From Bradyrhizobium sp. SK17 (GTDB taxonomy: Bacteria; Pseudomonadota; Alphaproteobacteria; Rhizobiales; Xanthobacteraceae), in contig NZ_CP025113.1 in the NCBI RefSeq assembly GCF_002831585.1, positions 5,099,001 to 5,163,000 of the forward strand: 64,000 bases of DNA. The letters run 5' to 3'. The notes below the pieces were generated by a model that worked only from the letters and a program-made list of their open reading frames with translations, was not told the origin of the DNA and did no database searches. Of the stretch, positions 1 through 64,000 are shown piece after piece (position 1 is the stretch's first letter; every line of letters begins with the position of its first letter). The position numbers were made by a program, and so were the translations under genes.

Positions 1-1450
1 GCACCTTCACCTTCGACAGATCGAGCAGCGTGTTGTCGAGCACCATGGTGCCGGTCGACAGCCGGTTCTCCAGGTAGCAGTTGCGCAGGTAGTAGGAGTG
101 GTTCGACGACGGCATTCTCGTCGCGTCGGAGTTCCAGTGCAGCAGGTCGAACGAGGAGGGCGGTTGGCCCTTCAGGTAGTTGTTCACGACATACGACCAG
201 ATCAGGTCGTTCGAGCGCAGCATGTTGAAGGCCATCGCCATCTTGCTGCCCTCGAGCACGCCGGATTCCTGCATGTCGCGTTCCAGCGCCGAGATCTGGT
301 CCTCGTCGACGAACACCAGCAGATCGCCGGCGTGGGTGAAGTCGACTTGAGCTGCGAAGAACGTCGCCGATGTCACGCGCTGGCGGCGCTTCTCGGCAAG
401 GTAGGCGAGTGTCGAGGCGAGCATGGTGCCGCCGACGCAGTAGCCGGCGGTGTGCACCTTCATCTCGCCGGTGACCTTCTCGATCACGTCCATCGCGGTG
501 AGCGGGCCTTCGGTCATGTAGTCGGCCCAGGTCTTCTTGCCGAGCTCCTTGTCCGGATTGACCCAGGAAATCACGAACACCGTGATGCCCTGGTCGACGC
601 ACCATTTGATGTAGGATTTCTCGGGACGCAGATCGAGGATGTAGAACTTGTTGATCCAGGGCGGCACGATCAGCAGCGGCGTGCGCAGCACGTTCTCCGT
701 CGCGGGCGAATACTGGATCAACTGCATCAGCTCGTTCTGGTAGATCACCTTGCCCGGCGTCGTCGCCATGTTGACGCCGACCTCGAGATTGCTCGAATCG
801 GACTGGCGGATCTTCAGCGTGCCGTGGCCGGCTTCGATATCCTCGGCCAGCATCTTCATGCCGCGGACCAGATTGTCGCCGTTGGTCTCGACCGTGGCGC
901 GCAGCACTTCCGGATTGGTCAGGACGAAGTTCGACGGCGCCAGCGCGTTGGTGATCTGCTGGACGTAGAATTCGGCCTTCTTGCGGGTATGCGGATCGAT
1001 TCCGTCGGCGTCGTGGACCAGCTGCTGCGCCCATTTCGAGGTCAACAGATACAGTTGCAGGATGAAGTCGAAGAACTGGTTCGACTTCCATTCCGGGTCC
1101 TGGAATCGCTTGTCGCGCGGCGCCGGCGCGATCGCGGGCTTGGCATCGGCTTCGCCGGCCATCCGCCGCACCGCCGAGCCCCAAAGATCGAGATAATCCT
1201 TGCCGAGCTGCATCTGCAGCGACGAAGCGCGCTCCTTGTCGGACAGCCAGTATTCGGCGATCACGCTGAAAGTCTTGATCACCTCGCCAAGCTCGTTCGG
1301 CGGCTTGTCACGGACTTCGCCGATCTGGCGCGGCTTGAGGTAGGCGGCCAGCGCCTGACCGCTGCTCTCCATCGCCCGCGCGATGTTCATGGCGAAGGCT
1401 TCGGCGTTGAATTTGGGGGCGGCTTGGGTGTCGGTGCTGACGTTGCTCAT
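1..1450 (-). CDS. phaC: Class I poly(3-hydroxyalkanoate) synthase, 5' part (runs off window start)
   Basis: Polymerises (R)-3-hydroxyacyl-CoA, mainly 3-hydroxybutyryl-CoA, into storage polyester on cytoplasmic granules. About 483 N-terminal residues are present and the C-terminal part lies outside the window. The family signature is the lipase-like box G-Y-C-V-G-G, with the catalytic cysteine near residue 338 (codon at 437-439). The upstream PhaC N-terminal domain is also present, with segments such as WxSNxFFDFxLQLYLL. The window ends shortly before the region expected to carry the catalytic Asp and His. The start at 1450 (MSNVSTDTQ) is preferred. An in-frame ATG at 1486 would add 12 residues, and neither has a strong ribosome binding site. 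The gene is transcribed away from the lipoprotein at 1743. Confidence 0.93.
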   Translation of the reverse strand, partial: MSNVSTDTQAAPKFNAEAFAMNIARAMESSGQALAAYLKPRQIGEVRDKPPNELGEVIKTFSVIAEYWLSDKERASSLQMQLGKDYLDLWGSAVRRMAGEADAKPAIAPAPRDKRFQDPEWKSNQFFDFILQLYLLTSKWAQQLVHDADGIDPHTRKKAEFYVQQITNALAPSNFVLTNPEVLRATVETNGDNLVRGMKMLAEDIEAGHGTLKIRQSDSSNLEVGVNMATTPGKVIYQNELMQLIQYSPATENVLRTPLLIVPPWINKFYILDLRPEKSYIKWCVDQGITVFVISWVNPDKELGKKTWADYMTEGPLTAMDVIEKVTGEMKVHTAGYCVGGTMLASTLAYLAEKRRQRVTSATFFAAQVDFTHAGDLLVFVDEDQISALERDMQESGVLEGSKMAMAFNMLRSNDLIWSYVVNNYLKGQPPSSFDLLHWNSDATRMPSSNHSYYLRNCYLENRLSTGTMVLDNTLLDLSKVKV

Positions 1451-1742
1451 CTGAGGGACACTATCGCGTCGTTTGGAGGGCGTCATCGCGCGGTGCGGCA
1501 ACGATAATCAGTGAAAATCCGATGTTTCGCTCTGTTGCGGTGCGACAAAAAATCTTTGTTCCGTCATATTGAAGCCTCAGGGGTCGGTTTTGTTGTTCAC
1601 GCCTTAAGCGTTTCGGGCGACAATGGTTTGAAACGCTGAAGTCGAAATTAACGCAGCGGGGGACGCTGCAAGGCTCGTACCAGTGCGACCCGTGTCAGCG
1701 ACGCGCGACGTTCGCGCCAGCTTGTTGGGGACAATTCGGCGC

Positions 1743-2018
1743 ATGCCGGTCGAAATGATGAAGAGGGGGCTCGCGGCCGCAGCGCTGCTCGCGTCGGTGT
1801 TGGCGCTGAGCGGGTGCTCGAGCACGATCGCCGATATGGCGATGCCGGCCGATGCGCCGGCGCGGGCCAAGGATCCCAGCGGTTACCTCCCGGTGCACGA
1901 TATTCCGCCCGACCGCGCTGATCCGATGATCAAGCCGGCGGATCAGGCCAAGATCGAGCAGGAGCTGATTGCCGCGCGCGATCGCCAGGCCTCGACGGCG
2001 GCCCAGGCCGGCAAGTGA
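1743..2018 (+). CDS. Small lipoprotein of unknown function
   Basis: A 91-residue protein. It has a short basic start, a hydrophobic stretch (AAALLASVLAL) and a lipobox L-S-G-C near residue 22, so it should be lipidated and anchored in the envelope after Sec export. The mature part is polar, rich in Asp, Ala and Gln, with no recognised domain. An open frame continues upstream to a GTG at 1683, but ATG 1743 (or 1755/1758) places the basic residues directly before the hydrophobic core, as expected for a lipoprotein signal. It lies between phaC (divergent) and the aminotransferase. Function unknown; the lipoprotein assignment is from sequence. Confidence 0.75.
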   Translation: MPVEMMKRGLAAAALLASVLALSGCSSTIADMAMPADAPARAKDPSGYLPVHDIPPDRADPMIKPADQAKIEQELIAARDRQASTAAQAGK

Positions 2019-2234
2019 GCCCGCGTCAAACGGCCGATCAGCGCTGGCGCCGCCCGACGTCCGTGCTAAAAGAAGCCCAATTCAACCGCAGGTCCGGCCG
2101 CAGCCCCCAGATCGTGCGCCCGAATTCGCTCTAAGTCATTGATTCAGCGCGATTTCTGCAAGAGGCCGAGCCGGCTTCCGCATGCAAGCTATAGGGGGCG
2201 ATTCTGGCGTCGCGGTTGTCGGAGCAAGGGTCCC

Positions 2235-3455
2235 ATGGAAGATTTTTACCGCATTCGCCGTCTGCCGCCTTACGTCTTTGAGAAGGTCAACCAGGCCAAG
2301 GCGGCCGCGCGCAACGCCGGGGCCGACATCATCGACATGGGCATGGGAAATCCGGACCTGCCGACCCCGGCGCATGTGATCGAGAAGCTCAAGGAGACGC
2401 TGGGCAAGCCGCGGACCGATCGCTATTCGGCCTCGCGCGGTATCAACGGTCTCCGCAAGGCCCAGGCCGCCTATTACGCGCGCCGCTTCGGCGTCAAGCT
2501 CAACCCCGATACCCAGGTCGTCGCCACGCTCGGCTCGAAGGAGGGGTTCGCCAACGTCGCGCAGGCGATCACCGCGCCCGGCGACGTCGTGCTGTGCCCC
2601 AATCCGAGCTATCCGATCCATGCGTTCGGCTTCCTGATGGCTGGCGGCGTGATCCGCTCGGTGCCCTCGGAGCCGACGCCGCAGTTCTTCGAGGCGGTCG
2701 AACGGGCCATCATCCACTCGATCCCGAAGCCGATCGCGCTGATCGTCTGCTATCCGTCGAACCCGACCGCCTATGTCGCGGACCTCGATTTCTACAAGGA
2801 TCTCGTTGCCTTCGCGAAGAAGCACGACATTTTCATCCTGTCCGATCTCGCTTACGCCGAAGTCTATTTCGACGAGAACAATCCGCCGCCGTCGGTACTG
2901 CAAGTGCCCGGCGCGATCGACGTCACCGTCGAGTTCACCTCGATGTCGAAGACGTTCTCGATGGCCGGCTGGCGCATGGGATTTGCGGTCGGCAATGAGC
3001 GCATCATCGCAGCCCTTGCGCGGGTCAAGTCCTATCTCGACTACGGCGCCTTCACGCCGGTCCAGGTGGCGGCGACCGCGGCGCTGAACGGTCCGGACGA
3101 CTGCATCCGCGAGATGCGCGATACCTACCGCAAGCGTCGCGACGCGCTGGTTGAGTCATTTGGCCGCGCCGGCTGGGACATTCCGCCGCCGCAGGCCTCG
3201 ATGTTCGCCTGGGCGCCGCTGCCCAAGGCGTTCGAGGCGGTCGGCAGCATGCAGTTCGCCACCCTGATGGTGGAGAAATCCGGGGTCGTGGTGTCGCCCG
3301 GCGTCGCGTTCGGCGAGCACGGCGAGGGCTATGTCCGCATCGCGATGGTGGAGAACGAGCAGCGCATCCGGCAGGCTGCGCGCGGCGTGCGCCGCTTCCT
3401 TGAAAGCGGCATCGAAACGTTGCACAACGTCGTTCCTCTCGCCAACCGACGCTAA
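2235..3455 (+). CDS. alaC: AlaC-like class I/II PLP aminotransferase (alanine/LL-diaminopimelate type)
   Basis: A fold-type I PLP aminotransferase of 406 residues. The sequence closely resembles the AlaC/YfdZ branch: the N-terminus FYRIRRLPPYVF, then MGMGNPDLPTP, the SRGIxxLRxA motif and CYPSNPTA. The PLP-binding lysine is in SMSKTFSMAGWRMGF, near Lys239. E. coli AlaC makes alanine from pyruvate and glutamate, and relatives act on LL-diaminopimelate. The substrate here is not decidable from sequence. ATG 2235 is preceded by GGAGCAAGG at a good distance, so the longer open frame from 2139 is not used. It lies 38 bp upstream of hom in the same direction and is likely co-transcribed, which fits amino-acid synthesis. 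Confidence 0.88.
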   Translation: MEDFYRIRRLPPYVFEKVNQAKAAARNAGADIIDMGMGNPDLPTPAHVIEKLKETLGKPRTDRYSASRGINGLRKAQAAYYARRFGVKLNPDTQVVATLGSKEGFANVAQAITAPGDVVLCPNPSYPIHAFGFLMAGGVIRSVPSEPTPQFFEAVERAIIHSIPKPIALIVCYPSNPTAYVADLDFYKDLVAFAKKHDIFILSDLAYAEVYFDENNPPPSVLQVPGAIDVTVEFTSMSKTFSMAGWRMGFAVGNERIIAALARVKSYLDYGAFTPVQVAATAALNGPDDCIREMRDTYRKRRDALVESFGRAGWDIPPPQASMFAWAPLPKAFEAVGSMQFATLMVEKSGVVVSPGVAFGEHGEGYVRIAMVENEQRIRQAARGVRRFLESGIETLHNVVPLANRR

Positions 3456-3493
3456 TCCTTCCAGGTTGCTTAAACTCCAGGTCCCCTAACTCC

Positions 3494-4813
3494 ATGGTCG
3501 CACCCCTCAACGTGGGCATAGCGGGGCTCGGCACCGTCGGTGCCGATGTCGTACGCCTCATCGAAACGCAAGGACGGGCGCTCGCCGAGCGCAGCGGCCG
3601 TGGCGTCCGTGTCGTCGCCGTGACGGCACGCTCGAAGGCCAAGAAGCGCGGGCTCGACCTGCACGGCATTGCCTGGGCAAAGAGCCCCGAGGCGCTGGCC
3701 GAGGATCCCAATATCGATTGCTTCGTCGAGCTGATGGGCGGCGCCGGCGATCCCGCGCTGTCGGCGATCGAGACGGCGCTGAAAGCCGGCAAGTCGGTCG
3801 TGACCGCCAACAAGGCGCTGATCGCCAAGCACGGCCTGCGGCTTGCCGCCGCCGCCGAGAAGCATGGCGGCGCGCTCAACTTCGAGGCGGCGGTCGGTGC
3901 GGCGATCCCGGTCATCAAGACGCTGCGCGAGGGCCTCGCCGGCACCAGCATCAACCGCGTCTACGGCATCCTCAACGGCACCTGCAATTACATCCTGACC
4001 CGGATGGAGCAGGAGGGCTTGTCATTCGAGGAGTGCCTGAAGGACGCCCAGCGGCTCGGCTATGCCGAAGCCAATCCGTCGTTCGATGTCGATGGTCACG
4101 ATACCGCGCAGAAGCTCGCGATCCTGGCCAGCCTCGCCTTCGGAACCAAGGTCGCGGAGAGCGCTGTTTATGTCGAGGGCATCTCCTCGATCACGCCCGA
4201 GGACCTCAAGGCTGCCTCGGAACTCGGTTACCGGGTCAAGCTGCTCGGCGTTGCCGTGCGCACCGCGAAGGGCATCGAGCAGCGCGTGCACCCGACCATG
4301 GTGCCGAAATCATCGTCGATCGCGCAGGTCATGGGCGTCACCAATGCGGTTGCCATCGACGGCGAGGGGATTCCGCCGATCACGCTGGTCGGACCCGGCG
4401 CAGGTGGCGGCGCGACCGCCTCGGCCGTGGTCGCCGATATCGCCGACGTCGCCCGCGGCATCCGTGCCAAGCCGTTCGGGCGTCCGGTCGAGCGGTTGCG
4501 CGACACCTCCAAGGCGCCGATGGAACGCCACGAGGGCGGTTATTACATCCGCCTGATGGCGCGCGATCTTGCAGGCACTGCCGCAACAATCGCCACCCGG
4601 CTCGCGGAACAGAAGATATCGCTGGAATCCATCGTGCAGCGGCATCCGGATGGTGTGGACGTTAACGGTGCGGCCAAAAAACCTTCACCGGTTCCGGTCA
4701 TTCTGATTACCTATGCGACCAGCGAGGATGCCGTGCACCGCGCATTGGCCGCAGTGCAGCGCGACAAGGTCATCAGCGGCCGGCCGCAGGTGATCCGGAT
4801 CGAGAAAAACTAG
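3494..4813 (+). CDS. hom: Homoserine dehydrogenase
   Basis: Reduces aspartate-4-semialdehyde to homoserine with NAD(P)H, the branch point to threonine, methionine and isoleucine. It is 439 residues, the usual size for the monofunctional enzyme with a C-terminal ACT domain. The dinucleotide motif G-L-G-T-V-G is at residues 10-15. The TANKALIAKHG segment and the catalytic-domain motif around GILNGTCNYIL are present, and the last ~80 residues (RLMARDLAGTAATIA...) form the regulatory ACT domain. It sits between the aminotransferase and glpX, both in the same direction, and is probably in one transcription unit. Confidence 0.97.
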   Translation: MVAPLNVGIAGLGTVGADVVRLIETQGRALAERSGRGVRVVAVTARSKAKKRGLDLHGIAWAKSPEALAEDPNIDCFVELMGGAGDPALSAIETALKAGKSVVTANKALIAKHGLRLAAAAEKHGGALNFEAAVGAAIPVIKTLREGLAGTSINRVYGILNGTCNYILTRMEQEGLSFEECLKDAQRLGYAEANPSFDVDGHDTAQKLAILASLAFGTKVAESAVYVEGISSITPEDLKAASELGYRVKLLGVAVRTAKGIEQRVHPTMVPKSSSIAQVMGVTNAVAIDGEGIPPITLVGPGAGGGATASAVVADIADVARGIRAKPFGRPVERLRDTSKAPMERHEGGYYIRLMARDLAGTAATIATRLAEQKISLESIVQRHPDGVDVNGAAKKPSPVPVILITYATSEDAVHRALAAVQRDKVISGRPQVIRIEKN

Positions 4814-4892
4814 CGCATGGCCTGAACGGGGCGGGCGTGAGACGATTGATGCGGACAGGCTGGCCTGTCCCCGAGGCTTAAGGAGTACGCCG

Positions 4893-5891
4893 ATGTCGAC
4901 CCATATTTCCGTGCCGCCGCAGATGCTGCTCGAGCGCATCCTGACGCTCGAAATCGTGCGCGTGACGGAGCGCGCGGCGGTGTCGGCCGCGCGGTTGCGC
5001 GGCCACGGCCAGGAAAAGGCCGCCGACAAGGCCGCGGTCGACGCGATGCGGCGCGAGCTCAACAAGCTGCCGATCGAGGGCACCATCGTGATCGGCGAGG
5101 GTGAGCGCGACGAGGCGCCGATGCTGTTCATCGGCGAAAAGGTCGGCCTCAACGCTGGCCCCAAGGTCGACATCGCGGTCGATCCGCTCGAAGGCACCAC
5201 GCTGTGCGCCAAGAACATGCCGGGCTCGATCGCCACCATGGCGATGGCCGACGGCGGCACGCTGCTGCACGCCCCCGACGTCTACATGCAGAAGATCGCG
5301 ATCGGACCGGGCTTTGCCAAGAACGTGATCGAGCTCGATGCGCCGCCGGCCGACAATGTGCGCCGGCTCGCCAAGGCCAAGGGCGTCGACCCCAGCGCCA
5401 TCACCGTGCTGGTGCTCGACCGTCCGCGCCATGCCGAGATCATCAACAGCGTGCGATCGACCGGCGCAGCGGTTCGCTTCATCACCGACGGCGACGTCGC
5501 CGGCGTGATCCACTGTGCCACGCCGGAAGAGACCGGCGTCGATATGTATATCGGCACCGGCGGCGCACCCGAGGGCGTGCTGGCGGCCGTTGCGCTGCGC
5601 TGCATCGGTGGCCAGATGCAGTGCCGCCTGATCCTCGACAGCGAAGAGAAGCGCGAGCGCGCCCACAAGATGGGCGTCACCGATCCGAAGATGATCTACG
5701 GCATCGAGGACATGGCGAAGGGCGACTGCCTGTTCGCCGCCACCGGCGTCACCACCGGTTCGCTGCTGACCGGCGTGAAGTTCAAGAAGGACGTGATCGA
5801 GACCGAGACGGTCGTGATGCGCTCGGTCACCGGCACCGTGCGCTACATCAAGGCCGAGCACCGCCAGCTCGAGAAGTTCCACCTCGACTAA
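4893..5891 (+). CDS. glpX: Class II fructose-1,6-bisphosphatase GlpX
   Basis: Hydrolyses fructose-1,6-bisphosphate to fructose-6-phosphate in gluconeogenesis and the Calvin cycle; some relatives also act on sedoheptulose bisphosphate. At 332 residues it has the family's normal length. GlpX metal- and phosphate-binding segments are visible: GEGERDEAPML near residue 68, DPLEGTTLCA, and FAATGVTTGSLL near the C-terminus. The start ATG 4893 is preceded by TTAAGGAG. It follows hom by 79 bp on the same strand. A dispersed palindromic repeat begins just after its stop codon. Confidence 0.96.
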   Translation: MSTHISVPPQMLLERILTLEIVRVTERAAVSAARLRGHGQEKAADKAAVDAMRRELNKLPIEGTIVIGEGERDEAPMLFIGEKVGLNAGPKVDIAVDPLEGTTLCAKNMPGSIATMAMADGGTLLHAPDVYMQKIAIGPGFAKNVIELDAPPADNVRRLAKAKGVDPSAITVLVLDRPRHAEIINSVRSTGAAVRFITDGDVAGVIHCATPEETGVDMYIGTGGAPEGVLAAVALRCIGGQMQCRLILDSEEKRERAHKMGVTDPKMIYGIEDMAKGDCLFAATGVTTGSLLTGVKFKKDVIETETVVMRSVTGTVRYIKAEHRQLEKFHLD

Positions 5892-5899
5892 GTAGACTC

Positions 5900-6020
5900 C
5901 GTCATTCCGGGGCGTCCGAAGGACGAGCACGGAATCCATAACCACCATCGGGAGTATGGATTCCCCGATGCGCAATTGCGCATCTGAGGCCTGCGCCAAG
6001 AGGCGCATCCTGGAATGACG
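5900..6020. repeat. ~120-bp palindromic dispersed repeat
   Basis: A nested inverted-repeat element between glpX and the dehalogenase. The outer arms are CGTCATTCCGG (5900-5910) and the near-complement CCTGGAATGACG (6009-6020). The inner arms GGAATCCATA (5931-5940) and TATGGATTCC (5955-5964) are exact complements. A perfect 16-bp palindrome, ATGCGCAATTGCGCAT, lies at 5968-5983. Elements with CGTCATTCCGGGGCG ends are familiar in Bradyrhizobium and Rhodopseudomonas intergenic regions. It may fold as an RNA at the end of glpX mRNA. Confidence 0.75.
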
Positions 6021-6066
6021 AAGAGAGAGTGTGACGCAAGCAAGAACAAAAAAACAGGAGGCACCC

Positions 6067-6786
6067 ATGTCCGATCTATCCGGCGTCAAGGCCCTGGTGT
6101 TCGACGTGTTCGGCACTGTGGTCGACTGGCGCACCAGCCTGATCAACGACTTCACCAAATGGGGCGAGGCGCGGGGCATCAAAGCTGACTGGACCGCGCT
6201 GGTCGACGGTTGGCGCGCGGTCTACACGGCCTCGATGGACGAGGTGCGCAAGAACCCGCAGCACGGCTACGTCATCCTCGACGTCCTGCATCGCCGCTCG
6301 CTGGAGAAGCTGATCGCCCAGTTCGACATCAAGGGGCTGACCGACGCCGACCTGCATCATCTGACGCTGGGCTGGCATCGCCTGCACGGCTGGCCGGATA
6401 GCGTCGCCGGCCTGACGCGGTTGAAGACGAAATACATCATCTCTCCGCTCTCCAACGGCAACGTCGGGCTGCTCACCAACATGGCGAAGTTCGCAGGCCT
6501 TCCCTGGGACCTCGTGATGTCGGCCGAACTGTTCGAACACTACAAGCCCGATCCGGAAACCTATCTCGGCGCCGCCAGGCTCCTCGGCCTGCCGCCGGAG
6601 CAGGTGATGATGGTTGCCGCCCACAATTACGACCTCAAGCACGCGCAGAAGCACGGCCTGAAGACCGCCTTCGTGGCGCGGCCGACCGAGTACGGTCCCT
6701 TGCAGAAGGTCGATTTCGAGGCCACCGGCAACTGGGACATCGTGGCCAAGGATTTCGGGGCCATAGCGGACAGGATGGGGTGCTGA
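6067..6786 (+). CDS. Haloacid dehalogenase type II (HAD superfamily)
   Basis: A 239-residue HAD-superfamily hydrolase of the L-2-haloacid dehalogenase type. Motif I is FDVFGTVVDW near residue 11, where the first Asp is the expected nucleophile. Motif II is in SPLSNGN, the conserved Lys is in EHYKPDPETYL, and VAAHNYDLKHA is the motif III segment typical of type II 2-haloacid dehalogenases. It would convert L-2-haloacids to D-2-hydroxyacids. Many relatives have no proven substrate. The start ATG 6067 has AGGAGG seven bases upstream, which rules out the longer frame from 6031. It stands alone between a repeat and the convergent glucosyltransferase remnant. Confidence 0.9.
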   Translation: MSDLSGVKALVFDVFGTVVDWRTSLINDFTKWGEARGIKADWTALVDGWRAVYTASMDEVRKNPQHGYVILDVLHRRSLEKLIAQFDIKGLTDADLHHLTLGWHRLHGWPDSVAGLTRLKTKYIISPLSNGNVGLLTNMAKFAGLPWDLVMSAELFEHYKPDPETYLGAARLLGLPPEQVMMVAAHNYDLKHAQKHGLKTAFVARPTEYGPLQKVDFEATGNWDIVAKDFGAIADRMGC

Positions 6787-6830
6787 GCCCGGCGCTCTCG
6801 TGTCCTGGATGTGAGAGCCGCGGTGGAAGC

Positions 6831-7172
6831 CTAATGAGCCTGGGGAAGGCAGACGACCGCCAGGTCGTCGATCACGCCGACGGAACCGGGCAGCGGCCAG
6901 GCTGTCGCACGCGAACAATAATCGATCGCGGTTTGCCATTGGGCATCCGTCGGTGACGCGAAACTGTAACCCGTCGCTTGCTCGAACAGCCCCAGCTTGG
7001 ACCACGGCGAACCAAGTCCGGATGTGTTCATATCGACAGACGATGTGCTGAGCACGAGCGGGTGCGCCTTGCGGCGGCCCACCACGGCCAGCGCCGCCAC
7101 CTTGCCGAAGGCGGGGTCTGGTTCGAGCCGAGCGATGATCCGGTTCGCTTCCTGATGGTCCCATAAGTTCAT
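6831..7172 (-). pseudogene. Out-of-frame C-terminal part of the GtrV-like glucosyltransferase
   Basis: About 113 residues (MNLWDHQEANRI... to CLPQAH) that read as the missing C-terminus of the membrane protein encoded just upstream on the same strand. The segment QRRMNLWDHQEANRIIARLE, followed by KVAALAVVG, is what I expect after the last membrane span in glucosyltransferase-domain (Glucos_trans_II) proteins. The residues FDQRR before it lie in this frame, not in the upstream one. Adding a single T to the TTTT run near 7193-7196 would fuse both parts into one protein of about 500 residues. An ATG overlapping the upstream TGA (ATGA at 7169-7172) could still allow coupled translation as a separate peptide. 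Confidence 0.6.
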
Positions 7173-8341
7173 GCGCCGTTGATCGAAAAGATCGAGGCGT
7201 CCGCGCCGACATAGCCCGTGATCACGATGGCGGATATGGCGACCAGCCCGAATTTCCGTCCGGCGGATGCAAGTCGAAAACCTGCCACACCAAGTGCTGC
7301 TATGCAGAGCGCGATCGGCGAGAAGAGCCTCGGCGCTTGCCAACTGACGTCACCGATCAGCGATGCGGCTGCGGCGCAGATCGCTGCCAAGGCGACTGCC
7401 GATCCGACGACGAGGGCGGCAATGCGATTCCGGCCTTGCATTGTCATTTGCAGGAGCAGGAAGACACACATCGCCAGCCCGAGGATGGTCGCAACCGAGA
7501 TTGTTGTGGGGACGATGCCTTGCGGCGGGAAGAGGCAAAACTTCAACGCAGGACCGACTGCGTGAAGCTTGTGGGAGAAGTCCGGTAAGCCGGTGCGATA
7601 GGCTCTGCCCGAAGCGACCGCTGCGTTGAAATATCTCGTCAGAACCAGGCAGGCCAGATAGACCGCAGCTCCGGCGACCAGGACAGCGGTACGACGCGAG
7701 AAGTCGCCGAGGAAAGCGTAACAGTCCAACCCCGAAGCGCTGCGGCCAGCGCACATTCGCGCCACCAGAACGAGGAGTCCGCCTGCCGCGATGTGGCCGA
7801 TCACAATCTGATAATTGCCCAGGGCGAGGACGACCGCTGCGACGGTTGCGCAACGCCAGACCAGCGATTGCGGCGCGCGGTAGGCACTCCATATGGCCAA
7901 TGCCGCCGAAAGGAACGCCAGGATTGTCGCGAAGGTGACTTCGCCATAATAGAAATATTCGGTCGCAAATGGATGCAGGGTGAACAGCGCGGCGAAGGCG
8001 AACGCTTCCGCTTGCTTCAAATCATCAAAGATCGCCGCCGCAAATACGAATCCGGCGATGATGAAGAGCGGAATAGCCAGACAGATCGATGCCGACATCG
8101 ACTCGATCGGCAGGAAGCCGATCTGCGCCTGTAACCACCACAGCGCGGCGCGAATGAAGCGCCCATCGCCAAGAGAGTAGGCGATCTCTCCGCCGAATGA
8201 CTTCCGCGCGACGTCATAGCTGTCAATCGAGTACATCGGTGCGAACAAGGCCTGACCACGCGCGACGATGTTGAGCGCGAGCACGGCCGAGAACGGAGCG
8301 GCGAATTGCCGGGCGATTGTTCTTGCTGTGCTTGCGTTCAT
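7169..8341 (-). CDS. GtrV-like multi-pass membrane glucosyltransferase, frameshifted at 3' end
   Basis: A 390-residue polytopic membrane protein with about ten hydrophobic segments. It begins with a short cytoplasmic stretch. The first loop carries IDSYDVARKS and SLGDGRFIRAALWWLQAQIG, the Asp-rich region conserved in the glucosyltransferase (GtrII/Glucos_trans_II) family that transfers glucose from a lipid carrier to O-antigen or other surface glycans. The ORF ends early (SIFSINGA) because of an apparent one-base frameshift; the remaining ~110 residues continue in another frame. ATG 8341 is preceded by GGAGG. It has no gtrA or gtrB neighbour. Whether a functional product is made depends on whether the frameshift is genuine. 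Confidence 0.7.
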   Translation of the reverse strand: MNASTARTIARQFAAPFSAVLALNIVARGQALFAPMYSIDSYDVARKSFGGEIAYSLGDGRFIRAALWWLQAQIGFLPIESMSASICLAIPLFIIAGFVFAAAIFDDLKQAEAFAFAALFTLHPFATEYFYYGEVTFATILAFLSAALAIWSAYRAPQSLVWRCATVAAVVLALGNYQIVIGHIAAGGLLVLVARMCAGRSASGLDCYAFLGDFSRRTAVLVAGAAVYLACLVLTRYFNAAVASGRAYRTGLPDFSHKLHAVGPALKFCLFPPQGIVPTTISVATILGLAMCVFLLLQMTMQGRNRIAALVVGSAVALAAICAAAASLIGDVSWQAPRLFSPIALCIAALGVAGFRLASAGRKFGLVAISAIVITGYVGADASIFSINGA

Positions 8342-8725
8342 CGGACCTCCGTCCCATCACGACATCTGCCGTCAGGTCGAAGGATCAGGCGCGGCTCGCG
8401 AGGCCAAAATGGGAGGCTTTACAGGAGATGATGTGCAGAAATTGCGTGAAATTTTGCTGGTTGGTCGACCGGCTTGCAGCCGGAGCCGGCTTGAGGGCAT
8501 TCGCCGCTCCCTTGGTGCCGAAGCGCAGGCTAGGCCGAGGGGGCGGGGATTGTTCCGCAAGATCAGGATCATGGCTGCGTTGTGCAAAACCGCCGGGCCG
8601 GGGCACCCTCGGCGCACCGATATGCTACCTCTATCAATCCTGATCGATCGGCGTGAGGCGGCGGATTACGGCCCACTCCTTTGCTGAAATGACCTCCGGT
8701 GGACGCTCGACGAATTGAACGCAAT
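8342..8725. other. Intergenic region between glucosyltransferase and recJ
   Basis: A 384-bp stretch between divergent genes, presumably holding promoters for both. The plus strand has an open frame ending at 8687, with an internal ATG at 8408 (MGGFTGDDVQKLREIL). Its second half is Arg/Pro/Gly-rich and unlike a folded protein, so I do not call it a gene. No clear hairpin or operator seen. Confidence 0.4.
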
Positions 8726-10567
8726 ATGACCCCTCCCGCCACTGCCATCCCCATCGAGGCGCCACAGGCGTTCCTTGGCGTGACGCGGTCCTTGACCGGA
8801 AAGCTCTGGCGCGACCGGCTGGATATGCGCGGGGCGGCGCGGGCGCTTGCGATCGTGCAGCGGCACAATCTGCCGGAAATGCTGGCGCGCGTGCTGGCGG
8901 GGCGCGACGTCGCGATCGACGAGGTCGCCGACTTCCTCGACCCGACCATCCGCAAGCTGATGCCGGATCCGTACACGGTCACCGAGATGGAGCATGCCGC
9001 CAGGCGTATCGCGGATGCCGCTGTCCGCGGCGAAAAGGTCGCGATCTTCGGCGACTATGACGTCGACGGCGCGACCTCGGCGGCGCTGTTGACCTGGCAT
9101 CTGCGCCATTGCGGGCTCGATCCGCTGATCCACATTCCGGACCGGATTTTCGAAGGCTACGGGCCGAACGTCGACGCCGTTCGTGCGCTGGCGGCCAAGG
9201 GCGCGACGCTGCTGGTCACGGTCGATTGCGGCACCACCAGCATCGAGCCGTTGGCGGAAGCGAAGAAGCTCGGCATGTCGGTGGTGGTGATCGATCACCA
9301 CCAGACCGGCGACGAGTTGCCCGAGGTCGATGCGCTGGTGAATCCGAACCGGCCCGACGATCTCTCCGGGCTCGGCCATCTCGCCGCCGTCGGCCTCGTG
9401 TTCGTCACGTTGGTTGCGGTGAACCGCGAGCTGCGCCGGCGCGGCTTCTGGACCAGCGTGATGCCGGAGCCAGACCTGCTGAGCATGCTGCATCACGTAG
9501 CGCTCGGCACCGTCGCCGACGTCGCGCCGCTGATCGGGCTCAACCGCGCCTTCGTCGCCAAGGGGCTGATCGCGATGCGCCGCCGCGACCATGTCGGCCA
9601 TACCGCGCTGATGGATGTGGCGCGCCTGAACGGTCCGCCGGAGGCCTGGCATCTCGGCTTCATGCTGGGGCCGCGGATCAATGCCGGCGGCCGTATCGGA
9701 CGCGCCGATCTCGGCGTCCGGCTGCTGCTCGAAGGCGACGTCTCGGAGGCGGCGCGGATCGCGGCCGAGCTCGACCGCCTCAACAACGAACGTCGCGTGA
9801 TCGAGCAGGCCGCCGAGGCACAGGCCGAAGCCGAGGCGCTGGCTTCGCTCGGGCTCGAGGACAAGGGCGCTGTCATCGTCACCGCGGCGGAAGGCTGGCA
9901 TCCCGGCGTGGTCGGGCTGGTCGCGGCGCGGCTGAAGGAGAAGTTCGCGCGTCCCGCATTCGCGATCGCGCTCGAGCCGGGCGGCATCGGCACCGGATCG
10001 GGCCGCTCGATCGGCGGCGTCGATCTCGGCCGAGCGGTGCGCCAGGCGGTGCACGATGGCCTCTTGATGAAGGGCGGCGGCCACGCGATGGCGGCCGGCG
10101 TCACGCTGCGCAAGGAGAAGCTCGCCGAATTCCGCGCCTACATGGAAAGCGCGCTGGCAGCCGACGTCGCCAATTCCCGTCACGAGAACGAGCTGTTCAT
10201 CGACGGCGCCGTGACCGCGCGCGCGGTGACGCCGGAATTCGCCGCGACGCTCAATCGCGCGGGGCCGTTCGGCAGCGCCAATCCGGAGCCGGTGATCGCG
10301 CTGCCGTCGCACCAACTGGTCTATGCCGACGAGGTCGGGCAGGCGCATTTGCGGCTGCGCTTCAAGTCCGGCGACGGGTCCATCGTCAACGGTATCGCAT
10401 TCCGCTCCATCGGACAGAAGCTCGGCAGCGCCTTGACGCAAAATCGCGGTCAGCAATTGCACGTGGCGGGCTCTCTTGCAGTCGACCGTTGGCAAGGCAC
10501 CGAACGTGTGCAATTCCGTGTCCTCGACGTCGCGGCGCCGGATCAGGGCCCGACGGTGATCCGATAA
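8726..10567 (+). CDS. recJ: Single-stranded-DNA-specific exonuclease RecJ
   Basis: A 5'-3' single-strand DNA exonuclease acting in RecF-type recombination, mismatch repair and base-excision repair. It is 613 residues from ATG 8726. DHH-superfamily motifs are clear: DYDVDGATSAA (motif I, near residue 112), VDCGTT (motif II), VVVIDHHQTG (motif III, DHH) and a downstream LGHLAAVGL region. The DHHA1 motif GSGRSIGGVDL and GGGHAMAAGV are near residue 430-460, followed by the C-terminal OB-fold. The frame continues upstream to a GTG at 8699, but MTPPATAIP is the likelier start. Next downstream, after 18 bp, is a short-chain dehydrogenase. Confidence 0.97.
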   Translation: MTPPATAIPIEAPQAFLGVTRSLTGKLWRDRLDMRGAARALAIVQRHNLPEMLARVLAGRDVAIDEVADFLDPTIRKLMPDPYTVTEMEHAARRIADAAVRGEKVAIFGDYDVDGATSAALLTWHLRHCGLDPLIHIPDRIFEGYGPNVDAVRALAAKGATLLVTVDCGTTSIEPLAEAKKLGMSVVVIDHHQTGDELPEVDALVNPNRPDDLSGLGHLAAVGLVFVTLVAVNRELRRRGFWTSVMPEPDLLSMLHHVALGTVADVAPLIGLNRAFVAKGLIAMRRRDHVGHTALMDVARLNGPPEAWHLGFMLGPRINAGGRIGRADLGVRLLLEGDVSEAARIAAELDRLNNERRVIEQAAEAQAEAEALASLGLEDKGAVIVTAAEGWHPGVVGLVAARLKEKFARPAFAIALEPGGIGTGSGRSIGGVDLGRAVRQAVHDGLLMKGGGHAMAAGVTLRKEKLAEFRAYMESALAADVANSRHENELFIDGAVTARAVTPEFAATLNRAGPFGSANPEPVIALPSHQLVYADEVGQAHLRLRFKSGDGSIVNGIAFRSIGQKLGSALTQNRGQQLHVAGSLAVDRWQGTERVQFRVLDVAAPDQGPTVIR

Positions 10568-10585
10568 GAAACGTTTGGAGAGGAC

Positions 10586-11404
10586 ATGGCAGGACAGGTT
10601 GAAGGCAAGGTCGCGCTGGTGACCGGCGGCGCATCGGGAATCGGCGAGGCGATCGTCGAATTGTTGGCGCAGGAAGGCGCGACGGTGGTTGCGACCGATA
10701 TCGACGAGTTGCGGGGACCCGAGCTCGCCGCGCGGCTCACCAAGGCCGGGCGCAAGGTGAGCTTCCTGCCGCAGGACGTCACCAGCGAGGAACGCTGGAT
10801 CGAGGTCATCGCTGAGATCGGCAAGCGCCATGGCCGCCTGGACATCATGGTCTCCAATGCCGGCATCGGTATCGGGGCGCCGTCGATCGTCGAGATGTCG
10901 CTGGCGGATTGGCGCCGCCAGACCGCGATCAATATCGATGGCGTGTTCCTGTCGGTGAAGCATTCGCTGCCGCTGATGCGCAAGCATGGCGGCGGTTCGA
11001 TCATCATGATGTCGTCGCTGGCCGGGCTGCGTGGTGCCGCGACGCTCTCCGGCTACAGCGCCACCAAGGGCGCGGTACGGTTGTTCGCCAAGTCGATCGC
11101 GATGGAATGCGCGCAGGTGAACGACGGCATCCGCGTCAACTCCGTGCATCCCGGCATCATCGACACGCCGATCTGGGGCAAGATCCCGACCGGTGCGACG
11201 GGCGCCGGCCAGAACGCACCGATCGATCCGGACGAGCGCGCCAGGTTCGCGACGCCGCTCGGCCGCGCCGGCCAGGCGATCGAGATCGCGCAAGGCGTGC
11301 TCTATCTCGCCTCCGATGCCTCGCGCTACGTCACCGGTAGCGAACTCGTCATCGACGGCGGCATGAATGCCGGCGGCGTGGTGCGGCAGCCTGCGGGTGG
11401 CTAG
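10586..11404 (+). CDS. Short-chain dehydrogenase/reductase (SDR), classical type
   Basis: A 272-residue NAD(P)-dependent oxidoreductase. Classical SDR motifs are complete: the cofactor motif TGGASGIG near residue 14, the NAG motif (SNAGIGIG), the catalytic Ser in MMSSLAG, YSATKGA with Tyr and Lys, and the C-terminal substrate loop. An Asp after the second beta strand (ATDIDE) suggests NAD(H) preference. The substrate cannot be told. TTTGGAGAGGAC precedes ATG 10586, and the 18-bp gap to recJ suggests co-transcription. A palindromic repeat starts right at its stop codon. Confidence 0.92.
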   Translation: MAGQVEGKVALVTGGASGIGEAIVELLAQEGATVVATDIDELRGPELAARLTKAGRKVSFLPQDVTSEERWIEVIAEIGKRHGRLDIMVSNAGIGIGAPSIVEMSLADWRRQTAINIDGVFLSVKHSLPLMRKHGGGSIIMMSSLAGLRGAATLSGYSATKGAVRLFAKSIAMECAQVNDGIRVNSVHPGIIDTPIWGKIPTGATGAGQNAPIDPDERARFATPLGRAGQAIEIAQGVLYLASDASRYVTGSELVIDGGMNAGGVVRQPAGG

Positions 11405-11480
11405 CGTGTAGCCCGCATGAGCGGAGCGACATGCGGGAGACACCACCCCGGGTGTCGCTGTCGCTCACCCGGGCTACACG
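11405..11480. repeat. Palindromic repeat with CGTGTAGCCCG arms
   Basis: A 76-bp inverted repeat located directly after the SDR stop codon and before the convergent transglycosylase. The outer arms CGTGTAGCCCG (11405-11415) and CGGGCTACACG (11470-11480) are exact complements. Inside is a second pair, CCCGCAT/ATGCGGG (11412-11418 and 11431-11437), and a CACCCCGGGTG palindrome. The GTAGCCCGCATGAGCG sequence is of a dispersed Bradyrhizobium repeat type. It could also act as a transcript-end hairpin for both converging genes. Confidence 0.7.
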
Positions 11481-11495
11481 GGATCGCGATGATGG

Positions 11496-12728
11496 CTAAC
11501 CGCCTTGCCGCAACCGCGCCAGCACCTTGAGCCCGCCGTAACCATCGGCGGGCAGCAGGCCGGACTTGATCTGGAAATCCTTGATCGCCTTCATGGTGTC
11601 GTTGCCGACCCGGCCGTCGGTGCCGCCGGTGTCGAAGCCGGCCTTGGTCAGCCGCGTCTGCATCTCCTGCACCTCGGCGAGCGTCAGCGCGCGCTCCGAG
11701 CCCGGGAAGGGCTGGATGAAGGGCGGCCCGCCGAGGCAGCGATCGCCGAGATGGCAGATCGCCAGCGCGTAGTTCATCGAGGGATTGTAACTTTTTACCG
11801 AGTTGAAGTTCGGGCCGAGCAGGAAAGCAGGCCCGCCGGCGACCGGGATCCAGAGCTGCGCCGACGCGTTCGGCTGCGGGAACGGCTGGCCATCGGCTCT
11901 GACGACGCCGGCGCTCGCCCAGGCCGCATAGCTGCGGCTGCCGCTGGCGCCACCCGGCGCGCGCACCTCGTAACCCCAGTGCTCGCCGCGGCGCCACTTG
12001 CCGCGATTGACCAGGTATTTCGCGGTCGAGCCCAGCGCATCGTCGGGCCGGCCGAACGGCGAGACCTTGCCGTCGCCGTCATAGTCGAAGCCGACATTGA
12101 GCCAGACCTCGGGCATCCACTGCGAATGACCCATCGCGCCGGCCCAGGAGCCGTTCATCTCCTCCGGCGTGCTCCAGCCGCGCTGCACGATCTTCAGCGC
12201 GTTGATCAGTTCGGTCTCCCAATAGGCCTTGCGGCGCGGCTCGTTCCAGGCGAGCGCCGCCAGCGAGGGAAACACCGGCGTCATGTGGTTCTGCTGCACC
12301 AGCGGATCGCCATAGGCCGATTCGACACCCCACAGCGCGAGCAACGTGCCGCGTTCGACGCCGAAGTCGCGCTCGATCCGGGTGAACAGCGCCTCGTTCT
12401 TCCTCAGCGCTTCCTTGCCATGGATGATGCGCCAGTCGGAGACCCGGCGGTTGATGTATTGCCAGATCTGCTCGTGGAATTCGGGCTGGTTGCGCATCTG
12501 CTTGAAGACGCTCATGTCGGGCTCGACCCGGCCCATGCAGCGATTCCAGGTCGCGTCCGAAATGCCCTTGGCCTGCGCCTTTGCGCGAAAATTGTCGCGC
12601 CATTGATCGAAGCCCGAAGGGGCGGCGGCCAGTGCGCCGAGCGGGGTGGCGAGCGCAACGCTTGCTGCCAGCCCCGCCTTCAGGACGGCACGACGGGCAG
12701 GGGATCGCGGAGAATCAGGCTGTTTCAT
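11496..12728 (-). CDS. Exported lytic murein transglycosylase (MltB/GH103) with peptidoglycan-binding domain
   Basis: Cleaves peptidoglycan glycan strands with formation of 1,6-anhydromuramic acid. It is 410 residues from ATG 12728. The N-terminus SPARRAVLKAGLAAS has a twin-arginine pattern followed by a hydrophobic segment and an AxA cleavage site, so Tat export is likely. The SLT_2/GH103 domain covers roughly residues 45-330, with the catalytic Glu in ALWGVESAYGD and MGHSQWMPEVW downstream. A PG_binding_1 domain (LTLAEVQEMQTRLTKAGFDTGG...) occupies the last ~65 residues. The upstream in-frame extension to 12881 looks non-coding. Convergent with the SDR gene across a palindromic repeat. Confidence 0.93.
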   Translation of the reverse strand: MKQPDSPRSPARRAVLKAGLAASVALATPLGALAAAPSGFDQWRDNFRAKAQAKGISDATWNRCMGRVEPDMSVFKQMRNQPEFHEQIWQYINRRVSDWRIIHGKEALRKNEALFTRIERDFGVERGTLLALWGVESAYGDPLVQQNHMTPVFPSLAALAWNEPRRKAYWETELINALKIVQRGWSTPEEMNGSWAGAMGHSQWMPEVWLNVGFDYDGDGKVSPFGRPDDALGSTAKYLVNRGKWRRGEHWGYEVRAPGGASGSRSYAAWASAGVVRADGQPFPQPNASAQLWIPVAGGPAFLLGPNFNSVKSYNPSMNYALAICHLGDRCLGGPPFIQPFPGSERALTLAEVQEMQTRLTKAGFDTGGTDGRVGNDTMKAIKDFQIKSGLLPADGYGGLKVLARLRQGG

Positions 12729-12844
12729 CTGACCAGTGTAGCGGCGCCGGTCGAGTGAGCCAAAAGCCACGCCGCCGCAGCAATCACGATTTGAGCATGT
12801 CCTTGTCGGAAAGCCGGTTCCCACGTTTCCGGGGCATGCTTTAG

Positions 12845-13417
12845 CTATCCTGCAAAATCTGTGGCGATTTTTGACAGCCACTGGCGCACCACCTGTTCCG
12901 ACTTGGCGTCAAGGCCGGCAGCGAGCCGGCGCTCATGGCCCTGGGCGATGTGGCGGCACTTCTCCAGCAGCCTGGTTCCATGGCTGGTCAGGGCCCATTG
13001 CAGCACCCGGCCGTGGACCGGGTGCGGCGTCTTCCGGATCGCACCGTCACGCTCGAGGTTACGGATGATCACACTGACCGTCTGCGGCGTCAGCAGCGCC
13101 ACCCGCGCCAGATCGGCGCCGGACAGCCCGGGATAGGCCTTCAGCATCGTCAGCACGACGAATTGCGGCGAGGTGACGCCGAGTTGCCCCAGCGCACGCT
13201 CCATCGATAGCCGCGACGCGGCATGGGCCTGGCGCAGCAGATAGCCGAGATAACCCTGTTCGCCGCGCTTGCCTTCGCCGGGAGCCGGGACGGAGGAGGC
13301 GAGCAGGGCGTCGGCGGCGCCCGACCCTGATGCGGCGGTGGTCCTTCCGCCGATGATGTTGTCGACCGGGCGCCGTTTGGCAGCACCGGATTTCCCACGT
13401 TTCTGCATCCCCGCCAT
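12845..13417 (-). CDS. MarR-family transcriptional regulator
   Basis: A 190-residue winged-helix regulator. A basic, disordered N-terminal tail (about 60 residues, with KRGKSGAAKRR) precedes the MarR core. The core contains LGVTSPQFVVLTMLKAYPGLSGADLARVA, the recognition helix LLTPQTVSVIIRNLERDG, and the wing TPHPVHGRVLQWALT. The start ATG 13417 has AAGG just upstream. It diverges from an AhpD-like gene at 13501; palindromes between them are likely its operators, so it probably represses itself and that neighbour. The ligand is unknown. Confidence 0.9.
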   Translation of the reverse strand: MAGMQKRGKSGAAKRRPVDNIIGGRTTAASGSGAADALLASSVPAPGEGKRGEQGYLGYLLRQAHAASRLSMERALGQLGVTSPQFVVLTMLKAYPGLSGADLARVALLTPQTVSVIIRNLERDGAIRKTPHPVHGRVLQWALTSHGTRLLEKCRHIAQGHERRLAAGLDAKSEQVVRQWLSKIATDFAG

Positions 13418-13449
13418 GTTGCCTTCGTCAGTGTTCGTGGCTTGCTCGA

Positions 13450-13486
13450 TATCAGAGCTCTGATAATGTCTCAGTACACTGATAAC
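13450..13486. promoter_or_regulatory. Paired palindromic operator candidates between MarR and AhpD-like genes
   Basis: A perfect 16-bp palindrome, TATCAGAGCTCTGATA, lies at 13450-13465. A second site at 13471-13486, TCAGTACACTGATAAC, repeats the TCAG/CTGATA half-sites imperfectly. The two centres are about 21 bp (two helical turns) apart in an 83-bp divergent intergenic region. Size, symmetry and position fit MarR-family operators that overlap the promoters. Binding itself is inference. Confidence 0.6.
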
Positions 13487-13500
13487 ATGAGGCCACGCCA

Positions 13501-13980
13501 ATGTCACATGCCCGCAAGGAATACTCCGACTTCGAGAGGCTAGCGCCCGACGTCTTCGCGGCCGTGCGCGCGCTCGGCCAGTTCGCCGCCAAGGCCGGTC
13601 TCGACAAGCAGCTGCTGGAGCTCGTCAAGATCCGCGCCTCGCAGATCAACGGCTGCGCCTTTTGCGTGCAGTATCATATCCTGCAGAGCGAGAGCCTCGG
13701 CGTTCCCGTCGACAAGCTCAATCTCGTCGTGGTGTGGCGCGAGGCGCCGCAGTTCTCGGCCCGCGAGCGCGCCGCGCTGGCCTGGACCGAGGCGTTGACG
13801 ACGATGCCAAATGGCGTCAGCGACGAGGTTTATGCGCAGGTGACCGCCGAATTCTCCGAGCAGGAGCTGACCTATCTGACCTCGGCGATCGCATCGATCA
13901 ATGTCTGGAACAGGTTCGGTGCGGCCTATCGCTGGACGCCGCCGCCGCGCCGGCAGCGCACCGACGCTGCGGCTTCCTAA
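13501..13980 (+). CDS. AhpD-like carboxymuconolactone decarboxylase family protein
   Basis: A 159-residue all-helical protein of the CMD/AhpD family. The redox motif is complete: residues near 45-62 read SQINGCAFCVQYHIL, with C-x-x-C and the downstream His of AhpD-type peroxidase partners. It therefore probably acts in peroxide or alkyl-hydroperoxide reduction rather than as a true decarboxylase. Typical family residues WREAPQFSARERAALAWTEALT follow. It diverges from the MarR gene, suggesting induction by an oxidant or aromatic compound. Its stop codon abuts a dispersed repeat. Confidence 0.9.
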   Translation: MSHARKEYSDFERLAPDVFAAVRALGQFAAKAGLDKQLLELVKIRASQINGCAFCVQYHILQSESLGVPVDKLNLVVVWREAPQFSARERAALAWTEALTTMPNGVSDEVYAQVTAEFSEQELTYLTSAIASINVWNRFGAAYRWTPPPRRQRTDAAAS

Positions 13981-14076
13981 AGCATGATCCGGAAAAGTGC
14001 GCAGCGGCTTTCCGAAAAGATCATGCGCAAACAAGAAGCTAAAGCGAGACGAGGATTCAACCTCATCTCGCTTTAA
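13981..14076. repeat. Dispersed repeat (AGCATGATCCGGAAAAGTG type), copy 1
   Basis: A ~96-bp element. The first half carries AGCATGATCCGGAAAAGTG, a second GGCTTTCCG segment and GATCATGCGCAAACAA. The second half forms a hairpin with arms AAAGCGAGA (14041-14049) and TCTCGCTTT (14066-14074). Diverged copies are at 20025-20080 and 39294-39375. This is the most complete copy here. The hairpin could terminate transcripts of the AhpD-like gene. Confidence 0.7.
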
Positions 14077-14118
14077 AGCCGGAACGGATCAAACAGTAAA
14101 TAGCAAGGGAGACGGCCG

Positions 14119-14625
14119 ATGACCTCGATGACGATGACACCATCCCTTCCATTCGCGCGGTTGTCGCGGCCTGTGTCGCTGGCCGTGGTCGCAGGACTGG
14201 CCAGCGCCTTGGTGATCGGCAAGAGCCTGCCGACCCCGATGGATGCGATCTCCTCGGTGATCGCGCCGCTATGCGCCAGCGCCAATGCGGCGTCGCCACT
14301 CGACAAGGTCGAGGTCATCACTTCGCACGCGCTGCCCAACGTGCCGGGCAAGCGCGTCACCGTCGTGCGCGTGTTCTACGGTCCCGGCGGGTTCACGCCG
14401 CCGCACCGTCATTCCGGCTCGGTGACGGCCTACATCACCAAGGGCGAGATTCGCTCCCAGCTCGGCGGCGGGCCGGTCGAGACCTTCCATGTCGGCCAGT
14501 CCTTCTTCGAGCCGCCGGGCTCGACCCACATGGTCTCGGCCAATGCAAGCGCCACGGAGCCTGCGGAGCTGATCGCGGTGTTCGTGGCGGATGAAGGCGC
14601 GCCGCTCACCACGATGCTCGAATAG
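14119..14625 (+). CDS. Cupin-domain protein with N-terminal membrane/signal segment
   Basis: 168 residues. The first ~55 contain a hydrophobic stretch (PVSLAVVAGLASALVIG) that could be an uncleaved signal anchor or signal peptide, so the cupin would face the periplasm. The conserved cupin motif 1 reads TPPHRHSGSVTAYITKGEIRSQ, giving the His-His-(Glu) metal ligands, and motif 2 reads FFEPPGSTHMVSANAS. Such small cupins are often annotated as sugar-binding or quercetinase-like. The activity is not known. RBS GGGAGACGG precedes ATG 14119. It lies between a repeat and the DapA-like gene. Confidence 0.82.
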   Translation: MTSMTMTPSLPFARLSRPVSLAVVAGLASALVIGKSLPTPMDAISSVIAPLCASANAASPLDKVEVITSHALPNVPGKRVTVVRVFYGPGGFTPPHRHSGSVTAYITKGEIRSQLGGGPVETFHVGQSFFEPPGSTHMVSANASATEPAELIAVFVADEGAPLTTMLE

Positions 14626-14816
14626 CAACGCCGATCGAAGCCAACCCGGTTCCGCGTCGGTCTCGAACCCGGCGAGGCACTGGGCCAGTTTGCTGCAAAG
14701 TCCGCAGGAAACTGGACCTTGCAGGCGGAACTGCGCGCGGCGATTGATGGCGCGACGATTGCGGCCGGAGCGCGGTTTCGCCGCCTCTCACGGCCGCCAC
14801 TGAACAGGAGAAATCG

Positions 14817-15710
14817 ATGGTCCATCTCAAGGGGCTTTCTGCCTTCCCGATCACGCCGTCCAATCGAGACGGGCAGGTCGATGCGGGAGCGCTTCGCGCA
14901 TTGCTGGAGCCCCTGATTGCCGCGAAGGTGGATTCGATCGGGCTGCTCGGAAGCACCGGTTCCTATCCGTATTTTAGCCGCGACGAGCGGCGGCGTGCGG
15001 TGCAGGCGGCTACCGCCCTGGCCGATGGCGGGATACCCATATTGGTTGGCGTGGGTGCGCTGCGGACCGATGATGCCGTAAGACTGGCGCAGGACGCACG
15101 TGATGCCGGCGCGGCCGCAGGCCTCCTTGCCCCGGTATCGTATACGCCGCTGACCGATGATGAGGTCTTCGAGCACTTCCGAACGGTGGCGCGTGAAAGC
15201 AGGTTGCCGATCTGCATCTACGACAATCCGGGCACGACGCATTTTCGCTTCACGCCGGCCTTGATCGGCCGTTTGAGCCATGTGGACGGCATCGTGGCGG
15301 TGAAGAGTCCCGCACTCGACGCGGCGGCCTTGCCGGGCCATATCGCCGAATTGCGGGCCGTCGTGCCGAACGGGTTCTCATTGGGTTACAGCGCCGACTG
15401 GAATTGTACCGAGGCGCTGCTGGCGGGCGGCGAGACCTGGTACAGCGTCCTCGCAGGAATTTTCCCCAAGGTCTGCCTCGACATCGTCCGTGCCGCGGCA
15501 AGTGGCGACGCCGCCAAGGCGCGGCAGCTGGACGCGCGGTTGCAGCCGGTCTGGCAATTGCTCAAGACGTTCTCGAGCCTGCGGGTCGTTTACGCGATCG
15601 CCAATCTCAGCGGGATCTGTGCGGCCGAACCGCCGCGTCCGATCCTGCCGTTGCCTCCCGACGCCCAGAAGAAGGTGGGCGAGGTTTTGGCGGGAATCGA
15701 GCTCGGTTGA
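14817..15710 (+). CDS. DapA-like dihydrodipicolinate synthase/N-acetylneuraminate lyase family protein
   Basis: A 297-residue class I aldolase of the DapA superfamily. The pyruvate-binding loop reads LLGSTGSYPYF in place of the canonical GTTGE. The catalytic Tyr is in ICIYDNPGTTHF, and the Schiff-base Lys is in GIVAVKSPALD (near residue 163). The altered loop and the lack of linkage to lysine genes argue against true dihydrodipicolinate synthase; a lyase for a keto-acid sugar or related substrate is likelier. The 191 bp upstream are gene-free, although they keep an open frame (RSKPTRFRVG...) that might be a decayed remnant. Confidence 0.87.
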   Translation: MVHLKGLSAFPITPSNRDGQVDAGALRALLEPLIAAKVDSIGLLGSTGSYPYFSRDERRRAVQAATALADGGIPILVGVGALRTDDAVRLAQDARDAGAAAGLLAPVSYTPLTDDEVFEHFRTVARESRLPICIYDNPGTTHFRFTPALIGRLSHVDGIVAVKSPALDAAALPGHIAELRAVVPNGFSLGYSADWNCTEALLAGGETWYSVLAGIFPKVCLDIVRAAASGDAAKARQLDARLQPVWQLLKTFSSLRVVYAIANLSGICAAEPPRPILPLPPDAQKKVGEVLAGIELG

Positions 15711-15843
15711 TCGCATCACATGATGTGACCGGTTGCATCGATCCAGTTCCGAACGGAACCCGCGTTCGATCCGCCGGCGTCGCGGCTTCCATCTCTACGC
15801 AAAATCGGCATAACAATCGCGAGGCGCTATTGGGAGGCGTTCG

Positions 15844-16266
15844 ATGCGATTGCCGGTACGTCTGCTGACGCTCCTGGTTCCCGCGATGGCGTGGGCCGAG
15901 GAACCCGCAACCAATACGGCGGCACTATGGGGCAGCCCCACGGTCGACAACGGCACCTGCTGCAAGACGCTTGGCGAGGTGCGCGGCAATGTCGACCGAC
16001 TCGATCGCGAGATCGTCCGTCTGATGGCCGAGCGCGGCCGCTACGTCCATGAGGCCGCGCGCTTCAAGGCCAATCCGGCGCAAGTCGAGGCGCCGGAGCG
16101 CGCCGAGGCGGTGGTCAAGAAGGCGATGTCGCTGGCCGAGCAGGATGGTCTGTCGCCCAAGGTGGCCGAAGCCGCCTATCGCGCGATGGTGCGCGCCTTC
16201 ATCGACTATGAGCAGGGCATCCTTGCCGACGCCGCAGCGCGCGGCGATGCCCCCTGGAAGAAGTAA
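15844..16266 (+). CDS. Exported AroQ-type chorismate mutase
   Basis: A 140-residue protein with a signal peptide (MRLPVRLLTLLVPAMAWA, cleaved before EEPAT). The AroQ-type helical domain has RGNVDRLDREIVRLMAERGRYVHEAARFK, followed by ERAEAVVKKAM and RAMVRAFIDYEQ. The Arg, Asp, Lys and Glu positions expected for chorismate-to-prephenate conversion are present. Secreted chorismate mutases (*AroQ) occur in several plant- and animal-associated bacteria with uncertain roles. Two adjacent Cys (TCCKT) lie just after the signal. RBS TTGGGAGGCG precedes ATG 15844. The caspase-Sel1 gene follows after 14 bp, so both are probably one transcript. Confidence 0.85.
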   Translation: MRLPVRLLTLLVPAMAWAEEPATNTAALWGSPTVDNGTCCKTLGEVRGNVDRLDREIVRLMAERGRYVHEAARFKANPAQVEAPERAEAVVKKAMSLAEQDGLSPKVAEAAYRAMVRAFIDYEQGILADAAARGDAPWKK

Positions 16267-16280
16267 GCGGACGCGGCAGC

Positions 16281-18215
16281 ATGCGGTACTCAGTCCGGCG
16301 CAGGGTCGCGGCCGCGGCGTTTGTCCTCTTCGGCTGCATGGTCGCATCGGGCCCTGCCTTTGCCGAGCGGCGCGTGGCGCTCGTGATCGGCAACTCGGCC
16401 TATCGCAACACGGTGCAACTGCCCAATCCGCGCAATGACGCGACCGATGTGGCGCGGATGCTGAAGGGGGCCGGCTTCGAGGTGGTGGAGGGGGTCGATC
16501 TCGACAAGCGCGGCATGGACGACGCATTCCGCCGCTTTGCCGATGCCGCCGTCGGCGCTGATGCTGCACTGTTCTTTTACGGCGGTCATGGCTTTCAATT
16601 CCAGGGCGCGAACTACCTCGTGCCCATCGATGCCAGGCTGACTGGCGCCGCCGACATCGGCGCCCAGATGGCGCGGGTCGACGACATCCTCGCCGACCTG
16701 CAACGCGCCAGTGGCGTTCGCATCCTGATGCTCGACGCCTGCCGCGACAATCCGCTTGCCGACCAGTTGCTGGCGCAGGCCAATCCCGCGCGCGCCGTGA
16801 CGATCACGCGCGGCCTGGCACGGATCAAGCAGACCGCGGGCACCGTGATCGCCTATTCCACGCAGCCCGGCGCGGTCGCCGCCGACGGCGAGGGGCGCAA
16901 CAGTCCGTTCGCGGCCGCGTTCATCCGCGAGGTGAGCCAGCCCGGCACCGAGATCGGCCCGCTGTTCCGGCATGTCGCGGCCGACGTCTACAAGGCGACC
17001 AACGAGCGGCAATTGCCCGAGGTGACGTTCTCGCTGCTCGGCGATTTCTATTTCGTCGGTCAGCCGGCCCCGACGGCGCCGCCGCCGGTAGCCGCAGCCC
17101 CTGCGCAGACGCAGACGGCTGCGCTGGTGCTGCCGACACCGGCCGCGCGCAGCGCCGCGGAAGGCTGTGACAAGCTCGCGGCGTCCGCCGAGGACACCGA
17201 CCGGCCCTCCGGCGTGCCCGGCGTCGCGCTCAATCACATCCAGCCGCGGCTCGCCGTCGATGCCTGCCGCGCGGCGCTCACGCAGGCGCCGGACCATCGC
17301 CGTCTGCAATTTCAGATGGCGCGCGCGCTCAGCGTCGCCGGCGAACTCGCGGAGGCGCGCGACTGGCTGACGAAGTCCGCTGCGGCGGGCTCGGTCGCGG
17401 CGATGTCCGACCTCGCCGTGATGCTGGAGAAGGGCGAGGGCGGCCCGGCCGACCTGCCGCGCGCGGTGGCGTTGTTTGACCAGGCCGCGGCCGCGGGCAA
17501 CGTGCCGGCGATGCGCAACGTCGCCATCGGCTACGAGAACGGGGTGGGGCGTCCCGCGGACGCGGCGCAGGCTGCGCAATGGTACCGCAAGGCTGCCGAT
17601 ACCGGCGATCCGCAGGCGATGGGTTTCCTCGCGGTGCTATACCTGCAAGGCACCGGCGTGCCGAAGGATGCGAGCCGGGCGCGGCAATGGATCGACAAGC
17701 TCGTCACCACCGAGCACACCGCGACGATGTTGCGCGTCGGCTATGTGCTGCTCGGCCTGACCGGCGCGGTGAAGGATTATGCCACGGCACGCACGTTGTT
17801 TCAGCGCGCCGCCGAACTCGGCGACGGCGACGGCAATGTCATGCTCGGCAATATGGCCGCCGGCGGCATCGGCGAGGCGCGCGACTTCGCGCGTGCCGCC
17901 GACTTCTACGAACGTGCCGCGGCGATCGGCAACATGAACGCCAGGGCGAGCCTGATGCCGCTGCTGATGGCGGGTGCCGGCGGTCTTCGGCGCGATCCCG
18001 GCAGGGCCGCCGAATACGGCCTGGAAGCGCTGCGCGGCGGCTCACCGGTGGCGCGCGCGCTGTTGATCGAGAAGCCGACCACCTCGCTGACCCCAGAGCT
18101 GCGCAAAGCGGTCGAGCAGCGCCTGGTGAAGGCCGGCCTGCTCAAGCGCGCGCCCGATGGGCGTTACGGACCGGACACGCTTGCGGCGCTGCAAAGCGCG
18201 GTACTGGCGAAATAG
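16281..18215 (+). CDS. Exported caspase-family (C14) protein with Sel1 repeats and C-terminal peptidoglycan-binding-like domain
   Basis: 644 residues. A signal peptide (cleaved near GPAFA-ERR) is followed by a peptidase C14 domain (about 30-250). Its catalytic His is in FFYGGHGFQF (His103) and Cys in LMLDACRDNP (Cys154). After a Pro/Ala/Gln-rich linker (~255-285) come about seven Sel1-like repeats (~330-585; e.g. AVALFDQAAAAGNVPAMRNVAIGYENG). The C-terminus LLKRAPDGRYGPDTLAALQ resembles a peptidoglycan-binding helix pair. It may be a periplasmic protease using Sel1 repeats for partner binding. It is downstream of an exported chorismate mutase. Substrate unknown. Confidence 0.88.
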   Translation: MRYSVRRRVAAAAFVLFGCMVASGPAFAERRVALVIGNSAYRNTVQLPNPRNDATDVARMLKGAGFEVVEGVDLDKRGMDDAFRRFADAAVGADAALFFYGGHGFQFQGANYLVPIDARLTGAADIGAQMARVDDILADLQRASGVRILMLDACRDNPLADQLLAQANPARAVTITRGLARIKQTAGTVIAYSTQPGAVAADGEGRNSPFAAAFIREVSQPGTEIGPLFRHVAADVYKATNERQLPEVTFSLLGDFYFVGQPAPTAPPPVAAAPAQTQTAALVLPTPAARSAAEGCDKLAASAEDTDRPSGVPGVALNHIQPRLAVDACRAALTQAPDHRRLQFQMARALSVAGELAEARDWLTKSAAAGSVAAMSDLAVMLEKGEGGPADLPRAVALFDQAAAAGNVPAMRNVAIGYENGVGRPADAAQAAQWYRKAADTGDPQAMGFLAVLYLQGTGVPKDASRARQWIDKLVTTEHTATMLRVGYVLLGLTGAVKDYATARTLFQRAAELGDGDGNVMLGNMAAGGIGEARDFARAADFYERAAAIGNMNARASLMPLLMAGAGGLRRDPGRAAEYGLEALRGGSPVARALLIEKPTTSLTPELRKAVEQRLVKAGLLKRAPDGRYGPDTLAALQSAVLAK

Positions 18216-18407
18216 CGGAACGCGTCGGGTCGCCACGCAAAACGAGGGACGTTCGCTTGAGTTCGGAATAATGGAATTGTGCCGCTGATTTGCCCGACGT
18301 GTCAAGTTGGCCAGCCGTACGACGATGGCCGGCTGTTGCTTTGCATGGGGTTGTTTTCGATATTTTGCCAGTGCGCCTCGAACCGATCCACCTCGCTCGA
18401 GAACGCG

Positions 18408-19985
18408 CTAATTGCCGCCGCCTTCCTGGGTGTCGATGTGATGCACGACGTCGTCGGGCAAAGCGTGGGCCACGGCGGCGGCGGGTCCGGGCTCCGGCCC
18501 GATCTCGCGGCCGCGACCGCGGATCAGACGTTCATAGGCCGACACCAGCGTGGTGTAGGGATTGACCCAGAGCCAGCCGTCACGGGTGAACACCTGCACG
18601 TCGAAATGCAGATGCCGCGAGGTGCCGTTGGGATGGTCGAGATAGTTCGACACCACGCCGATCTTCTCGCCTTCGCCGAGGCGGCGGCCGTTGAGCAGGC
18701 CGTCGGCATCCATCGCGGACGGGTTCATGTGCATGTAGCGGAAGCGGACATGCTCGGTGCGGGTATTGACCTGCAAGGTCGCCGCCTGCTGCTGCGCCGA
18801 ACGGATCACGATGCCGTCGCGCACCGCGACGACCGCCTGCTGCCTGGGGTCGCAACCATCCTTGCTGTCGGGCGGGCAGCCGCCCGGCCTGATGTCCTGG
18901 CCCTGGTGGCCGTAGCCGCTCGCGCACTGCCCGACCTCGAAGCTGCGCGCCTCGCAGAAATTGTCCTGCCAGGGATACTCGTCGACCCGCCCGCGCTTCG
19001 GAAAGGACTGCGAATGCGCGAACGCCGGCGCCTTCTCCAGCGGAAAGCGGATCTGCGAATACACCGTGAAGTCGGCATGGCCGCCTTGCTGCCTGCGGCC
19101 GCCGCTGCCGGCGATGATGTCGCCGCTCGGGCGATAGGTGAAGGCGGCCGACGGCGCGATTGGGCGCTCGGCGACGTCGGCGGCGAGGTCGCTGCGCGGG
19201 CGTGACGGCTGTCCGCCCGCGATATGCAACGCCTTCAGGAAGCGTTCGGCGACCGGGGAGGCCTCGCGGCACGCCAGCCGCTTCGGTCGCGGCGCGCTGT
19301 CGAGGCACTGGATCGAGACCACATAGGGAATCCCGAACCTGGTGAAGGCATAGCGGACATAGCCCTCGCGGATGAAGCGGCGCAGATCCGGAAACTGCGC
19401 TGCTAGCGCCTTCACCGGCTCGCCCTTGCCACCGAGCCGGTCGGCAAGGTCGTAGACCAGGATCGAGCCAGAGATCTGCACCTCGACCGGCTTTGCGAAC
19501 GTCCGTGGCGGCATGCCGTCGCCGGCTCCCGGGTCGAGCGAGAACACTGCGTCGTAGCCGGATGCGCCGGCATGGAACAGATCGGCGGCACGGAAGTCGG
19601 CCTGGTGGCGCGCGACCGCCAGGCTGTCCGGCGCGCCGCTCAGCCGTGCGTCGAGATAGCTCGCGGGATCGAACGGCAGCAGCACCGGGATCGGGCTGCG
19701 CGCGATGCCGGGGAACAGCGGCGATGTCACCGCATTCAGCTGCACCAGCGCAGGGGTCGAGCGCGGATCCGAGGCCGGGACGCGGCGCTGGCCGGCGAAG
19801 CTGAAATTGGCGGCAACGGCCGGGTGGACGCCGATCTCCTGCCGCAGTTGGTCGAGCGCTGCGCGCCATTCGACCCGCATGGCCGAGATCGAGGGTGTCC
19901 TGAATTCGTCAGCGTCAGCGCCGGGAAGAGGCAAGAGCAGGGCTGCAAGCCAGCAACTGATGAAGCTGACCACCTTCCTGCTCAC
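18408..19985 (-). CDS. Exported M23-family metallopeptidase (LytM-like)
   Basis: 525 residues from GTG 19985. The N-terminus SRKVVSFISCWLAALLLPLPGADA is a signal peptide. A long N-terminal region (~1-380) has no recognised domain and contains several Cys. The peptidase core has the first Zn-ligand region YGHQGQDIRP and the closing HLHFDV (HxH), with an insertion carrying Cys residues (GGCPPDSKDGCD). All expected M23 ligands are present, so cleavage of peptidoglycan cross-bridges or regulation of such enzymes is likely. The open frame extends upstream through repeat sequence to 20078 (MFKHKISGKLL...). That part is translated repeat, not protein, so the GTG start is preferred. Confidence 0.87.
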   Translation of the reverse strand: MSRKVVSFISCWLAALLLPLPGADADEFRTPSISAMRVEWRAALDQLRQEIGVHPAVAANFSFAGQRRVPASDPRSTPALVQLNAVTSPLFPGIARSPIPVLLPFDPASYLDARLSGAPDSLAVARHQADFRAADLFHAGASGYDAVFSLDPGAGDGMPPRTFAKPVEVQISGSILVYDLADRLGGKGEPVKALAAQFPDLRRFIREGYVRYAFTRFGIPYVVSIQCLDSAPRPKRLACREASPVAERFLKALHIAGGQPSRPRSDLAADVAERPIAPSAAFTYRPSGDIIAGSGGRRQQGGHADFTVYSQIRFPLEKAPAFAHSQSFPKRGRVDEYPWQDNFCEARSFEVGQCASGYGHQGQDIRPGGCPPDSKDGCDPRQQAVVAVRDGIVIRSAQQQAATLQVNTRTEHVRFRYMHMNPSAMDADGLLNGRRLGEGEKIGVVSNYLDHPNGTSRHLHFDVQVFTRDGWLWVNPYTTLVSAYERLIRGRGREIGPEPGPAAAVAHALPDDVVHHIDTQEGGGN

Positions 19986-20024
19986 TGCACCCCCCGGCTC
20001 ATGACTGATCGCCAGCGAGAGTAG

Positions 20025-20080
20025 AGCAAGATCCGGAAAAGTGTGTAGCAGTTTTCCGGAAATTTTATGTTTAAACAACA
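20025..20080. repeat. Dispersed repeat (AGCATGATCCGGAAAAGTG type), copy 2
   Basis: A diverged copy of the 13981-14076 element: GCAAGATCCGGAAAAGTGTG, then GCAGTTTTCCGGAAATTTTATG and TTAAACAAC. The hairpin half is largely lost. It creates a false N-terminal extension of the M23 peptidase frame on the minus strand. Confidence 0.6.
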
Positions 20081-20140
20081 GCCTGATGCGGGGAGATCAT
20101 TCACCTCGACCTCGCGGCGTCCACGCTGCTTAGTCCTTGA

Positions 20141-20707
20141 TTAGTCCTTGGCGCGTTCCACGTAGGAACCGTCCTCGGTCATGACCACGATGCGGGTGCC
20201 AGTGGAGACGTGCGGCGGCACACCGGTGCGGATTCCGTTCGACAGCACCGCGGGCTTGTAGGAGGACGAGGCGGTCTGGCCCTTGGTCACCGGCTCGGTC
20301 TCCACCACTTCCAACGTCACGCGCTGCGGCAGCTGGATCGCGACCGGATTGCCGTCGTGCATCGACAGCTTGACGGTCATGTTCTCCTGCAAATACGGCG
20401 CAGACGAACCGACGATCTCCTTGGAGACCTGGACCTGGTCGTAGTTGTCGTTGTTCATGAAGTGGAAGCCGTCGGCGTCTTCGTAGAGGTAGTTGTAGTT
20501 GTGGTCTTCGACGGTGGCCTTCTCGACCTGGTCGGTGGTCTTGTAGCGCTCCGACACCTTCACGCCGTCGCCGATGCGGCGCATTTCGATCTGGCTGACC
20601 GGGGTGCCCTTGCCGGGATGAATGTTTTCGGCGGAGAGGACCACATAGAGCTTGCCATCCTGCTCGATGATGTTGCCCTTGCGGATGGAACTGGCGATGA
20701 CTTTCAA
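20141..20707 (-). CDS. efp: Translation elongation factor P (TTG start)
   Basis: Rescues ribosomes stalled at polyproline stretches. With TTG 20707 as start the protein is 188 residues ([12 protein letters not shown]), the normal EF-P length. The longer frame (to 21100) is intergenic sequence. AGGA lies a few bases upstream of the TTG. KOW-like domain I carries the loop NIHPGKGTP with Lys33, corresponding to the lysine modified by (R)-beta-lysine in E. coli. Two OB-like domains follow, including the [11 protein letters not shown]-terminus. The modifying enzymes EpmA and EpmB are encoded divergently right beside it, so this EF-P is very probably beta-lysylated. Confidence 0.97.
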
Positions 20708-21088
20708 AGGTGTTTTCCTGAATTTGAGAAGCGGGGGCGCAAACCGGACCGGCAGCCCCTCGGCCGTGGCGGCGATTTCGGGCTGCAACATACTGATTTG
20801 TCCCTGAGATGCCAGTCTTTTGCGGTCCAATTCGGCAGTTTGGCAGCCGTCCCTGCCGCCCCGGATTGGCCCAATTTCCGGGCCGAATCGTGCCATCCGC
20901 CCCCGGTTCGGCCGTGGTGGCGCATGGACAAGGCCGGCATCTTTCGACAAGAAGGGATCAGCTTCGCCGCCTATTCCGGTGACCAACGCCGTGCCGACCA
21001 TGAATCTGCTTCGAATCAACTGGTTATGCCCGACTCCTGAGCGGGGGTGGAGGCTTGTTGATGTCGAATCCAAGCGGACCCGTTGGCG
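20708..21088. other. Divergent intergenic region between efp and epmA
   Basis: 381 bp that must hold the promoters of efp (minus) and epmA (plus). Both strands keep open frames here (an efp-frame extension on minus), but no start codon with a ribosome site or domain is visible. I see no strong palindrome. Confidence 0.4.
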
Positions 21089-22141
21089 ATGACGGGGCAC
21101 GACCAGCCCTCGCCGTGGTGGATGCCGCGGCGCTACGCCGACCGCAGGCCGTTCTTGCAGGCGCGGACCGCAATCACGCGAGCGCTCCGGGCGTGGTTCG
21201 AGGAGCAGGGATTTGCCGAGGTCGAGACCGCGATTCTACAGGTATCGCCGGGCAATGAGACGCATCTGCACGCCCCGCGGACCGAGCTCCGGCAGGCCGA
21301 CGGCGCGCGTACGACACGTTATCTGCGCACCTCGCCGGAGTTCGCCTGCAAGAAGCTGCTCGCGGCCGGCGAGCCCAAGATCTACGAATTCGCGCGCGTG
21401 TTCCGCGATCGCGAGCGCGGCGATCTGCATCTGCCCGAATTCACCATGCTGGAATGGTACCGCGCCAATGCCGGCTATGACGCCATCATGGCCGATACAA
21501 TCGTGGTGATCGCCCACGCGGCGCAGGCGACCGGAATCGGGCGGTTTTCATTCCGCGGCAAGATTGCCGATCCGTTTGCCGAGCCGGAGCTGCTGACGGT
21601 CGCGGCGGCTTTCGAACGCTTTGCCGGCATCGATCTGCTGGCGACGATCTCGGACGGCGAGGGCGACCGTGCCGCGCTGGCGGCGGCCGCGCACGCGCGG
21701 GTGCGGATTGCAGATGACGACACCTGGTCGGACATCTTCAGCAAGGTGCTGGTCGAGCATGTCGAGCCCAATCTCGGTCAGGGCCAACTGACGGTGCTGT
21801 TCGAATACCCGTCGCCGGAGGCCGCGCTGGCGCGCACCAAGGCGGGCGACCCACGCGTAGCCGAGCGTTTCGAGGTCTATGCCTGCGGCGTCGAGCTCGC
21901 CAACGGCTTTGGCGAGCTGACCGACGCGGCCGAGCAGCGCCATCGTTTCACCGCGGCGATGGACCAGAAGGCCCGCCGCTACGGCGAGCGCTATCCGCTC
22001 GACGATGACTTTCTCGCCGCGGTCGGCCAGATGCCGGAAGCCAGCGGCGTTGCGCTCGGCTTCGACCGGCTGGTGATGCTGGCGAGCGGCGCGCCGCGAA
22101 TTGATCAGGTGGTCTGGACCCCGCCTGCAGGAGAGACATGA
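21089..22141 (+). CDS. epmA: EF-P--(R)-beta-lysine ligase EpmA (GenX/PoxA)
   Basis: A class II lysyl-tRNA-synthetase paralogue that attaches (R)-beta-lysine to EF-P. It is 350 residues from ATG 21089, the size of EpmA and lacking the anticodon-binding domain of LysRS. Class II motifs are visible: motif 2 [28 protein letters not shown] and motif 3 [14 protein letters not shown] near the C-terminus, plus the [13 protein letters not shown] substrate pocket. A TTG at 21083 or ATG at 21055 are alternative starts. Its TGA overlaps the ATG of epmB, so translation is coupled. Confidence 0.95.
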
Positions 22142-23229
22142 ACAGGATCGATCCGAAACTGGCGGCGACCCTGCGCCAGCCGCACGAACTGGTCGAGGCT
22201 GGTCTCGCGCCGGTCGCTGCCCTTGCCGAGCTCGAACAGGTCGCTGCGCGCTACGCGGTCGCGGTGACACCTGAACTCGTCGCGTTGATTGATCCCGCCG
22301 ATCCGGCCGACCCGATCGCGCGACAGTTCATCCCGAGTGCTGACGAACTCGTCGAGCAGCCCGGCGAGAACGTCGACCCGATCGGCGACGATGCGCATTC
22401 GCCGATCGCCGGGATCGTGCATCGCTATCCGGACCGGGTGCTGTTCAAGCTCGTTCATGTCTGCGCGGTCTATTGCCGGTTCTGTTTCCGGCGCGAAATG
22501 GTCGGACCGGGAAAGGCCACGGCCTTGTCCGACGACGCCTACGGCGCGGCGCTCGATTACATCCGTACCCATCCAGATATCTGGGAAGTCATCCTGACCG
22601 GCGGCGATCCGCTGATGCTGTCGCCGCGCCGGTTGACCGAGATCATGACCGATCTCGCCGGCATCGATCATGTGAAGATCATCCGCATCCACACCCGTGT
22701 TCCGATCGCCGATCCCGTGCGCATCAATCCCGATATGATCGCGGCGTTGCGGGTGGAGGGCGCGACGACCTGGATCGCGATCCACGCCAACCACCCCCGC
22801 GAACTGAGCGCCAATGCCCGCGCGGCATGTGCGCGGCTTGCCGATGCCGGTATTCCATTGGTCAGCCAGTCCGTCCTGCTGCGCGGCGTCAACGACGATG
22901 TGGCGACGCTGACGGCGTTGATGCGCGCCTTCGTCGGGTGCCGGATCAAGCCGTATTACCTGCATCACGGCGACCTTGCGCCAGGCACCGCACATTTGCG
23001 CACGACGATCGAAGCCGGGCAGGACTTGATGCGGGCCTTGCGCGGGCGCGTCTCGGGCCTGTGTCAGCCCGATTATGTCCTCGACATCCCCGGCGGCCAC
23101 GGCAAGGCGCCGATCGGCCCGACCTATTTGTCGCAGCCGGCTTCCCGCGAACGTGAAGATGCCGCGGAACGACGATACCGTATCGTCGATTATTGCGGCG
23201 AGGTTCATCTTTATCCGCCGCAATCTTGA
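22138..23229 (+). CDS. epmB: EF-P beta-lysylation protein EpmB (lysine 2,3-aminomutase family)
   Basis: A radical-SAM, PLP-dependent aminomutase converting L-lysine to (R)-beta-lysine for EpmA. It is 363 residues. The 4Fe-4S motif CAVYCRFCFRRE (C-x3-C-x2-C) is near residue 111-118. GGDPLMLS is the radical-SAM GGE-like motif, and the PLP lysine is expected in the region RIKPYYLHHGD. Lysine 2,3-aminomutase proper is longer, and position next to epmA settles the role. The start ATG at 22138 overlaps the epmA stop codon (ATGA). Confidence 0.95.
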   Translation: MNRIDPKLAATLRQPHELVEAGLAPVAALAELEQVAARYAVAVTPELVALIDPADPADPIARQFIPSADELVEQPGENVDPIGDDAHSPIAGIVHRYPDRVLFKLVHVCAVYCRFCFRREMVGPGKATALSDDAYGAALDYIRTHPDIWEVILTGGDPLMLSPRRLTEIMTDLAGIDHVKIIRIHTRVPIADPVRINPDMIAALRVEGATTWIAIHANHPRELSANARAACARLADAGIPLVSQSVLLRGVNDDVATLTALMRAFVGCRIKPYYLHHGDLAPGTAHLRTTIEAGQDLMRALRGRVSGLCQPDYVLDIPGGHGKAPIGPTYLSQPASREREDAAERRYRIVDYCGEVHLYPPQS

Positions 23230-23236
23230 GGCGGAT

Positions 23237-23449
23237 ATGGGCGGGGCCGGGGACGGAGCGCAGGAGCCGCCCGAGGACGGCGGCAGCCGCAGCATCGAAA
23301 ATGCTGTGATGTTCGGCATGTTTGCGCTGCTGGTCGGCGCGGGAATCTGGCTCCTTGGTGCGATGGCCGATATACGGAAGGTGCAGGATTGCGCAGCGCA
23401 GGGGCGACGCAACTGTGCTACCGTCGAAGTGCCGGAACGGGCGCGATAG
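23237..23449 (+). CDS. Small single-span membrane protein
   Basis: 70 residues from ATG 23237, beginning seven bases after the epmB stop. It has an acidic, Gly-rich N-terminal tail and one membrane span (NAVMFGMFALLVGAGIWLLG). The C-terminal part has two cysteines (KVQDCAAQGRRNCATVE) that would be periplasmic if the N-terminus is cytoplasmic. Likely translated with epmAB. No known domain, function unknown. Confidence 0.65.
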   Translation: MGGAGDGAQEPPEDGGSRSIENAVMFGMFALLVGAGIWLLGAMADIRKVQDCAAQGRRNCATVEVPERAR

Positions 23450-23471
23450 GGTTGAGAAGCGGAGACGCGAG

Positions 23472-23738
23472 ATGCGGAAGACAGTTTTGGTGATGGCTCT
23501 GATGTTGGTTGCGGCTGGAGCGTCCCAGGTTGGAATGTCCCCGGCTTGGGCGCAGCAGCAAGGTGGATCGTCCTCCGTGCAGAAGAATTCCGGGGTGCCG
23601 GAAGCGCCGATTGGACATCGTCAGCCCCGCCGCGGCGACATACCCAACGAAAAGAACATCAGCGATCCGAACAATACGGCGAACAAGGAAGACGCGGCGC
23701 TCGACAAGAAGATCAAGAGCATCTGCCGCGGGTGTTGA
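23472..23738 (+). CDS. Small exported protein of unknown function
   Basis: 88 residues. The signal peptide MRKTVLVMALMLVAAGASQVGMSPAWA is cleaved before QQQGG. The mature part is hydrophilic, rich in Asn, Asp and Lys, with a C-terminal CRGC pair. GGAGACGCGAG precedes ATG 23472. It follows the small membrane protein in the same direction and is convergent with aroG. Unrecognised. Confidence 0.7.
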   Translation: MRKTVLVMALMLVAAGASQVGMSPAWAQQQGGSSSVQKNSGVPEAPIGHRQPRRGDIPNEKNISDPNNTANKEDAALDKKIKSICRGC

Positions 23739-23802
23739 CCTCCCGTGAGACGCCGGCGGAGCGCGACAGCTCCGCCGGCAACGCTCAATCGGTTCGGCCG
23801 TG

Positions 23803-24888
23803 TCAGGCCGAACGCTCCTGCAAGCCGTCGCGCCGCACGCTGCGTCTTGCGTCGACGGCATCGGCCAGCTGCTTCAATACGTCAGCGGTCGTTTCCAGAT
23901 CGATGCAGCCGTCGGTGATGCTCTGGCCGTAGGTCAGTGGCTTGCCCGGTACGACGTCCTGGCGTCCGGCGACGAGATTGCTTTCGATCATCACGCCGAT
24001 GATGCGTGCTTCACCGCCTGCCACCTGCTGCGCAATGTCGGCCGCAACCGCGGGCTGCTTCTCCGGCTTCTTGCTGCTGTTGGCGTGGCTGGTGTCGATC
24101 ATCAACCGCGCTGCGACACCGGCGCGGCCGAGCTCGGCGGCGGCGGCATCGACGCTTGCTGCATCATAGTTCGGCACCCGGCCGCCACGCAGGATGACGT
24201 GGCAATCCTCGTTGCCGCTGGTGGCAGCAATCGCCGAACGGCCGCCCTTGGTGACCGCCATGAAGTGATGCGGGTGCGAGGCCGACTGCACCGCGTCCGC
24301 CGCGATCCGCACGCCACCGTCGGTGCTGTTCTTGAAGCCGACCGGGCACGACAGGCCGGACGCCAGTTCGCGATGGATCTGGCTTTCGGTGGTGCGCGCG
24401 CCGATCGCGGCCCAGGAGACCAGGTCGGCGATGTATTGCGGCGTCGTCATGTCGAGGAATTCGGTGCCGGCCGGCAAGCCGAGATTGTTCACCGCCGAGA
24501 GCACGTTGCGGGCGAGCCGCAGGCCCTTGTTGATGTCGAAGCTGCCGTCGAGGCCGGGATCGTTGATCAGCCCCTTCCAGCCGACGGTGGTGCGCGGCTT
24601 CTCGAAATAGACCCGCATCACGATCTCGAGGCGGTCGGCTAACTGTTCGCGCAGGCCGGCGAGGCGCTCGGCGTAATCGACGGCCGCCGCGGGATCGTGG
24701 ATGGAGCAGGGGCCGACGACGACCAGCAGGCGGTCATCGGTGCCATTGAGGATCGCGTGGATGGCGTTGCGGGCGCCCATCACGACGCGGGTCGCCGTCA
24801 GGGTGCGCGGGACCTCCCGCATCACCTCTTCAGGCGTACTCAGCTCTTTCAATTCCTTGATGCGAAGATCGTCTGTCGTACTCAACAC
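23803..24888 (-). CDS. aroG: 3-deoxy-7-phosphoheptulonate (DAHP) synthase, class I AroG-type
   Basis: Joins phosphoenolpyruvate and erythrose-4-phosphate, the first step of the shikimate pathway. It is 361 residues, matching class I-alpha AroG/F/H enzymes. Family segments are present: VVGPCSIHDP near residue 56, RVYFEKPRTTVGWKGLINDP, GARTTESQIHRELASGLS, and the metal/PEP-site region DTSHANSSKKPEKQ. The start is GTG 24888, with AAGGAG placed six bases upstream. An in-frame TTG follows at once. A leader peptide and terminator precede it, showing attenuation control (24925-25092). Confidence 0.96.
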   Translation of the reverse strand: MLSTTDDLRIKELKELSTPEEVMREVPRTLTATRVVMGARNAIHAILNGTDDRLLVVVGPCSIHDPAAAVDYAERLAGLREQLADRLEIVMRVYFEKPRTTVGWKGLINDPGLDGSFDINKGLRLARNVLSAVNNLGLPAGTEFLDMTTPQYIADLVSWAAIGARTTESQIHRELASGLSCPVGFKNSTDGGVRIAADAVQSASHPHHFMAVTKGGRSAIAATSGNEDCHVILRGGRVPNYDAASVDAAAAELGRAGVAARLMIDTSHANSSKKPEKQPAVAADIAQQVAGGEARIIGVMIESNLVAGRQDVVPGKPLTYGQSITDGCIDLETTADVLKQLADAVDARRSVRRDGLQERSA

Positions 24889-24924
24889 GGCTGGCTCCTT
24901 TGGATTTCGGACCTGCCGGCACAC

Positions 24925-24950
24925 AAAAAAGCCGCCAGGTCTGGCGGCTT
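24925..24950 (-). terminator. Attenuator terminator in the aroG leader
   Basis: On the minus strand the arms GCCGCCAG and CTGGCGGC form a strong stem followed by six T residues (24925-24930), 37 bp before the aroG start codon. The upstream segment GCTGGCGGC (24997-25005) can pair instead with the first arm (24941-24948) and would block the terminator. That segment can also pair, with one mismatch, with GCCACCAGC (25036-25044) inside the leader peptide. This four-segment arrangement is that of amino-acid attenuators. Confidence 0.85.
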
Positions 24951-25017
24951 GTTTTGGATGTTTGCTGCAATTATTCAGATTGAGCGCGATCCTCCTGCCG
25001 CCAGCGAGTTGTCGTAG

Positions 25018-25056
25018 CTAAAGTACCAAAAATAGCTGGTGGCGACGGTGATCATG
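25018..25056 (-). CDS. AroG leader peptide MITVATSYFWYF
   Basis: A 12-codon frame (ATG 25056 to TAG 25018) ending in five consecutive aromatic codons: Tyr-Phe-Trp-Tyr-Phe. It lies ~130 bp upstream of aroG, directly before alternative pairing segments and an intrinsic terminator. Stalling at the aromatic codons when charged tRNAs are scarce should free segment 2 to pair with segment 3 and allow read-through into aroG. No Shine-Dalgarno precedes the ATG. A promoter-like -10 only nine bases upstream suggests the transcript begins at or within a few bases of the ATG, as is known for the rhizobial trpL leader. Confidence 0.85.
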   Translation of the reverse strand, partial: HDHRRHQLFLVL

Positions 25057-25064
25057 GGGCGGCT

Positions 25065-25092
25065 CTATAGCGCAGGGATTTGGGGATGTCAC
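25065..25092 (-). promoter_or_regulatory. Probable promoter of the aroG leader transcript
   Basis: On the minus strand, -35-like GTGACA (25087-25092), a 16-bp spacer, and -10-like TATAGA (25065-25070). The expected start point is near 25056-25059, at the ATG of the leader peptide, which implies a leaderless or nearly leaderless leader mRNA. Confidence 0.6.
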
Positions 25093-25224
25093 CCCCAAAT
25101 GCAACCCCGCCGCGGTTCGCCGTCAGGTGTTGCACGCCGCCAACGCCATGCCGATCAGCAAATCGGAGTGTGTCGGCAAGCTTATTCCGGTTGCGCAAAA
25201 GGGCCACGTCGACGCGCGCCCGTC

Positions 25225-26262
25225 CTAGCTCTGGCCCGGCGCGGCCGGAAGACCTTCCGAGGCGGTTCGCATCCGGTTGCGGCCGAAGAAGTAGACGGCG
25301 GTGGTCGCGACCAGGAGCGCCAGCCCGATCAGGATCGAGGTGAAGCCGATCGGGATCAGGATGAACGACGCGTCGCGCTCGGGGTTGACGTACCAGTGGT
25401 GCAGCGAGGTGAGCAGGAAACAGACCCCGGCAAAGCCGGTCCCGCCGCCGATCAGCAGCACCGCCCACATCCGCCGCAACTGGCTGAGCCGCTCGCGCGC
25501 GATGTCTGTGCGCGGCGCGTGATGCTTGCCGAGGCGCCGCACCAGGCGGATCGCGAAGCCGATCGAGGAGAAACCGATCAGGACGCTGGCCGAACCGAGC
25601 AGCAGCCGCGTCGTCGAGCTGAGATCCGGAATGCGCTGGAGCGCCAGCAGCGGAAAATCGAACGCCGCATGCAGCGCGACCGGTGCGACCAGCACCAGCG
25701 CCCAGTTGGTGATGCGCGCCCAGTCGCGATGGCCGCGATAGGCGCCGAGCGCGCCGCCGGAGCGCGCGATCGCCAGGTAGGCGCCGGCGATGATGCCGAG
25801 CGCGCCGTGGAACGGCACGGTCAGCACGCTGCGCAGCGCTGCCAGCGCGCGCCACATGTCCTTGTGCTGGACGAGATAGGCGAGGTTCTCGTAAGCCGCA
25901 AATCCGAGGCCCGCGGCCGCACCATAGACCACTGTGTCCATCGGGTCGGCGAAGGCACGGCGCCGCGTCGAGATCGCGACGATGACCAGCACCTTGACGA
26001 TCTCCTCCGGCGCCGCGACCCCGAATGCCGCGCGCACTGCCTGCGTCGCCCAGGGATTGTCGGGAATGGCGAGCAGCGCATTGAAGGGGATTCGCGCCAG
26101 TCCGAGCAGCGAGATGCTGGCCGCGCCGAGCACGAAGGCAAGCCATACCTGAACCGGAGGTCCGGGGCGCTCGTCGGCGGCGATCACCAGCCACAGCACC
26201 AGCAGCGCGGGGGCGATCGCGGCGGCGCCGATCACTGTCGGAAGCGACTCAAGCAACAACAT
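25225..26262 (-). CDS. PrsW-family intramembrane metalloprotease
   Basis: 345 residues with about eight membrane spans. PrsW (RsiW-protease/CAAX-like) motifs are visible: APEEIVKVLVI with the Glu-Glu pair, YGAAAGLGFAAYENLAYL, a membrane His in VPFHGALGII, and a further His in VALHAAFDFPLLA. PrsW cleaves anti-sigma factors in Bacillus; the target here is unknown. ATG 26262 is chosen because the upstream 19 codons lack hydrophobic character, although the RBS is weak. It lies upstream of the aroG leader on the same strand but is separated by its own gap. Confidence 0.85.
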   Translation of the reverse strand: MLLLESLPTVIGAAAIAPALLVLWLVIAADERPGPPVQVWLAFVLGAASISLLGLARIPFNALLAIPDNPWATQAVRAAFGVAAPEEIVKVLVIVAISTRRRAFADPMDTVVYGAAAGLGFAAYENLAYLVQHKDMWRALAALRSVLTVPFHGALGIIAGAYLAIARSGGALGAYRGHRDWARITNWALVLVAPVALHAAFDFPLLALQRIPDLSSTTRLLLGSASVLIGFSSIGFAIRLVRRLGKHHAPRTDIARERLSQLRRMWAVLLIGGGTGFAGVCFLLTSLHHWYVNPERDASFILIPIGFTSILIGLALLVATTAVYFFGRNRMRTASEGLPAAPGQS

Positions 26263-26443
26263 GGGGCTCAATCTGTTCTCGTGAACGGCAAAAATGGCCA
26301 CAAACCCAGCACTTTGCAAGGTGGTCGGCGGCGGCGGACGCGCGGTTGGGAGTTCACGTTTGGCTATTTCCGGCGGAGGCGGACGCGAGCGCGCTGATGA
26401 ACGGCATGGTAGAAGTGCTTGATCAGACGGGAGACGTTACCGG

Positions 26444-26665
26444 GTGCATTTACGCGCAGCAGAGAGTCATACGCGATCGATCCTCAAGGCCGTCAGCTGG
26501 CGGACGCTCGGGACGCTCGATACGTTCGCCATCAGTTGGTTCATGACCGGCAAGGTTGCGCTCGCCGGCTCGATCGCCGGGCTCGAGATCGTGACCAAGA
26601 TCGCCTGGTACTATCTGCACGAGCGGGCCTGGGCCGTGGTTCCGTTCGGACGACGCACCGGTTAG
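26444..26665 (+). CDS. DUF2061 small membrane protein
   Basis: 73 residues from GTG 26444, with GGGAGACG upstream. The family pattern is clear: RSILKAVSWRTLGTLDTFAISWFMTGK, then a second span with GSIAGLEIVTKIAWYYLHERAW. Two membrane segments are predicted. DUF2061 proteins have no known role; some are fused to sulfate-activation enzymes. Its stop codon overlaps that of the convergent amidase gene by four bases. Confidence 0.85.
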   Translation: MHLRAAESHTRSILKAVSWRTLGTLDTFAISWFMTGKVALAGSIAGLEIVTKIAWYYLHERAWAVVPFGRRTG

Positions 26666-27903
26666 CACGCCGCTTGCGTCAGCAGGCGGTGGCAGGTTTC
26701 GACGAACACCTCGGCGCCCGTGACGATATCGGCATCGTCGGTGTTCTCGCTCCAGTGATGGCTGATGCCGCCGATCGACGGCACGAACAGCATCGCCGCC
26801 GGCATGAGCGTGGCAAGCACCTGCGCGTCGTGACCGGCGCCGCTCGGCATGCGGATCGATTTGCCGCCGGCGCAGGTCGCGCTGGCCGCCTCGATCGCAT
26901 CCTGGAATGCCGGCGTCATCATCGCGGGCACGCCGGTGCGGATGCGCTCGACCTGCACGCCGCAGCCGCCCTGCGCGGTGGCCTCGGCCGCCAGACGATG
27001 CAGATGTTGCTCGAGACGCGCGATCACCTCGGGATTGTCGTCGCGGATCTGGAACAGCATCTCGGCGCCGCCGGGGATGATGCTGGGCGCGCCTGGGTCC
27101 AGCGTGATGCGGCCAGTGGTCCACACCGTGCGCGGTCCGCACAGGGCAGGGAAGCTGTCGTCGATCGCGACGCAGAACCGCGCCAGCGCCAGGCCCGCAT
27201 CCTTGCGCACCGCCATCCGCGTGGTGCCGGCATGGTTCTGCGCACCGGTGAAGGTGATGCGGAACTGCCAGATACCGACGATGGAGGTGACGACGCCGAT
27301 CTTGAGCCCGCTGCTTTCCAGCGTGTCGCCTTGCTCGATATGGGCTTCGAGATAGCCGATATGGCGGGAAGCCTCGGCGGTGAGGCGAGGGCGGCCGGCA
27401 AAGCCTGCATCCTGCAATGCCTGTCGCATCGCGCGGCCGCTCGAGCGGTCGCGCGCGGCATCGATGTCGGCCTCGCTCACTGCGCCGGCGAACGAGCGGC
27501 TGCCGAGGAAACTGCCGAAATGGCCTTCCTCGTCGCACCAGGCGGCGACTTCGACCGCGCCGTTGATGCCGGGATCTCGGTTGATGACGCGCGCGGCTTC
27601 CAACGCATAGATCACGCCGAGCGGTCCATCGAGCCAGCCGGCATGGTTCTGGCTCTCGAGATGCGAGCCTGCGAGCAGCTTTGGTCCCGCCTTTGTGCTG
27701 CTGCCGAACACGTTGCCGATCCCGTCGATGGTTGCGGTGAGGTCCGCATCGGGCAGGCGTGCCGCAAGCCAGTCGAGCGAGCGCAGATGCGGTTCCGAGA
27801 ATGTCGGCTTGTGTACACCGCTTTTGTAGGCGCCGATCGCGCGTAGCGCGTTGAGATCGGCGAGCACGCGCTTGCCGTCGAAGCGATGGTTGATGGCGGG
27901 CAT
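26662..27903 (-). CDS. M20-family Zn hydrolase, N-carbamoyl-L-amino-acid/allantoate amidohydrolase type
   Basis: 413 residues of the hydantoinase/carbamoylase family. Metal-site motifs: GSHLESQNHAGWLDGPLGV (first metal ligands, near residue 80) and WCDEEGHFGS (Glu-Glu general base and ligand). The dimerisation domain carries the GAQNHAGTTRMAVRKDA motif, and SGAGHDAQ with HHWSEN closes the site near the C-terminus. It would release ammonia and CO2 from N-carbamoyl groups or from allantoate/ureidoglycolate. No purine or hydantoin genes adjoin, so the substrate is open. ATG 27903 gives full length. Confidence 0.9.
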   Translation of the reverse strand: MPAINHRFDGKRVLADLNALRAIGAYKSGVHKPTFSEPHLRSLDWLAARLPDADLTATIDGIGNVFGSSTKAGPKLLAGSHLESQNHAGWLDGPLGVIYALEAARVINRDPGINGAVEVAAWCDEEGHFGSFLGSRSFAGAVSEADIDAARDRSSGRAMRQALQDAGFAGRPRLTAEASRHIGYLEAHIEQGDTLESSGLKIGVVTSIVGIWQFRITFTGAQNHAGTTRMAVRKDAGLALARFCVAIDDSFPALCGPRTVWTTGRITLDPGAPSIIPGGAEMLFQIRDDNPEVIARLEQHLHRLAAEATAQGGCGVQVERIRTGVPAMMTPAFQDAIEAASATCAGGKSIRMPSGAGHDAQVLATLMPAAMLFVPSIGGISHHWSENTDDADIVTGAEVFVETCHRLLTQAAC

Positions 27904-28071
27904 TGGTTGGACTCCGGACTAGCGTGTTCGACGGCGCGTTGGCGCCGCAATCCCGTCTTGATGCCGTCGCGGTCGGATGCGACGAACCAAACAAGGCAAA
28001 CGATTTCTTAGCGGTTCTGCTCTTAGGTCGCAGTACTGATGTCGCGGTACGAATAGCGTGTGAGTGTGATC

Positions 28072-28419
28072 ATGTCTGCATTCCGGAACTGGGCTCGTAA
28101 GGCCGCCGTGTTGTTTCTTCCGATCGCGCTCGGTGCCTGTGCGCAATATTCGCAGCAATACAGCATGTCCACGCCGGCGCCGGGAACCGGCCCGCTGGCG
28201 TGGGATGGTGCCGGACAGGATCCCAATCTGCCGCAGCCGCGACGCCATGCGCGGAATACGTCGCCGGCGGTGGCCGAGACGTCCGACATACAAGTGTCGG
28301 AAGCGGACGCCGACGATCGACTGGCGCGCAAGCTCGTGATTTGCAGCACCTGCATCAAGCAGGCGCCGGCGGCGCAGCCGAACAATCGCCAGGATGTCGC
28401 AAGCGCAGCCAATCACTAG
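28072..28419 (+). CDS. Small lipoprotein of unknown function
   Basis: 115 residues from ATG 28072. The N-terminal segment RNWARKAAVLFLPIALGAC carries a lipobox L-G-A-C near residue 22. The mature part is polar, Gln/Pro/Ala-rich, with a CSTC motif near the C-terminus. A GTG at 28060 is an alternative start. No recognised domain. Presumably an envelope lipoprotein. Confidence 0.75.
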   Translation: MSAFRNWARKAAVLFLPIALGACAQYSQQYSMSTPAPGTGPLAWDGAGQDPNLPQPRRHARNTSPAVAETSDIQVSEADADDRLARKLVICSTCIKQAPAAQPNNRQDVASAANH

Positions 28420-28566
28420 CGCGCCCAAGCCGCGAAGCAGTTCACTGCGAAAGCCGCGGATCTCGTTTGCGCAGGGACTAACCGCGAACGGTCCCGCGCG
28501 AGCGCTGGATGTTCATCCCGTGCGCTGGCCTTAGTTAGGCCACGATATCGCTTGATGCGCAGGCCC

Positions 28567-28716
28567 ATGTCGTTCCGTCGATTCCTCATCCCCGCCGTCG
28601 TCGTCGCGCTTGCCGCCGCAATCCTGATTCACGCCGGCGGTTCGCGGGCGCATGCCCATGTGCCGTCGCATTGTGGTTTCTGGACCTCGATCGAGGCCGG
28701 ATTGTCCTGCAGGTAG
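28567..28716 (+). CDS. Very small exported protein (49 aa)
   Basis: ATG 28567 starts MSFRRFLIPAVVVALAAAIL, a clean signal peptide with likely cleavage after SRAHA. It leaves a mature peptide of about 19 residues with two cysteines (HCGFWTSIEAGLSCR). It could be a small secreted peptide held by a disulfide. The ribosome site is weak (AGGCCC), so the call rests on signal-peptide composition. Confidence 0.5.
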   Translation: MSFRRFLIPAVVVALAAAILIHAGGSRAHAHVPSHCGFWTSIEAGLSCR

Positions 28717-28854
28717 GCGGCCATCCCCGGAAAAGCGTTCTGAACGCTTGCCCGACCGGCCAATCGCCACTATACGTTCGCCCGTCGCGACCGTTGACGG
28801 TCATGACCAGTCCGGCGCATCTCACGTCTAACGTATTGATCTGCCGGGAGTTTT

Positions 28855-28929
28855 GCTCCCTTCGTCTATCGGTTAGGACGCCACCCTTTCACGGTGGAGA
28901 GAGCGGTTCGATTCCGCTAGGGAGCGCCA
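28855..28929 (+). tRNA. tRNA-Glu (anticodon UUC)
   Basis: A 75-nt cloverleaf. The acceptor arms GCTCCCT (28855-28861) and AGGGAGC (28919-28925) pair fully. The anticodon arm CCACC/GGTGG encloses loop CTTTCAC with anticodon TTC at 28888-28890. The T-arm contains GGTTCGATTCC. The discriminator G and encoded CCA follow. It reads GAA/GAG codons. Confidence 0.97.
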
Positions 28930-29187
28930 ATGTTTCCAACGCATATCCCATCCGAGCCGCGAGCCCGTCCAACGTGACTGCGTTCAATGCCCATGCATGC
29001 GGGCATGACGCGGCAGGGGAGTTCCGTCGGCGGCTGCGCGGCTAACCGGGGTGCGCATTTAATCGACGGTCGTTTTGATATCCTGCGGGCGGTTGAAATT
29101 AATGTTTAATTTAACCCGTCGCTTGACCGACTCTTTTGCCCCTGATTAGAAGCCTGCGCGAGATTTTTAATCCATTGGGAGCATGCG
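28930..29187. other. Intergenic region between tRNA-Glu and PEP-CTERM gene
   Basis: 258 bp without a supported gene. The AT-rich part at 29090-29120 (GTTTAATTTAACC) just upstream of the PEP-CTERM gene probably contains its promoter. No tRNA terminator hairpin with a T run is evident. Confidence 0.35.
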
Positions 29188-29877
29188 ATGTTGCGCCAGG
29201 TTGCGCTCGGACTAGTGATGGCTGCGGCGATTGCCGCGCCTGCGGCGAATGCCTCGACCCTCACCGGCGTGCTGACCGCGGACAACGGATTTCAGGCTTA
29301 CATCAGCTCGAGCGACTCCACGCTCGGCACACTGATCACCCCCGGCGGCACCGGCGTTGACTGGCGCAACCCGCAGTCGTTCAGCCTGAACCTCGGCGCC
29401 GGGACCTGGTACCTGCACATCGTGGCGGAGAACTACGCCTCGGATTCCGATCACACCACGACGCCGTCGAGCGGCAGCAATCCGAACGCCATCCTGGGTC
29501 AGTTCAACCTGCTCGGCGGTGGACTGTTCGGCAACGGTTCAGCCACGCTCCTGACGTCGACGGATGCCGCCTGGCGCGCCCAGACGGTCACCGCCGGCTC
29601 GTCCTGGAGCACTCCGTCCGGAGCGGCCGCCTTGCAGGCGGGTGACAGCAGCAATGGCGGCGCCAACATCTGGACCGGCGCGTATGGCGGGCCGATCGCG
29701 GGCATCAGCACGAATGCACAGTGGATCTGGGGCAGCGGCGACAACACCGGGCAGGCCTTCTTCTCCACCACGATCTCCGCCGTCCCCGAGCCTTCGACCT
29801 GGGCGATGATGATCCTGGGCTTCTCCGGACTCGGCTTCCTGGCCTATCGGCGGCGCAATGCGCTGAGCGCGGCCTGA
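29188..29877 (+). CDS. Exported PEP-CTERM-type protein
   Basis: 229 residues. The signal peptide [22 protein letters not shown] is followed by a Ser/Thr/Gly-rich beta-type ectodomain (~180 residues). The C-terminal sorting tail reads [19 protein letters not shown], then LAYRRR. The tail is the PEP motif, a hydrophobic helix and a basic end, used for membrane retention and processing by exosortase-type enzymes. No exosortase lies in the window. The start has an AT-rich upstream region and TTGGGAG before ATG 29188. A strong terminator follows. Confidence 0.88.
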
Positions 29878-29903
29878 TCCTCAGCTGATCGGCGTTGATA
29901 GCA

Positions 29904-29932
29904 AGACCGCCTTCGGGCGGTCTTTTTGTTTT
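29904..29932 (+). terminator. Intrinsic terminator after PEP-CTERM gene
   Basis: AGACCGCC-TTCG-GGCGGTCT stem with a TTCG tetraloop, followed by TTTTGTTTT. The same core sequence occurs after the PEP-CTERM genes at 62.2 and 63.0 kb. Confidence 0.92.
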
Positions 29933-30147
29933 CCGGATCAGGGAGGCGAGGTCGGCGAGGCTCGTGGCGCCGCCTTCCGTTGGTCGTTTGCCGCGGAGCC
30001 AATCAGGTTCCTGAATTCGGAGTATATTAATTATCCATTTCACATCGCCCCCGCCGTCCTCCTAAAACCAAACTGGCGAAAGTCTGACGCGTTGACGGGC
30101 CGAAACAGGCCCGACTGATGCGACTATTTTTTGAGGCTGGTGTTCAA

Positions 30148-30750
30148 ATGAAGTTATTGCTGAATTTTGGATCGATTGTCGCAGGATTGGCCCTGCTATG
30201 TGTCGGTGCCTCTAGCGCAACGGCGTCAGTGGTTACCGAGCGTTACACCGTCGACATCGCCGTGACCGATGACACCACGGGAAATACGATCACGACGACC
30301 GGCTATATCGACACCGACGGAAAGACCGGCGCACTGTCGAAGTCCGATATCCTGGCTTTCAGTCTGACCATCGGAACTCACGTCGCGGACAAGCTTTCGA
30401 ACATGTCTTTCAGTGGAAGTAACGTCCTGGAAGCGGTCGGCAGCAATCTCATATTCAATTTTGACGGCAATTTCGGTCCGAGCGGGCATTCCTTGCTACT
30501 CTTTTCCAATGACGGCCAGGCGGATCTCATCCTGTTTTCTTTTGGGGAGATCGACGACGACTACCCTGTGGCCGGCGCATCCCATAGTACGGGCTCGCCC
30601 GCCTCGATCGCGTTCGGAACCAACGGGACCATTTTGACCGCTGCGGTCCCGGAGCCTGCCACTTGGGTCATGATGATCCTTGGCTTCTGCGGACTGGGCT
30701 TTCTGGCTCGTCGTAAGCGCAACCGGCCGCTGCTCGGACAACTGATTTGA
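30148..30750 (+). CDS. Exported PEP-CTERM-type protein
   Basis: 200 residues from ATG 30148. The signal peptide MKLLLNFGSIVAGLALLCVG ends near SATA. The beta-rich ectodomain (VVTERYTVDIAVTDD...) has no known domain. The sorting tail [19 protein letters not shown] is followed by LARRKRNR. The coding sequence is less GC-biased than its neighbours, with AT-rich codons near the start. It is followed after 11 bp by another protein with a similar tail in the same direction. The track frame from 30118 adds residues without signal character. Confidence 0.85.
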   Translation: MKLLLNFGSIVAGLALLCVGASSATASVVTERYTVDIAVTDDTTGNTITTTGYIDTDGKTGALSKSDILAFSLTIGTHVADKLSNMSFSGSNVLEAVGSNLIFNFDGNFGPSGHSLLLFSNDGQADLILFSFGEIDDDYPVAGASHSTGSPASIAFGTNGTILTAAVPEPATWVMMILGFCGLGFLARRKRNRPLLGQLI

Positions 30751-30761
30751 TTGAGGGCTTC

Positions 30762-31733
30762 ATGAAGATGTCCCGTGCCTGGTTGATTGCCGCGCTCCTT
30801 GCGGCAGGTGCAACCCGACCTGCCGCAGCGCTCCCGCTCACGAGCGATCTGTTGACCAACTTCAACGCGATCGTCACCAACTTCAGCTCACAGTCCGACA
30901 CCGTCGGAGCGGTGATGATCGGCGGCAATCTGTCGGGCCCGAGCACGACATTCGATACCCAGGGTTATCAACCGACGGCCTCTTCGCTTTCGGGCTACGG
31001 TGGGGTCAACATCTACGGAAATGCCTCCGGCGGCCCGTACAACGTCAACAATCTGACGGTGCATGTCGGAGGTTCGCAGAACGCGACCTTCTCGGGTGCC
31101 AGCAAGGTCACCTCCAATTACGCCTTTCCCTACAGTTACAGCTCGATTGCGGGGCAGCTGACGCAGGTCTCGAGCGCGCTCTCCAAGATGGCGACAACTG
31201 GGTCGTCCGGTCTCGCCATCATTTCGCAGAACAGCTCTATCTTTACCGCCCAGCCGGTGAACGGTGTCGCCGTGATCAATATCACTGCCGCCCAGCTGGA
31301 GCAGGTCAGCAATCCGACCTTCGACCTCAACGGCGCAAAGCTGCTGGTCGTCAACGTCGACGGAAACTTTTCCACTGGGTCGGGAAACTTCAACGACAGC
31401 AACTACGCGTCGGACATATTGTGGAATTTCTACGACGCGACGAGCCTCAACTTCGGCGTCGAATTCGGCGGCACCGTTCTTGCTCCCAACGCAACCGTGT
31501 CAAGCTCCAGCCCGATCGATGGGACGCTGTTCGCCGCCTCGTTCCAAGGCAACGGCGAACTGCACTTCAAGACCCTCACTGACGCCAGCTATCTGAATTC
31601 GGTCGGGTCCGTTCCCGAAGCTTCTACCTGGACAATGCTGTTGCTTGGTTTCGCTGGTCTCGGCTTGGCGTCCTGTCGCCGGATCAAGAGCGAGCGCCGC
31701 TCCGGCGTCGATGCCAAAGCGCAGTTCGGCTAG
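30762..31733 (+). CDS. Exported choice-of-anchor-A-like protein with degenerate PEP-CTERM tail
   Basis: 323 residues from ATG 30762, with GATTGAGGG upstream. A signal peptide (SRAWLIAALLAAG) is followed by a domain resembling the choice-of-anchor A/collagen-binding-like family: SDLLTNFNAIVTNFSSQSD, VGAVMIGGNLSG, GGVNIYGNASG, LVVNVDGNFSTGSG, and FGGTVLAPNATVSSSSPIDGTL. The tail reads VPEASTWTMLLLGFAGLGL, then basic residues, so the PEP motif is altered to PEA. The last ~13 residues (SGVDAKAQFG) extend beyond the usual end. It probably acts at the cell surface with the gene just upstream. Confidence 0.8.
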   Translation: MKMSRAWLIAALLAAGATRPAAALPLTSDLLTNFNAIVTNFSSQSDTVGAVMIGGNLSGPSTTFDTQGYQPTASSLSGYGGVNIYGNASGGPYNVNNLTVHVGGSQNATFSGASKVTSNYAFPYSYSSIAGQLTQVSSALSKMATTGSSGLAIISQNSSIFTAQPVNGVAVINITAAQLEQVSNPTFDLNGAKLLVVNVDGNFSTGSGNFNDSNYASDILWNFYDATSLNFGVEFGGTVLAPNATVSSSSPIDGTLFAASFQGNGELHFKTLTDASYLNSVGSVPEASTWTMLLLGFAGLGLASCRRIKSERRSGVDAKAQFG

Positions 31734-31824
31734 ATCCAACCAGAACCCAGTTTGCTCTAGGCACGACGCGGGAAGAGCAGGGTGGCTTTCCCGGGGAGCT
31801 CACGCTCAAGCGATGGGCTCCGCT

Positions 31825-32736
31825 CTACGGATCGGTCTGGATCGCTTGCATGATCGAGTCGCGAAGCCACTTATGGCCGGGATCGCGTTCGCTGCTCACA
31901 TGCCACATCAGATAGGCATGCTGCTCGGGTAGCTTCATCGGAACTTCGTGGATGTCGAGATCGAAGTTCCGAGCGATCTCGTTGGCGAAGCGGCGCGGCA
32001 GGAAGCCGATCAGGTCGGTGCGCTCGATCATCGGTGCCATCGACCAGATCTTGCCGACCATATAGGGCGTGCGGCGGGCGGTGTCGGCGGCGATCAGCTT
32101 CTTGTCGACGCCGGTGAAGCCGCGCAGCTCGCGGCCGATCGCGATTTGCGGCAGCCGGCGCAGGGTGTCGATGTCGAGCGGCTTCTTAATTCCAGGGTGA
32201 TCGCGTCGGCTCAGGATGACGAGCTCGATCGGACATAGCACCTGCGTGACGATGTCCTTGCTGTCGATCGGAAAAGCAAAGCAGGCAAGATCGATCCCGC
32301 CGTCGCGGATATCCTCGGCAAATCTCGCGGTGGCCTGCACGCATTCGATCTCGATACCCGGCGCCTCGGTGGTGATGGCGCGCACGATAGGCGGCATCAG
32401 GATCGGCTCGAAGGGATCGGCGATGATGACCCGAAACTGCCGCTGGTAGGTCGAGAGATCGATCGAGTCAGAGGTGATGAGCTGGCTACCGATCACGCCC
32501 AGCGCCTCGCGCACGGGGCGGATGATCTCGTTGGATTTGCTGGTCGGCTTCAGTCCGCGCGTATCCCGCACGAAGAGCTGATCGCCGATCAGGTCGCGCA
32601 GCCGGCCAAGTGCATTGGACACCGCGGGTTGGCTCATGCCGAGCCGCTCGGCGGCACGCCCGGTGCTGCCCGTGGCGTAGAGCGCCTCGAAGATCACGAG
32701 CAAATTGAGGTCGATCTTGCGGAGGTTGAACGCCAT
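31825..32736 (-). CDS. LysR-type transcriptional regulator
   Basis: 303 residues. The N-terminal helix-turn-helix reads IDLNLLVIFEALYATGSTGRAAE, then RLGMSQPAVSNALGRLRDLIGDQLFVRD. The effector domain follows. The pattern resembles the NodD/NahR/SyrM branch of LysR proteins, which sense flavonoids or aromatics, but the ligand cannot be assigned. There is no divergent metabolic operon: upstream, across 340 bp, lies a PilZ gene in opposite orientation. The start ATG 32736 gives the usual LysR N-terminus. Confidence 0.92.
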   Translation of the reverse strand: MAFNLRKIDLNLLVIFEALYATGSTGRAAERLGMSQPAVSNALGRLRDLIGDQLFVRDTRGLKPTSKSNEIIRPVREALGVIGSQLITSDSIDLSTYQRQFRVIIADPFEPILMPPIVRAITTEAPGIEIECVQATARFAEDIRDGGIDLACFAFPIDSKDIVTQVLCPIELVILSRRDHPGIKKPLDIDTLRRLPQIAIGRELRGFTGVDKKLIAADTARRTPYMVGKIWSMAPMIERTDLIGFLPRRFANEIARNFDLDIHEVPMKLPEQHAYLMWHVSSERDPGHKWLRDSIMQAIQTDP

Positions 32737-33076
32737 CGTGGCTCAAACGACTTTCCGCCTGTTGGTCGGTTGCTGGCGGGCCGGGGGCAGGGCAATGAAA
32801 GCCCCTAGATACCGAACATTTCATTTGGTTCCCACCCTCCTTCTGGGAACAAGATGAACGAACGTGGTTTGCAGCCGTCACCGAGATCGACACTTCGTGC
32901 TGCTGGATCGAGCGCGCAACGCACGTCGCGGCTGTCGATTCCGCGCGCCAAAGGTCTGTTTTGGTTGAAGTTTGCAGGGCGGCGTGCTCGCCGTTCCGGA
33001 ATCGCTGCAAACCGCTGATATTTCGCAACCCTTTGTAAAGCCAACGGCGGTAGGGCTGAACCTTGGGGATGAAGTG
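32737..33076. other. Divergent intergenic region (LysR / PilZ)
   Basis: 340 bp with no supported gene. It should contain the LysR promoter and the PilZ promoter. I see no convincing T-N11-A LysR box with dyad symmetry. A GGGAAC at 32846 has no EcfG-type CGTT at the right distance. Confidence 0.35.
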
Positions 33077-33334
33077 ATGGCTCTTGGGACCAGGAAGCGC
33101 GAAACGCGCAAATCGTTGCGTCAGTCCGGCTGGATCACGCTCGACGGCGGCTTCGCCGCGCGGCCTTGCGTGGTCGAGGACATTTCCTCGTCCGGCGCAA
33201 AGATCACCGTCCAGGACAACAACACGCTGCCGGCCAAGCTGCGGCTGGCGTTTTCGCGGGACGCCCGCACCGGGCGCGCCTGCGAGGTGGTGTGGCGCGA
33301 AGGCAAGACCTTCGGCGTCCGGTTCGTGCGCTGA
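33077..33334 (+). CDS. PilZ-domain protein
   Basis: 85 residues, a single PilZ domain. The c-di-GMP-binding motifs are RKSLR (RxxxR, near residues 10-14) and EDISSSGAKI (D/NxSxxG). The C-terminal VVWREGKTFGVRFVR is typical of rhizobial stand-alone PilZ proteins. It probably transmits c-di-GMP signals to motility or envelope targets. A GTG at 33074 directly precedes ATG 33077. Confidence 0.88.
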   Translation: MALGTRKRETRKSLRQSGWITLDGGFAARPCVVEDISSSGAKITVQDNNTLPAKLRLAFSRDARTGRACEVVWREGKTFGVRFVR

Positions 33335-33419
33335 AGCCTGACCACGTCGGTCTTTCGACGGTTCTGCCCGATCGCGTCATGCGCTGGCCTGATCCCGCGA
33401 CACGCGTTAAGAAGTTCTA

Positions 33420-33665
33420 ATGCGCACGACCTGCTTCGCCGTCATCGCCGTCCTGATTCCTGCCGCTGCGTCCGCGCAGCAGGGCGACCGCTGGAATCTT
33501 CGGACGCCGCCCGACGCCGGGAAAACCCTGCCGTCCAAGTCCGCGACCCGGAGCAACGCCTGTGCGTCGTATGGACCGGGCTTCGTCAAGGTCGAGGGCT
33601 CCGACACCTGCGTGAAGCTCGGCGGCGCCATTCGCGTCGACGGCGTCGTCTCCGGCGGTCGCTGA
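33420..33665 (+). CDS. Short exported protein with porin-like N-terminal signature
   Basis: 81 residues. The signal peptide MRTTCFAVIAVLIPAAASA is cleaved before QQGDR. The end, CASYGPGFVKVEGSDTCVKLGG followed by AIRVDG, matches the start of rhizobial porins (C-x2-YG-xGF, then GTDTCIKVGG-YVR), but the rest of the beta barrel is missing. It may be a porin remnant or a small periplasmic protein with a disulfide loop. It starts 85 bp after the PilZ gene and is convergent with the GST gene. Confidence 0.65.
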   Translation: MRTTCFAVIAVLIPAAASAQQGDRWNLRTPPDAGKTLPSKSATRSNACASYGPGFVKVEGSDTCVKLGGAIRVDGVVSGGR

Positions 33666-33677
33666 GCGGCCCGACGC

Positions 33678-34319
33678 TCACGACATCGGTGGCGCCACGA
33701 AGCGGATGAAGCCCGGCCGCTGCGCGATCTCGCCGAACCAGCGCTCGAGATTGGGCAGTGTCGGCTTCGTCACGCCCTCGACGCCGAGCCAGCGCCGCGC
33801 AAAAGTGCCGAGCGCGATGTCGGCGATCGTGAACTGATCGCCCTCGACGAAGCGGCGGCTGGCGAGTTGCGCCTCGACGACCCGCCACACGATGCCCTCC
33901 GCATCGGCGTCCTTCTGGATCTGGACCATGTCACGCTTCTCGGGCGGCGTGCGCACCAGCGCCCAGAATACCGGGCGGTCGACCGGCTGCAGCGTCGACA
34001 GCGTCCAGTCGAGCCAGCGGTCGACGGCGGCGCGCGCCTTCGGCGCCTGCGGGTAGACCGGCGAGCCCTGGCCATGCGCCATGCAGAGATAGCGCATCAC
34101 CGAATTGGATTCCCACAGCACGTAGTCGCCCTCGACCAGCGTCGGGATGCGCCCGTTCGGATTCATCGCGAGATAGTCGGGCTGGTCGTTCCGGCCGAAC
34201 TGCATGCCGGCATCGATGCGCTGATAGGGCACGTCGAGCTCGGCGAGGCACCAGAGAACCTTCTGTACATTGACCGAGTTGGCCCGGCCCCAGATCGTCA
34301 GTTGCGGCTTGCTGTCCAT
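33678..34319 (-). CDS. Glutathione S-transferase family protein
   Basis: 213 residues. The N-terminal thioredoxin-like domain has LTIWGRANSVNVQKVLWCLAEL, NPNGRIPTLVEGDYVLWESNSVMRYL (the cis-Pro and the Glu-Ser glutathione contact). The C-terminal helical domain has FTIADIALGTFARRW. The expected catalytic Ser/Cys lies in the RANSVN loop. GGAAGAAACGTG precedes ATG 34319. Likely a detoxification or dehydration enzyme with unknown substrate. Confidence 0.92.
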   Translation of the reverse strand: MDSKPQLTIWGRANSVNVQKVLWCLAELDVPYQRIDAGMQFGRNDQPDYLAMNPNGRIPTLVEGDYVLWESNSVMRYLCMAHGQGSPVYPQAPKARAAVDRWLDWTLSTLQPVDRPVFWALVRTPPEKRDMVQIQKDADAEGIVWRVVEAQLASRRFVEGDQFTIADIALGTFARRWLGVEGVTKPTLPNLERWFGEIAQRPGFIRFVAPPMS

Positions 34320-34464
34320 CACGTTTCTTCCCGCGGTTGCGCTTTGCGCGTTCTTAGAGGAATAGCCGGAGAAAAGCGCGGGATGAATTGTATCGCGAGC
34401 AAAAAACAGGCTCCGCCGCAGTGCGGCAGAGCCTCACGCTCATGCATGGCGCATCAAGATACGA

Positions 34465-34545
34465 TCAGCGCCCGAACAACAACCACAGCACGATGATCAC
34501 CGGAATCGGCACGCCCAACAGCCAAAGCAAAATTCCTTTTCCCAT
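34465..34545 (-). CDS. 26-residue membrane peptide
   Basis: ATG 34545 to TGA 34465 encodes MGKGILLWLLGVPIPVIIVL, then WLLFGR. It is one hydrophobic span with a basic start. GGAGGCAATGAG directly precedes the ATG, an excellent ribosome site. I recognise the pattern (xGKGILLWLLGVPIP) as a small protein common in Bradyrhizobium, but have no function for it. Confidence 0.75.
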   Translation of the reverse strand: MGKGILLWLLGVPIPVIIVLWLLFGR

Positions 34546-34669
34546 CTCATTGCCTCCTCGCATTCCTCTTGGTGAGGGGGCAACGTCAGCGGTGGCGGCA
34601 TGTTCCTAACGATCGTTCGGCCTCCGGATGAGGCGCGGAAAGCAGATCGGGACGGATGCGAGGCAGCGT

Positions 34670-35122
34670 TCACCAGTGGCCAGTGTTCTGCATCGAGGCC
34701 CATGGCTCGGCGGGCGCCTTCGGCTCGCCCTTTTGCAGGATCTCGATCGAGTGTAGATCGGGCGACCGCACGAACGCCATGTTGCCGTCGCGCGGCGGAC
34801 GATTGATGGTGACGCCGAGCTTCATCAGCCTCTCGCAGGTGGCGTAGATGTCGTCGACCTCGTAGGCGAGATGGCCGAAATGGCGGTCCTCGCCGTACTT
34901 TTCCTCGTCCCAATTGTAGGTCAGCTCGACCAGCGGTGCGCCGCGGGTCTGCGGCTGCGACTTGAGCAGATGGAGGTCTTCCTCCGCGCAGAGAAACACC
35001 AGCGTGAAGCGGCCCTTGTCATTGTCGATGCGGCGCACTTCCTTCAGTCCGAGCGCGTCCTGATAGAACTTCATCGCGACATCGAGATTGCGGACGCGCA
35101 GCATGGTGTGGAGATAGCGCAT
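34670..35122 (-). CDS. gloA: Lactoylglutathione lyase (glyoxalase I-like VOC protein)
   Basis: 150 residues. It begins MRYLHTMLRVRNLDVAMKFYQDALGL and contains GRFTLVFLCAEEDLHLLKSQPQTRGAPLVELTYNWDEEKYG, with the His/Glu metal ligands expected in HTMLRV, ELTYNW, HFGHLAYEVDD and HSIEILQKGE. Four ligands are in place. It converts the methylglyoxal-glutathione hemithioacetal to S-lactoylglutathione. GGAGGATGAAT precedes the ATG. An intergenic region rich in hairpins lies upstream. Confidence 0.93.
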   Translation of the reverse strand: MRYLHTMLRVRNLDVAMKFYQDALGLKEVRRIDNDKGRFTLVFLCAEEDLHLLKSQPQTRGAPLVELTYNWDEEKYGEDRHFGHLAYEVDDIYATCERLMKLGVTINRPPRDGNMAFVRSPDLHSIEILQKGEPKAPAEPWASMQNTGHW

Positions 35123-35235
35123 TATTCATCCTCCTGCGGATTCAGATATTGTTTGGCCCTTGGGGCGAGACGGCCAATGAATTAGCAGCAAAACCCGACG
35201 CCGGGCAGGGGGCTCGCGCAGGATCGGATGCGATA

Positions 35236-35270
35236 AAGCCCCGCCCGGCTGCGGCGCCGGAACGGGGCTT
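35236..35270. other. GC-rich hairpin of uncertain direction
   Basis: Arms AAGCCCCG (35236-35243) and CGGGGCTT (35263-35270) enclose a GC-rich loop with additional pairing. Neither strand has a good T run after it. It is the third of three similar AAGCCCCG-type or ACCCCGCG-type hairpins in this gene-free stretch. Confidence 0.5.
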
Positions 35271-35353
35271 GTGGTCGTGCCTTGGAGGCATCCTCTCTAT
35301 CCCATCGATCGCTCATCACTTCCAATCAAGGACGCGCGAGGTTGGACCTCCTC

Positions 35354-35388
35354 TAAAACGCAAAACCCCGCGAGCGGGCTCGCGAGGT
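35354..35388 (-). terminator. Intrinsic terminator, minus strand
   Basis: On the minus strand ACCTCGCGAGC pairs with GCTCGCGGGGT, followed by TTTTGCGTTTT (35354-35364). No gene reads into it, only the likely RNA region upstream at 35389-35470. It may end a second small RNA lying in tandem with the one at 35470-35555. Confidence 0.65.
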
Positions 35389-35469
35389 CTGATGCCGACC
35401 GGCCTTGGGGAGATCGCGCCGGCAACCGCTCACATAACGGTGTTCGGACCGAGAGGTTCCTACGCTCGG

Positions 35470-35555
35470 AAAAAAGAAAGCCCCGCAGGCTGGATGCGGG
35501 GCTTTCCCAGCTGACGGACTGGGGATCTCTCAGGGCGTGAGCCGTCAACTGTTCG
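35470..35555 (-). ncRNA. Candidate small RNA with two stems and intrinsic terminator
   Basis: On the minus strand a promoter-like pair (TTGCAT at 35584-35589, 16-bp spacer, TAAGTT at 35562-35567) predicts a start near 35555. The ~86-nt transcript would fold into stem 1 (GTTGACGG at 35542-35549 with CCGTCAGC at 35510-35517) enclosing a loop with GAGAGATCCCCAG. A terminator stem AAAGCCCCGCA/TGCGGGGCTTT (35477-35505) and CTTTTTTC follow. No protein frame fits. Family not recognised. Confidence 0.55.
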
Positions 35556-35585
35556 GCACCAAACTTAAGGTTGAATCTACAAAAT

Positions 35586-35695
35586 GCAACAGCGTCGCGT
35601 AGACGAAGTGTGTTTGTCCCACAGCGCTGTGCCGAATGCCGGGCCCTGAAATCCCCAGTGCCGGTATGTCTTCGCACTGCGCAAAAGGTTCACGG
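35586..35695. repeat. 110-bp dispersed repeat, copy A
   Basis: Shares an ungapped 110-bp alignment with 40248-40357 in the same orientation. Both begin GCAACA-CG-CGC, share the exact core GGGCCCTGAAATCCCCAGTG (35641-35660) and end in AGGTTCA. Identity outside the core is roughly two thirds by eye. It lies just upstream of the candidate small RNA on the minus strand. No protein function is apparent. Confidence 0.65.
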
Positions 35696-35745
35696 CAAAG
35701 AAACCTGCGACGGGAGCTCGCGGGGCGGATCGCGCAGTGTCGCGC

Positions 35746-35919
35746 TCAGACCTTGATATCGAGGATGGTCTCGACGGCGTCGCGGTCGGCCTGGTTCTTG
35801 GCCGCGAAGACGTCAAGCACATCCTCGCTGATAATGCGGGGCTGTGCCTTCGCGGTCTGATCGACGACGAGTTGCACTCTGGCTTGCGTCACTTCGGCAG
35901 GTACGGGGTAAACCAGCAT
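35746..35919 (-). CDS. Small protein of unknown function (57 aa)
   Basis: ATG 35919 is preceded by GGAGGGAGAGC, a near-perfect ribosome site, so the much longer frame to 36225 is rejected. The sequence runs MLVYPVPAEVTQARVQLVVD, then a helix-rich acidic part ending AVETILDIKV. No signal peptide or membrane span. Not recognised. Confidence 0.7.
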   Translation of the reverse strand: MLVYPVPAEVTQARVQLVVDQTAKAQPRIISEDVLDVFAAKNQADRDAVETILDIKV

Positions 35920-36370
35920 GGCTCTCTCCCTCCAGCCGTCGAACCTTGTCAGGGGGATCTTAACGATTTGCAAGCTCCCCGGTGCGGCGCATTCGGCGCG
36001 AATCCGATCCCGCTGTTTTGCCGGGCAGGAGGTGGCGAGTGGGTTATCCGGCACAATCAGCGATGGCGAGGTCGTGCTCGTCGGAACCCGCGGCCTGAGC
36101 TTCCAGGCGACCCGCAACAGGCTGGCGAGCGCCCGAGTGCCGGCAGGCTGTGGACGAGTGCGCAGCAAGACGCGCATATTGCTCCGCAAAAAGCACCGCC
36201 GCCGCTGTGAATTTGCTGCGGACAAGCCCGGGATAGTCTGTGGATCGCTGCCGCGGCGTGCGGCCGGAACTCCCGCTCCAACCCTACCAGCCCACCGCTA
36301 ACTCTACCTGGTTAGGTTAAGAGCAGCGTCCTGTTGTCACCATCTGTGGTTGCGCTAGGGATGGTCGCAG
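35920..36370. other. Gene-poor stretch
   Basis: 451 bp between the divergent 57-aa gene and the small membrane protein at 36371. Open frames exist on both strands but lack ribosome sites and protein-like composition. It should contain both promoters. No repeat or strong hairpin was seen. Confidence 0.35.
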
Positions 36371-36565
36371 GTGACTGCCATGATGCCATCGTTCCACAAC
36401 GCGGACCGACCGACCCACCGACGGGTGATGGTGGCGGGCCTGCTGTTCTGTGCTGTCTTCGTTGGGATCAGCTTCTGGCTTCGGCCACAGCCGGACAGCG
36501 GCAAGGTGCTGGTGAAGGCGGACCGGCTGGTTCGAACGGCTGGCGAGGCGCGGAAGGCGAACTGA
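36371..36565 (+). CDS. Small single-span membrane protein (64 aa)
   Basis: Starts at GTG 36371 or, more conservatively, ATG 36380 (MMPSFHNADRPTHRR). One membrane span, VMVAGLLFCAVFVGISFWL, is followed by a polar tail, GKVLVKADRLVRTAGEA. Convergent with another tiny membrane protein whose stop is 16 bp away. Unknown function. Confidence 0.65.
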   Translation: MTAMMPSFHNADRPTHRRVMVAGLLFCAVFVGISFWLRPQPDSGKVLVKADRLVRTAGEARKAN

Positions 36566-36580
36566 GGCCGCTGCCGACGC

Positions 36581-36682
36581 TCAGTCCGGCAGCTTCCCGT
36601 CCGGGCGCTTGTGATACATGGCGACGCCGACAAATCCGGCAAAGCCCATCACGTTCAGCAGCAATTCCATCCACGCCGGCAT
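36581..36682 (-). CDS. 33-residue membrane peptide
   Basis: ATG 36682 to TGA 36581 encodes MPAWMELLLNVMGFAGFVGV, then AMYHKRPDGKLPD: one amphipathic or membrane helix with a basic tail. GAGG lies nine bases before the ATG. The composition is plainly protein-like, with a clear hydrophobic core. Function unknown. Confidence 0.6.
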   Translation of the reverse strand: MPAWMELLLNVMGFAGFVGVAMYHKRPDGKLPD

Positions 36683-36866
36683 CGATGCCAACCTCGCTCA
36701 CCCCAAGCTAATCCCTATGGTTGTGTTTTTGTTCCCGCGCTAACCGATGGTAGCTTTGCGCAATCGCATGACTGCGGAACCGAAGCGAGCGCGGCGGCCA
36801 ATAGCCTCGCTGCAACCATCCCATCGCGCCCGCGTTGGTGCACCGAACGACATGAGGAGGTTGCGT

Positions 36867-37154
36867 ATGAAAAAGGTACTGGCAGTGTTGGCGACGGTTG
36901 CGACCATCGGCGCAACGATGGTCAGCGCGCCGGCGCAGGCGCGCGGTATCGGACCCGGACTGGCTTTCGGTCTGGCCGCCGGCGCGCTCGCCGCGGGCGC
37001 CGCCGGGGCGGCGTATGGCGCTTATGGTCCGTACTACGGGTCGGGCTACTACCCGGGTTATTATGGTCCGCGTTATGGCTACTACGGTCCCGGACCCTAC
37101 GCCTATTATCGCGGTCCGTACTATCGGCACTACTATTACCGGCACTATTGGTAA
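36867..37154 (+). CDS. Exported Gly/Tyr-rich small protein
   Basis: 95 residues. The signal peptide MKKVLAVLATVATIGATMVS is cleaved after APAQA. The mature part has an Ala/Gly-rich segment, then a run of Tyr, Gly, Pro and Arg with repeats such as YYGPRYGYYGPGPYAYY and a C-terminal YYRHYW. Such low-complexity exported proteins are common in rhizobia, and some are envelope-associated. GAGGAGG precedes ATG 36867, and a strong terminator follows the stop. Confidence 0.8.
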   Translation: MKKVLAVLATVATIGATMVSAPAQARGIGPGLAFGLAAGALAAGAAGAAYGAYGPYYGSGYYPGYYGPRYGYYGPGPYAYYRGPYYRHYYYRHYW

Positions 37155-37165
37155 CGACGACGACG

Positions 37166-37193
37166 AGCCCGGAGCGCATCGCTCCGGGCTTTC
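37166..37193 (+). terminator. Intrinsic terminator
   Basis: AGCCCGGAGC and GCTCCGGGCT form a 10-bp perfect stem with a 5-nt loop, followed by TTCT. It ends the Gly/Tyr-rich gene. Confidence 0.85.
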
Positions 37194-37237
37194 TCAATCG
37201 AGTGTCATGGTGTGATCATGCGCCACCGGGCACGCCA

Positions 37238-37399
37238 TCAAGCGCTCTTGCGCTGAATTCCACTCCAGACATTGCCCAGCGTGCTGTCGTAATATTCCTG
37301 GCGATCACGCTCGAATCTCTGCTGCGTCGCTCTGAAGCTGGCAACGCGTGCGACGATCTCCTCGCGCTCGCGCGCGGCGCGGTCTTCCTGATCGGTCAT
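37238..37399 (-). CDS. Small charged protein (53 aa)
   Basis: ATG 37399 to TGA 37238. It encodes MTDQEDRAAREREEIVARVA, then SFRATQQRFERDRQEYYDST, ending GNVWSGIQRKSA. Highly charged and helical, probably a coiled coil. GAAGGA lies shortly before the ATG. No known family. Confidence 0.65.
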   Translation of the reverse strand: MTDQEDRAAREREEIVARVASFRATQQRFERDRQEYYDSTLGNVWSGIQRKSA

Positions 37400-37640
37400 T
37401 GCCCATCCTTCTCATCGTGGTCCTGTCCCGCGGCGCATTGACGTCAGCGAATCGGGCGTCAATGCGGAGCCGGCATTGCAGGATTGTGATGATGCTGAGG
37501 CGCTGAACCGGTGATGCGGCCTGTCCGCAGCAGTGGATTGTCGCTCAAGATGCCCCGGTCTCACCCGACGGCGCGTGATGGTTGAGCTCGCAATCGCTCT
37601 GGCCGTGCTATAATCGCAACGACCAACCGGATGATTTCCA

Positions 37641-38417
37641 GTGATTGCAAAAGACTCGATTGCAAAGGATTTGCGCAGCGGTGTCGAGCAACTCGGCGAG
37701 ATGATTGCTGAGGCGTCGTCGATCGTGCCCTTCACCGGCGCGGGCATCTCCACCGAGTGCGGCATTCCCGACTTCCGCTCGCCGGGCGGGCTCTGGACCC
37801 GTAACCGACCGATCCCGTTCGATGAGTTCGTCGCCAGCCAGGAAGCGCGCGATGATTCCTGGCGGCGCCGCTTCGCGATGGAACCGACGTTCGCCGCCGC
37901 CAGGCCCGGTCGCGGCCATCGCGCGCTGGCTTCGCTCTACCGGGCAGGCAAGGTTCCTGGCATCATCACGCAGAACATCGACAATTTGCATCAGGCGTCG
38001 GGCTTCAAGGCCGATGACGTGATCGAACTGCACGGCAACACCACCTACGCGCGCTGCATCGGCTGCGGCAAGGACTACGACCTATCGTGGGTGAAGCGGG
38101 CCTTCGACCAGGCCGGCCGTGCGCCAGACTGCGCAGACTGCGGCGATCCGGTGAAGACCGCGACGATCTCGTTCGGGCAATCGATGCCCGAGGATGCAAT
38201 GCGCCGCGCGGCGGAACTCACCAGGCATTGCGACTTGTTTCTGGCGATTGGATCGTCGCTCGTGGTGTGGCCGGCCGCGGGGTTTCCGATGATGGCGAAG
38301 GAGAGCGGCGCGCGGCTCGTGATCATCAACAACGAGCCGACCGATCAAGACGACGTCGCCGATCTCGTCATTCGCCACGACATCGGCGATACGCTTGGTC
38401 CTTTCGTAGGCAATTGA
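37641..38417 (+). CDS. Sir2-family NAD-dependent protein deacetylase
   Basis: 258 residues. Sirtuin motifs are complete: TGAGISTECGIPDFRSPGGLW near residue 32, the ITQNIDNLHQASG motif with the catalytic His in IELHGNTTYARC, and the Zn cysteines C-x2-C twice (CIGCGKD and CADCGDP). The end contains the cofactor segment LAIGSSLVVWPAAG and VIINNEPT. It uses NAD to remove acyl groups from lysines. The start is GTG 37641. No acetyltransferase partner adjoins. Confidence 0.94.
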   Translation: MIAKDSIAKDLRSGVEQLGEMIAEASSIVPFTGAGISTECGIPDFRSPGGLWTRNRPIPFDEFVASQEARDDSWRRRFAMEPTFAAARPGRGHRALASLYRAGKVPGIITQNIDNLHQASGFKADDVIELHGNTTYARCIGCGKDYDLSWVKRAFDQAGRAPDCADCGDPVKTATISFGQSMPEDAMRRAAELTRHCDLFLAIGSSLVVWPAAGFPMMAKESGARLVIINNEPTDQDDVADLVIRHDIGDTLGPFVGN

Positions 38418-38627
38418 TGCCCGATTGATTCGCGGCTGTGCAAGCCTGTTCATAGTTCCCGCAAGAATCGATTTTTAGCTATGCCCGGCAAGCGGGAGTG
38501 TTATCTTTTGGTTGAGAGATTCGCGCAGCGTCAAAATGAGCGACCACGGAGTTGGTCATGGAGAGCAGCGTGCAGAGGGTGCGCCGCAACGACGGCGATT
38601 TGCATTTGATGTGTGGGGTCCGGGGTC

Positions 38628-39293
38628 ATGGGGTCGGACGGATTTGAGTCCAAGAAGCTCGGCGGACCGCCGATCGGCGGAGTTGGGCAAAGTAGAATTG
38701 CACAAGGCGAATACGGCGGCAGTGCGTCGCGCGATGCGGCGATGGATGCCTTCTCTGGCCTCGGTGACGCCGCAGCCAACCTCGTTGAAGTCTCCGGCGT
38801 CATCAAATGGTTCGACGCCTCGAAGGGATACGGCTTCATCGTCCCCGACAATGGCTGGCCCGACATCCTGCTGCATGTGACGGTGCTGCGGAGGGACGGC
38901 TTTCAGACCGCCTATGAGGGCGCACGCCTCGTCGTCGAATGTGTTCAGCGTGCCAAGGGCTATCAGGCCTTCCGCATCGTCTCGATGGACGAGTCGACGG
39001 CGATCCATCCGGCACAGATGCTGCCGCCGCGCACCCATGTCACGGTGACCGCGACCAGTGGGCTGGAGCGCGCGCAGGTCAAGTGGTTCAACCGGCTGCG
39101 CGGCTTCGGCTTCGTGACCTGCGGGGAGGGTACCCCCGACATCTTCGTGCATATGGAGACGCTGCGGCGCTTCGGCATGACCGAGCTGCGCCCTGGCCAA
39201 TATGTGCTGGTGCGGTTCGGGCCGGGCTCCAAGGGCATGATGGCCGCCGAGATCCACCCCGAGACCGGTCCGTCGGCACTGTCATCGCACTGA
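38628..39293 (+). CDS. Protein with two cold-shock domains
   Basis: 221 residues from ATG 38628. A flexible Gly/Ser-rich N-terminus of ~55 residues is followed by CSD1 (~57-120, with GVIKWFDASKGYGFIVPD) and CSD2 (~150-210, with AQVKWFNRLRGFGFVTCGEG and DIFVHMETL). The RNP1-like KGYGFI and RGFGFV nucleic-acid-binding faces are intact. Two-domain CSPs are typical of alphaproteobacteria and act as RNA chaperones. The start is not certain, with GTG 38613 or ATG 38742 possible. The 210 bp upstream may form a regulated 5' UTR. Confidence 0.85.
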   Translation: MGSDGFESKKLGGPPIGGVGQSRIAQGEYGGSASRDAAMDAFSGLGDAAANLVEVSGVIKWFDASKGYGFIVPDNGWPDILLHVTVLRRDGFQTAYEGARLVVECVQRAKGYQAFRIVSMDESTAIHPAQMLPPRTHVTVTATSGLERAQVKWFNRLRGFGFVTCGEGTPDIFVHMETLRRFGMTELRPGQYVLVRFGPGSKGMMAAEIHPETGPSALSSH

Positions 39294-39375
39294 GCATCAT
39301 CCGGAAAAGCCCGAAGCAGTTGTCCCTCGCGACAAGTGCGGAATGCGTTTGCGCGGAGATCATGCTCAAACGAGA
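39294..39375. repeat. Dispersed repeat (AGCATGATCCGGAAAAGTG type), copy 3
   Basis: GCATCATCCGGAAAAG at the start and GGAGATCATGCTCAAACGAG at the end match the ends of the copy at 13981, with a diverged middle. It follows directly after the cold-shock gene's stop codon. Confidence 0.6.
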
Positions 39376-39496
39376 CCTCCGGTCGCTCGCCCTGACGGAA
39401 ACGTGAGCCGATGGCGAGCCCTCTGGCCTCTGGCATTTGCCGCAATCATCGGGTTAGGGTCCGCCGGAAAATCTTCTCCGGTGTGAGTATTTGTCG

Positions 39497-39976
39497 ATGT
39501 ATTTCGATCGTATTGTTGGCCGGCTGCGTCCGTGGCTGGTGGCCTCCCTCGTCATCATTGCCGGTACGCTGCTGGGCCCCGCGGCACAGGCCGCCAGCGT
39601 GCAGCCGCTCGAGATCGTCACCAAATCGGGCGTGCACGTGTTCTCGGTCGAAATGGCGACCACGGAGGAGGAGAAGGAGACCGGCCTGATGTACCGGAAG
39701 GAGCTCGCGGACGGCAAAGGCATGCTGTTCGACTTCTCGCCGGAGCAGGAAGTGTCGATGTGGATGAAGAACACCTACATCTCGCTCGACATGATCTTCA
39801 TCCGCGCCGACGGGCGCATCCTGCGCATCGCGGAAAACACCGAGCCGATGTCGACCAGGATCATTCCGTCGCGGGGACTGGCCAAGGGCGTCCTCGAGGT
39901 GATCGCCGGGACCGCGCAGAAATACGGCATCCAGCCCGGCGACCGGGTCGCCCACCCGCTGTTCGGCAGCCGTTAG
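39497..39976 (+). CDS. Exported DUF192 protein
   Basis: 159 residues from ATG 39497. A signal peptide/anchor (PWLVASLVIIAGTLLGPAAQA) is followed by the DUF192 domain: VEMATTEEEKETGLMYRKELADGKGMLFDF, then VSMWMKNTYISLDMIFI, and the closing VLEVIAGTAQKYGIQPGD. The family is widespread, periplasmic or secreted, and its biochemical role is unknown. tRNA-Pro follows 84 bp downstream on the same strand. Confidence 0.9.
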   Translation: MYFDRIVGRLRPWLVASLVIIAGTLLGPAAQAASVQPLEIVTKSGVHVFSVEMATTEEEKETGLMYRKELADGKGMLFDFSPEQEVSMWMKNTYISLDMIFIRADGRILRIAENTEPMSTRIIPSRGLAKGVLEVIAGTAQKYGIQPGDRVAHPLFGSR

Positions 39977-40060
39977 TGCCGATTTCGCCTCGGGAAGCCC
40001 CGCTCCGGCGCCTTGCTGGCGCTGGCTGAAGCGTGTATCCACGGGGCCTCTCGGAAATGT

Positions 40061-40137
40061 CGGGGTATAGCGCAGCCTGGTAGCGCGGCAGTTTTGGGTA
40101 CTGCAGGTCGTTGGTTCGAATCCAGCTGCCCCGACCA
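40061..40137 (+). tRNA. tRNA-Pro (anticodon UGG)
   Basis: A 77-nt cloverleaf. Acceptor arms are CGGGGTA (40061-40067) and TGCCCCG (40127-40133), with one G-T pair. The anticodon arm GCAGT/ACTGC encloses loop TTTGGGT, with anticodon TGG at 40095-40097. The T-arm contains GGTTCGAATCC. Discriminator A and encoded CCA follow. Reads CCN proline codons. Confidence 0.97.
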
Positions 40138-40648
40138 TCCCATCGCACGGTTTCAGACCTTGCCGTCGCACCTGCGCCGGTGGCGCGCGACTGCGCGCAT
40201 CATGCGTCTGCCGGGGACTCGTCGCGATCCAGAATGTATCGCCAGACGCAACAACGCCGCCTGGACGGAGTATGTTCGTCCAGACGGCGCCGCCGAAATA
40301 CTGGGCCCTGAAATCCCCAGTGACCATGAGTCGTCCTGACCGGGAATAGGTTCAACGCTGCGCTGGGCCGGAGCGGCTGCGCTCCGCAAATCTGTCCGAT
40401 GAAAGAGGCCATCCGCGTTGCGGAATTCACGGGTGTGCGGGAACTTGTTCCGTTCAGGTTGCCTGCTAGTGTCCCGGCGCCAAATAGCGGCGGGGACAGA
40501 ATGCGTGTTGGATCCGCGGGACGGCACGTGAGCACCGCCGAACGGATGCAGGCGTCATTTGCCGCGACTTCGGCTCCACGTGACTGCCGCTCGGTTCGCG
40601 CCGATCGGATAGGATCGGGACTGTTCAGACAGGGTTAGCGAAAGCACG
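40138..40648. other. Gene-free region after tRNA-Pro containing repeat copy B
   Basis: 511 bp. It holds a 110-bp repeat (40248-40357) and, near 40258-40302, the inverted segments CGCCGCCTGGACG and CGTCCAGACGGCG, a strong potential hairpin within that repeat. Frames at 40399-40638 lack ribosome sites and are Arg/Ser-rich; I do not call them. The promoter of the TPR glycosyltransferase should be at the 3' end. Confidence 0.4.
40248..40357. repeat. 110-bp dispersed repeat, copy B
   Basis: Aligns without gaps to 35586-35695. The exact core GGGCCCTGAAATCCCCAGTG is at 40303-40322. The left half forms a hairpin in this copy (GCCGCCTGGACG with CGTCCAGACGGC). It lies 110 bp after tRNA-Pro. Confidence 0.65.
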
Positions 40649-43234
40649 ATGAGCGCGGCAAAGAAGACATACCAGAATGCCATCAATGCGATGAATGGCG
40701 GGAGGCCGCTCGAGGCGATCGCGCTGTTCGACAGGGCCCTGGCGCTCAAGCCCGATCTGGCCGAGGCATGGCTCGGTCGTGGCAATGCATTCGCGGCGAT
40801 GGGGCGGCATGACGAAGCGCTCGCCGCCTTCGACAAGGCGATCGCCTTGAAGCCGGACCTGGCCGGACCGTGGCTCGGTCATCTGCTGACCAACCTCGGG
40901 CGTTTCGACAAGGCCCTTGCTGCCTATGACAAGGCGTTGGTCGTGAAGCCTGACCTGGCCGAGGCGTGGCTTGGCCGCTGCCATTCATATGCGAAGCTCG
41001 GGCGTTACACCGAGGCGCTCGCCGCCTACGACAAGTCGGTCGCGCTTGAGCCTCGCGCGGCCGCACCGTGGCTCGGTCACCTCCTTGGCAGTGTGGGGCG
41101 GTTCGACGAGGCGCTTGCCGCTTACGACAAGACGCTCGCGGTCAAGCCCGATCTGATCGAGGCGTGGCTCGGTCGTGGCGACGTGCTGTTCAGGCTGGCG
41201 CGGCTCGACGACGCGCTGGTGGCTTTCGACAAGGTGCTGGCGCTCAAGCCCGACCTGCCGGAGGCATGGCTCGGCCGCGGCAATCTGCTCACCGAACTCA
41301 AGCGATACGACGAGGCCGGCGCCGCATACGACAAGGCGCTGGCGCTGAAGTCCAGCCTGGCCGAGGCGTGGCTCGGTCGCGGCAATCTGCTCGTCAAGCT
41401 GGCGCGTCACGAGGAGGCGCTTGCGCCCTACGACAAGGCTGTGGCGCTGAAGCCCGATCTGGTGCAGGCGTGGCTCAGCCTTGGCAACGCATTCGTGGAA
41501 CTGGAGCGCTATGATCAGGCGCTTGCCGCCTGCGAGCGCGCATTGAAGCTCAAGCCAGATCTGGCCGATGCGTGGCTCGGTCGCGGCCTCTCGCTGCTCA
41601 AGCTGGAGCGCTTCGACGAGGCGCTTGCAACTTACGACAACGCGCGCGCGCTCAACCCCGATCTGGCCGGGGCGTGGCTTGGTCTTGGCAATGTGCTGCT
41701 CAAACTGCGACGCACCGACGACGCCCTTGCCGCGCAGGACAGAGCGCTCGCCCTCAAGCCCGACCTGGTCGAGGCATGGTGCGGTCGCGCCAACGTGTTC
41801 ATGGAAACAGGGCGTCATGACCAAGCGCTCGAGGCCTACGACAAGGCGTTGGCGCTCAAGCCCGATCTGGTGGGTCTCGAAGGTGTCCGTTTGCAATTGA
41901 AAACGCATCTTTGCGATTGGGACAGTTTTGAAGCCGACTTCGCTCGGGTGATCGACTCGGCCCGGAACAACAAGTCGCATACCGATCCCTTCACGTTCGT
42001 CGGCGTCACCTCGTCGAGCAAAGACCAGTATGATTACGTGCGGCGTTGGGTCGGCAAATGGCATCCGCCGGCCAAGAACCCGCTCTGGAATGGAGACATC
42101 TACAAGCACGACAACATCCGCATTGCCTACGTGTCGTCAGATTTTCAGGACCATCCCGTAGCGCAATTGACGGCCGGGATGTTCGAACATCACGACCGGT
42201 CGAGGTTTGACACGACGGCAATATCGATCGGTCCCGCCAATGAGTCTGCGATGCGCCGGCGGCTGGAAGGCGCCTTCGGAGCATTCCTCGACTGCTCGCG
42301 GCTCAGCGACGTCGAGGTTGCGCAGAAGATCCGGACCGCGGAGATCGACATCCTGGTCGACCTGAACGGCTTCACCAGGAACAGCCGCACCAACATCTTC
42401 GCGCAGCGGCCGGCACCGATCCAGGTCGGCTATCTCGGCTATCCCGGCACGAGTGGCGCTGATTTCATCGACTACATCATCGCCGATCGAACCATCATCC
42501 CGGCTTCGCAGCAGGGCGATTTCTCGGAAAAGATTGCGTATCTTCCGCACAGCTATCAGGCGAACGATGCAACGCGCGCCATATCGGAGATGGTGTTCAC
42601 CCGGGCTGAATGCGGGCTTCCGGAGCTAGGTGTCGTGTTCTGCTGCTTCAACAACCTCTACAAGATCACGCCGGCCGTGTTCGATCGCTGGATGCGGATC
42701 CTGGCCGCAGTGCCCGGCAGCGTGCTTTGGCTCCGTGAGGACAGCACCACCGCCGCAGCCAATCTGAGGATGCAGGCGGCGTTGCGCGGCGTCGATGCCG
42801 AACGGCTGGTCTTCGCCAGGCGCGTGTCTTCGCTGGCGGATCATCTGGCCCGGCATCGCGCCGCGGACCTTTTTCTGGATACGTTGCCTTTCAATGCTCA
42901 CACGACGGCGAGCGACGCGCTCTGGGCAGGCTTGCCGGTGCTGACCCAGATTGGCGACACCCTCGCGGGCAGAGTGGCCGCAAGCCTGCTCACAGCGGTC
43001 GGCTTGCCGGAATTGATTGCCCGTGATGCCAGCGAATATGAGCAACGGGCGATCGGCATCGCGCGAGATCCGGAAGCGCTCAAGGCGCTCAAGGAGAAGC
43101 TCGCGCAGAATCGTCTGACCAAGCCGCTGTTCGATACCAAGCATTTCACCAGGCAGATCGAGGCGGCTTACGTCGCAATGCACGAGCGGTACCAGGCCGG
43201 CCTCGCGCCGGACATGATCATTGTTGCCGAGTAG
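40649..43234 (+). CDS. TPR protein with SPINDLY-type O-GlcNAc transferase domain (GT41)
   Basis: 861 residues. The first ~405 consist of about 12 TPR units of 34 residues, unusually uniform (ALKPDLAEAWLGRGNxx repeated). The catalytic half begins near residue 480 with DNIRIAYVSSDFQDHPVAQLTAGMFEHHDR. It continues with IDILVDLNGFTRNSRTNIFAQRPAPIQVGYLGYPGTSGADFIDYIIAD and DTLPFNAHTTASDALWAGLPVLT, the GT41 motifs that bind UDP-GlcNAc. It probably glycosylates a protein through Ser/Thr; the target is unknown. Unlinked to other glycosylation genes here. ATG 40649 is preceded by AGCGAAAGC, a weak ribosome site. Confidence 0.92.
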   Translation: MSAAKKTYQNAINAMNGGRPLEAIALFDRALALKPDLAEAWLGRGNAFAAMGRHDEALAAFDKAIALKPDLAGPWLGHLLTNLGRFDKALAAYDKALVVKPDLAEAWLGRCHSYAKLGRYTEALAAYDKSVALEPRAAAPWLGHLLGSVGRFDEALAAYDKTLAVKPDLIEAWLGRGDVLFRLARLDDALVAFDKVLALKPDLPEAWLGRGNLLTELKRYDEAGAAYDKALALKSSLAEAWLGRGNLLVKLARHEEALAPYDKAVALKPDLVQAWLSLGNAFVELERYDQALAACERALKLKPDLADAWLGRGLSLLKLERFDEALATYDNARALNPDLAGAWLGLGNVLLKLRRTDDALAAQDRALALKPDLVEAWCGRANVFMETGRHDQALEAYDKALALKPDLVGLEGVRLQLKTHLCDWDSFEADFARVIDSARNNKSHTDPFTFVGVTSSSKDQYDYVRRWVGKWHPPAKNPLWNGDIYKHDNIRIAYVSSDFQDHPVAQLTAGMFEHHDRSRFDTTAISIGPANESAMRRRLEGAFGAFLDCSRLSDVEVAQKIRTAEIDILVDLNGFTRNSRTNIFAQRPAPIQVGYLGYPGTSGADFIDYIIADRTIIPASQQGDFSEKIAYLPHSYQANDATRAISEMVFTRAECGLPELGVVFCCFNNLYKITPAVFDRWMRILAAVPGSVLWLREDSTTAAANLRMQAALRGVDAERLVFARRVSSLADHLARHRAADLFLDTLPFNAHTTASDALWAGLPVLTQIGDTLAGRVAASLLTAVGLPELIARDASEYEQRAIGIARDPEALKALKEKLAQNRLTKPLFDTKHFTRQIEAAYVAMHERYQAGLAPDMIIVAE

Positions 43235-43359
43235 GCGCCGACCATTGCGCCGACCGGCTTGCCAGATGTGTGTACACTATCGCCAGGGGATGCCGGGTGA
43301 TGGGCTACGATCGGCATCGTCATCCGAACCGACAAGAACAATCAGAGAGAGGACCGGCC

Positions 43360-44136
43360 ATGGCACGTAGACTGATCGATATCTCCGTTCCCCTGCAGAA
43401 TGACGTTCCGGCCGACCCGCCCGGCAACCACCCGACCATTCAGTATATCGATCATCAGCAGGGGCTGCCGCGCATGTTGCAGTTCTTCGACGGATTGAAG
43501 GCTGCGGATCTGCCGGACGGGCAGGGCTGGGCCGTCGAACAGGTCTCGCTCTCCACCCACAACGGCACGCATCTCGATGCGCCCTGGCATTTCCATCCGA
43601 CCATGAATCGCGGCGAGCGGTCATGGACCATCGACGAGGTGCCGCTGGAATGGTGCTTCCAGCCCGGTGTGAAGCTGGACTTCCGCCATCTGCCCGACGG
43701 CTACGTCGCGACAGCCGGCGATGTCGAGGCCGAGCTGAAGCGCATTGGGCATACACTGTCGCCGCTCGAGATCATCGTCGTCAACACCAGCGCCGGCGCG
43801 AAGTATGGCCAGCCCGACTACGTCAATTCCGGTTGCGGCATGGGCTACGAGGCGACGATGTATCTGCTCGAGCGCGGCGTGCGGCTGACCGGCATCGACG
43901 GCTGGAGCTGGGACGCGCCGTTCGTCTTCACCGCCAAGAAATATGCCGAGACAAAAGACGCCAGCCTGATCTGGGAAGGCCACAAGGCGGGTCGCCATAT
44001 CGGCTACTGCCACATCGAGAAGCTGCACAATCTCGAGCAACTGCCGTCAAGCGGGTTCATGGTGTCGTGCTTTCCGGTGAAGATCGAGCGCGCGTCGGCG
44101 GGGTGGACGAGGGCGGTCGCAATCCTCGACGGCTAG
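43360..44136 (+). CDS. Cyclase family protein (kynurenine formamidase-like)
   Basis: 258 residues. The metal-binding signature is intact: STHNGTHLDAPWHFHP (HxGTHxDxPxHF) near residue 68. A second conserved region reads GMGYEATMYLLERGVRLTGIDGWSWD. Members hydrolyse N-formylkynurenine or related amides, or act as isatin hydrolases; the substrate here is unknown. AGAGAGGACCGGCC precedes ATG 43360. The gene stands alone and a terminator lies 210 bp downstream. Confidence 0.88.
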   Translation: MARRLIDISVPLQNDVPADPPGNHPTIQYIDHQQGLPRMLQFFDGLKAADLPDGQGWAVEQVSLSTHNGTHLDAPWHFHPTMNRGERSWTIDEVPLEWCFQPGVKLDFRHLPDGYVATAGDVEAELKRIGHTLSPLEIIVVNTSAGAKYGQPDYVNSGCGMGYEATMYLLERGVRLTGIDGWSWDAPFVFTAKKYAETKDASLIWEGHKAGRHIGYCHIEKLHNLEQLPSSGFMVSCFPVKIERASAGWTRAVAILDG

Positions 44137-44344
44137 AAATCTCGCTTGGTGTCTCGTCGGTGGGCTGGGCTCTTGGCCAAGGCTCGGGAACCCGTGCACA
44201 CGCTGATCATTCCAGATGATTGTTGCAACATGGCTACAGCCTGAGGCAGACGAATCTGCTCTTATACACGTACTAGATGCATTGGCTGATCGGGCCGATG
44301 GCTCGCCTTCGCATCCCGATTTCTGACGCGTTCTCTCCCTGACT

Positions 44345-44375
44345 AGAGCCCCGGCCCCTTCCGGGGCTCTTTCTT
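44345..44375 (+). terminator. Intrinsic terminator
   Basis: AGAGCCCCGG and CCGGGGCTCT form a perfect 10-bp stem with a 6-nt loop, followed by TTCTT. It is 208 bp past the cyclase stop. The stretch between (44137-44344) has no supported gene. Confidence 0.8.
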
Positions 44376-44475
44376 GCGTGCCGCAGTCAGGCGAGGCCGC
44401 AAAAGAAAATCAGGTGCGCCGGGACCGACGCACCTGATCGTTGTCTTCACTATCGCTTGTGTGTCCGGACGGTTG

Positions 44476-44754
44476 TTACCAGCGGCAAACGCGAACACCG
44501 CGCGGGGTCCACCAGCAACGGGGACCGACATATCCGCCGTAGCCGTAGCCGCGGCCATAGCCCCAACCACGGCCACGACCCCAACCGCCGCCACGACCCC
44601 AGCCGCCGCGATAGCCATAGCCACGTCCGCGCCATTGCGCTTGCGCCGACGATGTGGTCGCGCCGACCAGGATGGCCGAGGTGCTTGCGACATAGACGAA
44701 CAACAAAGCGACCGCTGCGAGGCAACGAGTCAGGATATTGTAGCGTTTAGTCAT
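44476..44754 (-). CDS. Exported Gly/Arg/Trp/Tyr-rich small protein
   Basis: 92 residues. The signal peptide (LTRCLAAVALLFVYVASTSA...) is cleaved near SSAQA. The mature part is Gly-Arg-Trp-Tyr repeats (WGRGGGWGRGRGWGYGRGYG), ending PRCWWTPRGVRVCRW with two cysteines. GGAGATCTCTGG precedes the ATG. Low-complexity exported protein of unknown role, similar in style to the Gly/Tyr-rich one at 36867. Confidence 0.75.
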   Translation of the reverse strand: MTKRYNILTRCLAAVALLFVYVASTSAILVGATTSSAQAQWRGRGYGYRGGWGRGGGWGRGRGWGYGRGYGYGGYVGPRCWWTPRGVRVCRW

Positions 44755-45120
44755 TCCAGAGATCTCCAGTCACTTCCAAACATCTGAACCAATGCTGGCT
44801 ATCGTGCTTTGACGCGCAACACCGACGATCGGTTCGAGCATGCGAGTACAATATTTTCACTAAGGTTCTTGCGAGCTTTAGCGACTCTATTGAGGCCAAA
44901 AAGTAAGGTCAAGTTGTGGTCATGCATGCATGAAATGAGGTGGTTGCTGCGTTCATCTTGCCGTTCATCCGAGGTTCATTCTGTTCATCGTGTGTTGCAT
45001 CGATTTGACTTGTGCGTCGCGGATGCAGAGATGCCAGACCTGCTGAAATGCTGTCGAGAACTTGAAGTCGACACGATCATGTTCTCTGAGCATTCCGAGA
45101 ATCCTTCCTGAAGAGTGCCT
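44755..45120. other. Divergent intergenic region upstream of the carbamoyltransferase
   Basis: 366 bp between divergent genes. It contains four GTTCAT(C/T) direct repeats (44951-44989) and probably the carbamoyltransferase promoter. An open frame ends at 45111 with a possible 26-codon end piece (MPDLLKCCRELEVDTIMFSE...) from ATG 45031, but no ribosome site supports it. Confidence 0.4.
44951..44989 (+). promoter_or_regulatory. Four tandem GTTCATC motifs
   Basis: GTTCATC at 44951, GTTCATC at 44963, GTTCATT at 44974 and GTTCATC at 44983, spaced 12, 11 and 9 bp. Direct repeats at about one helical turn are how OmpR/PhoB-type response regulators bind. They lie 130-170 bp upstream of the carbamoyltransferase start. 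Confidence 0.5.
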
Positions 45121-46941
45121 ATGCCGAAACAACACATCTACGTCCTTGGTCTCAACGTCTACGACCATGACGTCAGCGCCTGCCTGCTGCGCGACGGCGC
45201 GATCGCCTACGCGATCTCCAAGGAGCGCATCACCCGCGAGAAGCACGCCTCGGGCTTCTACAAGGAGGTCGTCGACTACTGCCTGTCCGCCGAGGGCATT
45301 ACGCTCGACGACGTCGATCTCGTGGTGCGCAACAGCTACATCCTGCCGGTGCCCGAGATGGAGGAACGGATGCTCCATCAGGACATGCCGGGCTTCCTGC
45401 CGATCGCCGAGCGCAACGAGGCAATCAAGCACCCGTTGTTTCGTTCCAAATCCGATAAGGTGGTGTCGATCTCGCATCACCTCGCGCATGCCTACAGCGC
45501 GTTCGCGGTGTCACCGTTCAAGGACGGCGTCGTGATGATCGTCGACGGTGTCGGCAACTATCAGGCTGACGCAATGGAGTCCCATCCGCAGGACGGGGCC
45601 TCGCCGCTGGCCCGCGAATCCGAGAGCTACTACAGGTTCGAGGACACCAGGCTCGAATGCCTGAAGAAGGTCTACATGGAGCCGGCGCGCGGGCTGTTGT
45701 CGGACGAGTTCTACAACATGCCGGGGCTGGGGGCGCTCTACAGCCGGGTTTCGACCTATGTGTTCGGCGACTGGAACAAGTGCGGCGAGCTGATGGGGCT
45801 CGCACCCTATGGCCGCCATGGGCAAGTCGGCAGTCTGCTCGAGATGAAAGACGGCGAGCTGCACGTACCGTTCTGGGGCAGCGACAACCAGCAGCCTTTC
45901 GTGCTCGACGGCGGCAGCTGGGACAAGAGCCCGACCATGCAGCATTGGCAGGATATCGCCTGGCGGGTGCAGGACGACACCGAGAATGTGCTGCTGGCGC
46001 GTGCGCGCTGGCTGCGCGAGACCACCAGTGCGAAGAACCTGTGCGTCGCCGGCGGCGTCGCGCTGAACTGCGTGGCCAACGGGCGCATCGCGCGCGAGGC
46101 CGGTTTCGAGAACGTCTGGATCCAGCCCGCCGCCGGCGACGACGGCATCGCGATCGGCTGCGCCTATTACGGCTGGCTCGAGGTGCTGAAGCAGCGCCGC
46201 TCGTTCGTGATGGAGCACGCCTATGTCGGCCGGCGCTACAGCGATGCCGAGGTCGCAGCCGCGCTGCAAAATTTTCTGGTGCGCATCCAGGTCGACGTCA
46301 GGCGCAGCGACGACATCTGCCGGGACACGGCAAAACTGCTCGCCGACCAGCGGGTGATCGGCTGGTTTCAGGGGCCGTCGGAGTTCGGTCCGCGCGCGCT
46401 CGGCAACCGCAGCCTGATCGCCGATCCGCGCAAGGCCGAGATGAAGGACATCCTCAACAGCCGGGTCAAGCATCGCCAGGCGTTCCGGCCGTTCGCGCCG
46501 ATCGTATTGGCGGAGCGCATGCGGGACATCTTCGAGGGCGAGGAGGACTCGCCCTACATGCTGATCGCCAAGCCGGTCCGGCCGGAATGGCGCGACAAGA
46601 TCCCGGCGATCGTGCATGTCGACGGCTCGGCGCGGGTGCAGAGCGTGCGGGAGGAAACCAACCCGATGCTCTATCGCCTGCTCAAGGCGTTCGATGCGCT
46701 GACCGGCGTGCCGGTGCTGATCAACACCTCGTTCAACGTCAAGGGCGAGCCGATCATCGAGACGCCGCAGGACGCGGTGAGCTGCTTCCTGACCACCGGG
46801 ATCGACCACCTCGTGCTGCACGACACGCTGGTATCGAAGACCACCATGCACAAGGTCGTCACACCTGTGATGACCACGTTCGGCGACGTCGCCACCATCG
46901 TGTCCTCGACGACGCAGGACGGCAGTCGCGGCGGCGGCTGA
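45121..46941 (+). CDS. NodU/CmcH-family O-carbamoyltransferase
   Basis: 606 residues. The N-terminal ASKHA-like domain begins YVLGLNVYDHDVSACLLRDG and includes SISHHLAHAYSAF with the carbamoyl-phosphate-site histidines and VMIVDGVGNYQ. The C-terminal YrdC-like domain contains WFQGPSEFGPRALGNRSLIADPR and FNVKGEPIIETPQDAV. It transfers a carbamoyl group from carbamoyl phosphate via carbamoyl-AMP to a hydroxyl group; NodU modifies Nod factors and CmcH cephalosporins. There is no nod gene here. It converges on the SagB gene with a 17-bp gap, so it may tailor the RiPP product. ATG 45121 is chosen over GTG 45115. Confidence 0.9.
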   Translation: MPKQHIYVLGLNVYDHDVSACLLRDGAIAYAISKERITREKHASGFYKEVVDYCLSAEGITLDDVDLVVRNSYILPVPEMEERMLHQDMPGFLPIAERNEAIKHPLFRSKSDKVVSISHHLAHAYSAFAVSPFKDGVVMIVDGVGNYQADAMESHPQDGASPLARESESYYRFEDTRLECLKKVYMEPARGLLSDEFYNMPGLGALYSRVSTYVFGDWNKCGELMGLAPYGRHGQVGSLLEMKDGELHVPFWGSDNQQPFVLDGGSWDKSPTMQHWQDIAWRVQDDTENVLLARARWLRETTSAKNLCVAGGVALNCVANGRIAREAGFENVWIQPAAGDDGIAIGCAYYGWLEVLKQRRSFVMEHAYVGRRYSDAEVAAALQNFLVRIQVDVRRSDDICRDTAKLLADQRVIGWFQGPSEFGPRALGNRSLIADPRKAEMKDILNSRVKHRQAFRPFAPIVLAERMRDIFEGEEDSPYMLIAKPVRPEWRDKIPAIVHVDGSARVQSVREETNPMLYRLLKAFDALTGVPVLINTSFNVKGEPIIETPQDAVSCFLTTGIDHLVLHDTLVSKTTMHKVVTPVMTTFGDVATIVSSTTQDGSRGGG

Positions 46942-46958
46942 TCACGCCTGGCGTCGCG

Positions 46959-48443
46959 CTAGCCGGAGGCGGGCGCTGCCATGCCGCGTCCCAGCGCGAA
47001 TTGACCGACCGGTCCCTCGACGTGAAAGTCGAGTCCGGTCATCTTGGCGAACAAATCGATATTGGTGGTGCCGATCGCGCAGCCGCCGAGACCGAGATCC
47101 GTCGCCATCATGTACAGCGTCTGGGTCAGGACGCCGACATCCTTCAGGATCAGCGCATAGGCGATCGCGCTGTACTTCCAGGAGATCCGGCCGAAGCGCG
47201 CGGCGATCGTGATCAGGATCTGCGGAGGCGCGGACGCATCCATGGCAAATTCGGCGCTTTGCAACACGGCCTCGATGTGTTGTGGATGGGCGTCGATCGC
47301 TGCCAGCACGTGCGCAGCGGCGTCGTAGTGATAGAAGCCCCGCGCCAGGCCATCGCAGCTCGCAACGGTCAGATAGAGTTCAAGCTCATATGCGCTGCCC
47401 GCCCCGGGATAGGGTCTGCCGGTGTATTCGATGTCGGGACCATCGTCGGCGAACTCGAGCTTGCTGCTCCATTTCGAGCGGACGCCCGCAACGCTGCGCA
47501 GCAACCTGGACAGCTCCACGAGCGTGATCGGCTTCCGTTCATCGAAGTCGCGCGTGGAATGCCTTGCGTGCAGCAGCTCTTCGAACGGCGAGGGGGACCC
47601 GTCGACTTCGGGCAGCTTGACGATCCGTCCGGGCCAGGCGGGCCGCACCGCCGGCAATGGCGCGATCAGGCCGGTGTGCGGGTAGAGGCCGCCCAGCGGA
47701 TTGGCCTGGCGGCCTTCCGTGCTGCGCGCATGAAACAGCAGGTCGTGAAAATCCCACAGCACAAGATCGTCGTCGCCTTCGGCCCGCCGGAGAGCATCGC
47801 GCTTTGCCGGGTCGACGCTGACGAGGATTTCGCAATCCAGCAGCAGCGCGAGGATTGCCGGGCCCGGATAGTCCTGCCGACGCCGGATTTGGCTGATCGT
47901 CTGTGGAACGGCGAGGATCGCGAGCAGGGTTGCGATCCGGGGATCGCAGATTTTGAACAGCGCCCCGGCGCGCGGCGATTCCAGCACCATCTCCGTGCCG
48001 CGCCGCCGCAGATAGGCGAAGCGCGACAATACGATTGTCGTCGCATCCGAGAGTGTCGGCATCCGCGGCCAATAGCCGGGAAGCTGCGGTTCGATCACCA
48101 CCAGGTCCTCGGTCGCGCGCGCGCCCGGCAGGCGGTACTCCAGCAGGCCGCGCAGCGCCAATTGTCGGATCAGGCGCTCGATGTCGCGCGCCGTGGCATC
48201 GCCCTCGGGCGCAGCCGACGGCAGAGGCAAGCCGTCCCGCAGGCCGCGCGCGCGCTCCGCGACCGCGGTGCTGAATGTTCCGAGCGGCTCCGAATAGCCA
48301 TCGACATGCGCCGCGATGCGGCCGTCGGTCTGGGTGTCCAGCGCGACGCGCGCATTCAGCCGAGCCAGCAGCGTCGGCGGCGCTGCGCTTGGCGATCCCG
48401 CCTGCTTCGGGGTGGTCTTGGATGTGCGTTTGGGCGTGCGCAC
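46959..48443 (-). CDS. SagB-type FMN dehydrogenase (azoline oxidase)
   Basis: 494 residues. The N-terminal ~200 residues form an extra domain often seen in SagB/ThcOx proteins of TOMM clusters. The nitroreductase-like C-terminal half begins near FEELLHARHSTRDFDERKPITL, whose Arg-His-Ser-x-Arg binds FMN. It continues with GSAYELELYLTV, GFYHYDAAAHVLAAI, and the closing LGLGGCAIGTTNIDLFAKMTGLD. In TOMM biosynthesis it oxidises thiazolines/oxazolines to thiazoles/oxazoles. It starts 12 bp after the YcaO stop codon on the same strand, so the two are one unit. Confidence 0.9.
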   Translation of the reverse strand: MRTPKRTSKTTPKQAGSPSAAPPTLLARLNARVALDTQTDGRIAAHVDGYSEPLGTFSTAVAERARGLRDGLPLPSAAPEGDATARDIERLIRQLALRGLLEYRLPGARATEDLVVIEPQLPGYWPRMPTLSDATTIVLSRFAYLRRRGTEMVLESPRAGALFKICDPRIATLLAILAVPQTISQIRRRQDYPGPAILALLLDCEILVSVDPAKRDALRRAEGDDDLVLWDFHDLLFHARSTEGRQANPLGGLYPHTGLIAPLPAVRPAWPGRIVKLPEVDGSPSPFEELLHARHSTRDFDERKPITLVELSRLLRSVAGVRSKWSSKLEFADDGPDIEYTGRPYPGAGSAYELELYLTVASCDGLARGFYHYDAAAHVLAAIDAHPQHIEAVLQSAEFAMDASAPPQILITIAARFGRISWKYSAIAYALILKDVGVLTQTLYMMATDLGLGGCAIGTTNIDLFAKMTGLDFHVEGPVGQFALGRGMAAPASG

Positions 48444-48455
48444 GCCGGCATCACC

Positions 48456-50708
48456 TCAGGTATGCGGAAGGAACGGCGTCAGCTCGCTTTCCAGGGAAGG
48501 CCGATCGCGCAGTCCGAGCCTGACCGGGACATCATAGAGCCGCCCGGGTCCGAAGCGGCGATAGAAATGGCGCATGCCGGGCACGATCACCCGGACCACG
48601 GCAACCTCGACGTCCGGCCGGGTCTGGTCGAGAACGAGGAAATCCATCCCGGCGCGCGCGGCGATGTCGACGCAGGCGTCCACCTGCGCACGGGTGTTGT
48701 CGAGCGGTACGCGCGAAGCGGTCGCTGGGGGGAGAACCGGATTCGAGCTCGGCAGCAGGAACGGATAGTCCGCGATCCGCAGCGGATTGATGCCGTCGAG
48801 GCTCGGTTTCTCGCCGCTGCCGCCACCCATCAGCCCGATGGAGAGGAACTGGTTCAGCTCCGTCAACGACCGCAGCAAAGCGATGCGCGGATCGAAGTGC
48901 GAGCCGGACCCGAACTCGATGTTTTCCTGGCCGTTCTGCATCCAGTGCACGATAGCGACATAGGTCGGGATGCCGAGATCGCTGGTGATGTCGAGCACCC
49001 ATAGCTTGCGGCCGGATTCCTCGAGTTGCGCCTTGAGATCGCGGACATAGGAATCTTCGAAGCTGTTGAGATCGATCTCCGCCCGCTGCGATCGGTTGTA
49101 CCACCAGATCGCGTAGGCATCGCGCTCCATCAGTTCGAGGAAGCCCTGGACGATCGCTTCCTCGCGGGTATTGCCGGCAGCGCAGCCGTTGGAATCGGCG
49201 GCGAAGGCAGCCGGCCCGTCATAGAAGAAATACAGCAGGCTGGTCGGAACGTGCCGGAAGCGCTGGTCGCGCAGCGACCAGACCGGCGACCACTCGATCC
49301 GCTCGGACGGATCGAACGGATCGGGCGCCGGCTGGGTGTGATGGGAATCGTCATGGTTGTGAACCGCTCGGGTCCGATACTGCTCCTCGCTGAACAGCAG
49401 AACGTCATTGGGACGGATGGCATCGCCCGGCGCGAAGTCGGTGAAGCGCTTTTTTGTCCGGATCTCGTCGCCCTGAAAAATTCCCGAGTAGCGTTCGATC
49501 GCTTCCATCAGCGCGCTGGCTTCGCCTTGCTCGGCGGTGCTGCCCTTGCCGAAACTGCCGCCGCTGAGCCCGGATCGGAGTTGGTCGAGAGTCTGCGCCG
49601 GCGCGGAGAAATTGTGCTGGGCGTAAAAACTGGTGTTCATCGGCAGATCGACTTCGATCCGCTCCAGCCGTGTCACGACGCCGGTGAGCGGGCTGACATG
49701 CTTCTTGAACCGCGCCAACGTGGTGCGCGACGACACCGTGCGATAGCCGCCGCTGGTCATGACCAGCGTGGCGCCCGGGCCCAGTTCGATCGGCTGCGGC
49801 GCTCGTCGCGGATTTTGCAGTTTCTTGTTGCCGCAAGTCGGGCATTGCGGGCGGGCAGCCACATAGTGCCTGGCGATGGTCGAACCGAGCAGGTCCAGGC
49901 TCATGATGTGATTGCGCAGATCGGTGCGGAAGCCGCTGCCAATCGCCTTGGCGATCTCGACCGCCGCAAACTGAACGGCGCTTTGCCCGATCGTGTGCTG
50001 CGCGAGGGCAGAGACCGCAACCGGGCGTGCCCCGTTGCGATCGAGGAAACCCTTGATCTCGCGGTTGCGGATCATCCGATCGAACAGGCAGGTCCAGCAC
50101 GCACTCTCGCCCGGATTGAAGACCGGACCGACCAGCGGAAACACGCCGGAGGGCTGCACCAGCAGCCAGGGAGACTTGCCGGACACGCGCTCCAGATTGC
50201 GCTCCGCCAGCCGCCGATCGAGATAATCGTTGACCAGGGTGACCGTGAGATCGGGCGATGCCTTGACGACGCGGACACCGAGGTCCCGCAACGCCTCGCT
50301 CAATTCAGCCGCGCCCTTGACGTCGATCGCCTCGACCCGCACGCGGCAGTCTTGCAGGTTTTGCCGAGCGACCGGGCCGGGCAGGCCGAGGCTCGCCCAA
50401 AGCCCGTCCACGGCGTTGTGGGGAGTTGGCGATGCCAAGATCACATAGCGCCGATCGAGCAGGCGCTTGATCGCTTCATCGATCTTGTCCGGTGGAAATT
50501 TTCGTCCGCGTTCGTCGAGGAGACTGACGCGGGATTTTCCCTTGGTGCCGATCGCCGCCGCCAGCGCGCAATAGAGTTCGCCGTGAAGAAAGAATTTGCG
50601 GTCTTCGGAATACAGACAGACGATGTCCGGAGGCAGCACATAGGCCGTGAAATTCGGTGCGAATTGCAGCGTCTCTTTGTCGGCCTGCGCAATGGATTTT
50701 CTGGGCAA
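48456..50708 (-). CDS. Fused E1-like/YcaO azoline-forming cyclodehydratase
   Basis: 750 residues. N-terminal part (~1-340): an E1-ubiquitin-activating-like leader-binding domain with Zn-ligand pairs CWTC (204/207) and CPTC (289/292), and no obvious ATP site of its own. C-terminal part (~365-750): a YcaO domain with ATP-binding motifs SALMEAIERYSG (398-409) and NTREEAIVQGFLELMERDA (513-531). The protein ends in Pro-Phe-Leu-Pro, close to the usual proline-rich YcaO tail. It would cyclise Cys (and Ser/Thr) of the precursor to azolines. The start is TTG 50708, with AGGA eight bases before. A hairpin separates it from the precursor gene. Confidence 0.93.
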   Translation of the reverse strand: MPRKSIAQADKETLQFAPNFTAYVLPPDIVCLYSEDRKFFLHGELYCALAAAIGTKGKSRVSLLDERGRKFPPDKIDEAIKRLLDRRYVILASPTPHNAVDGLWASLGLPGPVARQNLQDCRVRVEAIDVKGAAELSEALRDLGVRVVKASPDLTVTLVNDYLDRRLAERNLERVSGKSPWLLVQPSGVFPLVGPVFNPGESACWTCLFDRMIRNREIKGFLDRNGARPVAVSALAQHTIGQSAVQFAAVEIAKAIGSGFRTDLRNHIMSLDLLGSTIARHYVAARPQCPTCGNKKLQNPRRAPQPIELGPGATLVMTSGGYRTVSSRTTLARFKKHVSPLTGVVTRLERIEVDLPMNTSFYAQHNFSAPAQTLDQLRSGLSGGSFGKGSTAEQGEASALMEAIERYSGIFQGDEIRTKKRFTDFAPGDAIRPNDVLLFSEEQYRTRAVHNHDDSHHTQPAPDPFDPSERIEWSPVWSLRDQRFRHVPTSLLYFFYDGPAAFAADSNGCAAGNTREEAIVQGFLELMERDAYAIWWYNRSQRAEIDLNSFEDSYVRDLKAQLEESGRKLWVLDITSDLGIPTYVAIVHWMQNGQENIEFGSGSHFDPRIALLRSLTELNQFLSIGLMGGGSGEKPSLDGINPLRIADYPFLLPSSNPVLPPATASRVPLDNTRAQVDACVDIAARAGMDFLVLDQTRPDVEVAVVRVIVPGMRHFYRRFGPGRLYDVPVRLGLRDRPSLESELTPFLPHT

Positions 50709-50842
50709 GGAATCGTTCCTATGCAGCCGTGTTGGCTGGTCTCTCGGGGCGGGAGGAGGCCGGAGGCCTCAGCATTCCGGTGTTGCCGCACGAGCCGTGC
50801 CGCGCAATGGCACAAGGGCAACATCGGCAGGGGCAACATGAA

Positions 50843-50875
50843 ATGGCCGGGTCGACCTGCGTCGAACCCGGCCAT
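50843..50875 (-). terminator. Hairpin between TOMM precursor and YcaO genes
   Basis: On the minus strand ATGGCCGGGT pairs perfectly with ACCCGGCCAT (10 bp), plus inner CGAC/GTCG pairing, followed only by TTTC. The weak T run suggests a partial terminator or mRNA-stabilising hairpin. Either would give more precursor than enzyme. Confidence 0.6.
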
Positions 50876-50910
50876 GACGATTGATGTTTGGCAACGCAAT
50901 GCTATCCGGC

Positions 50911-51294
50911 TCAGCAGAGGCGGCAGGCGCCCCACGAAATGCAGCAGCCGCCACCGCATCCACCACAGCCGCCGCATCGGCAACCGCGACATCCGCGGCA
51001 GCCACGACAACCGCGGCAGCCTCCGCATCCACGCCACGCGACCTGAACGCCGGCTCCGGCGTCTTCCTTGTCGAACAGGTGGAAGGTCGCAAGGCTGACG
51101 TCAGCGATTTCTTCTTCGCCGAGCGTGATGGCATGGGTCGGAGTGTAGTTCGTAGTCTTTGGCGCGTCGGTCGCGGGCACTGCCGAAGCGGACGCACTAC
51201 CCACCAGTGAGAGAGTCAATCCGGCAGCACCCAACGCGGGCACCGCGGCCTTGGTTACGCGCTTCCGCGTCGGGGCTTGCTTCACCCGTGGCAT
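50911..51294 (-). CDS. Cys/Gly/Arg-rich RiPP (TOMM) precursor peptide with signal-like leader
   Basis: 127 residues from ATG 51294, with GGAGG eight bases upstream (an ATG at 51309 overlaps the ribosome site and is rejected). Residues 1-38 look like a Sec signal: basic MPRVKQAPTRKRVTK, a hydrophobic core (AAVPALGAAGLTLSLVG), then SASASAVP. Residues 39-88 form an acidic leader containing LGEEEIADVSLATFHLFDKE. The core (89-127) has 13 cysteines spaced mostly every third residue (C-R-G repeats, then C-G-G), ending CCISWGAC-RLC. It is encoded directly upstream of the YcaO fusion. Azole formation at many Cys is inferred. Confidence 0.88.
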   Translation of the reverse strand: MPRVKQAPTRKRVTKAAVPALGAAGLTLSLVGSASASAVPATDAPKTTNYTPTHAITLGEEEIADVSLATFHLFDKEDAGAGVQVAWRGCGGCRGCRGCRGCRGCRCGGCGGCGGGCCISWGACRLC

Positions 51295-51561
51295 AGTCGC
51301 ATCCTCCATTCCTGACGAAACTGGTTCTCAAATCCACCCCACGCATTTGTACGCTCGACGATCTGACCATGCAAGACGCGCGGCGCACTCGCACAACGCT
51401 TCAACGCGCATTCCGTTGCAATTTCATCTTGATGAACGTGATCCGACGCCGTTGCCGTCACACGGCCCACATCGTTAACGACAGTTTGCGGACCGCGAGA
51501 CGATCCATGCTGCGCTGCGATTACTCTGAAGCCGGGCCGAGGGGGCACCAGAGGAATCACC

Positions 51562-52452
51562 ATGGCGGATGATGCGGCGAGTTTTGTCTGGTACGAGCTG
51601 CTGACCACTGACGCTGCGGGTGCGAGCACCTTCTACGGCAGCGTCCTCGGCTGGCGCACCAGAGACGTTTCGACTGCCGAGCTTTCTTACAATTTGTTCA
51701 TCTCTGGCGATGTCCCGCGAAGCGGATTGATGGAGCTGCCTGAAGAGGGCAGGCGGCAGGGTGCGATGCCGCGGTGGGTCGGCTATGTCGGTGTCGGCGA
51801 TATCGACGCGACTGCGACCCGGATTCGAGAACTTGGTGGTGCCGTCTACGTCCCGCCGACCAGCACCAACATTGGCCGCATCGCGATCGTCGCTGACCCG
51901 CAGCGCGCAACCTTTGGACTGGTGAGCGATTTGAAGATTGCCGCGCCTGTCGTGGCCGATCTCGACGCGCCTTCGCGCGTGGGCTGGCACGAACTGCTGG
52001 CTGCCGACTGGCGCAAGGCGTTCGCCTTCTACGTAGACGTTTTCGGCTGGCAGCAGGCTGAAGCCGAGGTCGCTTCCGCCGAGCCTTATCAGTTGTTCGC
52101 AGCCGGCGGACGGATGGCCGGCGGCATCTTCAACAAGCGTCCGCTCGAACCGATTCCGTTCTGGCTCTATTATTTCAACGTCGACGACATCGACGCGGCG
52201 ATGGCGCGCGTGAACAGCGGTGGCGGACGGGTCTACGAAGGGCCGCTTGAGCTGCCTGACGGCAGCTGGATCGTCCGTTGCCTCGACCCGCAGGGCGCTA
52301 CCTTCGCCCTTCAGGGCGCGCGCAGCGAGGACGGCATCGCGAAAGCTGGTCCTGCCGAATATCGCTGGACCACCAGTTGGGACGGCATCTCGTCAAAAGG
52401 CCGATGGCGGAGCGACCCGCCGACCGGCAAGCGTCGGACGCCTCGGAAGTGA
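51562..52452 (+). CDS. VOC-family protein with two glyoxalase-like domains
   Basis: 296 residues from an ATG preceded by AGAGGAATCACC. Two tandem VOC domains: residues ~5-125 (FVWYELLTTDAAGASTFYGSVLGW... to ATFGLVSD) and ~135-255 (VGWHELLAADWRKAFAFYVDVFGW... to ATFALQGA). A charged tail (SSKGRWRSDPPTGKRR) follows. Proteins of this type bind metal or small molecules, and some confer drug resistance by sequestration. Its position divergent from the RiPP precursor allows an immunity role, but nothing in the sequence shows it. Confidence 0.87.
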   Translation: MADDAASFVWYELLTTDAAGASTFYGSVLGWRTRDVSTAELSYNLFISGDVPRSGLMELPEEGRRQGAMPRWVGYVGVGDIDATATRIRELGGAVYVPPTSTNIGRIAIVADPQRATFGLVSDLKIAAPVVADLDAPSRVGWHELLAADWRKAFAFYVDVFGWQQAEAEVASAEPYQLFAAGGRMAGGIFNKRPLEPIPFWLYYFNVDDIDAAMARVNSGGGRVYEGPLELPDGSWIVRCLDPQGATFALQGARSEDGIAKAGPAEYRWTTSWDGISSKGRWRSDPPTGKRRTPRK

Positions 52453-52461
52453 CGAACAGCG

Positions 52462-53628
52462 TCACCCGGCCTTGGCGGCCGGCGCCGCGGGCTTCGGTGC
52501 CGGCGGCTTGACCGGCTTATCCTGCCGCTTCGACCACGAGATGTAATAGGCCACGATCGTCATGATCGCGATGCCGGAGATGCTGACGAAGATCTGTGCG
52601 AACAGCGAGCCCGAGCTCATCGACAGTTCGAAATGTCCGACAAAGGACAGAAACACGCCGACGCAAAACACCGCGAGCGATTGCTGGCCGCAGACGATCA
52701 GGGGATCGAATACCTTCCACTCCAGTGCCGACCAGTCCTTCGGGATGAAGCGGATCACCAGCACCGTGATCACCACGAAGTGCAGGAAGCGGTAGGGCGC
52801 AAGGTTGGTCTTGTCGTTCGGATTGAACATCGAATAGAGCCAGTCCGGGAACTGGGCGCCAAACTCCGGAAAGCGTCCGGCCATCGTCATGACCAGCGCG
52901 AAGATCAGATACGCGATGCAGAACCACAGCGTGTAGCGCGAATTGATGATGTGCATGTTCTTGCGCGCACCGCCCATCGCGCACCACGAGCCGAACACGA
53001 ACAGCACCTGCCAGGCGAACGGATTGAAGTACCAGGTCCCGGCCGGATAGGCCGGCAGATTCCAGCCCATCTGCCGCGACACCAGCCACAGCGCGATCGA
53101 GGCCGCCATGGTCCAGTTCGGCTGCCGCAGCATGAACCACAGCACCGGCGGAAACAGGCCCATCAGCACGATATAGAGCGGCAGCACGTCGAGATTGACC
53201 GGTTTGAATTTCAGGAACAGGCCTTGGCGCAGCGTCTCGGTGGCGTTGTCGACGAGGCCGGCGACATTGAACTCGTTGATCATCTCGGAGTCGCCGAAGC
53301 GCAGCGCGAGATAGCTGATCGCGGCGATGTAGATCACGAACAGGATGATGTGCGCGACATAGAGCTGCCAGACCCGCTTGGTCAGCCGGGTCGCGCCGAC
53401 GATGAAGCCGCGCTCCAGCATCATGCGGGCATAGACAAAGGATGCGGTGTAGCCGGAGATGAAGACGAACAGGTCAGCGGCGTCGCTGAAGCCGTAATTC
53501 CGCGTCGTGATCCAGTTCACGATGTTGTCGGGGATGTGATCGAGATAGATCGCCCAGTTTGCGATCCCGCGGAACAGGTCGAGCCGCAGGTCACGTCCTT
53601 TTTCGGGCAGGCTAGCGTGGATTTCCAT
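52462..53628 (-). CDS. opgC: OpgC-type membrane acyltransferase
   Basis: 388 residues with about ten membrane spans. It begins GRDLRLDLFRGIANWAIYLDHIPDNIVNW, the OpgC/acyltransferase-3-like start with Arg and His, and contains SDAADLFVFISGYTASFVYARMM. OpgC adds succinyl groups to periplasmic glucans (osmoregulated or cyclic beta-glucans). The C-terminus is Lys/Pro/Ala-rich and cytoplasmic. ATG 53628 is preferred to the frame's first codon at 53718, because the added residues lack membrane or domain character. It converges on the VOC gene. Confidence 0.88.
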   Translation of the reverse strand: MEIHASLPEKGRDLRLDLFRGIANWAIYLDHIPDNIVNWITTRNYGFSDAADLFVFISGYTASFVYARMMLERGFIVGATRLTKRVWQLYVAHIILFVIYIAAISYLALRFGDSEMINEFNVAGLVDNATETLRQGLFLKFKPVNLDVLPLYIVLMGLFPPVLWFMLRQPNWTMAASIALWLVSRQMGWNLPAYPAGTWYFNPFAWQVLFVFGSWCAMGGARKNMHIINSRYTLWFCIAYLIFALVMTMAGRFPEFGAQFPDWLYSMFNPNDKTNLAPYRFLHFVVITVLVIRFIPKDWSALEWKVFDPLIVCGQQSLAVFCVGVFLSFVGHFELSMSSGSLFAQIFVSISGIAIMTIVAYYISWSKRQDKPVKPPAPKPAAPAAKAG

Positions 53629-53675
53629 GGGGCGCGCCGCTTCTTCTTCGAGGTGATGCTGTCGAGAAGACCATG

Positions 53676-53752
53676 CTGTAACAATCTGGCCCGGGTCCAA
53701 GGCTCTCCCCCAAGGCACTCCAAAGGGAAGCCCCGAGGCCAGATTGTCACAG
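53676..53752. repeat. Long imperfect inverted repeat upstream of opgC
   Basis: CTGTAACAATCTGGCC (53676-53691) and GGCCAGATTGTCACAG (53737-53752) are complementary at 15 of 16 positions, separated by 45 bp. They lie 48 bp before the opgC start, so in its mRNA leader or promoter. Confidence 0.7.
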
Positions 53753-53806
53753 CGCGGTAGAATGACTATACCGGTCCGGCGAAGGCTACCTCCGGGGTCG
53801 AGGAAT

Positions 53807-53830
53807 CACCGATCAGATCGTTGATCGGTG
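53807..53830. promoter_or_regulatory. Perfect 9-bp inverted repeat between opgC and complex I subunit genes
   Basis: CACCGATCA (53807-53815), six bases, then TGATCGGTG (53822-53830). It sits in the divergent promoter region, 70 bp before the ATG of the NDUFS4-like gene. It could be an operator or an RNA hairpin. Confidence 0.5.
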
Positions 53831-53900
53831 TCTCTATACTATCCCGGCGGGCTCCTTCAAATCGCTTCCATGTCCTATATCCTACGGGGCCCGACCATCC

Positions 53901-54206
53901 ATGACCGCACGCATTTTTAAGCCCGCCAAAAACGCGATGCAATCGGGACGAGCCAAGACCAAGGCGTGGCAACTGGATTACGAGCCGGAGCAGCCGCGCA
54001 CGGTGGAGCCCCTGATGGGCTGGACCTCGTCGTCCGACATGAAGCAGCAGCTCACCCTGCATTTCGACACCAAGGAAGAGGCGGTCGCCTATTGCGAGCG
54101 CAAGGGCATCGCCTACCAGGTGATCGAGCCGAAGGATTCGGCGCACCGCCAGATCGCCTATGCCGACAATTTCGCCTTCCGCCGCTGGGAGCCCTGGACC
54201 CACTAG
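53901..54206 (+). CDS. NDUFS4-like NADH:ubiquinone oxidoreductase accessory subunit
   Basis: 101 residues. The start TARIFKPAKNAMQSGRAKTKAWQLDYEP and the core PLMGWTSSSDMKQQLTLHFDTKEEAVAYCERKGIAYQVIEP, ending AYADNFAFRRWEPWTH, are the ETC_C1_NDUFS4 family. It is a supernumerary subunit of complex I found in alphaproteobacteria and mitochondria, and sits on the peripheral arm. It is encoded away from the main nuo operon, as is usual. ATG 53901. Confidence 0.95.
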   Translation: MTARIFKPAKNAMQSGRAKTKAWQLDYEPEQPRTVEPLMGWTSSSDMKQQLTLHFDTKEEAVAYCERKGIAYQVIEPKDSAHRQIAYADNFAFRRWEPWTH

Positions 54207-54215
54207 GATCTACGA

Positions 54216-54716
54216 TTAGCTCGCGGGGCTTGGGGCGAGGGCGCCGGGGATCGGCAGCGGCGCATCCTTGGAGACGCCGAGTACCGGAAAGCTCCTGATC
54301 TTGCGCACATTGGGCAGCCCGGCGAATTGCAGCAACTGCCGGCGCATGTCGTCGACGCTGGGCGCGACGCAGCGGAGCATGAAATCGGCATCGCCCGAGA
54401 TCCGCCAGCATTGTAGGAAGCGCGGCACGGCCGCCACCGCAGCTTCGAACGCCTCGATCGCGACCAGGTTCTGGCTGTCGAGCTGGATCAGCACGAAGGT
54501 CGTCACCTCATAGCCGAGCAGCCGTTCGTCGAGCGTGGCGCGGATCGCCTGGACCACGCCGCGGCTGCGCAGCGCGCGGACCCGGCGCAGACAGGGCGGG
54601 GCCGTGATGCCGACCCGCTCCGCGAGCTCGTTGATCCTGATCCGGCCGTCGCACTGCAATTCGGTGAGGATCCGCAGGTCGATGTCATCGAGCTGTGGGC
54701 GTTCTGTCACAGTCAC
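54216..54716 (-). CDS. Lrp/AsnC-family transcriptional regulator
   Basis: 166 residues from GTG 54716. The N-terminal helix-turn-helix reads LDDIDLRILTELQCDGRIRINELAERVGITAPPCLRRVRALRSRGVV. The C-terminal RAM (ACT-like) domain contains the CWRISGDADFMLRCVAP ligand region. Its start overlaps the TetR stop codon (GTGA), so the two regulators are translationally coupled. Next to a leucine-degradation operon, the effector may be a branched-chain amino acid; this is inference. Confidence 0.92.
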   Translation of the reverse strand: MTVTERPQLDDIDLRILTELQCDGRIRINELAERVGITAPPCLRRVRALRSRGVVQAIRATLDERLLGYEVTTFVLIQLDSQNLVAIEAFEAAVAAVPRFLQCWRISGDADFMLRCVAPSVDDMRRQLLQFAGLPNVRKIRSFPVLGVSKDAPLPIPGALAPSPAS

Positions 54717-55366
54717 GAACCGGCCATCGCGGTCCGCGGGCTGTTGCCGCCGCTGCGGAGCTCGCCGATCGTGGCCCGGGGCGCGACCCCCGACAACACC
54801 AGCTTCTCATGCGCCGCGATGATGGCGTCGCGGGTCAGCCGGCCGCCGGGGCGGTACCAGGTGCACAGCCCGGTCAGCAGCGCGATGATCGCGAAGGTCG
54901 CGACCTGGATGTCGACGACCTCGAACACGCCGTCCGCCAGCCCATCGGCAAGGATTTGCGCCAGCCGCTGCTCATAGGCGCCGCGCAGCGCCACCACGGC
55001 ATCGTAGTTCTTGGCATCGAGGCTGCGCAGTTCGGAATTGGCGATGAACACCTCGCGCTTGCGGGTCATGTGATAGGTGACGTGGAACGCGACGAAGGCC
55101 CGTAATCGCTCGACCGGATCGGCCTTGCCGGCGAGCGCAAGGTCCAACTCGCGCAGCAAATCGTTGATATGGTCCTGCACCAGATCGAACAGCAGGTCCT
55201 GCTTGGTTGAGATATGGTTGTAGAGTGAGCCTGCCTGGATGCCGACTTCCGCGGCGAGCTGGCGCAGGCTCATCGCCTCGTAGCCGTGCTCGAAGATCAG
55301 GCGCACACCGGCCTTGCGGATCGCCTCCAGCGTCGTGGGGCCATGTGAGCCGATCGTGCGTGCCAT
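54713..55366 (-). CDS. TetR-family transcriptional regulator
   Basis: 217 residues. The DNA-binding domain is AIRKAGVRLIFEHGYEAMSLRQLAAEVGIQAGSLYNHISTKQDLLFDLVQDH. The ligand domain resembles TetR proteins that bind acyl-CoA (FadR/LiuQ-like). It is divergent from isovaleryl-CoA dehydrogenase, so it most likely represses the leucine-degradation operon, with an acyl-CoA as inducer. The neighbouring Lrp gene overlaps its end. The intergenic region carries two palindromes. Confidence 0.9.
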   Translation of the reverse strand: MARTIGSHGPTTLEAIRKAGVRLIFEHGYEAMSLRQLAAEVGIQAGSLYNHISTKQDLLFDLVQDHINDLLRELDLALAGKADPVERLRAFVAFHVTYHMTRKREVFIANSELRSLDAKNYDAVVALRGAYEQRLAQILADGLADGVFEVVDIQVATFAIIALLTGLCTWYRPGGRLTRDAIIAAHEKLVLSGVAPRATIGELRSGGNSPRTAMAGS

Positions 55367-55455
55367 CGGGGCCTCGGAGGGGTGTTGGCTTGCCAGGAGA
55401 GCTAGGAAACAAGCGAACGACCGTATCTATATCGCACGAAATCGCAGCAAATTCA

Positions 55456-55473
55456 ATGAAATGCGGATTTCAT
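55456..55473. promoter_or_regulatory. Palindromic operator candidate ATGAAAT-N4-ATTTCAT
   Basis: Perfect 7-bp arms around GCGG, in the 192-bp region between TetR and the acyl-CoA dehydrogenase gene. Size and symmetry fit a TetR dimer site. It lies midway between the two start codons. Confidence 0.55.
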
Positions 55474-55512
55474 GCGCAAACCATAGCACAGTCGCTTGCG
55501 AAGCCAAGAAAA

Positions 55513-55528
55513 AAACGTATGATCGTTT
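55513..55528. promoter_or_regulatory. Second inverted repeat AAACG-N6-CGTTT before the acyl-CoA dehydrogenase
   Basis: AAACG (55513-55517) and CGTTT (55524-55528), 30 bp before the start codon, resembling fatty-acid TetR boxes (GAAAC...GTTTC). Possibly a second site of the divergent regulator. Confidence 0.4.
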
Positions 55529-55558
55529 AATTGCAAGATGAATCTCATGGGAGGGATC

Positions 55559-56731
55559 ATGGCCTCGAACCGGGCGGCAATCTTCAATTTCGACCTTGGC
55601 GAGACCGCGGATGCGATCCGCGAGACGGTGCATGATTTCTCGTCCAACGAGATCGCGCCGCGCGCCGCCGAGATCGATCGCTCCAACACCTTTCCGCGCG
55701 ACCTCTGGCCCAAGATCGGGGCGCTCGGCCTGCATGGCATCACGGTCGAGGAGGAATATGGCGGCTCGGGCCTCGGCTATCTCGAGCATTGCATCGCGGT
55801 CGAGGAGATTTCGCGGGCATCGGCCTCGGTCGGGCTGGCCTATGGCGCGCATTCCAATCTTTGCGTCAACCAGATCCGCCGCAACGGCAACGAGGCGCAG
55901 AAGCGCAAATATCTGCCCAAGCTGATCTCCGGCGAGCACGTCGGGTCGCTGGCGATGTCGGAGCCCGGCGCCGGCTCGGACGTGGTCTCGATGAAGACCC
56001 GGGCTGACAAGAAGGGCGACCGCTACATCCTCAACGGCAACAAGATGTGGATCACCAACGGTCCGCACGCCGAGACGCTGGTGGTCTACGCCAAGACCGA
56101 CCCCAATGCCGGCCCGCGCGGGATGACTGCTTTCATCATCGAAAAGGGCATGAAGGGATTCTCCACCGCGCAGAAGCTCGACAAGCTCGGCATGCGCGGC
56201 TCCGACACCTGCGAACTGGTGTTCGAGGATTGCGAGGTGCCGGAGGAGAACGTGCTCTCCGAGGTCGGCCGCGGCGTCAACGTGCTGATGTCTGGCCTCG
56301 ACTATGAGCGCGCGGTGCTTGCGGCCGGGCCGATCGGCATCATGCAGGCCTGCATGGATGTCGTGCTGCCTTACGTGCACGAGCGCAAGCAGTTCGGCGA
56401 GCCGATCGGGTCGTTCCAGCTGGTGCAGGGCAAGATCGCCGACATGTACACCACGATGAACGCCTCGCGGGCCTATGTTTACGCGGTGGCGAAGGCCTGC
56501 GACCGCGGCGAGACCACCCGCGAGGACGCTGCCGGCGCGATCCTCTATGCCGCGGAGAAGGCCACCCAATGCGCGCTGGATGCGATCCAGCTGCTCGGTG
56601 GCAACGGCTACATCAACGAGTATCCGACCGGCCGGTTGCTGCGCGACGCAAAACTCTACGAGATCGGCGCCGGCACCAGCGAAATCCGCCGCATGCTGAT
56701 CGGCCGCGAGCTGTTCGCCAAGACGGCCTGA
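55559..56731 (+). CDS. ivd: Isovaleryl-CoA dehydrogenase
   Basis: 390 residues from ATG 55559 (GGAGGG upstream). An FAD-dependent acyl-CoA dehydrogenase that oxidises isovaleryl-CoA to 3-methylcrotonyl-CoA in leucine breakdown. Motifs: [29 protein letters not shown], the signature [32 protein letters not shown], and the C-terminal [40 protein letters not shown]. The Glu in [12 protein letters not shown] fits the catalytic-base position of isovaleryl-CoA dehydrogenases. First gene of the operon; biotin carboxylase subunits follow. Confidence 0.95.
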
Positions 56732-56814
56732 GCTTCGTGCCAGCGATCGCGCCGCGGCGCGTTCGCTCGACGTCCCCGATCTTGTCAGCTCCTCCAACGA
56801 AACGTGCAACACCG

Positions 56815-58419
56815 ATGCCGCTTCATTCGACGATCGATCCGACATCTTCCGAATTCGCCCACAACGCCGAGGTAATGCGCGGCCTGGTCGCGGAGCTCCG
56901 CGACAAGCTCAACCAGGTGGCCGGCGGCGGGGGCGAGACCTCGCGCAAGCGCCACACCTCGCGCGGCAAGATGCTGGCGCGCGACCGCGTCGATCTCCTG
57001 GTCGACCCGGGCACCGCCTTCCTCGAATTGTCGCCGCTCGCCGCCAACGGCCTTTATGGCGGTGACGTGCATTCGGCCAGCGTCATCACCGGCGTCGGAC
57101 GCATCGCGGGCCGCGAATGCATCATCGTCGCCAACGATGCCACCATCAAGGGCGGCACCTACTATCCGATGACGGTGAAGAAGCACCTGCGCGCCCAGGA
57201 CATCGCGCGGCAGAACAATCTGCCCTGCGTCTACATGGTGGATTCCGGTGGTGCCTTCCTGCCGTTGCAGGACGAAATCTTTCCCGACGAGCGGCATTTC
57301 GGCCGCATCTTCTACAACCAGGCCCAGATGTCGTCGCAGGGCATCCCGCAGATCGCGATCGTGATGGGCTCGTGCACTGCGGGCGGCGCCTACGTGCCGG
57401 CGATGTCGGACGAGAGCATCATCGTGCGCAATCAAGGCACCATCTTCCTCGGCGGTCCGCCGCTGGTGAAGGCTGCAACCGGCGAAGTCGTCACCGCCGA
57501 AGAGCTCGGCGGCGCCGATGTCCATTCCCGTCAGTCGGGCGTGACCGACCACTACGCCCAGAATGACGCCCACGCGATCGGCATCGCACGCCGCATCGTC
57601 GGCACGCTGAAGCAGCCGGTGAAGGCACCGCTCAACATGCGCGCCGTCCAGGAGCCGCTGTTTCCTGCCGAGGAGATCTACGGCGTGGTCTCCGCCGACG
57701 GCCGCAAGCCGTTTGATGTGCACGACATCATCGCGCGGATCGTCGACGGCTCTGAATTCGACGAGTTCAAGAAACTCTACGGCACCACGCTGATCTGCGG
57801 CTTCGCCCATATCTGGGGCTATCCGGTCGGTATCATCGCCAACAACGGCATCCTGTTCAGCGAGAGCTCGCTGAAGGGCGCACATTTCATCGAGCTATGC
57901 TGCCAGCGCGGCATTCCCTTGGTGTTCCTGCAAAACATCACCGGCTTCATGGTCGGCAAGAAATACGAGGCAGGCGGCATCGCGCGCGATGGCGCCAAGC
58001 TGGTGACGGCGGTCGCGACCGCCGGCGTGCCGAAATTCACCGTCGTGATCGGCGGCTCCTACGGCGCCGGCAATTACGGCATGTGCGGCCGCGCCTACAG
58101 CCCGCGCTTCCTCTGGCTGTGGCCGAACGCCCGCATCTCGGTGATGGGCGGCGAGCAGGCCTCAATGGTGCTGAGCCAAGTCAAGCGCGACGGCATCGAG
58201 GCCAAGGGCGAGAGCTGGTCGGCGGAAGAGGAAGACAAGTTCCGCGAACCGATCCGTGCCCAGTACGAGAAGCAGGGCAATCCCTATTACGCCACCGCGC
58301 GGCTGTGGGACGATGGCGTGATCGATCCCGCCGACACCCGCCTGGTGCTCGGGCTCGGATTGTCGGCCGCCGCCAATGCGCCGATCGAGCCGACCAAATT
58401 CGGCCTGTTCAGGATGTGA
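56815..58419 (+). CDS. mccB: 3-methylcrotonyl-CoA carboxylase beta subunit (carboxyltransferase)
   Basis: 534 residues. It transfers CO2 from biotin to 3-methylcrotonyl-CoA. Carboxyltransferase motifs: [84 protein letters not shown], and [27 protein letters not shown], typical of the MCC rather than propionyl-CoA type. ATG 56815. It follows ivd by 83 bp and precedes the alpha subunit by 15 bp. Confidence 0.96.
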
Positions 58420-58434
58420 GCCAAGGATCTGATC

Positions 58435-60444
58435 ATGGACCGCTCAAAACTCTACCGGCGCTTCCGCACGCTGCTGATCGCCAACCGTGGCGAGATCGCC
58501 TGCCGCGTCATCCGCACGGCGCGCGCCATGGGGCTGCGCACCGTCGCCGTCTATTCCGAGGCTGACCGCGACGCCATGCATGTCGCGCTCGCCGACGAGG
58601 CCGTGCTGCTCGGGCCCGCGCGGGCGCGTGACAGCTATCTTGATATCGAACGTGTGATCGCAGCGGCAAAGGAGACCGGCGCCGAAGCGGTGCATCCCGG
58701 CTACGGCTTCCTCTCCGAGAATGCCGAATTCGCGCAGGCCTGCCTCGACGCAGGTCTGGTGTTCGTCGGCCCGACCGCCGGGATGATGACGGCGATGGGC
58801 TCGAAGTCCGGTTCGAAGGCACTGATGGAGAAGGCCGGCGTGCCGCTGGTGCCCGGCTATCACGGCGAGGCGCAGGACGAGGTGATCCTGGCGGACGCCG
58901 CCAACCGGATCGGCTTCCCGGTGCTGGTCAAGGCATCGGCCGGCGGCGGCGGCCGCGGCATGCGCGTGGTCAATGCGGCGGCGGAGCTGTCGGCCGCGAT
59001 CACCAGCGCCAAGCGGGAGGCCAAGGCGGCGTTCGGCGACGACCGCATGCTGATCGAGAAATACGTCCAGAACCCGCGGCATATCGAGGTGCAGATCATC
59101 GGCGACAGCCACGGCAATCTGCTGTCGCTGTGGGAGCGCGAATGTACGCTGCAACGCCGCCACCAGAAGGTGATCGAGGAAGCGCCGTCGCCGACCCTGA
59201 ACGCCGCGCAGCGCGACACCGTCTGCGAGGCCGCGCGCAAGGCCGCCGGCGCAGTCAATTATGTCGGCGCCGGCACGATCGAGTTCGTCTCCGACGGCAA
59301 GGACGTGTTCTTCATCGAGATGAACACCCGTTTGCAGGTCGAGCATCCCGTGACCGAACTGATCACCGGCGTCGATCTGGTCGAATGGCAGCTCCGCGTC
59401 GCGTTCGGCGAGGCGCTCCCGCTGAAGCAGAACGAGATCAAGCTGAACGGGCATGCCATCGAGGCGCGCGTCTATGCGGAGAATCCGCAGAAGAACTTCA
59501 TGCCTTCGGTCGGCCGCATCAAGACCTGGCGGACGCCGCCGGAAGGCGATGGCCTGCGCATCGACGCCGGCTACCGCAGCGGCGATAGCGTCTCGCCATA
59601 CTATGACGCGATGCTCGCCAAGGTGATCGCCTGGGCGCCGACCCGCGAAGGCGCGATCGAGAAGCTCAATCGCGGACTGGAACAGACCGACGTCCGCGGC
59701 ATCGTCACCAACATCCCATTCCTGTCGGCGCTGGTGACGCATCCGGCGACGAGGGCCAATGCGATCGACACCGGCTTCATCGAGCGCGAGCTGAAAAACC
59801 TGACGGCGGGGCAGGGTGCTGCCGGCGAGTTCGAGCTGTGCGCGGCGGTGGCCGCGATCGTCGACGACGAGCGCAAGGCGTCACGGCGTGAGGCCAGTTC
59901 GCCGTGGCAGGCGTTTGGCTGGATGCCGGTCGGCCGCCGCCAGCGGGTGTTTTCGCTCCGGCAGGGCCACGAGCCACCACTGACCATCACGTTGCACTAT
60001 GGCAGCGGACCGTCGACACTATCAATCGGCGGCCGCGAGCTTCCCTTCGCGATCTCGTCGTCCGACGACGACGGCTTCGACCTGACGCTGAACGGCGTCA
60101 AGTCGCGCATCGCTTCTGTGATCGAGGGCCACGAGCTTTATTTGCGCACTCGCAATGGCCGCTTCGACCTGCACTGGGTCGATCCGTTCGGCGGCGAAAG
60201 CGAGGAGCAGGTCGGCGAGGACAAGATCGTGGCTCCCTTGCCCGGCACCGTGGTGGCGCTGCTGGCCGAGGAGGGCGCCACCTTGGAGAAGGGCGCGCCG
60301 ATCCTCACCTTGGAAGTGATGAAGATGGAGCAGACCTTGCGCGCGCCCTACGCGGGTGTGCTCAAGAAGCTCAAATGCAAGGTCGGCGACATCGTCGGCG
60401 AGGGCGTCGAGCTTGCGGAAGTGGAGCCTGCGGCCGCGTCATGA
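58435..60444 (+). CDS. mccA: 3-methylcrotonyl-CoA carboxylase alpha subunit (biotin carboxylase/BCCP)
   Basis: 669 residues. The biotin carboxylase domain (~1-450) has LLIANRGEIACRVIRTARAMG, HPGYGFLSENAEFA, KASAGGGGRGMR (ATP grasp), and EMNTRLQVEHPVTE. A BT-like linker follows. The C-terminal BCCP domain has the biotinyl-lysine motif EVMKMEQ near residue 627. It carboxylates biotin with bicarbonate and ATP. Its TGA overlaps the ATG of HMG-CoA lyase (ATGA), so translation is coupled. Confidence 0.96.
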   Translation: MDRSKLYRRFRTLLIANRGEIACRVIRTARAMGLRTVAVYSEADRDAMHVALADEAVLLGPARARDSYLDIERVIAAAKETGAEAVHPGYGFLSENAEFAQACLDAGLVFVGPTAGMMTAMGSKSGSKALMEKAGVPLVPGYHGEAQDEVILADAANRIGFPVLVKASAGGGGRGMRVVNAAAELSAAITSAKREAKAAFGDDRMLIEKYVQNPRHIEVQIIGDSHGNLLSLWERECTLQRRHQKVIEEAPSPTLNAAQRDTVCEAARKAAGAVNYVGAGTIEFVSDGKDVFFIEMNTRLQVEHPVTELITGVDLVEWQLRVAFGEALPLKQNEIKLNGHAIEARVYAENPQKNFMPSVGRIKTWRTPPEGDGLRIDAGYRSGDSVSPYYDAMLAKVIAWAPTREGAIEKLNRGLEQTDVRGIVTNIPFLSALVTHPATRANAIDTGFIERELKNLTAGQGAAGEFELCAAVAAIVDDERKASRREASSPWQAFGWMPVGRRQRVFSLRQGHEPPLTITLHYGSGPSTLSIGGRELPFAISSSDDDGFDLTLNGVKSRIASVIEGHELYLRTRNGRFDLHWVDPFGGESEEQVGEDKIVAPLPGTVVALLAEEGATLEKGAPILTLEVMKMEQTLRAPYAGVLKKLKCKVGDIVGEGVELAEVEPAAAS

Positions 60445-61352
60445 GCGATCAGGTCAGGATCATCGAGATGGGGCCGCGCGATGGCCTCCAGAACGAGAAG
60501 ACGCCAGTCGGCGTCGAAGCGCGCATCGCCTTCGTCGAGGCGCTGGTGGCGGCGGGGCTCGGCACCGTCGAGGTCGGCGCCTTCGTGTCGCCGAAGGCGA
60601 TCCCGCAGATGGCGAACTCCGACCAGGTGCTGCGCGGCGTCGGCCATATCAAGAACGCCGAATTCCACGTGCTGGTGCCGAACGAGAAGGGCTACGACGC
60701 CGCGCGTGCGGCTGGTGCTCAAGTAGTCTCGGTATTCGCGGCTGCATCGGAAGGCTTCTCACGCGCCAATATCAACTGCTCGATCGCGGAGTCGATCGAA
60801 CGCTTCCGGCCGGTGCTGGCGCGTGCCAAGGCCGATGGCGTCAAGGTGCGCGGCTATATCTCCTGCGTGCTCGGCTGCCCGTTCGATGGCGAGATCAAGC
60901 CCAAGGCAGTGGCCGACCTCGCGGTGACCCTGTGGGATCTCGGCTGCTACGAAATCTCGCTCGGCGACACCATCGGCGTCGGCACGCCGCTCAAGGCCAA
61001 GGCGATGCTGCGGGCGGTCGGTGCCGAGCTTCCGGTCGCCAACCTTGCGATGCACTTCCACGATACCTACGGCCAGGCGCTTGCCAATCTCTATGCCGGC
61101 ATGGAGCAGGGCGTTCGCGTCATCGATTCCGCTGCCGGCGGCCTCGGTGGTTGTCCGTATGCGCCCGGCGCCACCGGCAACGTCGCAACGGAAGACGTCG
61201 TCTACATGCTGGAAGGCATGGGTGTGGAGACCGGCGTGGATATGGACTGGCTGCTCGCTGCGACCAATGAGATGGCCGGCTTGCTCGGCCGCCCAGCGGT
61301 CAGCCGCGTTGCCTCTGCGCTGAATGCGAAGCGGGCGCGGCTGAGCGCGTGA
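60441..61352 (+). CDS. Hydroxymethylglutaryl-CoA lyase
   Basis: 303 residues from ATG 60441. Splits HMG-CoA into acetyl-CoA and acetoacetate, the last step of leucine breakdown. Motifs: EMGPRDGLQNEK (metal/catalytic Arg-Asp), SVFAAASEGFSRAN, GYISCVLGCPFDG, LGDTIGVGTP, FHDTYGQALAN, and the catalytic-Cys loop GGLGGCPYAPGATGN. The operon lacks a methylglutaconyl-CoA hydratase gene between ivd and this gene, so that step must be encoded elsewhere. No terminator hairpin is seen directly after it. Confidence 0.96.
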   Translation: MSDQVRIIEMGPRDGLQNEKTPVGVEARIAFVEALVAAGLGTVEVGAFVSPKAIPQMANSDQVLRGVGHIKNAEFHVLVPNEKGYDAARAAGAQVVSVFAAASEGFSRANINCSIAESIERFRPVLARAKADGVKVRGYISCVLGCPFDGEIKPKAVADLAVTLWDLGCYEISLGDTIGVGTPLKAKAMLRAVGAELPVANLAMHFHDTYGQALANLYAGMEQGVRVIDSAAGGLGGCPYAPGATGNVATEDVVYMLEGMGVETGVDMDWLLAATNEMAGLLGRPAVSRVASALNAKRARLSA

Positions 61353-61571
61353 GGCGCATCGCAGCGCCGGTAAGGTAAACCGAACAATCCTTCGAAGCGC
61401 GGTTGATCTCGTCGCGCGGCGCTGCCGGCCGATCGTGCGGCATAACAACGCATGACTGCGCTTTCGTCGTCCTCGCCGGTAACCACTGCTGTGCAAAGAC
61501 CATCCGCCGCTTTGACAGGCATTTGGTTTTCTGCCAAATCGCGCGCGGAATTTAAATACTCAGAGGGTTAA

Positions 61572-62183
61572 ATGTTTCGGGTTAAATCTTTAATGGCGGC
61601 CGCGTTCGGATTGATTGTTACGGCCACCTCGACGGTTCCGGCGAAGGCCGTTTTGGTCGACTACGGCGTCACCTTCAGCAATTGGTCTGGAACTTCTGTC
61701 GGCACCGGCGTCCTGGTGTTGGACTTGCCGTCGTTTCCGACGACCGGTCCGATCAACTGGACCAGCCTGCCGAACCCGATCTTCTCGAGCCTGAGCGCGA
61801 CCTTCGGAACGCTGAATTTCGAGCTGACGAATTCGAACATCGCCTTTGGCGGTCTGCAGGGCGCGCATGTGTGGCCGCAGTCCTCGAATCCGGATTCCAG
61901 CCATCTGTCGATCGCCGTCACCCAGTCGCAGACGGGCCTGCTGCCCGGAGCGGCGTATCTCGCCCTCTATAACGGCTGGGACAATGATGGAAGTTTCGAG
62001 ATCAAGCACGTCGCCGGAAGCGATACGCTGAGCGGCAAATACTCATTGGGCGCTCCAAGCCTTCACGCTGTCGGTGCCGTGCCGGAGCCTTCGACCTGGG
62101 CGATGATGATCCTCGGATTCTGCGGGCTGGGCTTCCTCGCTTATCGCAAGCGCAGTCAGGCGTCCTCGCTTCCCGCCGCCTGA
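61572..62183 (+). CDS. Exported PEP-CTERM-type protein
   Basis: 203 residues. A signal peptide ([20 protein letters not shown]) is followed by a beta-rich ectodomain ([21 protein letters not shown]...). The sorting tail [19 protein letters not shown] is followed by LAYRKR. The upstream region is AT-rich, with TCAGAGGG before the ATG. A terminator with the same core sequence as the one at 29.9 kb follows. The 219 bp between the HMG-CoA lyase gene and this start hold no other supported gene. Confidence 0.88.
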
Positions 62184-62208
62184 TCATCAGCGTCAACGAG
62201 CCACAGAG

Positions 62209-62236
62209 AGACCGCCTTCGGGCGGTCTTTTTGTTT
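62209..62236 (+). terminator. Intrinsic terminator after PEP-CTERM gene
   Basis: AGACCGCC-TTCG-GGCGGTCT followed by TTTTTGTTT, the same core as at 29904 and 62999. Confidence 0.92.
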
Positions 62237-62438
62237 GTGGTGACGTGCAAAACAAACGCGTCATCAGCGTCGTGCCTGGCGTCTTTTTGAATGGCGTGCG
62301 CGGAGTGAGAATTCGTCGCTATCGGCGAGGCAGAGTCATACCTTTGAACGAGCATTATGCAGCAAATTGGTGGAGCTCCGTTTTTGACGAGCATTTGAAT
62401 TCGAGTTAATCGTGATTTTTTCAGGGAGCATAAGAACA

Positions 62439-62966
62439 ATGAACAAATCCAGACTGATTGCGCTTGCTTTGATGGTACTCGCCTTCGCTGGCGTTACGCA
62501 GCGCGCTGATGCGATGGTGGTAACTTACAATCTGTCTCTCACTCCGACCGATGGCTCTCCCTATAGCGGGTCCGGTTTGCTGACCCTGGATCGGCCGGTT
62601 GCGACGAGCGGGCTCGATACGATCGCTGCCGCTGATATCACCGGGCTGACCTTCACGATCGACGGCCACACCTTCGGGTTCGGTATTCCGAAGTTCACCC
62701 TTGTCACGGTTCAGTTTCTCAACGGAGCCCTTTACGACATCACGTCGAGCGGGTTCTCGACCGACAACTACGTCAGCCTGTTCACGACCGCGGTGTATTC
62801 CTACTACGACATGCACACCGGCCACGGCAGCAACGGCGTGCTGACCGCGACCCTTGCGGCTACGCCGGCGGTCCCCGAGCCGTCCACCTGGGCGATGCTG
62901 ATCCTGGGCTTCGCGGCCGTCGGCTTCATGGCCTATCGTCGCCGCAACGCGCCGGCTGCGGCCTGA
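62439..62966 (+). CDS. Exported PEP-CTERM-type protein
   Basis: 175 residues from ATG 62439 (AGGGAGCATAAGAACA upstream). A signal peptide ([19 protein letters not shown], cleaved near QRADA) is followed by a beta-rich domain ([25 protein letters not shown]). The tail [19 protein letters not shown] is followed by MAYRRR. It is the second of a pair here, sharing tail type and terminator with the genes near 29-31 kb. Function unknown. Confidence 0.88.
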
Positions 62967-62998
62967 TCTTCGATCGCGCCTCGGGATGAGCTCCGCAG

Positions 62999-63021
62999 AG
63001 ACCGCCTTCGGGCGGTCTTTT
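62999..63021 (+). terminator. Intrinsic terminator after PEP-CTERM gene
   Basis: AGACCGCC-TTCG-GGCGGTCT, followed by a shorter T run (TTT). Same core as the other two. Confidence 0.88.
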
Positions 63022-63179
63022 CACGTGTGGCCCTCCACAACGCCGGGCTCGACGGATGGAACCGTCTTCACAGCGCGGCCTTTGGCAGTTCCCGAAAAAA
63101 TCCTCTGAAACCGTTCATGGCTTGGTGACTCAAAGGTGCTGATGTGAGGGGGCTCGCAATTGCTCCTGGTGGTCTTGCC

Positions 63180-64000
63180 ATGTCCGGACAGGTGTCAGCT
63201 TCCCGCGGCCGAACGTTCTTGGCCGGAAAGATCGTCTTCAACTTCGGTCGCTCCGCTTTTGATTGCACAATCCGGCAGCTCACCGATGCGGGAGCCACCG
63301 TGGAACTCGAAACCACGATCGGCATTCCCGACAACGTTCAGCTGCTGATCGTCGGCAGCAATCAGGTCAAGCCGTGCAAACGGCTGTGGCAGTCGGACCG
63401 CCAGCTCGGCCTTGCCTTTGAGGAGCAGCGGACGAACGCTGCGGGTCCGGTGCCGGCCGCTTCCGCCTCGGCAGCCATTCTGGAACGGCGCGGCGGCGAT
63501 ATTCTGCGCGGGCACATGTTGGCGCTGCGCGCGGCGCTCGATCAGATCCCGGTCGGCATCCTGCTGCTGGACACGGAGCTGAAGGCCCTGTTCATCAACC
63601 GCGCGTTCCGGAACATGTGGGCGCTTCCGGACGCGGTGGCCGACCGCAATCCCAGCTTCACCGATCTGATGCATCACGGCTGCAAGACGATGGCCTATGA
63701 GCTGCCGGCCGAGCAGCTCGAAGCCTATGTTGCAGAGCGCGTCCGTCTCATCAGCGTCGGGGACGTCCACCCGATCGATCTCAGGCGCAGCAATGGCGAC
63801 GTGGTTCGCTGTCAGTGCACGCCGTTGCCCGACGGCGGCCGGATGGTCAGCTACACGCCGGTGACCGACATCGTGCGCGCGTCGGACAAGCTGAAGGTGC
63901 TGACCGGTGCGCTCGAGAACGTCGAAGACGGCGTCGTCCTGCTCGACCGCGATCTCAATGCGATCTTCCTCAATCGGAGAATGCGGGAATTCTGGCAGGT
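63180..64000 (+). CDS. PilZ-like/PAS signalling protein, 5' part (runs off window end)
   Basis: The 273 residues present start MSGQVSASRGRTFLAGKIVF. Residues ~15-85 resemble a divergent PilZ domain (FGRSAFDCTIRQLTDAGATVELET, then GSNQVKPCKRLWQSDRQLGLAF), lacking a clean RxxxR motif. A PAS domain follows (~110-235: LRAALDQIPVGILLLDTELKALFINRAFRNMW), and a second PAS begins near 245 (LTGALENVEDGVVLLDRDLNAIFLNRRM). Rhizobial proteins of this build usually end in GGDEF or GGDEF-EAL domains, which would lie beyond the window. ATG 63180 lacks a strong ribosome site, and GTG 63144 is possible. Confidence 0.75.
   Translation, partial: MSGQVSASRGRTFLAGKIVFNFGRSAFDCTIRQLTDAGATVELETTIGIPDNVQLLIVGSNQVKPCKRLWQSDRQLGLAFEEQRTNAAGPVPAASASAAILERRGGDILRGHMLALRAALDQIPVGILLLDTELKALFINRAFRNMWALPDAVADRNPSFTDLMHHGCKTMAYELPAEQLEAYVAERVRLISVGDVHPIDLRRSNGDVVRCQCTPLPDGGRMVSYTPVTDIVRASDKLKVLTGALENVEDGVVLLDRDLNAIFLNRRMREFWQ

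Follow-up and report, generated by a model that had tools for sequence, protein, structure and literature searches.

A compact, probable azole-peptide gene cassette in Bradyrhizobium, with a glyoxalase-like protein as constant partner and a carbamoyltransferase as probable bystander

What a compact set of peptide-modifying genes in Bradyrhizobium sp. SK17 is likely to make, and whether the carbamoyltransferase (CT) that abuts it takes part, are the questions raised by this locus, which we analysed within a window of 64,000 nucleotides (the whole stretch of DNA considered here). An earlier note had described a Cys/Gly/Arg-rich 127-residue precursor, a YcaO fusion and a SagB dehydrogenase, all on the minus strand, together with a NodU/CmcH-type CT whose end lies 17 bp from that of SagB, and had assigned them to azole-RiPP (TOMM) biosynthesis. 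Each of these genes is present as described, the stops of CT and SagB being convergent and 17 bp apart:

45115..46941, plus strand: NodU/CmcH-type carbamoyltransferase with Carbam_trans_N and Carbam_trans_C domains (Pfam)
46959..48443, minus strand: SagB/ThcOx-type FMN azoline dehydrogenase, 494 aa (NCBIfam and PDB matches)
48456..50708, minus strand: cyclodehydratase of 750 aa in which a leader-binding/E1-like part is fused to YcaO (family and domain profiles, PDB relatives)
50911..51294, minus strand: precursor gene, encoding 127 aa when read from the conserved MPRVK, with a longer in-frame ATG at 51309
51562..52452, plus strand: two-domain VOC (glyoxalase-like) protein, divergent, the constant fourth member of type-A cassettes

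A cyclodehydratase and an FMN dehydrogenase acting on a ring-forming core are the features of the TOMM/LAP class. The YcaO fusion matches the azoline-forming SagD-type YcaO cyclodehydratase family (NCBIfam TIGR03604) with 236.4 bits (cut-off 219.25) and the Pfam YcaO family with 312.9 bits; fused to this is a leader-binding domain (NCBIfam TIGR03882, 148.3 bits, cut-off 36.9). Its best PDB relatives are LynD (507.9 bits) and TruD (473.7 bits), over residues 13–745. SagB scores 176.7 bits against NCBIfam TIGR03605 (cut-off 78.4) and 171.8 bits against CyaGox (PDB), with a conserved WKY stretch (K423-Y424).

The precursor open reading frame, 50911-51309 on the minus strand, encodes 132 residues from its first ATG; numbered from the conserved start, three regions can be distinguished:

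51181..51294, minus strand: signal-like N-terminus, residues 1–38, with basic and weakly hydrophobic stretches and an AxA-like end
51064..51117, minus strand: leader motif EEEIADVSLATFHLFDKE, residues 60–77, presumably recognised by the leader-binding domain of the YcaO fusion
50914..51033, minus strand: core region, residues 88–127, with GC/RGC repeats, ending CCISWGACRLC

The last 40 residues, running from RGCGGCRGC to that CCISWGACRLC end, contain 13 Cys and a single Ser, and neither Thr nor Tyr. An EEEIxDVSLxTF leader motif is common to the precursor relatives, in which E62, D65, V66, L68 and F71 are conserved in a rounded 100% of 136 sequences. The C-terminal end CxSWGxCx(1-3)C recurs in 116 of 137 homologues, the tally counting as lacking it one precursor (L112) with a misread frame. 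Pooled dN/dS values for 10 close relatives (0.12 over the whole precursor, 0.073 in the core) show purifying selection. No Pfam or NCBIfam family matched the precursor above cut-off. NCBIfam JUQZ_fam_ocin (NF053514) was considered and rejected: it scores 13 bits against a cut-off of 40, and gives noise-level matches in 11 of 14 control genomes.

The N-terminus is a putative secretion signal, its hydrophobic stretch being weak by Sec standards (the best 12 residues of each precursor have a median Kyte-Doolittle value of 1.79, versus 2.86 and 2.17 for two signal-like E. coli proteins). A crude signal-peptide rule, its threshold set after the precursors had been seen, is passed by 131 of 136 precursors; in E. 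coli it let through one of 33 proteins assigned to the cytosol and failed to pick up yaaI, one of two signal-like proteins. Among the five failures, L049 and L110 have no AxA in place, and L174, L178 and L179 fail because their starts were set too far upstream. The N-terminal glycines (G22 and G25 at a rounded 100%, G32 at 97%, of 136 precursors) are more conserved than export alone needs; the stretch may act as an additional recognition or membrane element.

Around 103 YcaO loci, with six reference loci compared, the recurring gene families are YcaO (103), SagB (99), the precursor (97, across genera) and VOC (95); the next real neighbour is OpgC, in 28. Beyond the four genes the flanks are varied, as judged by eye from the proteins of 15 loci. 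A PatA/PatG-type protease is absent among the families recurring widely around YcaO, and no protease family, MNIO (DUF692) or DUF2063 was matched in the nine window proteins scanned (Pfam for the first; Pfam and NCBIfam for the others). Family, domain, motif and precursor conservation agree with the earlier assignment, and azole-RiPP (TOMM/LAP) biosynthesis by the cassette is supported at the level of sequence. The accompanying statement that no transporter, protease or immunity gene adjoins had overlooked the divergent VOC gene (51562-52452), for which an immunity role is a guess.

An orthologous YcaO (at least 70% identity; matches at 40% or less were left out) occurs in 86 of 195 Bradyrhizobium genomes (44%), two of these being fragments; 149 of 188 loci, those with distinct YcaO sequences, were kept for comparison. 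The recurrence of the cassette, as judged by these comparisons, is far beyond chance, and the gene set is widespread in soil and root bacteria, most likely making a peptide with Cys-derived thiazole rings. Plasmid homologues (E 1e-40) comprise 21 records, one at 60–80% identity (Methylovirgula, 67%) and 20 under 60%. Cys-rich open reading frame screens found nothing like the window precursor in L146-L150 or L171-L173, which with L113-L117 hold distant YcaO relatives (about 23–44% identity).

The intergenic region shared by the precursor and VOC genes, and the gap between precursor and YcaO, carry three candidate regulatory elements:

51423..51436, no strand assigned: palindrome TTCATCAAGATGAA, a putative operator
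51345..51375, minus strand: probable precursor promoter, CTTGCA, 17 bp, GTACAAAT
50843..50875, minus strand: hairpin between the precursor stop and YcaO, a possible partial terminator or mRNA end

The palindrome form TTCATN4ATGAA is found in 87 of 117 type-A upstream regions and in none of 18 of type B; the type-A regions that lack it are nearly all outside the genus, with about 17 inside. The form TTCATNAANATGAA occurs once in its own genome. A search for a wider regulon (GTTCATN4ATGAAC, at most one mismatch) returned 47 forward-strand sites (the reverse strand reads the same) and gave no lead; a further match in the window, at 59311 inside an open reading frame (58435-60444) that by eye resembles biotin carboxylase, was set aside. 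The promoter is suggested by partly conserved CTTGC and GTAnA columns (85% or more), seen when up to 21 selected intergenic regions were aligned. The 136 nt folded for the hairpin have a z-score of -2.48, with four of 200 shuffles as stable.

The VOC gene is the constant companion of the cassette. It is present in 85 of the 86 Bradyrhizobium genomes with the cassette and in none of the 109 others (p 1.5e-55, a statistic that ignores kinship), the single exception, G184, holding merely a YcaO fragment; it is likewise found at all 112 type-A loci with enough flank. Across 123 type-A loci the gene lies divergently upstream in 107 and convergently downstream in 16, all of the latter outside the genus, so that the linkage, with the gene on either side of the cassette, has outlived a rearrangement. 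The protein has no signal-like start. Among the best 50 fold matches, Rv0577 (3oxh) and AbxF (8stb, 9jt3) stand clearly above the rest, AbxF being second-best; both are 27–29% identical to the window protein, the context of which is an azole RiPP. Its function is not readable from the fold, AbxF being an enzyme and Rv0577 being titled a kinase-inhibitor homologue, and, with 50 matches considered, kinship to other VOC families is conceivable.

Type-B cassettes form a second branch. They keep the same gene order although other genes differ, and do without the VOC gene, which is seen in one of 18 well-flanked type-B loci (L194, itself a borderline assignment). The type-B cassettes of the methanotrophs Methylocystis and Methylosinus, which belong to the same family as that of the window, have instead of the VOC gene a Tat-signal amidase and a CT. 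This CT, about 33% identical to the one in the window, adjoins the precursor and is cassette-bound in all nine Methylocystis-genus genomes that have it. The idea of a TOMM system carrying a CT is not supported for the window; it is right for these methanotroph cassettes, with another CT.

For the window, the earlier note had suggested that the CT may carbamoylate the azole peptide, a reading that we consider very improbable. It draws on the 17-bp convergent adjacency, on orthologous CT genes flanking six other distinct type-A loci (L033, L034, L035, L038, L208, L212), on a CT start beside VOC at a contig edge (L053), on the cassette-bound CT of Methylocystis, and on a NodU-like CT whose reported target in the std cluster is the Lys of a RiPP (PMC13174530). 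Against this, conservation of CT with the cluster, the test set beforehand, fails: over 195 genus genomes, 29 have both CT and cassette, 36 CT only, 57 the cassette only and 73 neither (odds ratio 1.03, p = 1), where the window CT is counted only at 78% identity or above and 178 of the 195 have some CT-family match. Comparison of gene order places a CT orthologue within the flanks retrieved for seven of 128 distinct type-A loci, and one locus (L044, genome G025) retains the cassette with merely a 34-residue CT start. Thirteen cassette-free CT loci were sampled, out of about 60 CT genomes without the adjacency; in 12 the CT directly faces OpgC with stops 3–96 bp apart, CT and OpgC are neighbours in the thirteenth too (L127, its stop distance not among the 12 read), and OpgC, a small GR-rich gene and a cyclase stay near the CT in all 13. 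These CT-OpgC junctions look like an empty cassette site. Carbamoylation at several hydroxyls is impossible with a core that has one hydroxyl residue. On co-occurrence, cassette-free loci and core composition the CT was rejected as a partner; it is probably a bystander, a chance neighbour of the window cassette.

The reading that we favour, and consider likely, is a self-contained four-gene azole-RiPP module of VOC protein, precursor, LynD-like YcaO fusion and SagB. The leader-binding domain would grip the EEEIxDVSLxTF motif, the YcaO half would cyclise core Cys residues to thiazolines with ATP, and SagB would oxidise these to thiazoles, up to 13 of them at about -20 Da each. The signal-like N-terminus would let the general export machinery carry the modified peptide out, which would explain the lack of a linked exporter or protease, and the product would act in the periplasm or outside. 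For the VOC protein the likeliest task is binding, either of the azole product or of an intermediate, in self-protection or handling. That it is instead a tailoring enzyme with AbxF-like catalysis on precursor or product is a possible but less probable account: the AbxF match is titled as forming the spiroketal of an anthrabenzoxocinone antibiotic, the protein is strongly conserved (W10, E12, D112, W142, E144 and D242 included) and its pairing with the cassette is near-exclusive, but type-B cassettes manage without it, so azole formation as such does not depend on it.

If one role is to be named for the product, antibacterial action would be the likeliest. An antagonistic bacteriocin agrees poorly with the low dN/dS and with a presence in 44% of the genus genomes sampled. 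A conserved periplasmic metal or redox peptide, the YcaO counterpart of the bufferins, is a somewhat unlikely alternative to an antibiotic. It would suit the signal-like N-terminus without linked exporter or protease, the many Cys and conserved Cys-rich C-terminus with its dN/dS of 0.07 in the core, and the presence in 86 of 195 genomes; bufferin precursors, in the passages of the source, bear Sec signals and chelate copper (PMC12452194). The Methylovirgula plasmid copy sits between multicopper oxidase and cbb3 oxidase genes, and one flank protein of L163 resembles by eye a cytochrome-oxidase assembly or cytochrome c protein, but the flanks of 15 loci are otherwise varied, and azole formation would remove the thiols. 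It is extremely improbable that the Cys residues stay unmodified in an ordinary Cys/Gly-rich secreted protein beside a YcaO/SagB pair that has another substrate: the precursor falls in no curated family above cut-off, but it lies near YcaO in 97 of 103 loci across genera, has a conserved acidic leader motif upstream of its Cys core, and keeps its place in type B though other genes differ.

If the four-gene module is real, about two fifths of the sampled Bradyrhizobium species (86 of 195) encode, in unusually few genes, an azole peptide not yet characterised. Through the near-exclusive VOC partner one could test directly how the producers of thiazole peptides tolerate or handle them, a precursor that bears a signal would bring YcaO/SagB chemistry within reach of general-secretion export, a route described as rare for bacterial RiPPs, and the methanotroph branch would be a testable azole RiPP with a carbamoyltransferase. 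More speculatively, and on present evidence improbably, these genes would define a widespread class of YcaO/SagB peptides with their own general-secretion signal, in no need of an exporter or leader protease, each paired with a dedicated VOC protein and acting in housekeeping of the envelope (metal, redox or stress), not in warfare, the methanotroph branch giving the first carbamoylated azole RiPPs. In the open PubMed Central literature, covered by titles and abstract starts (subscription journals fall outside this scope), none of the matches listed concerns the cassette, precursor or VOC protein. The closest printed mention among them is the genome note on Bradyrhizobium sp. Ash2021, in which 'thiazole-oxazole-modified microcins' are predicted by antiSMASH and RAST (PMC11737075); the term 'rhizob' is absent from the main text of both Cox 2015 and RRE-Finder.

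Among known systems, the cyanobactin enzymes LynD and TruD share the full-length fused leader-binding/E1-like/YcaO architecture, down to the CxxC pairs and the EAIERYSGIFQGDE stretch, and as regards the oxidases (CyaGox/ThcOx) the window dehydrogenase is closest to CyaGox. PatA/PatG-type subtilisin proteases are a cyanobactin hallmark, whereas no such protease is among the genes recurring around window-type YcaO; the window precursor is also unrelated, its N-terminus being signal-like and its GC/RGC core single, and there is an extra VOC gene. The linear azole peptides (microcin B17, phazolicin, klebsazolicin) likewise use a cyclodehydratase and an FMN dehydrogenase on a ring-forming core encoded next to them (PMC6783444), but the window cyclodehydratase is fused rather than split, a VOC partner is present, no exporter is linked, and the precursor has a conserved CCxSWGxCxxC end with Cys as almost its sole ring-forming residue. 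Bufferins, which are MNIO-modified RiPPs, share a signal-bearing, Cys-rich precursor, the export signal of the window being putative, whereas the window cassette uses YcaO/SagB chemistry without an MNIO or DUF2063 protein. The std cluster of Streptomyces, as quoted from PMC13174530, also combines a NodU-like CT with a YcaO protein in one RiPP cluster; it differs in its YcaO-TfuA thioamidation and Lys carbamoylation, with no SagB in the quoted gene list, and can be compared with the type-B branch of the methanotrophs only, and not with the window.

The four genes described in the earlier note, encoding a precursor, a YcaO fusion, a SagB protein and a NodU/CmcH-type carbamoyltransferase (CT), were all found in their places. 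With the conserved MPRVK taken as its start, the precursor has 127 aa; the YcaO fusion scores above the cut-off for the NCBIfam profiles TIGR03604 and TIGR03882, SagB does so for TIGR03605, and both Pfam carbamoyltransferase domains are present in the CT. The best solved-structure relatives of the YcaO protein are LynD and TruD, spanning residues 13–745, and that of SagB is CyaGox, with the WKY stretch retained. At E ≤ 0.001, the window YcaO has one match in its own genome. The genes flanking the cassette, together with one other gene of the window, are as follows.

40649–43234, plus strand: TPR protein, 861 aa, with a glycosyltransferase family 41 (O-GlcNAc-transferase-like) domain (domain profile match)
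44476–44754, minus strand: small protein of 92 aa, rich in Gly, Arg, Tyr and Trp, which clearly begins like a signal peptide; its place next to the CT is conserved
45115–46941, plus strand: CT, paired in its neighbourhood with the next entry
52462–53718: OpgC acyltransferase

In the family sample, 63/391 genomes and 9/47 genera contain a match at E 1e-60, all nine genera having at least one match of at least 66% identity; further relatives occur in Beijerinckiaceae and methanotrophs. Two architectures are evident. Type A, comprising VOC (a two-domain glyoxalase-like protein), precursor, YcaO and SagB, is seen in Bradyrhizobium, other Xanthobacteraceae, Methylocapsa, Methylovirgula and others. 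Type B (Methylocystis, Methylosinus) has precursor, YcaO and SagB without VOC, often with an amidase behind SagB whose start reads STRRAFLMG, which we take to be a Tat-like signal. On Methylovirgula sp. HY1 plasmid pHY1 (L267), a cassette copy is flanked by multicopper oxidase and cbb3 oxidase genes; its precursor is unlisted in the incomplete plasmid gene table, and the ORF is visible in L166, possibly the same replicon. A record titled Frankia sp. RB7 (L229) carries a Bradyrhizobium-type cassette and probably falls in the window's genus, so that its title looks mislabelled. Plasmid p155_2 of Bradyrhizobium sp. 155 (L268), typed as conjugative, carries a separate YcaO-fusion/SagB pair (36% identical), flanked on both sides by transposase genes.

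The CT had been proposed as a tailoring enzyme of the azole peptide, a role that co-occurrence across the genus, the test set in the earlier note, does not bear out. Among 195 genus genomes, with orthologues counted at ≥78% (CT) and ≥70% (YcaO) identity, the CT and the cassette occur together in 29, the CT alone in 36, the cassette alone in 57 and neither of them in 73 (odds ratio 1.03, p = 1); these counts take in two genomes with fragmentary YcaO and one with a CT fragment. By coordinates, the CT adjoins the cassette in five of the 29 (G000, G069, G108, G119, G183); a sixth, G045, is ambiguous, with one CT on another contig and, beside VOC at a contig edge (L053), a CT start of 40 residues. 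Within the fetched flanks, an orthologous CT accompanies 7/128 distinct type-A loci. The CT keeps neighbours of its own (OpgC, the small GR-rich protein, which looks secreted, and a cyclase) in all 13 cassette-free loci examined (L118–L130, from about 60 CT genomes without adjacency), with a CT-to-OpgC stop codon distance of 3–96 bp in 12 of them (L127 has no usable junction). The window cassette lies exactly between CT and OpgC. In L044 (G025) the cassette is present and the CT is reduced to a 34-residue start (12222–12323) between VOC and OpgC; this remnant lies on the opposite side of the cassette compared with the window CT.

In a methanotroph branch of the cassette family a different CT is present, which shares about 33% identity with that of the window; the loci are listed here.

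L144 5308–7008; L163, L164, L165, L184–L188, L261–L266: Methylocystis/Methylosinus cassettes in which the CT adjoins the precursor directly and SagB is followed by an amidase with a Tat-like signal

A P0011-type CT (≥78%) occurs in 9/39 Methylocystis-genus genomes, one match (G1362) holding a stop codon, and lies directly upstream of the precursor in all nine, two of which look near-identical. The Methylosinus CT (L165 and L188, which may be one contig) is divergent, yet adjoins the cassette. Across the 16 named-record loci of this branch (L174–L189), this CT is seen in five and not in ten, the flank of L182 being too short to judge.

The 136 aligned precursor homologues share a basic N-terminus, a weakly hydrophobic Gly-punctuated stretch, an AxA-like end, a variable linker, EEEIxDVSLxTFxLFDKE and the core, with rounded 100% conservation at G22, G25, E62, D65, V66, L68, F71, C90, C99 and C105. 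Over the cores of 133 homologues, the median count is 16 for Cys (range 9–23) and 2 for Ser plus Thr; the window core contains 13 Cys, 16 Gly and 7 Arg, along with 1 Ser. The terminus CxSWGxCx(1-3)C is found in 116/137 homologues; type-B precursors lack the SWG motif and have CRGC-type repeats at their end, and Ser, Thr, Tyr and Lys are absent from the type-B cores shown, from WWG (or AWRG, AQRG) onwards. Across ten close relatives, pooled dN/dS comes to 0.10 in the signal-like part and 0.20 in linker plus leader; in the core, where the repeat alignment is uncertain, it is 0.07. A crude signal-peptide rule, its cut-off chosen after the precursors had been seen, passed 131/136 precursors, 1/33 E. 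coli proteins classed as cytosolic and one of the two E. coli proteins that are signal-like; the hydrophobic stretch is also weak as a secretion signal. For these reasons, we only infer secretion from the sequence.

The palindrome TTCATN4ATGAA lies in the shared VOC/precursor intergenic region in 87/117 type-A upstream regions and was not found in type-B upstream regions (0/18). Most loci from outside the genus (L132–L138, L140–L143, L169, L190) are among the 30 type-A misses, and the motif is thus mainly a genus feature. The sequence TTCATNAANATGAA is found once in its own genome; a putative promoter-like CTTGCA-17-GTACAAAT lies closer to the precursor in the same intergenic region, and a hairpin is predicted directly 3′ of the precursor stop (z −2.48).

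What the sequences show directly is the gene content, its conservation, the pairing and the selection. The chemistry of LynD/TruD, SagD and SagB-type enzymes is established. The precursor leader would be captured and the core cyclodehydrated in an ATP-dependent manner, as LynD/TruD and SagD chemistry suggests, with FMN oxidation by SagB expected from enzymes of its type; the signal-like part may drive export, and VOC may act by binding. That no exporter or protease is linked is consistent with, though not proof of, export by general machinery. As the role of the product, antibacterial action as a linear azole peptide is tentatively ranked first; a metal or redox role ranks second and is rather unlikely.

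The cassette enzymes belong to a known kind. To our knowledge, the precursor family, the VOC pairing and the signal-like N-terminus have no earlier description, and none was found in the open PubMed Central literature among the matches listed (titles and abstract starts). A predicted TOMM is already recorded in a genome note on one strain, Bradyrhizobium sp. Ash2021 (PMC11737075), and carbamoyltransferases in RiPPs have precedents in std and crocagin (PMC13174530).
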